31,047 nucleotides of DNA from a virus. The position numbers were made by a program, and so were the translations under genes. Positions 1 through 31,047 of this stretch are shown in pieces. The DNA lies in the IMG/VR virus record IMGVR_UViG_3300046507_000230, positions 1 to 31,047 of that record. One strand, given 5' to 3'. The notes beneath the pieces were generated by a model. That model searched no databases. It saw nothing but the letters and a program-made list of their open reading frames with translations, and was not told the origin of the DNA. The stretch's first letter is position 1. Each line of letters opens with the position of its first letter.

Positions 1-249
1 GACTACAGCTGTTTGGCCAGTGCCTTTGCGGTAGAAGCCAGCAGTAGCATCAGCAGCGAAGCCGATTGAGGGAGCAATGGAGGTGCCGTCAGGGGCAGTC
101 AGGTTGCCGCTAGTCAGCGAGCTGCCAACATCAGTCAGCAGCACCTGCTTAATCAGGCGCATATGGTCGTCGGCTTGGTTGAGGCCGTCCGAGGAAGCAG
201 GGTTGGAAGCGACAAGGCCCGAAATGTGGGCCGCAGTCTCTAAGGGCAT
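1..249 (-). CDS. Tail fibre-like protein, N-terminal part (runs off left edge)
   Basis: Read on the minus strand, an ATG at 249 opens 83 codons without a stop to the window edge. An in-frame TAG lies four codons upstream, and AGGA precedes the ATG by about nine bases. The protein begins MPLETAAHISGLVASNPASS and continues with a QADDHMRLIKQVL stretch, typical of the N-terminus of phage tail fibre or tail-collar proteins. It then has IGFAADATAGFYRKGTG, a beta-rich segment seen in fibre shafts and receptor-binding tail proteins. It diverges from the early genes across the 250-1249 leader. The call rests on these family-like segments only. The C-terminus and receptor domain are not visible. Confidence 0.7.
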   Translation of the reverse strand, partial: MPLETAAHISGLVASNPASSDGLNQADDHMRLIKQVLLTDVGSSLTSGNLTAPDGTSIAPSIGFAADATAGFYRKGTGQTAVV

Positions 250-323
250 CAGAGGGTCCTAGGGTACATAGGGCCCAGAGGGGCCTTTAGGGGACAGTGG
301 AAATGGGGAAGGGGGACAGGTAA

Positions 324-351
324 TTGCAAATTGCTAGCTACTAGCTACAAA
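324..351 (+). promoter_or_regulatory. Candidate host-type promoter, TTGCAA-16-TACAAA
   Basis: TTGCAA at 324-329 and TACAAA at 346-351 are separated by 16 bases. The spacer holds two overlapping-style TAGCTA words. Each hexamer matches the sigma70 consensus at four of six positions. It points toward the early genes, but the first plausible start codon is about 900 bases downstream, so other promoters probably exist in between. Confidence 0.4.
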
Positions 352-356
352 CTTCT

Positions 357-372
357 GTCACACATAGGTAAC
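357..372 (+). promoter_or_regulatory. GTCACACATAGG element, copy 1
   Basis: GTCACACATAGGTAAC at 357-372 matches GTCACACATAGGGAAC at 10588-10603 at 15 of 16 positions. Both copies are intergenic and on the plus strand. The CACnnATAGG core resembles the initiation end of T7-family phage promoters, so this may be a phage polymerase promoter. That reading is inference. Confidence 0.35.
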
Positions 373-480
373 CTTTAGGTACCTTAAGGTCCCTTCAGAG
401 GTTTCTCTAAGGGGTGGTAATTTGCTACTACTTGGTATCCCTAGGGGCCATAGGTTCCATAGGGTTCCTTGGGTTCCCTA
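366..480. repeat. Helically phased short repeats (AGGTNCC / GGTTCC)
   Basis: AGGT starts at 366, 377 and 387, that is at 11 and 10 base intervals, within units close to AGGTNCCTT. A second group of GGTTCC lies at 453, 463 and 472, at 10 and 9 base intervals, flanked by two CCCTAGGG palindromes. Spacing close to one helical turn suggests repeated protein contacts on one face of the DNA, as in replication iterons or operator arrays. The units are degenerate. Confidence 0.45.
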
Positions 481-482
481 GG

Positions 483-498
483 GTACTAGCTGTAGTAC
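483..498. promoter_or_regulatory. Hairpin GTACTA-gctg-TAGTAC
   Basis: Six perfectly complementary base pairs with a four-base loop directly follow the GGTTCC repeats. There is no T-run, so it is not a standard terminator. It may be a protein-binding dyad. Confidence 0.4.
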
Positions 499-510
499 AG
501 GGGTCATTAC

Positions 511-530
511 AGAGAACATCTAGGTTCTCT
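511..530. promoter_or_regulatory. Hairpin AGAGAAC-atctag-GTTCTCT
   Basis: A perfect seven-base-pair stem with a six-base loop is followed by TTCTCTAATACG. The lack of an uninterrupted T-run argues against a strong terminator. It could be an operator or RNA processing site. Confidence 0.4.
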
Positions 531-1249
531 TTCTCTAATACGTAGGAACGTTGGTCTGCTAACCTATTGATATTGCTACATAAGTGTATGCAAAAGAGGC
601 CCATTTGGGGCCTGGGGGATCATTGGGTCCCATACGGTACTCTGGCGGAGCACACCGCCCTGTGAAGCCGAGCAGAGGCCCATGGCTTTAGCCCTCGAAT
701 TTTGAAATGGGGGGCCCCTAAACGTTAGCCCGGGGGCCCCATGCTGCCCCGGAGTCCCTTTCGCTGCGCTGTGCCCCCGCAGGCTTCCCCCGCGCATAGG
801 CTAACCCATTGATATCATTGGGCTGACTGCGGATTGCCTGACCGATAGGGGGATAGCTAGGGTTAGCTGCGGCCTAGGCATTAGTGTACGGCGCGTCCAT
901 AAATATGCACACTGGCCAAGCCGTCCATATGTCGGAGCGTAGACTGCCCCCACATGCCCCTAGGAAGCCCGTGGAGCGCGGTTAGCCATTGGCCAGCTAT
1001 GCAACCCCATGTCACCCAATGCCCCCTGAGCGGCCTTCCTAGCTAACCCATGGCTAGTAGGGGCATTAGGGCCGCTATGGTCCTAAATATTCGTTCTCCG
1101 TTATGGTGCAGGTGGCAGCTATGCGCCCTTGGAATCCCTGCTATGCATAGCTCCTAAAGTTAGCCAAAGCCGATGATTGCCTATTGCAACCTGTCTCGAA
1201 TTGGTGTTCATAGGGGGCAGAGCGGAACGCCAACTCGGAGCTAACGGAC

Positions 1250-1339
1250 ATGATCACTGTAACGGACATGGTGCGGCACGGGACCAAAGTTTGCCTCGGT
1301 ACACGTTGGCTGATGGTCATCATTTATTGCGCCCACTAA
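1250..1339 (+). CDS. Possible 29-residue leader peptide
   Basis: ATG at 1250 opens 29 codons ending in TAA. GGAG lies nine bases upstream in the sequence CGGAGCTAACGGACATG. The ATPase start at 1369 has almost the same arrangement, CGGAGCTAACGACCATG, so the two starts look like copies of one translation cassette. The short product (begins MITVTDMVRHG) has no recognisable domain and ends 29 bases before the ATPase. It may be a leader peptide or a broken remnant of a duplicated start. Confidence 0.35.
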   Translation: MITVTDMVRHGTKVCLGTRWLMVIIYCAH

Positions 1340-1368
1340 CACCCTCACACCAATCGGAGCTAACGACC

Positions 1369-2637
1369 ATGACGACCAACGAAACCGCAACCGCACAAGC
1401 AATCCGCGCTGATCGTGGTGCGCTTAGCTTCTCCCTGATGGCTCAGGACGTGAAGCATCCCGCTAAGCTGGCGCTTCGCAAATGGTTGTCAGCTAATGGC
1501 GTCCCGTCAACCTACGCTGCTCGCCTGTCCTTCGCAGAGCTAGAGAACGCGTGGAACGATACCAGCGATGCCTCGCTCAATATCCTTCGCCTGTCCCAAG
1601 GCAATGCTAGCTCGACCAATACCGCTAGCGCCAACGGGGCGGCCCATGACACCACTTTCACCATGACCACTAAGGAAGAAACCCACACCATGAACGCTCA
1701 CACTACTGCCCCTAGCGCTGCTGACGCTGTTGCCCCGTTGCTCGACTTCATCGCCAGCCGCACCGCAGGCGCCGTGGATGCGGCTAAGGTCGCGTCGATT
1801 GTCACTGAGCAGATGGATGCATTGATTGCTCTGCTGCCCGACATGATTAAGCAGCATGCCGACGTTCGCACCATTGAGATTAAGAAGCACGATGGCTCGA
1901 CCTATAAGGTTGAGGGCCGCGTTCATCCCAAATTCGAGACGCTGCTTAAGGTCGCTGCATCCCGCCAAGCGAACGGCCGTCACCCGAACATTATGCTTTC
2001 GGGCCCGACCGGTAGCGGCAAAACCCATGCGGTTGAGCAGCTGGCTAAGGCGCTTGGATTGGAGTTCTATACCAATGGCGCTATCTCAATGGACCATCAG
2101 CTAGTCGGCTTCAAAGACGCTTCCGGCACCTATCACGAAACCCCGCTCCGCAAGGCGTTCGGCCGTCCTGCCATTTACCTGTTTGACGAAATTGATAGCT
2201 CGGACAACTCGCCTCTGCTCTGCCTCGCTGGCGCATTGGCTAACGGTGGTTTCGAGTTCCCCGACCAGTTCATTGAGCGTCACCCCGATAGCATTATCAT
2301 CGCTGCCGGTAACACATGGGGCAACGGCGCAACGGCGGAGTTCGTCGGCCGCAATCGCCTTGACGGCGCAATCAAGTCTCGCTTCCCCGTTCGCATTAGC
2401 TGGGATTATGACGAAAAGCTGGAGCGCGATATCTCCGGTAACCTCGAATGGGCATTGCGTGTCCAGAAGGCGCGCGCCAACGCAAAGCGGGCTGGCATCA
2501 AGGTGCAGATTGATCCGCGCATGACGCAAGCGGGGGCGGCTATCATCAATGCAGGCATGACGGCAGATGAAGCGGCCGAATTGACCTATCTGGCGGAGCT
2601 CACTCCCGACCAACGCCGCATGATTGACGCGAAATAA
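1369..2637 (+). CDS. MoxR/CobS-like AAA+ ATPase
   Basis: 422 residues from the ATG at 1369, chosen because GGAG lies nine bases upstream; the frame is open further upstream but without a good start. Walker A is SGPTGSGKT at 211-219, Walker B is YLFDEID with D273 and E274, a sensor-1-type Asn is in AAGNTWG near 315, and an arginine-finger-like segment (NRLDGAIKSRF) ends near 339. This layout fits the MoxR/CobS branch of AAA+ proteins, which remodel partners that often carry VWA-like domains. Residues 15-65 form a separate N-terminal region with a SAP-like look (LALRKWLSANGVPSTYAARL). A Thr/Ala-rich linker around 70-118 contains a second MTTKEET motif resembling the N-terminus, which hints at fusion or internal duplication. 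The next gene is the probable partner. The substrate is unknown. Confidence 0.85.
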   Translation: MTTNETATAQAIRADRGALSFSLMAQDVKHPAKLALRKWLSANGVPSTYAARLSFAELENAWNDTSDASLNILRLSQGNASSTNTASANGAAHDTTFTMTTKEETHTMNAHTTAPSAADAVAPLLDFIASRTAGAVDAAKVASIVTEQMDALIALLPDMIKQHADVRTIEIKKHDGSTYKVEGRVHPKFETLLKVAASRQANGRHPNIMLSGPTGSGKTHAVEQLAKALGLEFYTNGAISMDHQLVGFKDASGTYHETPLRKAFGRPAIYLFDEIDSSDNSPLLCLAGALANGGFEFPDQFIERHPDSIIIAAGNTWGNGATAEFVGRNRLDGAIKSRFPVRISWDYDEKLERDISGNLEWALRVQKARANAKRAGIKVQIDPRMTQAGAAIINAGMTADEAAELTYLAELTPDQRRMIDAK

Positions 2638-2663
2638 TTTGGGCAAAAGGGTTGCCATTGGTA

Positions 2664-2691
2664 TTGACTAGCCATGGCAACCCTATACAAT
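2664..2691 (+). promoter_or_regulatory. Sigma70-type promoter, TTGACT-16-TACAAT
   Basis: TTGACT at 2664-2669 and TACAAT at 2686-2691 are 16 bases apart, in the gap between the ATPase stop (2637) and the next ATG (2727). Each hexamer matches the host consensus at five of six positions, making this the best host-type promoter in the early region. It would give the partner gene its own transcript. Confidence 0.6.
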
Positions 2692-2726
2692 CCGGGCAGT
2701 TGAGCAGAACACAGCGGAGCGAACCA

Positions 2727-3587
2727 ATGATCACTAAATCGGAACGGCGCGGGCTTAAGGGCGGAACGGACTATTTCGCGGTTTGCGATATGGAAGGTTT
2801 TGCGGAGTTGGCTGCCTCTGTTCCTGCGGAGCAATCGGAGCGCAGGGGCGCATCTAGGGGCGGCGAAGGCAGCTGGTATGGAGACAAAACCTATACGCAA
2901 GCCCTCGATTGCGTGCGCAATGGAGACTTGGCCGGAGTTGCTGCCTCCGAGCAGCTGCTCGACAAGCTTGAGGCAGAGCAATTCGTTTCGCCCGTATGGC
3001 GCAATCGCCTTGACGTGGTCGGTGGTTCGCCCTGTGTCCCGGCCTATCTCGCTGGTCACCCAATGGCCATGCGGCGCCGTGAGCGCGTTATGTCCGAGCA
3101 GGGGCCGTTGACTATCATTGTTGCTATGACGCTGTCGGGCGCGATTGAGGTTGAGGATATGCGCAAGCGGGGCGCAACGTTGCTCGCCTTGGTCCGCCTG
3201 CTGTCAACTAATCGCCCGGTTGAGATTTGGACGGCAGTTTGCCTTGGTTCAACGGGGCGCGGGGCGCATGTGCTCACTAAGCTTGACACTGCCCCGCTCG
3301 ACTTGGCGCGCGCTGCTCACATGCTAACTGATCCGTGCGTTACACGCGGGCTTGGCTATGCTTCATGCAACCATATCGCATCGGGCGGTTACATGGGCGG
3401 ATGGCCCCATGGCAACTTTGAAGCCTACCAGCGCACGGCGCGTGAACTCTATAGCAACGTTATCGGCACTAGCTCCGAGGTTCTCTATGTCGGCGCGGCC
3501 CATGTGGATGATCCGACCGTAAAAGAGCCGGTCAAGTGGCTTAAGGAAACACTCGCCCAATACGGCGGTGCGGCGCTGGCGGAGTAG
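2727..3587 (+). CDS. AAA+ partner protein, DUF7192-like (possible VWA-like fold)
   Basis: 286 residues from ATG 2727, preceded by CGGAGCGAACCA, a relative of the ATPase start cassette. An in-frame TTG at 2652 is rejected because it precedes the promoter. Features are an N-terminal acidic/aromatic segment, GSWYGDKTYTQAL near residue 48, then VVGGSPCVPAYLAGHP followed by TIIVAMTLSGAIEV, a hydrophobic strand followed by a gene-long alpha/beta pattern. Phage proteins of this type (I recall the name DUF7192) commonly follow a MoxR/CobS-like ATPase, and the middle resembles the central sheet of a VWA domain, but no clear DxSxS metal site is visible. Function as an ATPase adaptor or substrate-binding subunit is inferred from position and analogy to CobS-CobT and MoxR-VWA pairs. 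Confidence 0.6.
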   Translation: MITKSERRGLKGGTDYFAVCDMEGFAELAASVPAEQSERRGASRGGEGSWYGDKTYTQALDCVRNGDLAGVAASEQLLDKLEAEQFVSPVWRNRLDVVGGSPCVPAYLAGHPMAMRRRERVMSEQGPLTIIVAMTLSGAIEVEDMRKRGATLLALVRLLSTNRPVEIWTAVCLGSTGRGAHVLTKLDTAPLDLARAAHMLTDPCVTRGLGYASCNHIASGGYMGGWPHGNFEAYQRTARELYSNVIGTSSEVLYVGAAHVDDPTVKEPVKWLKETLAQYGGAALAE

Positions 3588-3596
3588 GGGGCAGCC

Positions 3597-3692
3597 ATGA
3601 GAATGAACCGAGTCAGCCGCAGGGAATATCGTCGGGCTAACACTTGGCGCCAATGGTGGCTTTGGCTAGCTGGCAGAGCACCGAGGAGTTGA
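3597..3692 (+). CDS. Small basic Trp-rich protein, 31 residues
   Basis: ATG 3597 follows GGAGTAGGGGGCAGCC and the frame runs 31 codons to TGA at 3692. The product is strongly basic (many Arg) with a WRQWWLWLAG core that could insert into a membrane or bind nucleic acid. It lies nine bases after the DUF7192-like gene and four before the next gene, which supports a real gene in an operon. No family is recognised. Confidence 0.45.
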   Translation: MRMNRVSRREYRRANTWRQWWLWLAGRAPRS

Positions 3693-3696
3693 GACC

Positions 3697-3918
3697 ATGA
3701 CAACGAACAAAGCCACAAGCCTCTTGCGCAAGGGGGCCCCGCTGATGCTGACGCTAACGCAAGGGGGGCCGGTCTATTCCGTAGACGGCCATGGGACGGT
3801 GCCAACAAAGCTAGCGCGCGGCCTGACTAACCCGGGCCCCATGCAAACCGATTTGTTCCTGCGGCCCAATGAGGACGGACTATTCCCGGGATGCAGTCAG
3901 ACGTGGCAGGCTGAATAG
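3697..3918 (+). CDS. Hypothetical protein, 73 residues
   Basis: ATG 3697 has GGAG eight bases upstream (GAGGAGTTGAGACC). The product starts MTTNKATSLLRKGAPLM and has a Gly/Pro-rich middle. No known domain is recognised. It closes the ATPase operon before a 120-base gap. Confidence 0.55.
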   Translation: MTTNKATSLLRKGAPLMLTLTQGGPVYSVDGHGTVPTKLARGLTNPGPMQTDLFLRPNEDGLFPGCSQTWQAE

Positions 3919-4039
3919 GTCGCCAAATGCCATTAGCTGGCCATTGGTAGCTTTCCAGTGGTCGGCCGCTACCCAACTAGCCCTAACGACCAAAACGCAC
4001 CCACGGGCTTCCTAGGCCCATTACGAGAGGTACAGACCA

Positions 4040-4282
4040 ATGAAGCTATTCGCGGTTACCGTTATGTACATCAAGACCAACGGGGAAGATTGCACGGCCC
4101 TTGCCATGGTCGGCGCGGCTGATGCAATGGAAGCTATCGACACTGCGGCGGAAGGCGTCAAGGCGCTTCCCCATTGCCGGGAGGTGCGCGGGGGCATGTG
4201 CGAGGAGGTGGCCGACTTGGCCCCCAGCGCAGGCCCCAACGCGCGAGCGGCTACCCATCCAACGCACGGCACTGTGAACTAA
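4040..4282 (+). CDS. Hypothetical protein, 80 residues
   Basis: ATG 4040 follows AGAGGTACAGACC. The N-terminus MKLFAVTVMYIKTNGEDC begins with a beta-strand pattern and the protein looks like a small alpha/beta domain with three Cys. Its 3' end contains CCAACGCGCGAGCGGCTACCC, a degenerate copy of the start cassette found before the next five genes, so its C-terminus may have been rewritten by recombination at that repeat. Function unknown. Confidence 0.6.
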   Translation: MKLFAVTVMYIKTNGEDCTALAMVGAADAMEAIDTAAEGVKALPHCREVRGGMCEEVADLAPSAGPNARAATHPTHGTVN

Positions 4283-4311
4283 CCACCCACCCAACGCGCG
4301 AGGGATAACCC

Positions 4312-4434
4312 ATGCCCATGATTACCCGTTCACCCGCCCCACAATTCGACGGCTATAGCCATGTGGTCTATGGCCGTCCGGGCTGGCCTAGCGCCTGTGT
4401 GTGGCTGGTCCCATGTCTAACGCGCGAGGAATAG
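4312..4434 (+). CDS. Hypothetical protein, 40 residues
   Basis: ATG 4312 follows cassette ACGCGCGAGGGATAACCC; a second ATG two codons later is an alternative. The product begins MPMITRSPAPQFDGY and ends LTREE, the last residues being encoded by the next gene's start cassette. The stop TAG lies inside that cassette, so translation of the two genes is likely coupled. No family recognised. Confidence 0.55.
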   Translation: MPMITRSPAPQFDGYSHVVYGRPGWPSACVWLVPCLTREE

Positions 4435-4436
4435 CT

Positions 4437-4646
4437 ATGATCCGAGAAATCATGTGCTGCACATGCGGCGATGAACGCGAGGTCGATAAGCAACCCAGCT
4501 ATGGCCATGTGTGGCAATGCCCCGCGTGCGGCCTCGTTTCTGTGAAACTCTACCCAATTGGCGGGGGCCGCGAGTGGGTAGTTCTAACTGCGGAGCAAGT
4601 CCGCTTCCACCGGCTGGCCCCAACGCGCGAGGAGCAAAACCAATGA
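4437..4646 (+). CDS. Small zinc-ribbon-like protein, 69 residues
   Basis: ATG 4437 is two bases after the previous stop and follows GAGGAATAGCT. The protein has MCCTCGDEREV near residue 6 and QCPACGLVSVK near residue 27, that is two CxxC pairs about 18 residues apart, a zinc-ribbon-type arrangement. Such small phage proteins may bind nucleic acid or RNA polymerase, but no specific family is recognised. Its C-terminus TREEQNQ is encoded by the next cassette, and its TGA overlaps the next ATG (ATGA). Confidence 0.7.
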   Translation: MIREIMCCTCGDEREVDKQPSYGHVWQCPACGLVSVKLYPIGGGREWVVLTAEQVRFHRLAPTREEQNQ

Positions 4647-4882
4647 CCACAAGCGACACTGAAATCCTAGCATCCCTGCGCAACTCGGATATGCGCGACG
4701 CCCATAGGCTCTATAACGCGGCTATGCATGTTGTGTCGCTTGGGTCTATCTTCCCTGAGAACGCGTTGCGGGCTGTAGCGGCCGCGCTGGCGAACGAGGC
4801 GCGCAACCCCTGCGAGGAGCACGAACGCGAGGCCATGCTAGCTATGGCTTCATACCTGGCCACTGAAGCGGGCACCCGCTAA
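4643..4882 (+). CDS. Hypothetical helical protein, 79 residues
   Basis: ATG 4643 overlaps the preceding stop as ATGA and has the GAGGAG part of a cassette upstream. The product (MTTSDTEILASLRNSDMRDA) is predicted by eye to be helical and acidic at its end. No family is recognised. It belongs to the cassette-linked gene run. Confidence 0.65.
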   Translation: MTTSDTEILASLRNSDMRDAHRLYNAAMHVVSLGSIFPENALRAVAAALANEARNPCEEHEREAMLAMASYLATEAGTR

Positions 4883-4912
4883 TCAACCCCATACGCGCAA
4901 GGAATAGCTACA

Positions 4913-5170
4913 ATGACAAACCACGATAACCACTCTTCTGCCGCGACTGGTGGAGTGTATGGCGCAAAGGCGCTGCCGCCCGGCGTATCAATCGCGAGCG
5001 CCAACAAGGCTATCGAGTTTCTTGAATGGCTTTCTGGCTACATCGGACACGGCCCCGCAGTTCAGATCAGCTCGGATCAGATGGACTACATCCGAAGCAA
5101 GGTCCACCCGCTCATGGTTGATCTTGGGGTGATCCGACCGTCATCCCAAGTGTCGCGCCCACAACGCTAA
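4913..5170 (+). CDS. Hypothetical protein, 85 residues
   Basis: ATG 4913 follows ACGCGCAAGGAATAGCTACA. The N-terminal 30 residues are low in order (Ser/Ala/Gly-rich), followed by a helical part with IEFLEWLSGYIGHG. No family is recognised. The downstream cassette begins at its stop codon region. Confidence 0.6.
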   Translation: MTNHDNHSSAATGGVYGAKALPPGVSIASANKAIEFLEWLSGYIGHGPAVQISSDQMDYIRSKVHPLMVDLGVIRPSSQVSRPQR

Positions 5171-5189
5171 CGCGCAAGGAATAGCTACA

Positions 5190-5363
5190 ATGATGAACCT
5201 CTACCTTCAAATGATTGGTGCCCTCGCGCTGGGCGGCATCGCCATAGGCATCCTCAAAGAACATCGCGAGACGCCTTTGCGCCTATGGGAATTTGCGGTC
5301 ATCGCGGCTCTGGCGTTGGTCGTCATCTACGGGATTGTTAATGCGCCAAACCTAGGGGGATAG
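5190..5363 (+). CDS. Small two-helix membrane protein, 57 residues
   Basis: ATG 5190 follows ACGCGCAAGGAATAGCTACA, the same 20-base cassette as the previous gene. Two hydrophobic segments are visible, at about residues 8-22 (MIGALALGGIAIGIL) and 34-51 (EFAVIAALALVVIYGIV), joined by a charged turn. This suggests a hairpin inner-membrane protein. No family is recognised. Last gene of the cassette run. Confidence 0.6.
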   Translation: MMNLYLQMIGALALGGIAIGILKEHRETPLRLWEFAVIAALALVVIYGIVNAPNLGG

Positions 5364-5399
5364 CGCCTCTAGCTATATCAAAATAGCTACACATTGGCA

Positions 5400-5428
5400 T
5401 TGATTATCGTGTAGCAACTGAGTACACT
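5400..5428 (+). promoter_or_regulatory. Sigma70-type promoter, TTGATT-17-TACACT
   Basis: TTGATT at 5400-5405 and TACACT at 5423-5428 are 17 bases apart, in the 95-base gap before the gene at 5459. Both hexamers fit host promoters at four of six positions and the spacing is ideal. Confidence 0.55.
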
Positions 5429-5458
5429 AAGCAAACCAACTTCAACCGAGTGACGACA

Positions 5459-5608
5459 ATGCAGCAGAGCAAAGCCTACGTGATCAAGAACAACGCCCGG
5501 AACCTGCGGGCAACCATGGATGCGCGGAAAGCCGAATACGCCGCGTACCGCTACGGGCCGCAGACGCGCAATGGCGTACCCTTCAAGAAGCAAGGGAAGC
5601 GCAAATGA
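5459..5608 (+). CDS. Small basic protein, 49 residues
   Basis: ATG 5459 is 31 bases after the -10 element; the ribosome binding site is weak (CGAG). The product is very basic (ends VPFKKQGKRK) with a helical YVIKNNARNLRATMDARKAEY segment, consistent with nucleic-acid binding. Function unknown. Its stop overlaps the next start (ATGA). Confidence 0.5.
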   Translation: MQQSKAYVIKNNARNLRATMDARKAEYAAYRYGPQTRNGVPFKKQGKRK

Positions 5609-5700
5609 GGCGAGGGGACACATGGATGGCCGCAGCGTGCATCGCGCTGTGGCTTGGTGGGATGGCATGGGGAATTGGGTTTATCGCGAGGTTCGTGTGA
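5605..5700 (+). CDS. Single-span membrane peptide, 31 residues
   Basis: ATG 5605 overlaps the preceding TGA. The product MRRGDTWMAAACIALWLGGM continues into AWGIGFIARFV and is almost wholly hydrophobic after a basic N-terminus, so one transmembrane helix is expected. No family recognised. Confidence 0.45.
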   Translation: MRRGDTWMAAACIALWLGGMAWGIGFIARFV

Positions 5701-5756
5701 TGAACCGGTTTACAACACATCCGGGAAAATACGGCATAGCGGTGGCGGAATCTTGA
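5700..5756 (+). CDS. Possible 18-residue peptide
   Basis: ATG 5700 overlaps the preceding TGA (TGATG) and the frame ends at TGA 5756. The coupling is the only support; at 18 residues it may be chance. Confidence 0.2.
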   Translation: MNRFTTHPGKYGIAVAES

Positions 5757-5846
5757 CTAGCTAACCTTAGTTCCACTAAGCCAGCCTTACGAGAACCTTA
5801 CTGCGCCGCATCACATAATCTCGCGTCTAGGGGAAAGTAGACTGCA

Positions 5847-6224
5847 ATGCGTACTATACCCACCGATACAACTTTCGTTCTATCCGCCCCCCTCTACAAC
5901 ATTCCGGCCGGGGCAACCGGGCAGATAACGCGCTTAGATAGCTTCCACGTAGCGCTCGCCTTCGACGAACACGAGGCCCTTGTGTTCGACGTTGAGGACA
6001 CTGAGCCTGAAGTATGGGCAGCTATCACACCGGCAGCTACATCGATCACTACCGAATCACAGCGAAAGTACTTTCGTCGCAGCTTCTCTTCGATGTTTGT
6101 CACCATACCTATTGCCACGATAGGGCTGCACTACGCATGTGGCGGATGGATAGCTACCCTTGTGGGTCTATTCATTCTCGGCTTCTCGCGTGACTTTGTT
6201 CTGAAACGAATCTTCACACCCTGA
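5847..6224 (+). CDS. Membrane protein with soluble N-terminal domain, 125 residues
   Basis: ATG 5847 follows GGGGAAAGTAGACTGCA. Residues 1-60 form a beta-rich soluble part (PAGATGQITRLDSFHVALAF) rich in acidic residues. Residues about 85-118 hold two hydrophobic stretches (MFVTIPIATIGLHYACGG and IATLVGLFILGF). It may be a membrane-anchored protein involved in superinfection exclusion, given its position beside lysogeny genes, but that is a guess. No family recognised. Confidence 0.6.
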   Translation: MRTIPTDTTFVLSAPLYNIPAGATGQITRLDSFHVALAFDEHEALVFDVEDTEPEVWAAITPAATSITTESQRKYFRRSFSSMFVTIPIATIGLHYACGGWIATLVGLFILGFSRDFVLKRIFTP

Positions 6225-6244
6225 TGTGTAGACGATTTTACACA
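6225..6244. promoter_or_regulatory. Inverted repeat TGTGTA-N8-TACACA, operator candidate
   Basis: TGTGTA at 6225-6230 and TACACA at 6239-6244 form a perfect six-base inverted repeat with an eight-base spacer, starting right after the stop of the membrane protein and about 70 bases before the winged-helix regulator's start. MarR-type dimers bind such dyads near their own genes. Autoregulation is inferred. Confidence 0.45.
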
Positions 6245-6315
6245 GTTGTAACTGGAGTATCCCTATGGCACATAATACCGGAGATTATCGGAGCGCATTG
6301 CACTTAGGAGGTAAC

Positions 6316-6705
6316 ATGGCGGCAAATATCCCAGTTGGCTACAAGTCCCATTTGACGGACGAAGTGAGGCAGGCCGCAAAGGCGCTACGATTGGCACTGG
6401 AGCCGTTCGTAGCGCTCAACCCGACGATACCGGCTAGCTATATCATCAGCTTCCTCGCGGTCGCTGAGAAGGAAGGCCAGCCGGTCAACGAGTACGCCAA
6501 AGAAATCGGCGTGTACAAAGCAGTAATGACACGCCATCTGTTGGACTTGGGTGAACGGGACCGTCGCGGCGAGGAAGGCATGAACGTCATTGAACAGCGC
6601 CGCGACAAGGTAGACCTTAGAATTAATCGATCCTTTATTAGTGAGAAGGGCGCGGCTTTGCTTTCTAAAGTTAGACGCGCTTGGGAACTTAGTCGCAAAA
6701 GCTAA
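6316..6705 (+). CDS. MarR-like winged-helix regulator
   Basis: 129 residues from ATG 6316, chosen because a perfect AGGAGG lies five bases upstream; an in-frame ATG at 6265 with GGAG is possible and would add 17 residues. The core IISFLAVAEKEGQPVNEYAK, followed by a recognition-helix-like VYKAVMTRHLLDLG, a wing with basic and acidic turns, and ISEKGAALLSKVRRAW follows the MarR winged-helix pattern. It sits just before the integrase and just after an inverted repeat. Likely roles are control of integrase and of the lytic switch. No CI- or Cro-type repressor is visible, so this is the main candidate lysogeny regulator in the window. Confidence 0.7.
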   Translation: MAANIPVGYKSHLTDEVRQAAKALRLALEPFVALNPTIPASYIISFLAVAEKEGQPVNEYAKEIGVYKAVMTRHLLDLGERDRRGEEGMNVIEQRRDKVDLRINRSFISEKGAALLSKVRRAWELSRKS

Positions 6706-6729
6706 CTATAAAACAGGGGCGTACACATC

Positions 6730-7881
6730 ATGGCATACGCTGAAAAGAAACAAGGCAAGCCTACAGGAAAGTTCCTTGGCGAAGTTGTCGTCAAGGGCAA
6801 GCGCTTCCGACGTACGTTCGACCGCAAGAAGGATGCGGAAGGCTATGAGCTATACGTGAAGCTCACGGGAGACGAGCCGCCGACAATTATTGACGGCGCC
6901 CCGAGCACAGGGGCCCCAACGTTCGCTGAGGTGACCGAGCTAGCCAAGGCTAAAGGCGGCCCCCATGGCAAATGGAAGAAGGGCAAGGACCGGAGCCTTA
7001 TGCAGCGCCTCGAATACTGCGTGGCTGTCATCGGCTCCTATGAGGTACAGCGGGTAACTAGGGCCGTGCTGGGCAAGATCAGCGAAAGCCTCCAAGGACG
7101 CTCCAAGAGCGCCACACGGTACGGGGAGCCTCTCAGTAACGCCACCATCAACCGCTACCTATCGGCCGCCTCTGCCGTGCTGGCGTTCGCTCACAATGAG
7201 GAAATCCTGACCGAGCGGCCCCCGGCTGCGCCCTATCTGGACGAGGAGGAGACCAAGAAGGAGCGGGACGTGCTGTTGCCGGAGCAGGACGAAGTTATCT
7301 TGCAGCTAATGCGCGAGGCCGGGGACAAGCTGGAGGCCCTGTGCGTCGAGGCTATGATCCACACCGGGTTGCGGCGGGGCGAACTGTGCGAGCGCCTGAC
7401 GCCCGAGCAGATCACCATTGAACAGGTAGAGGACGAAGACGGAACGTTTGTTCACATCGGGGTCATTCGATTACACAAGGGACAGACTAAGAACGGAAAG
7501 GGACGCATTGTAACCCTTCCGGCCGATTTGGCTAAGCAAATCCGCGCGCTGATAGCTACCGGGCGAGTGCCAAAAGGTAACCGTGTGCTAACTTGTTTCA
7601 AGCGAGCGGTAAAACGCGCGGGGGTCTCCGGCAACATCGTGATCCACTCGTTGCGCCATGCACGCGTGAGGCGACTGCGGAAAGCTGGCGTCGAGAAGGC
7701 AATTCGCAAGCAATTACTTGGACATATGGACGATGATGTCCATGATGACTATGACGACCTTGACCTTGAGGATCATCTTGAGGTTGCTAAGAAAGTTGAA
7801 AAGTACGCGGGGGACCGGGTTGAAAAGTTGGCTAAACGCTCCTCGCAAGTCATTGATTTTGCTAAGGTCAGCGAAGGATAA
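6730..7881 (+). CDS. int: Tyrosine recombinase / phage integrase
   Basis: 383 residues from ATG 6730. Residues 1-45 are an arm-binding-type basic N-terminus (KGKRFRRTFDRKKDAEGYEL), residues 62-165 a SAM-like core-binding domain, and 180-345 the catalytic domain. Catalytic residues are visible: R215 in HTGLRRGEL, Lys in the beta-hairpin near 250-257, H306 and R309 in IHSLRHARVRR, H332 in LLGHMDDD, and nucleophile Y341. The HDDYDDLDLED context around the Tyr is unusually acidic. It would integrate and excise the phage genome at attP/attB. It lies directly upstream of the RNA polymerase, as in several temperate T7-like phages. No attP core can be named from the sequence. Confidence 0.92.
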   Translation: MAYAEKKQGKPTGKFLGEVVVKGKRFRRTFDRKKDAEGYELYVKLTGDEPPTIIDGAPSTGAPTFAEVTELAKAKGGPHGKWKKGKDRSLMQRLEYCVAVIGSYEVQRVTRAVLGKISESLQGRSKSATRYGEPLSNATINRYLSAASAVLAFAHNEEILTERPPAAPYLDEEETKKERDVLLPEQDEVILQLMREAGDKLEALCVEAMIHTGLRRGELCERLTPEQITIEQVEDEDGTFVHIGVIRLHKGQTKNGKGRIVTLPADLAKQIRALIATGRVPKGNRVLTCFKRAVKRAGVSGNIVIHSLRHARVRRLRKAGVEKAIRKQLLGHMDDDVHDDYDDLDLEDHLEVAKKVEKYAGDRVEKLAKRSSQVIDFAKVSEG

Positions 7882-7934
7882 AACCGGCCTACGGAGGACG
7901 GAACCGACTTGGTGACTATTACCTATTGCAATCT

Positions 7935-7957
7935 AATTAACCATCACTATATAGGCG
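7935..7957 (+). promoter_or_regulatory. T3/T7-like phage RNA polymerase promoter
   Basis: AATTAACCATCACTATA at 7935-7951 followed by TAGGCG. From memory, the T3 promoter is AATTAACCCTCACTAAAGGG, and the T7 promoter has CACTATA just before its start site. The first 15 bases match T3 at 14 positions and the last seven match T7 exactly. The bases after it (TAGG instead of GGG) differ, so the start base is uncertain. It lies 110 bases before the polymerase start codon, in the gap after the integrase, and points at the polymerase gene. Use by the phage's own polymerase is inferred. Confidence 0.6.
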
Positions 7958-8032
7958 CTAGACGGTACGGTCACCTACGGTAAACAGGTTGTTTTGGGCT
8001 ACTATCCAACAAAACCAACTAGTTAAGGCGCG

Positions 8033-8052
8033 AACGTGCCTACGCACTACAG
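8033..8052 (+). repeat. 20-base direct repeat, left copy (flanks RNA polymerase gene)
   Basis: AACGTGCCTACGCACTACAG here matches AACGTTCCTACGCACTACAG at 10458-10477 with one mismatch. The left copy lies just before the polymerase ATG, the right one inside its last 40 codons. Confidence 0.7.
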
Positions 8053-8067
8053 AAGAAAGAGGGACTG

Positions 8068-10584
8068 ATGCAGCAGATGATGGAAGCTAGGGAATACCAG
8101 CTAGCGGCCGCCTCCCTGAAGAAGCGGGACAAGCGACAAGCCGCTAGCTTCGGCAAGGGATCGACTACGGGGGCAATGGCCCTGAGTGGCCAGCAGTTGC
8201 CCCGCCTCACTGAGTACCTGCGGGAGAAGTGGAAGACGCCCTGCCGAGCTAACGCCCCCGAATATAATCTTGAGAGGATGCTGAGGCAGCTGGACCCGGA
8301 GCTTGTGGCACTAGTGTGCTTGCAGACCGGCCTGCATGTGGTCTCCTGTAACGAGAAGCAGCAAGTCAAGGCATTCAAATCGTTCGCCGCCAACCTTGAG
8401 GCCGAGTGCTTCCATGCGGGGCTGCTCAAGGCCAATAAGAAGCTGGCAGAGCGGGCTAACAAGTACGCTGAGCAGAGGCACGCCAATCAGAAGATGCGGC
8501 AAACAGCGGCCCGCGCTGTAGCTAAGAAGGCCGGGTTCACGGGCGAGGAATGGACCGCCGAGGATCACACCGTTGCCGGAGTGTGGTGCGCTAACCTGCT
8601 CACCCAAGGGCTACCCGATGTGTTCCGCTGGGAAGAGTTCACCGAATGGAACAAGGCTCTCGGCATCCCCGAGAAGTTCCGCATCCTCACGGTGTCCGAG
8701 GAGGCGCACGGGTTCATGGCGGATGCTGTGAAGGACATGATCCTTCGGCGGCCGGTTTGGCTCCCCCGGCTGACTCCGCCCGAGCCGTGGGTTAGCTACA
8801 AGCAGCGGCCCTCCGAGGACACCCGTATCCTGAAGGACGCCGCTATCATCAAGGCTTACAACAACGACCAAATTGCTCTGGTCAAGAAGGCGATAGCTGA
8901 CGGCACGATGGCGCCCGCGCTGAAGGGCATCAACACGCTGCAAGCCGTGCCCTTCAAGATCAACACTTGGCTGTTGGACGTGATGGATCAGGTGAAGGCT
9001 AACGACATCGTGGTCCCCGGGTTCACCGTGGCCGACAAAATCGATGTGCCCCCGAAGCTGACCGAGGAGGCGTGGCAGGCATTGGGCCAAGACGAGCGCA
9101 AGCTAGCTAGCGAGGAGCGCTACTCTGCACAGAAGCTCAACCGGCAGCGACATAGCGACCTGACGCTGTTGGCTCTGGACATGGCCGAGGCTCACCGGTT
9201 GGCCGAGGTGCCTGAGTTCTACATGGGCATGACGATGGACTTTAGGGGCCGCGTGTATCCGTTGCCGCGCTTCAATTTCCAGCGGGGCGATCATGTGCGC
9301 AGTCTCTTCCTATTCAAGAACGGGCTTCCGATTGGCGAAAAGGGTACACATTGGCTACGAGTACACGTTGCTAACTGTTGGGCGCAGAAGGCCCCCGGCG
9401 AGGATACCGGGCTCGACAAGAAACCAATAGCTGAGAGGGTACAATGGACGAAGGACAACGAAGAGACGTTGAGGAGCTACGCGGAGGACCCACTGACGAA
9501 CACAGGCTGGACGAAGGCAGACAGCCCGTTCCTTTTCCTTGCTGCTGCGAAAGAGCTAGTGACCTCCCTGAGTTCTGGATACGGCTATGTGTGCCATCTG
9601 CCTGTCAGCTTCGACGGTAGCTGTTCGGGACTCCAGCATATGGCGGGCGCGACGCTGGCTGAAGAAGGCCGCTTCGTGAACCTCACGGACAACGAAGTCC
9701 CGCAGGACATCTACGCCATTGTGGCTAAGGAGGCCCGCCGTATGGTCGAGGAGGATGCAAGGGGCCAGGACGAAAAGAAGCGCAAGTTTGCCCAGCTGTT
9801 CCTTAGCTACAAGGAGGGCAAGGGCATCGACAGGAAGCTGTTGAAGCGCTCGACAATGACGTTCTGTTATAGCTCCGAGGCTAACGGGATGGGCGATCAG
9901 TTCTTTGATGACCTGATGGCACCATTGCAAGCGGATGCCGTGCGCAACAAGACGCCCCACCACTTCGGGACCGTCAAGGAGCAGGCGGCTGCGGCTCGCT
10001 ACATGGGCCGTGTGGCTTACGCTGCCATCACTGAGGTAGTCCGCAAGCCCGCAGAGGCCATGGACTTCCTTAAGGCTCTCGCGGGCGCTATGGCGCACGA
10101 GGGGAAGCCTGTCAGCTGGGTGACACCGGCAGGGATACCGTGCGTCAACCGCTACCACGAGGCCCAGACGAAGACGCTGAGCCTCTGGCTGCACAATGAG
10201 CGCATCAAGGTCACCGTGGCCACGGGCAACGAAGCGCCCCTCTTGAAACGGAAGTGCCAACAGTCGATTGCGCCCAACTGGGTCCATTCGCTGGATGCTG
10301 CGCATCTGCTGTTGACCGTGGGTGCATGTGCCGACGAAGGGATCACGGACATCGTTACCGTCCATGACTCATTTGGTTGCCTTCCGGCACATGCTGACAG
10401 GTTCAACCTAATCATTCGTGAGCAGTTTGTGTTGATGTATCAACGACATGATCTACTAACGTTCCTACGCACTACAGCAAGCGCTCAGTTGTCAGAAGCA
10501 AACCAAAAGCGACTGCCGCAGCTTCCGACCAAGGGCAAGCTGGATTTAGACGAAGTCCACCGGGCGAAGTATGCCTTTGCCTAA
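8068..10584 (+). CDS. T7-type single-subunit DNA-directed RNA polymerase
   Basis: 838 residues (T7 enzyme 883). ATG 8068 has GAGGG five bases upstream. Motif A is SFDGSCSGLQH with catalytic D516, the O-helix equivalent has K593 and Y601 (KRSTMTFCYSSE), and motif C is VHDSFG with catalytic D767. The C-terminus LDLDEVHRAKYAFA ends in the conserved FA dipeptide region. The specificity-loop region lies about 692-730. The residue after Y601 is Ser where T7 has Gly640. The first about 45 residues of T7 are missing; codons just upstream of the ATG (LRRERAYALQKK) resemble that part of T7 but are cut off by an in-frame TAG at 8020, so a non-ATG start is possible. It transcribes middle and late phage genes. 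Confidence 0.97.
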   Translation: MQQMMEAREYQLAAASLKKRDKRQAASFGKGSTTGAMALSGQQLPRLTEYLREKWKTPCRANAPEYNLERMLRQLDPELVALVCLQTGLHVVSCNEKQQVKAFKSFAANLEAECFHAGLLKANKKLAERANKYAEQRHANQKMRQTAARAVAKKAGFTGEEWTAEDHTVAGVWCANLLTQGLPDVFRWEEFTEWNKALGIPEKFRILTVSEEAHGFMADAVKDMILRRPVWLPRLTPPEPWVSYKQRPSEDTRILKDAAIIKAYNNDQIALVKKAIADGTMAPALKGINTLQAVPFKINTWLLDVMDQVKANDIVVPGFTVADKIDVPPKLTEEAWQALGQDERKLASEERYSAQKLNRQRHSDLTLLALDMAEAHRLAEVPEFYMGMTMDFRGRVYPLPRFNFQRGDHVRSLFLFKNGLPIGEKGTHWLRVHVANCWAQKAPGEDTGLDKKPIAERVQWTKDNEETLRSYAEDPLTNTGWTKADSPFLFLAAAKELVTSLSSGYGYVCHLPVSFDGSCSGLQHMAGATLAEEGRFVNLTDNEVPQDIYAIVAKEARRMVEEDARGQDEKKRKFAQLFLSYKEGKGIDRKLLKRSTMTFCYSSEANGMGDQFFDDLMAPLQADAVRNKTPHHFGTVKEQAAAARYMGRVAYAAITEVVRKPAEAMDFLKALAGAMAHEGKPVSWVTPAGIPCVNRYHEAQTKTLSLWLHNERIKVTVATGNEAPLLKRKCQQSIAPNWVHSLDAAHLLLTVGACADEGITDIVTVHDSFGCLPAHADRFNLIIREQFVLMYQRHDLLTFLRTTASAQLSEANQKRLPQLPTKGKLDLDEVHRAKYAFA
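10458..10477 (+). repeat. 20-base direct repeat, right copy
   Basis: Partner of 8033-8052 (19 of 20 bases identical), lying within the polymerase 3' coding region where it encodes part of FLRTTA. Together they bracket nearly the entire gene about 2.4 kb apart. Confidence 0.7.
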
Positions 10585-10587
10585 TTA

Positions 10588-10603
10588 GTCACACATAGGG
10601 AAC
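10588..10603 (+). promoter_or_regulatory. GTCACACATAGG element, copy 2 (promoter candidate)
   Basis: GTCACACATAGGGAAC directly follows the polymerase stop and is preceded by CTAATTA. The whole CTAATTAGTCACACATAGGG resembles K11/T7-family promoters with two bases missing in the middle. It would serve the small genes and ssDNA-binding protein operon downstream. The matching copy is at 357-372. Confidence 0.4.
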
Positions 10604-10610
10604 TAATACC

Positions 10611-10781
10611 ATGAACAATACTTCGACCGACAACTTCGAAGCCATCGCCAAGGATGCCGTTGCAGCCCTGACCGCTGCGGCGCTCACGCTGAAGCTCATT
10701 GGCGAGCGCGAACTGGCCTCCGCGATTGCTGACAGCGCCCGCGATTGCATCGACCGCGCGATTGCCTTGGGCGGCGTGTGA
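10611..10781 (+). CDS. Hypothetical helical protein, 56 residues
   Basis: ATG 10611 follows AGGGAACTAATACC. The product is alanine-rich and helical (AIAKDAVAALTAAALTLKLI), mildly acidic, with no recognised family. First gene after the RNA polymerase, at the place where T7-like phages keep small host-takeover proteins. Its TGA overlaps the next GTG start. Confidence 0.6.
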   Translation: MNNTSTDNFEAIAKDAVAALTAAALTLKLIGERELASAIADSARDCIDRAIALGGV

Positions 10782-10957
10782 GCATCGCGGCAAACGTCGA
10801 GGAGATTATCCGCCTCGATCATCTGCTTGAGGGGATAGCTGAGAAATCAGTTGTCTCCCTTGCAGACCTGAAGGAGTGGCGCTGGATCAAACAGCAGCGC
10901 CGCTATCAGGTGCGAGCAATCCGTAACTACACCCCTCCATCATCGAGCATCAGATGA
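10778..10957 (+). CDS. Hypothetical protein, 59 residues, GTG start
   Basis: GTG 10778 overlaps the previous stop (GTGA), which favours it over the upstream in-frame ATG at 10745 lying within the previous gene. The product has a helical EEIIRLDHLLEGI segment and a basic KEWRWIKQQRRYQVRAIR stretch, suggesting nucleic-acid or protein binding. No family recognised. Stop overlaps the next ATG. Confidence 0.55.
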   Translation: MSIAANVEEIIRLDHLLEGIAEKSVVSLADLKEWRWIKQQRRYQVRAIRNYTPPSSSIR

Positions 10958-11127
10958 CGAACGACGACGTTTTCGAATTGACTGACGAGTTCGGCGCAAC
11001 GCTGCGCCTTCAGCCTATCAACAGCACAGCCGTTATCACCGTGATGGACGAGACCACCGCAGCTATCACGCTCAGCTATGAGCAGGCGCGGGCGCTCGCC
11101 AATGCCTTGGTTGATGCGGGGTTCTGA
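10954..11127 (+). CDS. Hypothetical acidic protein, 57 residues
   Basis: ATG 10954 overlaps the preceding TGA. The product has beta strands (ATLRLQPINSTAVITVMD) followed by a helix (SYEQARALANALVDAGF) and is acidic. No family recognised. It ends before the regulatory gap that precedes the ssDNA-binding protein. Confidence 0.55.
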   Translation: MTNDDVFELTDEFGATLRLQPINSTAVITVMDETTAAITLSYEQARALANALVDAGF

Positions 11128-11130
11128 AGT

Positions 11131-11197
11131 CCCGCGCTAGGCGGGCAAGTTAGATGGGCGGGGTTAATCCCCGTCCTAGGTATTGATCTACTAGGAC
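11131..11197 (+). promoter_or_regulatory. Tandem hairpins and 25-base dyad before the SSB gene
   Basis: Three inverted repeats follow each other: CCCGC-gctag-GCGGG (11131-11145), CGGGG-ttaat-CCCCG (11159-11173), and GTCCTAG-N11-CTAGGAC (11173-11197). TACAAT lies directly after the last arm, 9 bases before the ATG region. The last dyad resembles an operator over a promoter. The first two may act as a weak terminator or RNA-processing structure, although no T-run follows. Confidence 0.5.
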
Positions 11198-11210
11198 TAC
11201 AATTTCCATA

Positions 11211-11780
11211 ATGGCGAAGATTACTAAGACGCTCCCCGAGGGTACCGCTGTATTCCCCAAGCTCGATAAGGTTGACGTGTATCAGCCGAAGAACGCGAAG
11301 GGCCAGAACAGCGGCGAAGAGAAGCGCACTTGGAATACCCGAGTGAAGTACGGGGACGAAGAACACCGCGCAATTGATGCGTGGCTGAAGAAGCTGGCTA
11401 AGGACGCTGGCCTGACCTCAGTGGCCAACTGGCCGTGGAAGAAAGACAAGAAGACCGGCGAACTCACGCTGATGGTTAGTTCCGGCGAGGAGTACAAGCC
11501 CGGTCTCTACGACGCCAAGAACAAGAAGCTCCCCGAGGGCACTGTGATCGGCGGCGGCTCGCGTATCAAGGTGAACGTGTCACCCTTCGTTTACGAGGGT
11601 CTCGGCGGCGGTATCAAGCTGTACCTCAACGCGGTGCAGGTGATTAAGCTGGAGCGTGGTGGCGCCAATGGCGTTAGCCCATTCGAGGAAGAGGAAGGCT
11701 ATGAGGCCCCGGCTGAGACCGAGGACAAGTCTCCCTTCGATCCGTCCACCGCCAACAGCGCGGATGACGAGGCTTTCTAA
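11211..11780 (+). CDS. Single-stranded DNA-binding protein, T7 gp2.5-like
   Basis: 189 residues from ATG 11211. The start MAKITKTLPEGTAVFPKLDK and the following OB-fold-like beta pattern (WNTRVKYGDEEHRAIDAWLK, IKVNVSPFVYEGLGGGIKLY) fit phage gp2.5-type proteins. The last 30 residues are acidic and end DDEAF, an aromatic-terminated acidic tail like that of gp2.5, which contacts polymerase and helicase. It protects ssDNA and coordinates replication and recombination. It is placed as in T7, just before endonuclease I, whose ATG overlaps its stop (TAATG). Confidence 0.85.
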   Translation: MAKITKTLPEGTAVFPKLDKVDVYQPKNAKGQNSGEEKRTWNTRVKYGDEEHRAIDAWLKKLAKDAGLTSVANWPWKKDKKTGELTLMVSSGEEYKPGLYDAKNKKLPEGTVIGGGSRIKVNVSPFVYEGLGGGIKLYLNAVQVIKLERGGANGVSPFEEEEGYEAPAETEDKSPFDPSTANSADDEAF

Positions 11781-12232
11781 TGACCAAGAAACCTGCGCTG
11801 GCGCGTAGGTATCGGTCGGGCCTCGAAGAGAAGCTTGCAGAGCAGTTGGAAGGGGCCGGGATTAGCTACGAGTACGAGTCCGAAAAGATTCCGTACACAG
11901 TCCCGGCCCGCGAGGCAAAGTACCTGCCCGACTTTCCGATTACCGGAACCAACATCTACCTCGAAGCTAAGGGGCATTGGGGCGGCGGCAAGTTCGGAGG
12001 CATCAAGCAAGCCTCCGCTGAGCAGCGGCAAAAGATGTTGCTCCTCAAAGAGCAGCACCCCGGCCTTGATATTCGCGTCGTGTACGAACGCGCCAGCACC
12101 AAAATCTATCCCGGCAGTCCAACCACCAACGCCATGTGGGCCGAAACGCATGGGTTCAAGTGGGCCGACAAGGGGACCATTCCGCAAGAGTGGATCGACG
12201 AAATCAAACTTCAACAGAGGAAGAAGACATGA
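11780..12232 (+). CDS. Endonuclease I, Holliday-junction resolvase, T7 gp3-like
   Basis: 150 residues, same length class as T7 gp3 (149). ATG 11780 overlaps the SSB stop. RYRSGLEEKLAEQLEGAGI carries E16 (T7 E20), YLPDFPI carries D51 (T7 D55), and YLEAKGHW carries E62 and K64 (T7 E65, K67): the full PD-(D/E)xK active site. EQHPGLDIRVVYERA and ADKGTIPQEWIDEI also match the T7 enzyme. It resolves branched DNA before packaging and degrades host DNA. Confidence 0.95.
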   Translation: MTKKPALARRYRSGLEEKLAEQLEGAGISYEYESEKIPYTVPAREAKYLPDFPITGTNIYLEAKGHWGGGKFGGIKQASAEQRQKMLLLKEQHPGLDIRVVYERASTKIYPGSPTTNAMWAETHGFKWADKGTIPQEWIDEIKLQQRKKT

Positions 12233-12462
12233 CGAACACGCAGTTTTTCCGCTCGGTCAGCCTGTCCCCGCAGCAGCGGACCATCCTTGGTCATCTGGCC
12301 AGCGGCAAGACCATCAGCGACATGGAGAGCATGACTGTCTACCAGATCAAGCGCCTCTCTGACGTTATCCTGAAGCTCCGCCGCAAGGGCTTCGCGATCC
12401 TCACTGATGTTCGCACGGACGGCTCCGGCCACAAGTACAGCCGCTACGAGTTGGTGGCCTGA
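12229..12462 (+). CDS. Small winged-helix-like DNA-binding protein, 77 residues
   Basis: ATG 12229 overlaps the endonuclease stop (ATGA). The core LSPQQRTILGHLASGKTISD, then MTVYQIKRLSDVILKLRRKGF and a beta wing ending HKYSRYELV, reads as a winged helix-turn-helix. It sits between gp3- and gp4-like genes where T7 has its lysozyme. It may bind DNA or modulate the phage polymerase; the exact family is not recognised. Confidence 0.65.
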   Translation: MTNTQFFRSVSLSPQQRTILGHLASGKTISDMESMTVYQIKRLSDVILKLRRKGFAILTDVRTDGSGHKYSRYELVA

Positions 12463-12467
12463 TCTGA

Positions 12468-14066
12468 ATGGCATGGCTCAATTCTGGGCCTTGCGACAAG
12501 TGTAACTCAAGCGATGCCCGGGCTCATTATGATGATGGGTCCGGGTATTGTTTTGCTTGTGAGACTTATTTCAAGGCAGACGGCGAAGAGACAGAAGCCG
12601 ATAGCGGCCAGTGGCTCCGGGGCGACTATCTCCCGATGAACTCGCGGGCGCTCAAGGAAGAGACGCTCCGTAAGGCGGGCTACCAGTACGACCGCATAGC
12701 TAGGCTGCACATCATGAATGTGCGGGACAGCGGCGGCAAGCTGGTAGGGCAGAAGACACGTACAGCAGACAAGGAATTTTCATGGATCGGACCAGCGAAG
12801 AAGGACCCGCCTATTTATCTGAGTTGGCTTTGGCCAGCGAAGGGACGATCCGTCACCCTTACGGAGGGCGAGATAGACTGCTTGAGCTTCTGGCAGGCGT
12901 GGGACTGCAAGTATCCCTGCGGATCATTACCGAACGGTACTGGATCAGTAAGGAAGGCGATACTGAAGCACTACGAGCAATTGTGCTCCTTCGATCATAT
13001 TTATCTCAGCTTTGACAACGACGAGCCTGGACAAAAAGCCCTTGAGCTAGCTTGCCAGCTATTGCCCGTGGGCAAAGTCAAAATCATCCGGCTCCCTGAT
13101 GACTGCAAGGACGCTAACGAGTGCCTGATGAAGCATGGGCCGCAAGCCCTTGTGCGCGCCTACTATGACGCGAAGGAATACAGGCCCGATGGCATCCGAG
13201 AGGGACGCGAGTTCACCAAGGAGCGGCTGAAGAAGAAGCGGCGCGCTGGCTTCAAGCTGCCTTGGCCAAAGCTAGACGAAATGTGGATGGGGCTCCGAGA
13301 TGGAGAAGTCACGACAATCGCCGCAGGCAGCGGTATCGGCAAGTCAACTATCGCAAGGCACATTGCCTACCACCTCCGCACCGAACACGGGCTCAAGATT
13401 GGAAACATCTATCTTGAGGAAGACAACGATACCTCCGTGTCCGCTTACGTCGCACTACATCAGGGTGTTCCCCTAAAGAACGTCTTAGCTAATCCTGAGT
13501 CCATCAGTGACGCGGATTGGGACGCAGCGCTAGCCGCTGTGGTCTGGGACGGGATGCTCTTCTACGACCACTTCGGATCGTTGGAGAGTGAGCGCCTGCT
13601 GACCATGATGCGCTTCATGGCCGCAAGCGGCTGCCGGTTCATTGTGCTCGATCACATCAGCATAGTTCACAGCGGCACCGAGACCAACGACGAACGCAAA
13701 GACATCGACATCCTGATGACCAAGCTAGCTAGCTTCGTCAAGGAGACAGGTGTTGGCGTAATTGCCGTTGTGCATCTGAAGCGCGGCAAGAACTACAACG
13801 AGGGCGACGCTATCAGTCTCACTGACATGCGCGGCTCCGCGAGCATTGAGCAGCTATCGTTCAACGTCCTTGGGCTCGAACGGGACCAGCAAGACAACGA
13901 CCAAAAGCTATTCGCGCAAATGCGGTCGCTCAAGTGCCGCATCACCGGAGAGACTGGTGAAGCGGATAGGCTCAAATGGAATGTAAAGAGAGGACAGTAT
14001 GAAGTTGCAGGACCTGAGTGCTTCGATCCCGCAGGAGCAGCGGCAGACGATGACGCGCCGTTCTAA
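12468..14066 (+). CDS. DNA primase-helicase, T7 gp4-like
   Basis: 532 residues (T7 566). The N-terminal zinc motif has C9, C12, C28, C31 with the same 15-residue gap as T7. The TOPRIM primase core shows TLTEGEIDCLS (E134) and FDNDEPG (D183, D185). The helicase has Walker A GSGIGKST (287-294), Walker B FIVLDH (D395) and MRGSASIEQLS near 454-464 with the likely arginine finger. The acidic tail ends DDDAPF, as in T7 where the tail binds DNA polymerase. It synthesises primers and unwinds DNA at the fork. ATG 12468 follows the previous stop by five bases. Confidence 0.95.
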   Translation: MAWLNSGPCDKCNSSDARAHYDDGSGYCFACETYFKADGEETEADSGQWLRGDYLPMNSRALKEETLRKAGYQYDRIARLHIMNVRDSGGKLVGQKTRTADKEFSWIGPAKKDPPIYLSWLWPAKGRSVTLTEGEIDCLSFWQAWDCKYPCGSLPNGTGSVRKAILKHYEQLCSFDHIYLSFDNDEPGQKALELACQLLPVGKVKIIRLPDDCKDANECLMKHGPQALVRAYYDAKEYRPDGIREGREFTKERLKKKRRAGFKLPWPKLDEMWMGLRDGEVTTIAAGSGIGKSTIARHIAYHLRTEHGLKIGNIYLEEDNDTSVSAYVALHQGVPLKNVLANPESISDADWDAALAAVVWDGMLFYDHFGSLESERLLTMMRFMAASGCRFIVLDHISIVHSGTETNDERKDIDILMTKLASFVKETGVGVIAVVHLKRGKNYNEGDAISLTDMRGSASIEQLSFNVLGLERDQQDNDQKLFAQMRSLKCRITGETGEADRLKWNVKRGQYEVAGPECFDPAGAAADDDAPF

Positions 14067-14175
14067 CGCTGCCAATTGGCACGGGGAACAGGCCGTGAAG
14101 GCGTATCGCCGTAAGGATATGGTTGCCTATGTGCGCCATGTGCAGATTGCGGACCATCTGTGGAGTACGTGGTGA
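14050..14175 (+). CDS. Small basic protein, 41 residues
   Basis: ATG 14050 overlaps the end of the helicase gene by 17 bases in another frame and ends TGA 14175, overlapping the next ATG. The product is basic (YRRKDMVAYVRHVQIADHLW). Its support is the TGATG coupling to the next gene. No family recognised. Confidence 0.45.
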   Translation: MTRRSNAANWHGEQAVKAYRRKDMVAYVRHVQIADHLWSTW

Positions 14176-14375
14176 TGGAGAAATTCACGCTCTCCTATAA
14201 AAGTGCCTACCCCGGCAGCGCAGAAACCGCCGTGGTCGTTAGCTTTGAAGCTACGGACATCGACACGCTTCTAAACCACATTCGGGACTTCATTCAGGCT
14301 GCGGGGTACAGCACCGCAACGCAGCTTGTGGCCCTGACCTACGACGGCATTGAGTGGGGGCGGTCGGATAGATGA
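14175..14375 (+). CDS. Hypothetical protein, 66 residues
   Basis: ATG 14175 shares a base with the previous stop and has GGAG nine bases upstream; an in-frame GTG at 14160 is less likely. The product has a beta-alpha-beta look (FTLSYKSAYPGSAETAVVVSF). Its stop TGA overlaps the polymerase ATG. No family recognised. Confidence 0.6.
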   Translation: MEKFTLSYKSAYPGSAETAVVVSFEATDIDTLLNHIRDFIQAAGYSTATQLVALTYDGIEWGRSDR

Positions 14376-16363
14376 GCCGCCTTCTGTTCGACATCGAAAC
14401 GGACGGCCTTCTCTACGTAGCTTCCAAAATCCACTGCATCGGCATCGTTGACGTTGATACGGGCGAGGAGTTTTACTACGGCCCCGATGTTGCTGGCATG
14501 GCCGTCAGCCATCTGGAGCAAGCCGACGAAATCATCGGCCACAACATCAAGGCGTTCGACATTCCGGCCTTGAAGAAGCTCGCGCGCTTCACGCCCAAGG
14601 CGGGTCAGAAGGTCACCGATACGCTCATTACCTCCCGGCTGATGTATCCAGCCCTGAAGGCCGACGATGCCCTCAATGACAAGGTGCCCGCAGAGTACAA
14701 AGGGAAGCATTCGCTGGGCTCATGGGGCCACCGGCTGGGTGAGCACAAAGGCGACTATGCCGAGGTGAAGCGTAAGCAAGCTATCGAGCTTGGCTACACA
14801 GACGAGGTAGCTATCCAACGGTTCATCTGGGCCGAGTTCTCGACCGATATGCTGGACTACATGATGCAGGACGTTCGCTTGAATTTCCTGCTCTACAAGA
14901 AGTTCAATCCAGATCAGTACCCGCAGAAAGCTATCGTGCTGGAGCACCGCATAGCTGGGCTCTGCGAGCACATTGAGGAGTCAGGCTTCCCTTTTGACTT
15001 CGCCGCCGCAGGGCGGCTCCACGTCGAACTGTTAGAGAAGCAGTACCAGCTGGAGCAGAAGCTGAAGGCCGAGTTCGGCTCGTGGGAGCAACCTATCTCC
15101 CCTGATCCAGCTAAGGCGTGGTTCGTCCCCAAGAAGGACGATGCAAAGCGCGGTTACAAGAAGGGCGTCGGCTTCATCAAAATGAAGACCGTCGAGTTCA
15201 ACCCGGGCTCACGCCAACACATCGCCAAGGTGCTCAAGGAGCGCGGGTGGAAGCCCACCAAGTTCACGGATGGCGGAAGCCCCCTGTTGGACGAGGAGAC
15301 CATTGAGGGCGCCGTAGCTAGGTTTCCCGAGCTACATGGCGTTGGCGAGTACCTGATGCTCACCAAGCGCCTCTCGCAGCTGACCGGCTCCAAACAGAGC
15401 CTCATGGCAGCAGTGCGAGAAGACGGAAGGATACATGGCCGCATCAACCCTATGGGGACCATCACGGGGCGGGCCGCCCACTACTCACCAAACTTGGCTC
15501 AAGTCCCGTCAGCTAAGAAACTCTACGGAACAGACTTCCGGCGCCTGTTCACGGTGCCCGCTGGCTACAAGCTGGTGGGCGCCGATATGCAGGGTTTGGA
15601 GCTGCGTGGCCTAGCTCATTATCTCTCATACTACGACGGAGGGGCCTATGGCCGCACGCTTCTTGAAGGCGATCCGCATTGGTCAACTGTTCTCGCGCTT
15701 GGTCTCCTTCCTCCTGACACGGCGCGCGATAAGCACAACCAGCTACACATCATCCTTAGAGAAGACTGCGCCAAGGTGTTCGTCTATGCCACCGTCTACG
15801 GGGCAGGAGACATCAAAGCTGGGGCTATCATTCACGAAGCTCTCCTGAATGCCCGCAACAACGCGGGGCAAGAGGGCATCGATATCTACCGGCAGTTCTT
15901 TGGTGACGACCTCGCCCCGAGCGAAGCTAAGCTCAAGCAGGTTGGAGGCACCGCCCGCAAGCGGTTCTCTGAAGGCATCACAGGCTACAAGCAACTAAAC
16001 ACACAGCTTGCCGATAGGGTAAAGCAGCGCGGGGCAGTGAAGGGCTTGGATGGGCGGTTGATCCCGTTGCGCAAAGAGTTCGCAGCGCTCAATACGTTGA
16101 TCCAGAACGCCGGGGCGATCCTCTGCAAAGAATGGGGATGCAATGCCTACGATGAACTATCCGGCTTCATCAAGCCCGGTGAAGACTTCTTCTTCGCTGC
16201 GTGGGTCCACGATGAATATCAAGTGGCCTGCCGCGAGCAATACGCTGACTTCGTTGGTGAGACGCTCGTAGCGTGCGCGCAGAAGGCGGGTGAGCCCTAC
16301 GGCTTCCGTCTCCGTTTGGACAGCGAGTACAGCATTGGGGATAGCTGGGCGGACACCCACTAA
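14372..16363 (+). CDS. Family A DNA polymerase with 3'-5' exonuclease, T7 gp5-like
   Basis: 663 residues (T7 704). Exonuclease motifs: FDIETDG (D7, E9), GHNIKAFDI (D63) and YMMQDV (Y163, D167). Polymerase motifs: GADMQGLELRGLAH (D405, E410), AKVFVYATVYGAGD (K468, Y472) and WVHDEYQV (H613, D614, E615). Two oddities: the conserved Arg that is four residues before the Lys in T7 (R518-K522) is here R463, five before K468, with Glu at the usual place. The region matching the T7 thioredoxin-binding segment (here roughly 237-280) is about 30 residues shorter, so dependence on host thioredoxin may differ. It replicates the genome with the adjacent helicase. Confidence 0.95.
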   Translation: MSRLLFDIETDGLLYVASKIHCIGIVDVDTGEEFYYGPDVAGMAVSHLEQADEIIGHNIKAFDIPALKKLARFTPKAGQKVTDTLITSRLMYPALKADDALNDKVPAEYKGKHSLGSWGHRLGEHKGDYAEVKRKQAIELGYTDEVAIQRFIWAEFSTDMLDYMMQDVRLNFLLYKKFNPDQYPQKAIVLEHRIAGLCEHIEESGFPFDFAAAGRLHVELLEKQYQLEQKLKAEFGSWEQPISPDPAKAWFVPKKDDAKRGYKKGVGFIKMKTVEFNPGSRQHIAKVLKERGWKPTKFTDGGSPLLDEETIEGAVARFPELHGVGEYLMLTKRLSQLTGSKQSLMAAVREDGRIHGRINPMGTITGRAAHYSPNLAQVPSAKKLYGTDFRRLFTVPAGYKLVGADMQGLELRGLAHYLSYYDGGAYGRTLLEGDPHWSTVLALGLLPPDTARDKHNQLHIILREDCAKVFVYATVYGAGDIKAGAIIHEALLNARNNAGQEGIDIYRQFFGDDLAPSEAKLKQVGGTARKRFSEGITGYKQLNTQLADRVKQRGAVKGLDGRLIPLRKEFAALNTLIQNAGAILCKEWGCNAYDELSGFIKPGEDFFFAAWVHDEYQVACREQYADFVGETLVACAQKAGEPYGFRLRLDSEYSIGDSWADTH

Positions 16364-16611
16364 TGGACCGCCTGCATACCCTGCTGCAATTCATCTTCGA
16401 ACGCCCCTTAGCAATCCAGAGCAACACGGCCCGCCGAGACGCGGACGTTGTAGCTATGGCTGCGTCTATGGGGCTCATCACAACAGAAATTACCCCTCAC
16501 ACGTTCGGCCGAGATTGGCGCGTGACGAGCAAGGGGTTGGTACTACTCAACGAGGGAAACAATGCAATATCTCATTCTGTCGAAGGAACAGGCGAAGGAG
16601 CTTCTGGCTGA
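16363..16611 (+). CDS. Small winged-helix-like protein, 82 residues
   Basis: ATG 16363 overlaps the polymerase stop (TAATG). The pattern ADVVAMAASMGLITT followed by DWRVTSKGLVLL resembles the second half of a winged helix. The last 16 codons overlap the next gene in another frame, an unusually long overlap of 50 bases. Function unknown. Confidence 0.55.
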   Translation: MDRLHTLLQFIFERPLAIQSNTARRDADVVAMAASMGLITTEITPHTFGRDWRVTSKGLVLLNEGNNAISHSVEGTGEGASG

Positions 16612-16903
16612 GGTTGAGGCTCTGGCTGAGGAGGCTTTCCAAGCGGGCGTTAAGGTTGGGCGCGGTGACGTGGCTCAGCTGTCGGACGAACAAGAGGCGG
16701 ATGCCTACGACACGGGCTACGATGACGGCAAAGCTATCGGCTACGACGAGGGCTACAACGATGGCGCCGCCGATAGCTACGATGATGGCTATGAGGACGG
16801 AAAGGCCGAGGGTGAGCTTCGCGCCGCTGAGGCAGCAGCCTACGGCGATGCCTTCGATGAACCGCCCCGCATCCATAATTGGACCGAGGGCTCCGAGCAC
16901 TAA
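16562..16903 (+). CDS. Acidic Tyr-Asp-Gly repeat protein, 113 residues
   Basis: ATG 16562 follows GAGGGAAACA. Residues 1-40 are helical (LSKEQAKELLAEVEALAEEA). Residues about 47-83 hold tandem YDxGYxDG-type units (DTGYDDGKAIGYDEGYNDG, SYDDGYEDGKAEG). Such repeats occur in small phage and bacterial proteins of unknown role and could bind divalent metal. Its TAA overlaps the next ATG. Confidence 0.65.
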   Translation: MQYLILSKEQAKELLAEVEALAEEAFQAGVKVGRGDVAQLSDEQEADAYDTGYDDGKAIGYDEGYNDGAADSYDDGYEDGKAEGELRAAEAAAYGDAFDEPPRIHNWTEGSEH

Positions 16904-17073
16904 TGGACGGATACCATGAGTACGCGGGTGGCCAATTCGATGTGCAGGCTACCCGCGTGGACAACAAGGTAACGCTCAGCTTCTACCGCAACGGCGTGCT
17001 GATTATGCAGGCCGACACGACACGCGAGGGAGCTATGGGCATCGTGCAGCGTATTCTGGGGGTGCTCTCATGA
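16903..17073 (+). CDS. Hypothetical protein, 56 residues
   Basis: ATG 16903 overlaps the preceding TAA. The product has beta strands (FDVQATRVDNKVTLSFYRNG) and a C-terminal helix. Its TGA overlaps the next ATG. No family recognised. Confidence 0.6.
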   Translation: MDGYHEYAGGQFDVQATRVDNKVTLSFYRNGVLIMQADTTREGAMGIVQRILGVLS

Positions 17074-17195
17074 ACATCTTTGACTTCCTTCTGTTCGCAT
17101 CCTGCGCATGGGCTCTGTGGTGCATGGTCTCTGCGATTGAGGACGTATCCGAGGAGCTGGCAAAACTCAGGCAGCTGCTTGAGGATGACGAATGA
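17070..17195 (+). CDS. Small membrane-anchored helical protein, 41 residues
   Basis: ATG 17070 overlaps the previous stop (ATGA). One hydrophobic span (FDFLLFASCAWALWCMV) is followed by an acidic coiled-coil-like helix (EDVSEELAKLRQLLEDDE). Its TGA overlaps the exonuclease ATG. Function unknown. Confidence 0.55.
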   Translation: MNIFDFLLFASCAWALWCMVSAIEDVSEELAKLRQLLEDDE

Positions 17196-17941
17196 CAACC
17201 CTTCTAATCGACGGCGACGAGTACCTCTTCCGGGCCTGCGTAGCTAACGAGCTGGACATCCGATGGGACGAGCAGAACCACGTCCTTCAGGCTAACGAGG
17301 AGGCATGTTGGTCTGACTTCGCTGGCTCTATCGACAAGCTGGCTCAGCGCTTCCACACGCAGGATATCAAGCTCTGCTTCTCCGGCACCTACGAGACGCC
17401 GAACTTCCGGCTAGCTATCGACCCTGACTACAAGGCCAGCCGACAGGAGAAGCGCAAGCCCCTCTGTTACGCGGCGCTGCGACAGGAAGCCAACGACACA
17501 TACAGCACCCAAGCATTCCCGGGCCTTGAGGCCGATGACGTGATGGGCATTCTGGCTACCAAGCCGGGAGCCAATTGCATCATCGTGTCCCAAGACAAGG
17601 ACATGAAGACAATCCCAGCCAAGATTTGGACAGGGGACGAGGTTCTCAACGTCACCAAGGATGAAGCCGACTACTGGCACATGTTCCAAACGCTGACCGG
17701 CGATGCCGTGGATGGCTTCAAGGGCTGTCCGGGCATGGGGCCTGTTGGGACGCAGAAGCTGCTGGGTGAAGCCATGGCGACTGATGACGGCATGTGGCCC
17801 TACGTGGTCAAGGCATTCGAGAAGAAGAAGCTGACCGCGGAAGACGCACTCCGCAACGCACGCTTGGCCCGCATCCTCCGATGGAGCGATTGGGACCGAA
17901 ACAAGAAGAGGCCGATACTATGGACGCCACCGAGCGCCTGA
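17192..17941 (+). CDS. 5'-3' exonuclease, T7 gp6-like (FEN family)
   Basis: 249 residues (T7 gp6 300). Metal-ligand motifs: LIDGDEYLF (D7, D9), PGLEADDVMG (E113, D115, D116), VSQDKDMKTIP (D135, D137) and TGDAVDGFKG (D171, D174). The helix-3-turn-helix GCPGMGPVGTQKLL follows at about 178-191. The end LARILRWSDWD also matches gp6. It removes RNA primers and resects DNA for recombination. Confidence 0.93.
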   Translation: MTTLLIDGDEYLFRACVANELDIRWDEQNHVLQANEEACWSDFAGSIDKLAQRFHTQDIKLCFSGTYETPNFRLAIDPDYKASRQEKRKPLCYAALRQEANDTYSTQAFPGLEADDVMGILATKPGANCIIVSQDKDMKTIPAKIWTGDEVLNVTKDEADYWHMFQTLTGDAVDGFKGCPGMGPVGTQKLLGEAMATDDGMWPYVVKAFEKKKLTAEDALRNARLARILRWSDWDRNKKRPILWTPPSA

Positions 17942-18075
17942 TCCTCGAAAACCAAGCAATCATCCTGCACGCGCTTCGCATACTGATCGCTGATGCTGGG
18001 CTGCCGAGTTGGCAGTTCACCACAGTGCAAGAGCAGATGGCGCGAACACAGGACTATCTGGAGCGAAACAAGTGA
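17920..18075 (+). CDS. Hypothetical helical protein, 51 residues
   Basis: ATG 17920 lies inside the exonuclease 3' end (22-base overlap, GAAGAGG upstream). The product (ERLILENQAIILHALRILIA) is amphipathic and helical. Its TGA overlaps the GTG of the next gene. No family recognised. Confidence 0.5.
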   Translation: MDATERLILENQAIILHALRILIADAGLPSWQFTTVQEQMARTQDYLERNK

Positions 18076-18548
18076 CACTCTATCTCGACCTTGACGGGGT
18101 CTTAGCTGACTTCGACAAGGCAGCGGGCGCCGCAATGGGCACCGACAACATCTACAAGTACGAGTTCGTCTGGGGCACAGGTAAGTTCTGGGACAAGATC
18201 AACGAGGACCCATCGTTCTTCGGCCACCTCCATCCAATGCCCGACTGCTTCCAGCTGTGGCACGCGGTTTGCCATCTCGATCCCGTGATCCTCACGGCGA
18301 TCCCGAGCACCAACGGGGAGAAGGTCGCAAAGCAGAAGAAGCAATGGGTTGAAGACTACCTTGGCGATTACAACGTCATCACCTGCCCGACCAAGGACAA
18401 GCCGGGATTCTGCAAGCCCGGGGATATCCTGATCGATGACCGAGCGGTGAACCGTGAGGCATGGATAGCTAAGGGCGGCACCTACATCATTCACACGACA
18501 GCCGCGCGCTCCATTGGGGCGCTGCAAGCACTTGGGATTATCGACTGA
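18072..18548 (+). CDS. HAD-family 5'(3')-deoxyribonucleotidase-like phosphatase
   Basis: 158 residues from GTG 18072 (GTGA overlap). Motif I is YLDLDGVLADFD with nucleophile D6 and acid/base D8, followed by helical cap residues, LTAIPST as motif II-like Thr/Ser, a basic KQKKQWVEDYLG segment with motif III Lys, and ILIDDRAVN as motif IV. This matches phage HAD nucleotidases of the NT5C type that dephosphorylate deoxynucleoside monophosphates. Paired with the following gene it suggests control of the dNTP pool. Confidence 0.8.
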   Translation: MTLYLDLDGVLADFDKAAGAAMGTDNIYKYEFVWGTGKFWDKINEDPSFFGHLHPMPDCFQLWHAVCHLDPVILTAIPSTNGEKVAKQKKQWVEDYLGDYNVITCPTKDKPGFCKPGDILIDDRAVNREAWIAKGGTYIIHTTAARSIGALQALGIID

Positions 18549-18943
18549 TGAGTATCGAACACGGACTAGGTGGGATGCGGTACGTCACCCCAGCGGAGTT
18601 GCAGGCGCAGGTTAAGGCGCCTCTCGTCCGCGTGTTCGCCTCTGGCGCCACCCGTGACACCGACGAGAACAAGCTGGACTTCGAGGGCTTCTTCTCGCCC
18701 CTCGTGATGGAAGAGTTTGCCAAATACATGCACGGGAAGCGCAGGATGGCCGATGGCTCCATGCGTGACAGTGACAACTGGCAGAAGGGCATTCCGCTTG
18801 ACGCCTACATGAAGTCCATGTGGCGCCATTTCTTCGCGGTGTGGAAGAGCCACCGCGCGGGGACAGTGTCCCGCGAGGACCTGATGGGCCTGCAATTCAA
18901 CGTGCAGGGCTATATCCATGAGACCATTAAGGCGGGCAAGTGA
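18548..18943 (+). CDS. dATP/dGTP diphosphohydrolase-type protein (DUF5664-like)
   Basis: 131 residues; ATG 18548 overlaps the preceding TGA. The signature FASGATRDTDENKLDFEGF, then FSPLVMEEFAKYMHGKRR and RDSDNWQKGIPLDAYMKSMW with a following RH and W pattern, matches a common phage family annotated as dATP/dGTP diphosphohydrolase, N-terminal domain. Relatives belong to the all-alpha NTP pyrophosphohydrolase group, which convert dNTP to dNMP. In Z-genome phages dNTP hydrolases act with PurZ, but no purZ is in this window. The family name is from memory; the motif match is strong. Confidence 0.75.
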   Translation: MSIEHGLGGMRYVTPAELQAQVKAPLVRVFASGATRDTDENKLDFEGFFSPLVMEEFAKYMHGKRRMADGSMRDSDNWQKGIPLDAYMKSMWRHFFAVWKSHRAGTVSREDLMGLQFNVQGYIHETIKAGK

Positions 18944-19056
18944 TGCTTGAAGACATCGCTGTTTATCTACTTGTTGGATCATGTGTCGTGATGGCTGTAG
19001 CCACAGCGGTCATGATGGTCTGGCTCACTTGGGCCATGATCACAGATGGCCTGTAA
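18943..19056 (+). CDS. Single-span membrane protein, 37 residues
   Basis: ATG 18943 overlaps the preceding TGA. Nearly the whole product is hydrophobic (VYLLVGSCVVMAVATAVMMV), so one long or two short transmembrane helices. It overlaps the next gene by 11 bases. Function unknown. Confidence 0.5.
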   Translation: MLEDIAVYLLVGSCVVMAVATAVMMVWLTWAMITDGL

Positions 19057-19309
19057 GTCCACTACGGACGCGCACGGCACTAGCTACCAAATATCAGCAG
19101 CAGAGACCATCAAGACCCCGGGGCGAACAACGCTTCCGGGGTCTCCGCTGTTGGACGTGTGGTGGGCTAGGCGTTTCAAAAGCCGCGCCGAAGAAACCCT
19201 TATCATCAAACAAGAGAACCAATCGGATCGCGCTGATGTGGTCGAGCTAACGCTTGGCCAAGTCTACGACCTGATTGCTGCTCTCAACATGGCAGTAGAG
19301 AACACATGA
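19046..19309 (+). CDS. Hypothetical protein, 87 residues
   Basis: ATG 19046 lies within the end of the membrane peptide gene. The product contains TLIIKQENQSDRADVVELTL, an alpha/beta pattern, and a C-terminal helix. Its TGA overlaps the next ATG. No family recognised. Confidence 0.6.
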   Translation: MACKSTTDAHGTSYQISAAETIKTPGRTTLPGSPLLDVWWARRFKSRAEETLIIKQENQSDRADVVELTLGQVYDLIAALNMAVENT

Positions 19310-19488
19310 ACAAGATCAACCTCAATACCGCTACCCCGATTGACGGCGACGAAGTTGCTGAGCGCCTCAAGGGCATCCTCAAGGCGGCAGGTGTTGCCAT
19401 GCTCATCACTGGCGCTCGCGTGTCGGCCATCTTCCCTGATGGCTCCGTGGCCCGCTACCAAGAACTCCACATGGACACCGAGAAGTAG
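19306..19488 (+). CDS. Hypothetical protein, 60 residues
   Basis: ATG 19306 overlaps the previous stop. The product has a helix (DEVAERLKGILKAAGVAMLI) and beta strands. No family recognised; compact operon spacing supports it. Confidence 0.6.
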   Translation: MNKINLNTATPIDGDEVAERLKGILKAAGVAMLITGARVSAIFPDGSVARYQELHMDTEK

Positions 19489-19491
19489 CCC

Positions 19492-19839
19492 ATGACCCCT
19501 GATGTGGAAGTAGTGCTCCGCACCCTTCCTCGCAGGATCAAAGTGGGTGCCTACGATTGGCGCATCAAGGTCGATCCGGGTCCTAGTGAGGACTATGGCG
19601 AGACCAACTTCGACAAGGCCGAGATAACTCTTTGGCCAGCTAACCACCAATCTCCCGAGCGGCTCGTGGGTACCGTTATCCACGAGCTGCTGCATGTCAT
19701 TTACGATGGCATCAATGACAGGGATCGAGAATTGGAGGAGCCCGTCGTAGTGGGCTTTGAGACCGGCCTTGTCTCGCTGTTCCGCGACAATCCCAAGCTA
19801 CTCAACTGGATCAAACGAGGACTCAAGAAGTCACCATGA
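19492..19839 (+). CDS. HExxH zinc metallopeptidase-like protein, 115 residues
   Basis: ATG 19492. The motif VIHELLHVIYDG carries H64, E65 and H68, the zincin active-site signature. A possible third ligand or glutamate lies in the following helix (E83 or E90 in EEPVVVGFETGL). Size and motif fit small phage zincins related to SprT or ImmA-type domains. Possible roles are cleavage of a host regulator or virion protein. Activity is inferred from the motif only. Confidence 0.7.
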   Translation: MTPDVEVVLRTLPRRIKVGAYDWRIKVDPGPSEDYGETNFDKAEITLWPANHQSPERLVGTVIHELLHVIYDGINDRDRELEEPVVVGFETGLVSLFRDNPKLLNWIKRGLKKSP

Positions 19840-20210
19840 ATGACGACAAGCTGAAGCAGATGCTTGAGTTGGTTGGTGAGTATCGCGCCGAGGAAGCTGT
19901 TGTTGGCTCTTGGTTAGCTACAGAAGACAAGCGCAACATCGACAACCTCGACCTGTTCGAAGCGATGTTGCGGGAAGCATACCCCGACGTGACCCTTGTG
20001 GTCGCTGGGCATCACATCATGGCCATGCGCCAAGGGAAGCCACTTCCTATTGAGGTGGCTAGCCCAGACACGCTGATCTTCAATCACTACATCGCGCAGA
20101 AGATTTGGGGCGACCCTTATCTTTACATTCTTGCTCAGCTGGCAGCCTCACCGCCTGCGGAGAGAGACGCGCTGCTGCGGCAGCTGTTCTACAACAGGAA
20201 GCCCCAATGA
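19836..20210 (+). CDS. Hypothetical protein, 124 residues
   Basis: ATG 19836 overlaps the preceding TGA. The product is largely helical (DKLKQMLELVGEYRAEEAVV) with an IEVASPDTLIFNHYIAQKIW segment. No family recognised. Its TGA overlaps the next ATG. Confidence 0.6.
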   Translation: MNDDKLKQMLELVGEYRAEEAVVGSWLATEDKRNIDNLDLFEAMLREAYPDVTLVVAGHHIMAMRQGKPLPIEVASPDTLIFNHYIAQKIWGDPYLYILAQLAASPPAERDALLRQLFYNRKPQ

Positions 20211-20320
20211 TAGTCGCTCTGCTGCTCAACCACATTCTTGATGCTGTCGGCATCTTCGCCATCATCACCACCACAATCAAAATCTCGCTTCGCTATCCGC
20301 TGAAGCGCTGGTTCTTCTAA
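20207..20320 (+). CDS. Small membrane protein, 37 residues
   Basis: ATG 20207 overlaps the previous stop (ATGA). The product (MIVALLLNHILDAVGIFAII) is hydrophobic with a basic C-terminus (YPLKRWFF), consistent with one membrane helix, N-terminus outside. It directly precedes the TerB-like gene. Confidence 0.5.
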   Translation: MIVALLLNHILDAVGIFAIITTTIKISLRYPLKRWFF

Positions 20321-20332
20321 AGGAACAACACA

Positions 20333-20767
20333 ATGAGCTTTCTTTCCAACATTCTCTCGACCGCCAAAAAGACCATCAACAGCTATGCTGGCGACGCCGC
20401 GTTCCTGAAGGGCGTAGCTAGCGCAGCCGCTAACGTGACTGCCGCCGATGGCTCGATTGATGACAATGAAATCGAGTCCGCCATCTCCGGTATGCAGGCG
20501 AACCCCATCGTCTCGGCGTCCTACAGCTCCTCGCAGATTGAAGAGGCGCTCAACGGCGCCCTCAGCCGCGCCAAGTCCCGCGCGGGCCGCATGGAGAACA
20601 AGCGCTTCATTGAGGCCCTTATGACCCGTGACGTGTCCGTTCGTCAGGACGTGTTCCTGATTGCAGCTGACGTTGCAGATCAGGGTGGCATTGGCCAAGA
20701 GGAGCATGTGGTGCTCAACGATATTGCCAAGCTGCTCAACGTTGATGGCCAGAAGCTGCTCTCGTGA
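20333..20767 (+). CDS. terB: TerB-like tellurite-resistance/stress protein
   Basis: 144 residues (TerB about 150). ATG 20333 follows AAAGGAACAACACA. The all-helical protein has two pseudo-repeated acidic sites, VTAADGSIDDNEIESAISGM near residue 35 and ADVADQGGIGQEEHVVL near residue 115, matching the paired ADGxxxxxE motifs of TerB (from memory of the family). TerB proteins bind divalent metal and act with TerC at the membrane in metal and stress responses. A TerC-like gene lies 850 bases downstream. It lies in a phage middle region, so it is phage cargo or a host-takeover gene. Confidence 0.75.
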   Translation: MSFLSNILSTAKKTINSYAGDAAFLKGVASAAANVTAADGSIDDNEIESAISGMQANPIVSASYSSSQIEEALNGALSRAKSRAGRMENKRFIEALMTRDVSVRQDVFLIAADVADQGGIGQEEHVVLNDIAKLLNVDGQKLLS

Positions 20768-20844
20768 GCACCTCTGACATGCTTGGTATGGCGATCATCG
20801 TGGTCGCCATTCTCTTCGGCTACCTCATGGCCGAGTGCCGCTAG
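20764..20844 (+). CDS. Membrane peptide, 26 residues, GTG start
   Basis: GTG 20764 overlaps the TerB-like stop (GTGA). The product is one hydrophobic helix (MLGMAIIVVAILFGYLMAEC). It may be an accessory membrane anchor of the TerB-TerC cluster. Confidence 0.4.
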   Translation: MSTSDMLGMAIIVVAILFGYLMAECR

Positions 20845-20863
20845 CTAACCAACAAGGAACACC

Positions 20864-21097
20864 ATGTTCTCCAAGATCAAAGCTTTCTTCGTCACCGTCG
20901 AGCACGACGTTGAGGCGATCATCGCGAACTTCACCGACACCATCACGAAGCTGGAGGCCGCCGCGAAAGCGAAGGCCACCGAGTTCGACACGCTGACCGA
21001 AGAAGCTGAGGCCCTCAAGGCCAAGGCGAGCGCCGCGCTTGCTGCTTCCGACAAGGCGGCTGCGGTTGCCGACAAGATCAAGGCCCTCGTGGCCTAG
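20864..21097 (+). CDS. Ala-rich coiled-coil protein, 77 residues
   Basis: ATG 20864 follows AACAAGGAACACC. After a short hydrophobic/amphipathic start (MFSKIKAFFVTV) the protein is one long Ala/Glu/Lys coiled coil (TKLEAAAKAKATEFDTLTEE). It sits between the TerB-like and TerC-like genes and may be a scaffold linking them, which is speculation. Confidence 0.65.
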   Translation: MFSKIKAFFVTVEHDVEAIIANFTDTITKLEAAAKAKATEFDTLTEEAEALKAKASAALAASDKAAAVADKIKALVA

Positions 21098-21182
21098 CAG
21101 GCATCCTTGGGTCGCGCCCGGGGCGACGAGTGAAATCGTGACAGGAGGGGAGAGACCCTCACATCAATTCAAAGGAAACACT
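21098..21182 (+). promoter_or_regulatory. Structured leader before the TerC-like gene
   Basis: Within 85 bases there are three hairpins: GTCGC-gcccggg-GCGAC, ACGA-gtgaaa-TCGT and GAGGG-gagaga-CCCTC. A longer pairing GGGTC with GACCC could close over the first two. Metal-responsive leaders often precede TerC-family genes; the yybP-ykoY consensus (GGGGAGUAG with CAACAUAC) is not present, so this would be something else or no riboswitch. Confidence 0.45.
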
Positions 21183-21836
21183 ATGGACACTATGTTCTGG
21201 GCTGCGCTTCTCGGCATCGTCTGGATTGACTTGCTGCTCTCCGGCGACAACGCGGTAGTTATCGCGATGGTCAGCCGCCAGCTGCCAGCTAACAAGCAGA
21301 AATGGGGCATCATCGGGGGCACCGTGGCCGCTATCGGCCTCCGGGTGGCCATGGCGTTCTTCGCTGCGGCCCTTCTGGGCGTACCTGGGCTCAGCCTGAT
21401 CGGCGGCGTCTTCCTGCTCTACGTGGCAGCTAAGCTTGTCACGGGCGAGGACGACGAAGGGGGCTCTGTGAAGCCCGCAGTGACCCTGTGGGCCGCTATT
21501 GCCACCATTGCAGCTGCGGACGCCAGCATGAGCCTCGACAACGTCATGGCCATTGCCGCGCTGTCTCACGGCTCGATGCTGCTTATGGCTGTCGGCGTGC
21601 TCCTGTCGATCCCAATGGTTATCGCTGGCGCCGCTATCATCTCCAAGGTCATTGGTCGCTTCCCGGTCCTCGTGTGGGCCGGTGGCGCTCTGTTGGCTTG
21701 GGTGGCTGGGGGCATTATCGCAGCTGACCCGTGGGCAGTGCCGTACGTTGACCACTACATGACAGCGGCGGCCTGCGTGGTTGCCGTGCTGGCCGTTGGC
21801 TGGTTCTCGCAGGACAGGGGGCTGGCTGATGCGTGA
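21183..21836 (+). CDS. TerC/YjbE-family integral membrane protein
   Basis: 217 residues from ATG 21183 (AAGGA seven bases upstream). About seven transmembrane segments are visible. The paired conserved motifs of the family are IVWIDLLLSGDNAVVIAMV (N-terminal) and AADASMSLDNVMAIAAL (middle), each with Asp/Asn in the membrane, the presumed metal-translocation sites. TerC-family proteins export manganese and contribute to tellurite and metal stress resistance; the length is closest to the YjbE subgroup. It is an unusual gene for a T7-like phage. It follows the TerB-like and coiled-coil genes, so they may form one metal-stress complex. Confidence 0.9.
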   Translation: MDTMFWAALLGIVWIDLLLSGDNAVVIAMVSRQLPANKQKWGIIGGTVAAIGLRVAMAFFAAALLGVPGLSLIGGVFLLYVAAKLVTGEDDEGGSVKPAVTLWAAIATIAAADASMSLDNVMAIAALSHGSMLLMAVGVLLSIPMVIAGAAIISKVIGRFPVLVWAGGALLAWVAGGIIAADPWAVPYVDHYMTAAACVVAVLAVGWFSQDRGLADA

Positions 21837-22164
21837 GCTAACTAAAGAGCAAGAAGAGCTTCTGGCCCTTGTCGCTACGGTAAAGTGGCGCGAGGAGGCA
21901 GCGCGAAATGCAGCGGCCAACGAGGAAGCTATGGCCGCAGCTAGGGCTGAGTCCGATAGGCTCTGGGCGATCCGGCGTGCCGAGGCGGAAGCCGAGGAGC
22001 AGAGGCAGCGGGAAGTCCTCATCCCCCTCAAGGAAGCCCTGAAGGCTGCTGGCATCCAGTTGGCGTTCAACGGCTACTACGATGGCTGTTGGATGAAATT
22101 CAAGGTCGGTAACGGCCCCGTGGTCGAACTGGAAGATGGATTGGACACATTCGAGGATGACTGA
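21829..22164 (+). CDS. Hypothetical coiled-coil protein, 111 residues
   Basis: ATG 21829 overlaps the TerC-like gene by eight bases. Residues 1-70 are a highly charged coiled coil (KEQEELLALVATVKWREEAA), and residues 78-111 a small acidic globular part (YDGCWMKFKVGNGPVVELED). No family recognised. Its stop overlaps the next ATG. Confidence 0.65.
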   Translation: MRELTKEQEELLALVATVKWREEAARNAAANEEAMAAARAESDRLWAIRRAEAEAEEQRQREVLIPLKEALKAAGIQLAFNGYYDGCWMKFKVGNGPVVELEDGLDTFEDD

Positions 22165-22364
22165 TGCTTGAACTACCGGTTGATTGGAACGACCCGACGC
22201 CGACCCGCACCACCCACGCCCCTTACGACGTACAGCGGACCCCACGAGGGTCCGTAGTCGTTTGTAGGTCCCATGTGGTGACTGACGAACTCAAGGACGG
22301 AGAGGCGCGTGCGCTAGCTATCGCCCTCAACATGGAATTCGAGACAAGGATGCTGAAGCAATGA
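22164..22364 (+). CDS. Hypothetical protein, 66 residues
   Basis: ATG 22164 overlaps the preceding TGA. The product (PTRTTHAPYDVQRTPRGSVV) has a beta-rich start and a C-terminal helix. Stop overlaps the next ATG. No family recognised. Confidence 0.6.
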   Translation: MLELPVDWNDPTPTRTTHAPYDVQRTPRGSVVVCRSHVVTDELKDGEARALAIALNMEFETRMLKQ

Positions 22365-22579
22365 ACGAACGCGAACACGCACCATATCACGAGCGGCGGC
22401 TGGAGCAGCAGCAGCTGGACGCCCTCCTGCGCATTGAGGAGCAGCTATTCGCTATCGGCAAGGCGCTCACGGCCCGCACGGTAGTCACAGGGCCTTCAGA
22501 GGAGCCCGAGGAGGACGAGCCGAGCGTGAATGCCCGGGGTGAGATTACCCCACCGAAGCAGCGCGGCAAGCGGAAGTGA
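22361..22579 (+). CDS. Hypothetical charged protein, 72 residues
   Basis: ATG 22361 overlaps the preceding stop. A helix rich in Gln/Leu (RRLEQQQLDALLRIEEQLFA) is followed by an acidic then basic disordered tail (PKQRGKRK). No family recognised. Confidence 0.55.
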   Translation: MNEREHAPYHERRLEQQQLDALLRIEEQLFAIGKALTARTVVTGPSEEPEEDEPSVNARGEITPPKQRGKRK

Positions 22580-22752
22580 AGCTGCAAACCTTTGACTGCG
22601 GCGAGCTAGTCGAAGCGCTAGCCGAAGTCATCGAGCAGTACATGGAGACGCACCCGGAATCCACGCATGACGAGGTCGCGGCAACGGTCAGCTACGTGCA
22701 TGGGTGCATCTTCCGGTTAGCTAGCGAAACACCACCAAGCAAATTGCATTGA
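22576..22752 (+). CDS. Hypothetical protein, 58 residues, GTG start
   Basis: GTG 22576 overlaps the previous TGA (GTGA). The product is helical and acidic (GELVEALAEVIEQYMETHPE), with Cys at 8 and 44. No family recognised. Confidence 0.55.
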   Translation: MKLQTFDCGELVEALAEVIEQYMETHPESTHDEVAATVSYVHGCIFRLASETPPSKLH

Positions 22753-22759
22753 GGGATAC

Positions 22760-23167
22760 ATGGGCTACTACGACTACGACTATGCTTCGTTCGAAGACCT
22801 GAAGGGCCGCACGATCAAGGCTATTGAGGTCGAGCGCACCAACGACGACTATATCAAGTTTGCGATGGACAACGGAGACGTGTACCGTATGGACCATCAT
22901 CAGGACTGCTGCGAGCACGTCTATATCGAGGACATCTGCGGTGATCTGGAAGACCTTATAGACACTCCGATCCTTGTTGCCGAAGAGCGCACGCAGGACG
23001 AAGAAGTTGGCGAAGACGACTACGGCGATGCCATGTGGACGTTCTACGAACTGCGGACCATCAAGGGCTCTGTGACCATCCGGTGGCACGGTAGCTCGAA
23101 TGGCTACTACAGCATCGGCGTCGGCTTCGTGAAGCTGCGGCCGGAAGAGCAGCGGCTGGACGCGTGA
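22760..23167 (+). CDS. DUF7448-like protein, 135 residues
   Basis: ATG 22760 follows TGAGGGATAC. The signature YRMDHHQDCCEHVYIEDICG plus the C-terminal TIRWHGSSNGYYSIGVGF matches a conserved phage/bacterial family of unknown role (I recall DUF7448). The HHQDCC and Asp/Glu residues could bind metal. The N-terminus is Tyr/Asp-rich. Stop overlaps the next GTG. Confidence 0.8.
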   Translation: MGYYDYDYASFEDLKGRTIKAIEVERTNDDYIKFAMDNGDVYRMDHHQDCCEHVYIEDICGDLEDLIDTPILVAEERTQDEEVGEDDYGDAMWTFYELRTIKGSVTIRWHGSSNGYYSIGVGFVKLRPEEQRLDA

Positions 23168-23331
23168 CTACCTACGTCAACTTCGGAAACATGCCGCTGA
23201 ATGAGCAGCTGCGTGAGATGTACCCGTGGCTATCCGAGGAGCAGTCGCGGGTGATCGAGCGCGAGGCGTACTACGCTCTGGCGAAGAAGGCCTATGAGAT
23301 GGCCCGCGCCTTCAAGCCCCTTACTTCGTGA
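23164..23331 (+). CDS. Hypothetical protein, 55 residues, GTG start
   Basis: GTG 23164 overlaps the preceding TGA. The product is helical (SEEQSRVIEREAYYALAKKA). Last gene of the long plus-strand operon; it ends 70 bases before the bidirectional terminator. Confidence 0.55.
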   Translation: MTTYVNFGNMPLNEQLREMYPWLSEEQSRVIEREAYYALAKKAYEMARAFKPLTS

Positions 23332-23400
23332 AGCTAGGCTAGTAGCTGAGGCTGTCCAAAGGCCGGAAGGCCAACTCCGCGTAACAAACGGTGCCGCACG

Positions 23401-23446
23401 AAAAAACCCCCTAGGAATCCATAATGGACCCTAGGGGGAATTTTTT
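23401..23446. terminator. Strong bidirectional terminator between convergent operons
   Basis: CCCCCTAGG (23407-23415) pairs perfectly with CCTAGGGGG (23430-23438). The loop itself holds TCCA-taa-TGGA. Six As precede the stem and six Ts follow the GAA after it, so it works on both strands. It separates the plus-strand replication operon from the minus-strand virion operon. Confidence 0.92.
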
Positions 23447-23801
23447 AGCCAGCCTTAGCTGCCATAGCGGCGGCAACAGCAGCCATAGTGTCTGCTACGC
23501 CAGTTACTCCCACAGCCACCGGAGAAACCGGGACATCCGCGACTGCAGGCTCAATAGGAGAGACAGGGGCCGGGGCGAGAGCCGAAGGCGCAAGGGCCGC
23601 AGCTACCGCAGTGAGACCAGCGGCCTCAGCGGGCGTATTGGCAGCGGCGACAAGCTGCGCCGTAAGGGCGTCAACGTCGGCCTGCGCCTGCACGAGTTCG
23701 GCTTTCGCAGCATCACGCTCAGCGGCGACGGAGGCAACCGAGGAGGCGAGAGAGGCTACCTTGGTAACCGCGTCGGTAAGTTTAGAGAGGTCGAGAGGCA
23801 A
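23445..23801 (-). CDS. Ala/Pro/Val-rich helical protein, 118 residues, TTG start
   Basis: TTG at 23801 is the first possible start after an in-frame TAA and has AAGGA nine bases upstream. Residues 1-55 are coiled-coil-like (VTKVASLASSVASVAAERDA), and 60-100 are rich in Ala, Pro and Val (ALAPAPVSPIEPAVADVPVS). Its stop TAA lies in the T-run of the terminator. A minor structural or spanin-like role is possible, but nothing firm is visible. Confidence 0.6.
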   Translation of the reverse strand: MPLDLSKLTDAVTKVASLASSVASVAAERDAAKAELVQAQADVDALTAQLVAAANTPAEAAGLTAVAAALAPSALAPAPVSPIEPAVADVPVSPVAVGVTGVADTMAAVAAAMAAKAG

Positions 23802-23897
23802 TTAGAAAATCCTTGTTGAAATTAGATACATTCAGGAGGGCTTGCAACTCCCACGAAGCCGGGGTACTGAAGCTCTTTCACATTTAGGCGGTTTTAG

Positions 23898-24116
23898 ATG
23901 CGGATTCTTAGCTGGCTTAAGGCCGCCCACAGAGATACCCAATACGAATGGCACGCATACGCAATACTACCGTTCCAAACCATTCGCCTGAAAGACGGCT
24001 CTACAGCCCATATGCCCGAGATCATCATGCGCCGCCGCTTACACGATGGGCTGTGGGAGCACCGCCGTATGACCGATGCGGAGCGGACTGAGGAGTATCT
24101 TAGAGACGCCTGGTAG
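23898..24116 (+). CDS. Plus-strand phage protein inside the late region, 72 residues
   Basis: ATG 23898 with AGGCGG seven bases upstream. YEWHAYAILPFQTIRLKDG, followed by IMRRRLHDGLWEHRRMTDAE and ending YLRDAW, resembles a small phage protein family that I recall as a hypothetical protein with MRRR...WEYR motifs. It is opposite to every other gene right of the terminator, so it needs its own promoter; none is clear in 23802-23897. The SGNH gene ends only ten bases away, convergent. Confidence 0.65.
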   Translation: MRILSWLKAAHRDTQYEWHAYAILPFQTIRLKDGSTAHMPEIIMRRRLHDGLWEHRRMTDAERTEEYLRDAW

Positions 24117-24126
24117 TGATCTGCGA

Positions 24127-25578
24127 TCAGTGGATGATCGATGGGTTGAACACACCGCTAGTGTTGTAAAGCATGTTCATGGGCGGGCACTCGTGGATGC
24201 CGTCGCTCGTCGGCGGGTTGCAGAACATCGTTGTCGCACTGCCGATAGTGTTCGTCAGTGCCATGTTATAGGTGCCTGTCCCGCCCGTGCCGGTACCGAA
24301 AGTCTGGATTTGCTGGGCCGCAAGACCGCCAATCTCGCTTATCGCCGTATTAGTTGTCAGGGCGCCGCTCGCCACAGCGGAGACTGTCATGGTCTTGGTG
24401 GCAATAGTCGCGGTGAATTGAGATGTGATCGTATCGACACGCCATTTCCCGCTGTTGCGCGTAACCTCGGCAATGTCCGCAAATTCGAGATAGCCTGCGA
24501 CCCCGGCGATGCCCCCGGCACGCAACAGGTCGTTATAGGCGGTGCGTTGAGCTTCCTTGGTCGAGACAGTTTGGTTAGCCGTCGTCGAGAATGCGTCGGT
24601 GGATGTAGTAACAGAAGTGAGCGTGCATAAAAACGCAGGCTTTCCTGCAAGGTACTGCATCCCTAGAATACTCTGCGCGTCGGAAACGCTCTGCGCTGGC
24701 GTCCGTGCGGGGAAGTTGTTGATACCCAGCTCATAGACGATGTGCGAACACCACTGAGCAAGCTCGCGCTGCTTTGTGCTCTGCGCGATATAGTTCGGAG
24801 TGGATTGCGAGTGCACGCCGTCGTTGATGTACGGGAAATAAGGCCCGACCGATCTGGCCAACTGGCCGACATCCGTCGACGCATCGTTGAAGAAATCAAG
24901 CGCGCCCTCAACACGACTATCACCAAGCAAGAAAATCGCGGGAGTGTTCGACGGTCCAATAATGGCAGCGGGACAGAAACCAGCATCACCGACTGTATTG
25001 GTGCTGGTGATGGTGCCGCCCATGGTCTGGTCGGTGAGTCCAGATGCCGCCTGCTTGAAGCGCTCACCGTTGAGTTCATCGCGGCCACCGTTGTAGATGG
25101 AAGCAACACCCAAAGCAGCCGGGGAATTGTTCAAAAACCCTGCGGCTGATTGCCAGAAGATGCGCACAAAGAACGCCGCACCTGCGGGGATGCTGACGTT
25201 CACCATATCGGACACGTTGTTCGTGTTGTCGGGCAATATGCCCGTCGCAGAACCGCCGAAGGTGATTTGCGTGAACGTGCCGTTGTATTCGAACGCTGCT
25301 GTTACAGTCGCCGTTCCGCCTAGCGCGTGTTCAGCCAAGTCCTGATGCTTCACCCACCACGTAGGAATAACGATGGCAGCCGAGGTTATCGTCGTGCGCG
25401 CGATATGGCGCGAGCGGGACATGACTTGGTTGGTGGCGCCGAACGTCGCCGTGTTATTTGGATGACGTGAGCGCGTAGCTAGCTGGCGGATCGGAGGGCC
25501 GGCTGATACGCCTGACACCCTCCGTCTATTCTTTCCAATCGACGGAACGCCGGGAACGAAGATGTTCGTCGGCGCCAT
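24127..25578 (-). CDS. SGNH/GDSL-type hydrolase tail protein with inserted beta domain
   Basis: 483 residues; ATG at 25578 overlaps the upstream gene's TAA (TAATG). Catalytic pattern: IFLLGDSRVEG with nucleophile S221, YELGINNF with G285 and N287, and TSDGIHE with D459 and H462. Residues about 381-455, between Asn and the Asp-His pair, hold an inserted repeat-like module with VSAVASGALTT and FGTGTGGTGTY, a beta motif common in phage tail proteins. GDSL esterases on tails deacetylate host surface polysaccharides. It is the last large gene of the virion operon, consistent with a receptor-modifying tail protein. Confidence 0.75.
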   Translation of the reverse strand: MAPTNIFVPGVPSIGKNRRRVSGVSAGPPIRQLATRSRHPNNTATFGATNQVMSRSRHIARTTITSAAIVIPTWWVKHQDLAEHALGGTATVTAAFEYNGTFTQITFGGSATGILPDNTNNVSDMVNVSIPAGAAFFVRIFWQSAAGFLNNSPAALGVASIYNGGRDELNGERFKQAASGLTDQTMGGTITSTNTVGDAGFCPAAIIGPSNTPAIFLLGDSRVEGALDFFNDASTDVGQLARSVGPYFPYINDGVHSQSTPNYIAQSTKQRELAQWCSHIVYELGINNFPARTPAQSVSDAQSILGMQYLAGKPAFLCTLTSVTTSTDAFSTTANQTVSTKEAQRTAYNDLLRAGGIAGVAGYLEFADIAEVTRNSGKWRVDTITSQFTATIATKTMTVSAVASGALTTNTAISEIGGLAAQQIQTFGTGTGGTGTYNMALTNTIGSATTMFCNPPTSDGIHECPPMNMLYNTSGVFNPSIIH

Positions 25579-25853
25579 TAGAAGTTCTCGACGGCGCAGA
25601 CCACCTGAGTACCCGAGGCAACGATGCCGTACACAGCGTCTGTGGTTTCTAGGGCCACAGAGGCCCCGACGACACCCGGGAGCAGAAGGCCGTTCGAAAC
25701 GGTCACGCTGGCGTTGCCGAGATAGACCGCAGTAGTACCTGTGTTCTCGATGACGACAGTATCGCGGCCGGAGCGCTGAGCGACGATAAGAGTAGCGGTG
25801 ACGCCAACGGTCGCCTGCGAGGTGACGAAGTTGGCGTTAAGGTTCTTGCTCAC
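25578..25853 (-). CDS. Small beta-rich virion-type protein, 91 residues, GTG start
   Basis: GTG at 25853 overlaps the upstream TGA. The sequence SKNLNANFVTSQATVGVTAT, then RDTVVIENTGTTAVYLGNAS and VYGIVASGTQVVCAVENF, is a compact beta-sandwich pattern found in many tailed-phage genomes without assigned role. It could be a decoration or fibre-associated protein. Confidence 0.65.
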   Translation of the reverse strand: MSKNLNANFVTSQATVGVTATLIVAQRSGRDTVVIENTGTTAVYLGNASVTVSNGLLLPGVVGASVALETTDAVYGIVASGTQVVCAVENF

Positions 25854-26011
25854 TTAGGGTCCTTCTTGAACCATTTGAAATAGATTTGCGTCCCCACCCA
25901 AACGATTGACACGAACAGGAAGAGTGTCTGGAGGAACGGATTAACGAGCGGCATCGCGAGGAAATACTGAGCGAGGCCGACGCCTGCCGTGGCGTTGGTT
26001 GCGTGGTCCAT
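25850..26011 (-). CDS. Small membrane protein, possible T7 gp17.5-like holin, 53 residues
   Basis: ATG at 26011 overlaps the upstream TGA. Hydrophobic span at about residues 25-43 (FLQTLFLFVSIVWVGTQIYF) followed by KWFKKDPK. The N-terminus (MDHATNATAGVGLAQYFLAM) is amphipathic. Shape and place in the lysis cluster fit a T7-like class II holin. The family cannot be proven from sequence alone. Confidence 0.55.
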   Translation of the reverse strand: MDHATNATAGVGLAQYFLAMPLVNPFLQTLFLFVSIVWVGTQIYFKWFKKDPK

Positions 26012-26424
26012 CAGATTCTCTTTGCCCATGCCTGCGAGACACCAGCTACGAGGGAGGAAGCACCAGCTATGCCGAACATCCAGTTCGTGATTTGGTGCGC
26101 GAATTCGAGGGCGTCAGCGGGGGCCTTAGCGACTTCCCAGCCGAGCGCGGGGAACGTGCTGACCCAGAAGATGCTGCCGTAGTAGAGCATCACAGGGAGC
26201 ACCCCGAGGGCCCAAGCAATCCAGAAGACAGGATGGCCCATAGCTACTTGCAGCACTGAGGCCGCAGCTTGGACCCGCGAGACTTCCGCTTGGACAACTG
26301 CGATACCAACGTCCTTAGCGTCAGCGCTGCGAGCAGCCGCTGTGTCTTGCCTCTTGTTGAGGTACGCAAGGAGCCCATTGAGGAAGCCGGGGAGGCTTGT
26401 GAGGAGACTAAAGAGCCACGTCAT
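26011..26424 (-). CDS. Three-helix membrane protein, GTA-holin-like, 137 residues
   Basis: ATG at 26424 overlaps the upstream TGA and has AAGGAG eight bases upstream. An N-terminal hydrophobic helix (MTWLFSLLTSLPGFLNGLLA), a helical linker rich in Ala/Val, then two more hydrophobic segments (VFWIAWALGVLPVMLYYGSI and WMFGIAGASSLVAGVS). This resembles the three-transmembrane holin family (GTA_holin_3TM-like). It likely helps endolysin reach the cell wall. Confidence 0.6.
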   Translation of the reverse strand: MTWLFSLLTSLPGFLNGLLAYLNKRQDTAAARSADAKDVGIAVVQAEVSRVQAAASVLQVAMGHPVFWIAWALGVLPVMLYYGSIFWVSTFPALGWEVAKAPADALEFAHQITNWMFGIAGASSLVAGVSQAWAKRI

Positions 26425-26669
26425 TCCGTGGTCTCCTTTCGTGCCTGATAGGCAGACAGGAGGACCGCGAGCGTGCGGAAGACCACCTTAGCTAGACCAA
26501 CCGTAGCTACGATGGCCGGGGCGTACTTGCCGAGGTAGGGGACCGATGACAAGTCAATGGCCCCGAGTTGGTCGCAAGCCTCAGCAAGTCCGCTGAAGAC
26601 AATAAGCAGGGCGCCCGCCTGAAGGAGCTTAGAACTCTTCAGGGCGTCCCAGATTACATGGAGGTGCAT
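26421..26669 (-). CDS. Membrane protein in lysis cluster, 82 residues
   Basis: ATG at 26669, two bases after the endolysin stop. Two hydrophobic parts (LLQAGALLIVFSGLAEACDQ and APAIVATVGLAKVVFRTLAV). It overlaps the next gene by ATGA. A holin or antiholin role is plausible from context only. Confidence 0.55.
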   Translation of the reverse strand: MHLHVIWDALKSSKLLQAGALLIVFSGLAEACDQLGAIDLSSVPYLGKYAPAIVATVGLAKVVFRTLAVLLSAYQARKETTE

Positions 26670-26671
26670 TG

Positions 26672-27310
26672 TTATCGCTTAGCCCCGAACAGCCGCAGGA
26701 TGGCGTTGAGGATCGTGAGGAGCGTGTTGAGCAGCGAGGGCTTCACAGGGGCAGCCGGAGGCGCCGGGGGCACTGAGGGGCCCTGTGCGGGCGGCGTGCC
26801 CATTACGAAATACTTGGACACGTCTAGCTGATAGCCTTTGCTGTAAACCGGGTGATGCGTGGCGCTCACGGGGAAGACGAGGACCTTACCGCTGGACGAA
26901 TAGGCGCCTTCCTTGAACAGCCGCTTCTCTTTGTTGCGACGCTCAGTGATTTCAGGCGGCTGGTGGTAGAGGTCGAACGCTTCGCCAATCTGGGCGATGG
27001 TGCGGCCATGACAGAGCTTAGCTAGGTTGCCCGGGCCAACGTTATAACAGAAGGACACGAGGGCATCGAACTGCGCCTGTGTGAGCGCGAGGTTCAACTT
27101 GCGCACCGGGGCCACGTAGGACTCAATGCGGTATTTGAACATGGTGATGGCTTTATCGATGGTGATGGTCCCCATGGTCTGGGGGTCCAACCCATCGGCC
27201 TTAGTGATGCCGACGCCGATTGTCCAAACGCCAACCGAGTCAAGGTAGGGAGAAAGGCAAACGCCTTCGTGGCTCATGATTTCAATGAGCCCTTTGGTCG
27301 AGATGTTCAT
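26672..27310 (-). CDS. Endolysin, GH24 lysozyme with C-terminal extension
   Basis: 212 residues from ATG 27310. The T4-lysozyme-type triad is E15 (SHEGVCLSPYLDS), D24 and T30 (GVWTIGVG), with the exact E-x8-D-x5-T spacing. Later LTQAQFDALVSFCYNVGPGN matches the family's second motif. After about residue 150 comes a Pro/Ala linker (PPAQGPSVPPAPPAAP) and a hydrophobic-amphipathic end (LLNTLLTILNAILRLFGAKR), longer than a minimal T4-like enzyme, perhaps for outer-membrane contact. It cleaves peptidoglycan for lysis. Confidence 0.88.
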   Translation of the reverse strand: MNISTKGLIEIMSHEGVCLSPYLDSVGVWTIGVGITKADGLDPQTMGTITIDKAITMFKYRIESYVAPVRKLNLALTQAQFDALVSFCYNVGPGNLAKLCHGRTIAQIGEAFDLYHQPPEITERRNKEKRLFKEGAYSSSGKVLVFPVSATHHPVYSKGYQLDVSKYFVMGTPPAQGPSVPPAPPAAPVKPSLLNTLLTILNAILRLFGAKR

Positions 27311-27329
27311 TAGCTATTTCTTGGTGCGT

Positions 27330-28367
27330 TTATGGGACTTCGTAGGTGATGCCCACACTGACGATGGCGCCGTTGGCGATGAAGGTTGCCCCGGTGGCCC
27401 CGCGTGCGTAAACCTGAGTTGCGGAGACGTTTCCAATTACAGCCGCACCGGATGCCCCGCTCGTGGCCCGCTCGTAGGCGCACCCCACGTATACGTTGGC
27501 GGCGGCGGTCACAGGCAGCGAAGCAATGACGCCTCCAGCGCCAGTCCCTGCCGTGGTGATGGTAATGTCAACCTGAAGGAAAACAGTCTTGCCGCTCTGT
27601 CGGTAGCGGCCTGTCGCTGTTGCTGTGGTAATGGTCCCGGACTGGGCAGTGATTGTGGGCGTGTATGCGGTCCAAGCGCCCCCCAGCACTCCGTTGTTTG
27701 CTAGAACGAAGGCCGTAGTTGCCAGCTTGGTACTATTGTCTCCGGCAGTCTGCGTCGGGGCTGTGGGTGACCCTGTAAGGGCCGGTGACGCCAGAGGTGC
27801 TAGAAGTGCGTCAGCGTTCGCGCGAAGAGTAGCCTCCGCAGAGACTGCGGCTGCGGTGAAGGCCGTAGTTGCCAGCTGTGTAGTGCTGGTGCCCGCAGTA
27901 GCCGTAGGGGCCGTAGGCGTGCCCGTGAGAGCCGGGGAAGCCAGCGGCGCCTTGAGGGCCAGCGCCGACGTGGTCGCGGCGGCATCTGCTCGCGAGGTGT
28001 CCGTTGGGTGCCTGTGGTCCTCGTGGGCCCATTTGGTGCTAGTGCCAACAGCCGCCGTGCCATCAATAAGCGGAGTAGCCGTGCCTGCGGCCGACTGCAC
28101 AGCCGAGGCGGCACCGGCCGCGCTATTGGCGGCATTAGTCGCACTTGTGGCAGCGTTCGCTGCGTCAATGTCCGCTTGGGCCACGAGGGCCTGAATTTGA
28201 GATAGAACATCGTCAGCTACAGCTATCGGCACATAGTTGCCGCCGTTCGGATAGAACGAGCTAGGGGCGGTATTGTTACCGCCGCTAGGATTACTGTTGC
28301 CGTCGTTCTGCGTGGGGTAGTCGGTGGCGAAGTTGGGCGTATCGCCGTAGAAAGAGCTATCGGCCAT
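27330..28367 (-). CDS. Tail fibre with duplicated 50-residue repeat
   Basis: 345 residues from ATG 28367, which overlaps the upstream TAA (TAATG); a TTG six bases earlier is less likely. N-terminal disordered region with NPSGGNN, a long Ala-rich coiled coil (ADIDAANAATSATNAANSAA), the motif WAHEDHRHPTDTSRA, then two copies of a repeat (APLASPALTGTPTAPT / APLASPALTGSPTAPT, each ending TTAF) 150 bases apart, then a beta-rich C-terminus. The layout is typical of phage fibre shafts that attach to the tail and contact the host. Confidence 0.75.
   Translation of the reverse strand: MADSSFYGDTPNFATDYPTQNDGNSNPSGGNNTAPSSFYPNGGNYVPIAVADDVLSQIQALVAQADIDAANAATSATNAANSAAGAASAVQSAAGTATPLIDGTAAVGTSTKWAHEDHRHPTDTSRADAAATTSALALKAPLASPALTGTPTAPTATAGTSTTQLATTAFTAAAVSAEATLRANADALLAPLASPALTGSPTAPTQTAGDNSTKLATTAFVLANNGVLGGAWTAYTPTITAQSGTITTATATGRYRQSGKTVFLQVDITITTAGTGAGGVIASLPVTAAANVYVGCAYERATSGASGAAVIGNVSATQVYARGATGATFIANGAIVSVGITYEVP
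27709..27957 (-). repeat. Tandem 150-base repeat inside the fibre gene
   Basis: AAGGCCGTAGTTGCCAGCT begins both units, near 27709 and 27859, with related sequence to about 27807 and 27957. The two encode the matching fibre repeats and could recombine to change fibre length. Confidence 0.75.
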
Positions 28368-29035
28368 TACCAACCCATGCCGTCAGACTGAGACCAGTCA
28401 TTGTTGAACAGGAGCGCAGGGCGCACGGCGGCGTCTGCTGTTAGCTCGTCGCTGTCCGCCATGGCCTGAAGGTTCTGGGTGATCTGGCTATAGCGCTGCT
28501 CGAATACCTGGCTGCGGTCGTCGTTGTAGAAGTCAGCCGCTGCGGAGAGCGCACCGTAGACCACAGCATCCCAAGCAACGCGGGAGATGGTGTTGGTGTC
28601 CGTGGAGTTCACGAGCGGCGCAAATTCGGCGTAGTAGACAATCTCGATAACAGACCCCACTTTGGGCTGCGGCCCGAGCACCCAGTAGCCGCCGCGCCTT
28701 GCGAAGACTTTGGGAATGTCTGGCAACTCTGCGCGTGACATAGCTTCCTTTAGCTGCACGCGCTGGAGCGGGTAGTCGATGTAGCCGGTGTTGTCGCTGT
28801 CTACGTTGATGTCGATTAGTTCAAGAAGGTCCGAGGGGATCACGAGGCCCAAGGTGGGGTCGAAGGTGTTGGGGATCGTGTAGCGGACAATCTTCTCCAT
28901 GAAGGGAACGCGAAGCTCGCGCTGCAACCTCATGATCGACTGAGAGATAAAGGTGGTCGCAAGCGCCGGGTTGGCATTCAGGTCGCTGCGGTTCATGAGC
29001 GCGAGAAATTGCGCGGTTAGCTGGCTGAGGTTCAC
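28367..29035 (-). CDS. Head-tail adaptor/connector-like protein
   Basis: 222 residues, GTG start at 29035 with AGGA upstream. The pattern LTAQFLALMNRSDLNANPAL, IPNTFDPTLGLVIPSDLLEL and RVAWDAVVYGALSAAADFYN fits the helical-plus-loop adaptor proteins that follow the capsid gene in SU10- and HMO-type podophages. It would join portal to tail. The exact family is not certain. Confidence 0.6.
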   Translation of the reverse strand: MNLSQLTAQFLALMNRSDLNANPALATTFISQSIMRLQRELRVPFMEKIVRYTIPNTFDPTLGLVIPSDLLELIDINVDSDNTGYIDYPLQRVQLKEAMSRAELPDIPKVFARRGGYWVLGPQPKVGSVIEIVYYAEFAPLVNSTDTNTISRVAWDAVVYGALSAAADFYNDDRSQVFEQRYSQITQNLQAMADSDELTADAAVRPALLFNNDWSQSDGMGW

Positions 29036-29051
29036 AGCGCTTGCGTCCTAA

Positions 29052-29378
29052 TCAAATACGTTTCTTGGTGGCGATGAACTGGTCAAGCTCGCGTCGCTTC
29101 AGCATCGCCATCGTTTCTCGGATGGGTGCCGTCATGACATCGAAGCCGTAGTTCGTGAGAAGGTCTTCCACGACAGCGATGGGGATAGACGCGGCCAGAT
29201 AGAAGTCATTGGCGCGCGTGTTGGTGCTGGCTAACCGTCTGTCAGCCAAGTCATCCAAAAAGCTGTCTGGAATTTCTTGGGTCGTGTTGACGTAGAGGCT
29301 CCTGCCGTCTGCGTCCTGCTCGAAGCTAACCAGCGAATTGATTAGCTGAGGCTCTTCGTAAAAGGTGTCACTGGACAT
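29052..29378 (-). CDS. Structural-operon protein after capsid gene, 108 residues
   Basis: ATG at 29378 lies directly after the seven-base A/T tract of a terminator. The product (EEPQLINSLVSFEQDADGRS, AVVEDLLTNYGFDVMTAPIR) is mostly helical with an acidic N-terminus. Its place between capsid and adaptor suggests a head-completion or minor capsid role, but no family is recognised. Confidence 0.55.
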   Translation of the reverse strand: MSSDTFYEEPQLINSLVSFEQDADGRSLYVNTTQEIPDSFLDDLADRRLASTNTRANDFYLAASIPIAVVEDLLTNYGFDVMTAPIRETMAMLKRRELDQFIATKKRI

Positions 29379-29417
29379 AAAAAAAGTGAGGGGGCCCGCC
29401 GTCGCGGGGCACCCCTC
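29379..29417 (-). terminator. Intrinsic terminator between capsid gene and next gene
   Basis: On the minus strand GAGGGG-GCCC pairs with its complement with one bulged base (arms 29388-29397 and 29407-29417), followed by seven Ts. It lies downstream of the capsid gene and ends one base before the ATG of the next gene, so it likely reduces expression downstream and keeps capsid protein abundant. Confidence 0.75.
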
Positions 29418-29446
29418 GTATCCTCTAGAGTAAGGAAAAGGTTGGC

Positions 29447-30355
29447 TTAGAAGCCGGTGGTGGCGTTGTCGATCACCATGGCCGAAGCAGCGTAGTTCTT
29501 GTGCTTCAGCGAGAACTCGCCGACGATCATCTGCTTCTCAGCATCGCCGGTCTTAGCCAGCGTCTGCCGGGTCCACGGGCGAAGGGTGGCCTGCGACCAC
29601 ATCGACGGTTCATAGATCAGCGTATTCTTCGCCTTGATGAAGCGGTTGATTTCCACCTTCTGCTCACCGAACGGCGAAACGTAAAGGTTCACCGCATTGA
29701 CGATGTTGTTCGACTTCGGGTCGGTGAACGTCCGGTACCGACCGGCAGCCGACGCGAACGCAGCTACGACAATCGAGTTCGACGGAGTGACCTGAATGCG
29801 ATCCGGGTCAGCGCCAGCCGTGAAGGCGTTCTGAAGGGCGATAAGCAGGCCAGCTTCGCTGAGGTTGGTAGCGGCGCCCATGTAGTTGATGTTGCCCGCA
29901 GCGACCTGCTGCTGCACGCCAGCCATGTTGCGCGCGGTCGAGGACGAACCGGCATTCAGAACCTGAGCGGTGCCGACGAAGGCGTTCTCAAGGTCACGCT
30001 TGAGGGCCGCCGAAGTCTTGCTCATCTGATACGCAAGCTCCTTCGCGCGGCCATAGGCCAGAGACGCCTGCGCGGTCTCGGAGACCTTCACGGCTTCCAC
30101 GAAGATTTGCGTCTGGTTGTTACGCATGACCGTGGGGGTCACGGTGATGTCGGACGGGTCAGCACCTTCAACAGCCGCAGCGCCAGTGCCGTTCACAGAG
30201 CGCAGCGAGTCTTCCTGCCACTGGAACAGCGGCTGATGGATTTTCTCGCTGCCGATGCTCGACAGGAACGGGGTCTTGCGGGGAGAGATGTTGGTGATGA
30301 TGTCGGAGATGTTCTCTTTGAGGCCGACTTCCTGAAAGGTCTGATAGGTAGCCAT
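29447..30355 (-). CDS. Major capsid protein, SU10-type
   Basis: 302 residues from ATG 30355. The N-terminus ATYQTFQEVGLKENISDIIT, ISPRKTPFLSSIGSEKIHQP and LFQWQEDSLRSVN match the SU10-like major capsid family, an HK97-fold group distinct from T7 gp10, followed by FVEAVKVSETAQASLAYGRA. It forms the capsid shell. The gene is preceded by a scaffold-like gene and followed by a terminator, as expected. The TTACTTACT direct repeat immediately before the ATG is an unusual leader without a clear ribosome binding site. Confidence 0.85.
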   Translation of the reverse strand: MATYQTFQEVGLKENISDIITNISPRKTPFLSSIGSEKIHQPLFQWQEDSLRSVNGTGAAAVEGADPSDITVTPTVMRNNQTQIFVEAVKVSETAQASLAYGRAKELAYQMSKTSAALKRDLENAFVGTAQVLNAGSSSTARNMAGVQQQVAAGNINYMGAATNLSEAGLLIALQNAFTAGADPDRIQVTPSNSIVVAAFASAAGRYRTFTDPKSNNIVNAVNLYVSPFGEQKVEINRFIKAKNTLIYEPSMWSQATLRPWTRQTLAKTGDAEKQMIVGEFSLKHKNYAASAMVIDNATTGF

Positions 30356-30397
30356 AGTAAGTAAGTGTCTTTCTGAAACTAAATAGGTAGTGCGAGA

Positions 30398-31047
30398 TTA
30401 GTTGTTGTCGCCGCCGAACAACGACATGAAGGCGTCTTGGGCTGCATCCATGGAGCCCCCGGACTTCTTGAGCTTAGCTACAGCCTGTGCTCGGCCGACA
30501 GTGCGGGAGGTGTCTTGGCTAGGCTGTGCGGAGATGGTCGAGGACTTCACAATCTTCTTAGGAGCCTTGTTGACCTTCTGCGTCACGACCTTCTGCTGTC
30601 CCTTGTGGAACTGCATGGCCATGTGGATCAGCTTGAACGCGGCCGGATCAGCGAGGCTGTTGACCATGTCCTTGTTAGCTCCAACGCTGACAGCGAACTC
30701 GCGCATGTCGTTGTAGAGCTTCTGATCCCAACCCTTGATGTAGGTGGGCGACGTTTCGTCAGTGAGCGCTTTGATGCACGCCTTAGCTGCTTCGGCCTGT
30801 GTGGCCTGCTGCTGTGCCTGCACCTCTTGCATGAAGCCGTCCAGCTGGCTCGTCAGGAACGTCTCGTTCTCAAACGCAGCCCGTGCGGCTTCTTGCAGGG
30901 CGCCAACGTCCTCAGCGGAAACGGTGGGGTCCTTCATCAAGGCTGCCCAATTCACGTTCCGGTAGGGGTTAGCTGCTTCCTGCGCACGCTTCACCATAAC
31001 GTCGAGTGCAGCGAGGCTCTTGGCCTGCGCATGCTCAGCGACTTTGG
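30398..31047 (-). CDS. Scaffold-like protein (5' part beyond window)
   Basis: The frame stays open from the stop at 30398 to the window edge; an internal ATG at 30997 is not chosen because no good ribosome binding site precedes it and the frame continues. The product is helical and polar (FMQEVQAQQQATQAEAAKAC), with a Lys-rich stretch (KVNKAPKKIVK) and an acidic/Gly end (FMSLFGGDNN). This and its place directly before the capsid gene fit a scaffolding protein. It would guide capsid assembly and then leave. Confidence 0.65.
   Translation of the reverse strand, partial: KVAEHAQAKSLAALDVMVKRAQEAANPYRNVNWAALMKDPTVSAEDVGALQEAARAAFENETFLTSQLDGFMQEVQAQQQATQAEAAKACIKALTDETSPTYIKGWDQKLYNDMREFAVSVGANKDMVNSLADPAAFKLIHMAMQFHKGQQKVVTQKVNKAPKKIVKSSTISAQPSQDTSRTVGRAQAVAKLKKSGGSMDAAQDAFMSLFGGDNN

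Follow-up and report, generated by a model that had tools for sequence, protein, structure and literature searches.

A TerB–TerC gene pair with a small membrane peptide in the replication genes of a T7-like phage, and its possible role in divalent-metal handling

Genome Context of the TerB–TerC Block

The window, meaning the whole stretch of DNA analyzed here, is a virus record of 31,047 bases. Its plus strand carries a replication set of the T7 type (RNA polymerase, an SSB matching SBB_T7, Phage_endo_I, a primase-helicase, DNA_pol_A and an exonuclease), and its minus strand carries structural genes that include a phrog_1328 head protein, a tail fibre and an endolysin. A preliminary description, made from the letters of the DNA, had placed the block in a T7-like phage; the label suits the single-subunit RNA polymerase and the T7-type replication genes but not the gene order, the minus-strand virion genes, the phrog_1328 head or the integrase. 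The block containing TerB and TerC belongs to a tightly packed run of plus-strand genes whose end is near 23.3 kb; overlaps of start and stop codons occur at the peptides of 37 and 26 aa and also following TerC (Table 1). All open reading frames of the block exist where the preliminary description had put them, and the start that it gave for the block coincides exactly with the 37-aa membrane peptide.

Table 1. Positions of the block, its leader and associated phage features in the window.
Feature	Position	Strand	Basis or remark
Integrase	6730-7881	+	profile search
Single-subunit RNA polymerase	8068-10584	+	PF00940
Candidate phage-polymerase promoter, 5' of the gene run holding TerB/TerC	10458-10477	+	inferred; partner 8033-8052 (+)
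37-aa membrane peptide	20207-20320	+	start overlaps upstream ORF stop (ATGA); conserved
TerB-like protein, 144 aa, two acidic motifs	20333-20767	+	PHROG_632
26-aa hydrophobic peptide	20764-20844	+	GTG start overlaps TerB stop; not core
77-aa coiled-coil-type protein	20864-21097	+	phrog_2380; not core
Untranslated spacer/leader of TerC	21098-21182	+	three predicted hairpins; conserved in L013, L014
TerC, YjbE subfamily, 217 aa	21183-21836	+	PF03741, TIGR03717, motifs D16/SGDN and D113/SLDN

Elsewhere in the window, positions 1294-3587 encode a MoxR-like AAA_5 ATPase followed by a DUF7192 protein, the ATPase matching IetA-type defence ATPases weakly. The pentamers AGCTA/TAGCT are over-represented across the window (188 observed vs 114 expected), and CCTGG/CCAGG is strongly avoided (7 observed vs 50 expected), as are CCGCGG and GCCGGC; this avoidance perhaps reflects escape from restriction.

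Identity and Conservation of TerC and TerB

By profile comparison, TerC is clearly a protein of the YjbE type. It matches PF03741 with an E-value of 1.6e-41 and 142.4 bits (cut-off 27.8) and TIGR03717 (YjbE) with 186.4 bits (cut-off 134.8), and the earlier TerC/YjbE-like call, for which a PF03741 search had been proposed, is thereby borne out at both curated cut-offs. The two acidic motifs (D16 with S20-G21-D22-N23, and D113 with S117-L118-D119-N120) are invariant in 17 aligned sequences, pairwise dN/dS against relatives is 0.14-0.28, and the AF2 model has eight helices at a poor pLDDT of 61, too low for the model to be of use. In these cut-offs and acidic motifs the window TerC agrees with the TerC family, YjbE subfamily, whose studied relatives are MeeF/MeeY of Bacillus and Alx of E. 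coli. Unlike these proteins, which represent related subfamilies, the window TerC is phage-encoded, adjoins TerB and is not accompanied by a yybP-ykoY riboswitch.

The TerB-like protein matches PHROG_632, annotated "tellurite resistance," at 8.6e-20. The search with PF05099 that had been suggested for it gave a divided result: the window protein alone scores 16.9 bits, under the cut-off of 24.4, but its relative in L043, which is 49% identical, passes at 46.5 bits. A profile of the family also matches the TerB structure 2jxu over residues 14-140, weakly (E 0.0021). Through PHROG_632, the 2jxu profile match and the L043 relative, the window protein is assigned to the TerB family.

Of the two ADGxxxxxE-type sites described for TerB, the first (A38-D39-G40...E46) is as described, whereas the second is a variant (D113, A115-D116-QGGIG-QE124). 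Key residues of both motifs (A38-D39-G40, E46, D116, G119 and E124) are invariant in 20 sequences. The AF2 model is a helical bundle with a pLDDT of 80; a fold search of the PDB with this model returned no match at E <= 0.001, and the model matches viral TerB-like models (TM 0.86, 33% identity). The dN/dS of TerB is 0.06-0.13 against four relatives and 0.29 against L029.

Small Peptides and the Coiled-Coil Protein

A genuine small gene encodes the 37-aa membrane peptide, but the peptide is not exclusive to the TerB–TerC unit. Its dN/dS is 0.13-0.24 in four of five comparisons. It stands directly 5' of TerB in 24 of 34 TerB–TerC pairs and is conserved there in the T7-like carriers; in the large phages it lies 2-4 kb from the pair, adjoining a TAXI/NMT1_3-type periplasmic binding protein. 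In L113 (10442-11502) it is directly before such a protein. Homologous membrane peptides of 37-40 aa occur in EBPR siphovirus 2 (gp57) and Bradyrhizobium phage BDU-MI-1, where they precede a TRAP/TAXI-type periplasmic binding protein, whereas the window peptide precedes TerB. In these two phages (L322, with gp57-gp58, and L321) and in L318 and L319, the peptide is directly before the TAXI/NMT1_3-type protein with no TerB or TerC nearby, and peptide and binding protein form a conserved gene pair in other phages. Two large-phage contigs with TerB–TerC (L156 and L159) have a small lipoprotein-like ORF directly 5' of TerB, at the position that the 37-aa peptide occupies in the T7-like phages.

Neither of the other two small proteins that had been listed as parts of the block is a conserved member, whereas the linkage of TerB and TerC in that list was upheld. 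The 26-aa hydrophobic peptide is present in the two nearest TerB–TerC relatives (dN/dS 0.46, nearest relatives only) and has a weak match in one group lacking TerB and TerC. The coiled-coil protein is absent from most phages with the pair and also occurs in phages with no TerB or TerC nearby. Both were rejected as core members because they are not conserved with the pair.

RNA Between TerB and TerC

The preliminary description had referred to a structured leader. The leader is nearly identical in two relatives (L013 and L014), with about 2 substitutions in 65 nt where TerC and TerB have diverged by 0.24-0.41 at synonymous sites, but it is no more stable than its shuffles (z -0.82), so its folding energy is not unusual, and it belongs to no known riboswitch class. 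One double, compensatory change (U-G to A-U) is seen in helix 1 in the comparison with L013/L014. A covariance-model search of Rfam with the window leader and 11 related loci found no match, including to the yybP-ykoY Mn2+ riboswitch, and a metal riboswitch of this or another kind is therefore unsupported. The leader was also considered as a repeated phage promoter and rejected, as its motif does not recur. Its conservation makes a role as RNA or DNA likely.

Other carriers differ in what separates the two genes. A longer structured RNA of about 145-230 nt is found in L004 (6763-6993), L027 (6515-6724), L028 (6503-6715) and L029 (3895-4039); it has the invariant core GGGCGCCGGTTGGACGGCGA...TGATCCAAC, a potential pseudoknot and no Rfam match. 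In L012, L022, L024 and L016-L021, TerB and TerC are separated by a GC-rich hairpin that has a UUCG loop and, in L012, L022 and L024, a T run; it resembles an internal terminator. Because relatives hold either a longer RNA or a terminator-like hairpin at this place, the expression of TerC may be set separately from that of TerB.

Linkage of the Pair in Phages and Its Separation in Hosts

Thirty-five virus contigs encode a TerB of the window family, and in 34 of them TerC follows 3' on the same strand, the two genes being separated by about 0.04-0.73 kb (with a median of about 0.1 kb). The 34 pairs do not amount to 34 independent events, because related metagenomes are the source of many contigs and some contigs hardly differ from one another. 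The carriers comprise two T7-like lineages, large phages and other large contigs. In one T7-like lineage the pair follows the genes for exonuclease and deoxynucleotidase; in the other it lies between those for RNA polymerase and primase. The large phages with the pair also encode a protein of 1143 aa whose homologue in Methylobacterium indicum is annotated as ribonucleotide reductase. In M. indicum itself, the pair is found on plasmid pVL1_2, which looks to us like a phage-plasmid because ribonucleotide reductase, MazG, ThyA and a lytic transglycosylase are also aboard. Four virus contigs (L165-L168) have TerC only, and their TerC copies are distant.

The pair is kept even where its members have been exchanged: identities are 67% for TerB and 96% for TerC in L029, and 93% for TerB and 77% for TerC in L028. 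By contrast, the 37-aa peptide, TerB and TerC are all missing from L071, a T7-like relative of 46,041 bases that is apparently complete, since its RNA polymerase gene is split across the record ends. The block is thus an accessory one, and this comparison shows it missing as a unit. Linkage is strict, the block is gained and lost as a unit, and it is under purifying selection. A search of related phages for conserved order had been suggested; the linkage recurs in many related and unrelated phages, and an absence of the linked genes from all related phages is accordingly not what was found.

All 25 relatives of TerB in the genome collection come from Methylobacterium or the same family; this group is therefore the likely host, and the phage probably infects Methylobacterium. 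A TerB of this family occurs in 110 of 111 Methylobacterium genomes, often in two or more copies, and TerC in 46 of the 111. No adjacent TerB and TerC appeared among the matches listed for these 111 genomes, no TerC was near TerB in 25 fetched chromosomal loci (flanked, in most cases, by 8 kb at either end), and the fetched chromosomal TerC loci contained no TerB; an intact pair on Methylobacterium chromosomes was thus sought and none was found. In a tree of TerB, the chromosomal copies cluster together among mobile ones. In a tree of TerC, which leaves out three chromosomal copies about 60% identical to phage TerC, the paired copies are apart from the chromosomal stand-alone TerC with a support of 0.80. 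Phages keep the two genes side by side whereas their likely hosts keep them apart, which is natural evidence that the two proteins form a functional core.

Candidate Promoters

A sequence of 20-22 nt is found 37 bases 5' of the RNA polymerase gene and recurs within it, 125 bases short of its end, with a further copy in the window at 533-552 (-). Such a sequence just before the polymerase gene and again at its end is also seen in L047 (1368 and 3792), L053 (1542 and 3974), L149 (2051 and 4700) and L150 (2165 and 4814); in a second T7-like lineage the arrangement is related, with positions of -110 and about +8. In L047 and in L053 the two copies are identical within the genome and different between the genomes, as if promoter and polymerase specificity were diverging together. 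These repeats are candidate promoters of the phage polymerase; a recombination site is a possible alternative reading. All candidate phage promoters flank or lie in the RNA polymerase gene. A search of 16-24 kb for sigma-70-like promoters gave none, although the sigma-70 consensus may not fit Methylobacterium promoters. If the repeats are indeed promoters of the phage polymerase, TerB and TerC would be read in the lytic program.

Relation to Known Ter Systems

TerD and TelA are the usual companions of TerB and TerC in ter operons. A profile search of the window and of ten related records found neither domain. In the ter operon terZABCDEF (plasmid R478, Klebsiella), for which a TerB–TerC complex has been proposed, TerB and TerC are side by side as they are here, but the window has no TerD or TelA, its TerC is short and of the YjbE type, and it has the 37-aa membrane peptide in addition. 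Phage-borne Ter genes are already known: TerB and/or TerC have been reported in jumbo phages (PMC7824862), in Otagovirus and Pyxisvirus of Pseudomonas (PMC11256456) and in Paracoccus phages (PMC6536676). TerB and TerC are 18 kb apart in Rhizobium phage RHph_I1_18, whereas they are adjacent in the window. COT4 has TerC together with TelA-type and tellurium-resistance (TerD-type) genes, which the window lacks. The remaining reports of Ter genes in phages concern single genes, from which the adjacent dyad sets the window apart. The openly licensed papers searched contained no description of a recurring TerB–TerC dyad that is accompanied by a small membrane peptide and carried by phages in whose likely hosts the two genes are separate.

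Proposed Function

The side-by-side position of the pair in phages and its separation in the likely hosts suggest metal-ion management at the membrane during infection. TerC proteins of Bacillus export Mn2+ and metalate exported enzymes (PMC10550928), and terC of Klebsiella contributes to resistance to tellurium, zinc and manganese and to phage resistance, with a TerC–TerB core complex proposed (PMC12054061). The block may accordingly be a phage-borne unit of the inner membrane that handles divalent metal. TerC, a LysE-superfamily member of the YjbE type whose two acidic Asp/Asn motifs are conserved, would be the membrane part; the metal moved would most likely be Mn2+ (possibly Zn2+), which would leave the cytosol or be loaded onto exported proteins. 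TerB would be a small cytosolic helical protein that binds metal through its two acidic motifs and forms a complex by docking on TerC, with the 37-aa membrane peptide as a likely accessory partner. As to timing, the phage RNA polymerase would probably express the unit in lytic growth together with the genes for DNA replication, and the benefit would lie in adjusting the supply of metal at the membrane during phage replication.

A TerB–TerC membrane unit for divalent metal of the Mn/Zn type, used in lytic growth, has in our judgment about an even chance of being the correct reading. It is favored by the profile matches of TerC, the family membership of TerB, the acidic motifs of TerC and TerB, linkage in phages versus separation in likely hosts, partner exchange, purifying selection, joint absence in L071, the published work on TerC, the position in the replication run, the overlapping starts and stops, the lack of sigma-70-like promoters at 16-24 kb and the restriction of candidate phage promoters to the polymerase gene and its surroundings; the score of TerB under the Pfam cut-off, the lack of a significant PDB match, the poor TerC model, the absence of a Mn riboswitch and possible expression in a lysogen from promoters unlike the sigma-70 consensus weigh against it.

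The main alternative is superinfection exclusion, in which TerC, TerB and the membrane peptide would alter the inner membrane such that competing phages inject or grow poorly. A terC mutant of Klebsiella gives larger plaques, and ter insertions there abolish phage inhibition and colicin resistance (PMC12054061); a role against superinfecting phages has been proposed for the Ter genes of jumbo phages (PMC7824862). A short membrane peptide as part of the block, and carriage by many unrelated phages that seemingly have a host group in common, would also fit. However, the block is among replication genes and is not an isolated moron with its own promoter, the TerD and TelA of the described anti-phage Ter operons are absent, and a search with defence profiles gives only weak matches (ThsA on TerB and AAA on another gene), on which account a defence profile for the block was rejected. 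Exclusion is thus possible but rather improbable.

Lysogenic conversion, in which an integrated phage would improve the tolerance of its host to metal stress, appears quite unlikely. An integrase is present, and TerB–TerC occurs on the phage-plasmid-like element of M. indicum, but likely hosts already have TerB (110 of 111). Of the functional suggestions made in the preliminary description it is the weakest, because the genes are in a tight same-strand run with lytic replication genes and have no promoter-like site of their own at 16-24 kb (by a sigma-70 consensus that may not fit the host). Tellurite resistance cargo, as the annotation of PHROG_632 would have it, is unsupported and very improbable, the usual ter-operon companions TerD and TelA being absent.

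The role of Ter proteins is an old puzzle, with effects on tellurite, metals, phages and colicins, and the phage pair brings to it a two-gene TerB–TerC unit that is small enough to test. The pair would also place metal handling among the host functions which phages of leaf-associated methylotrophs may carry with them. A bolder and more doubtful proposal is that phages of one genus have built a mobile membrane complex of the 37-aa peptide, TerB and TerC, the TerB being related to a near-universal host gene, and have passed it between unrelated lineages for control of the metal pool or the membrane state of the infected cell in lytic growth. If true, this proposal would make the complex a minimal and selectable Ter system from which the role of TerB and TerC could be learned.
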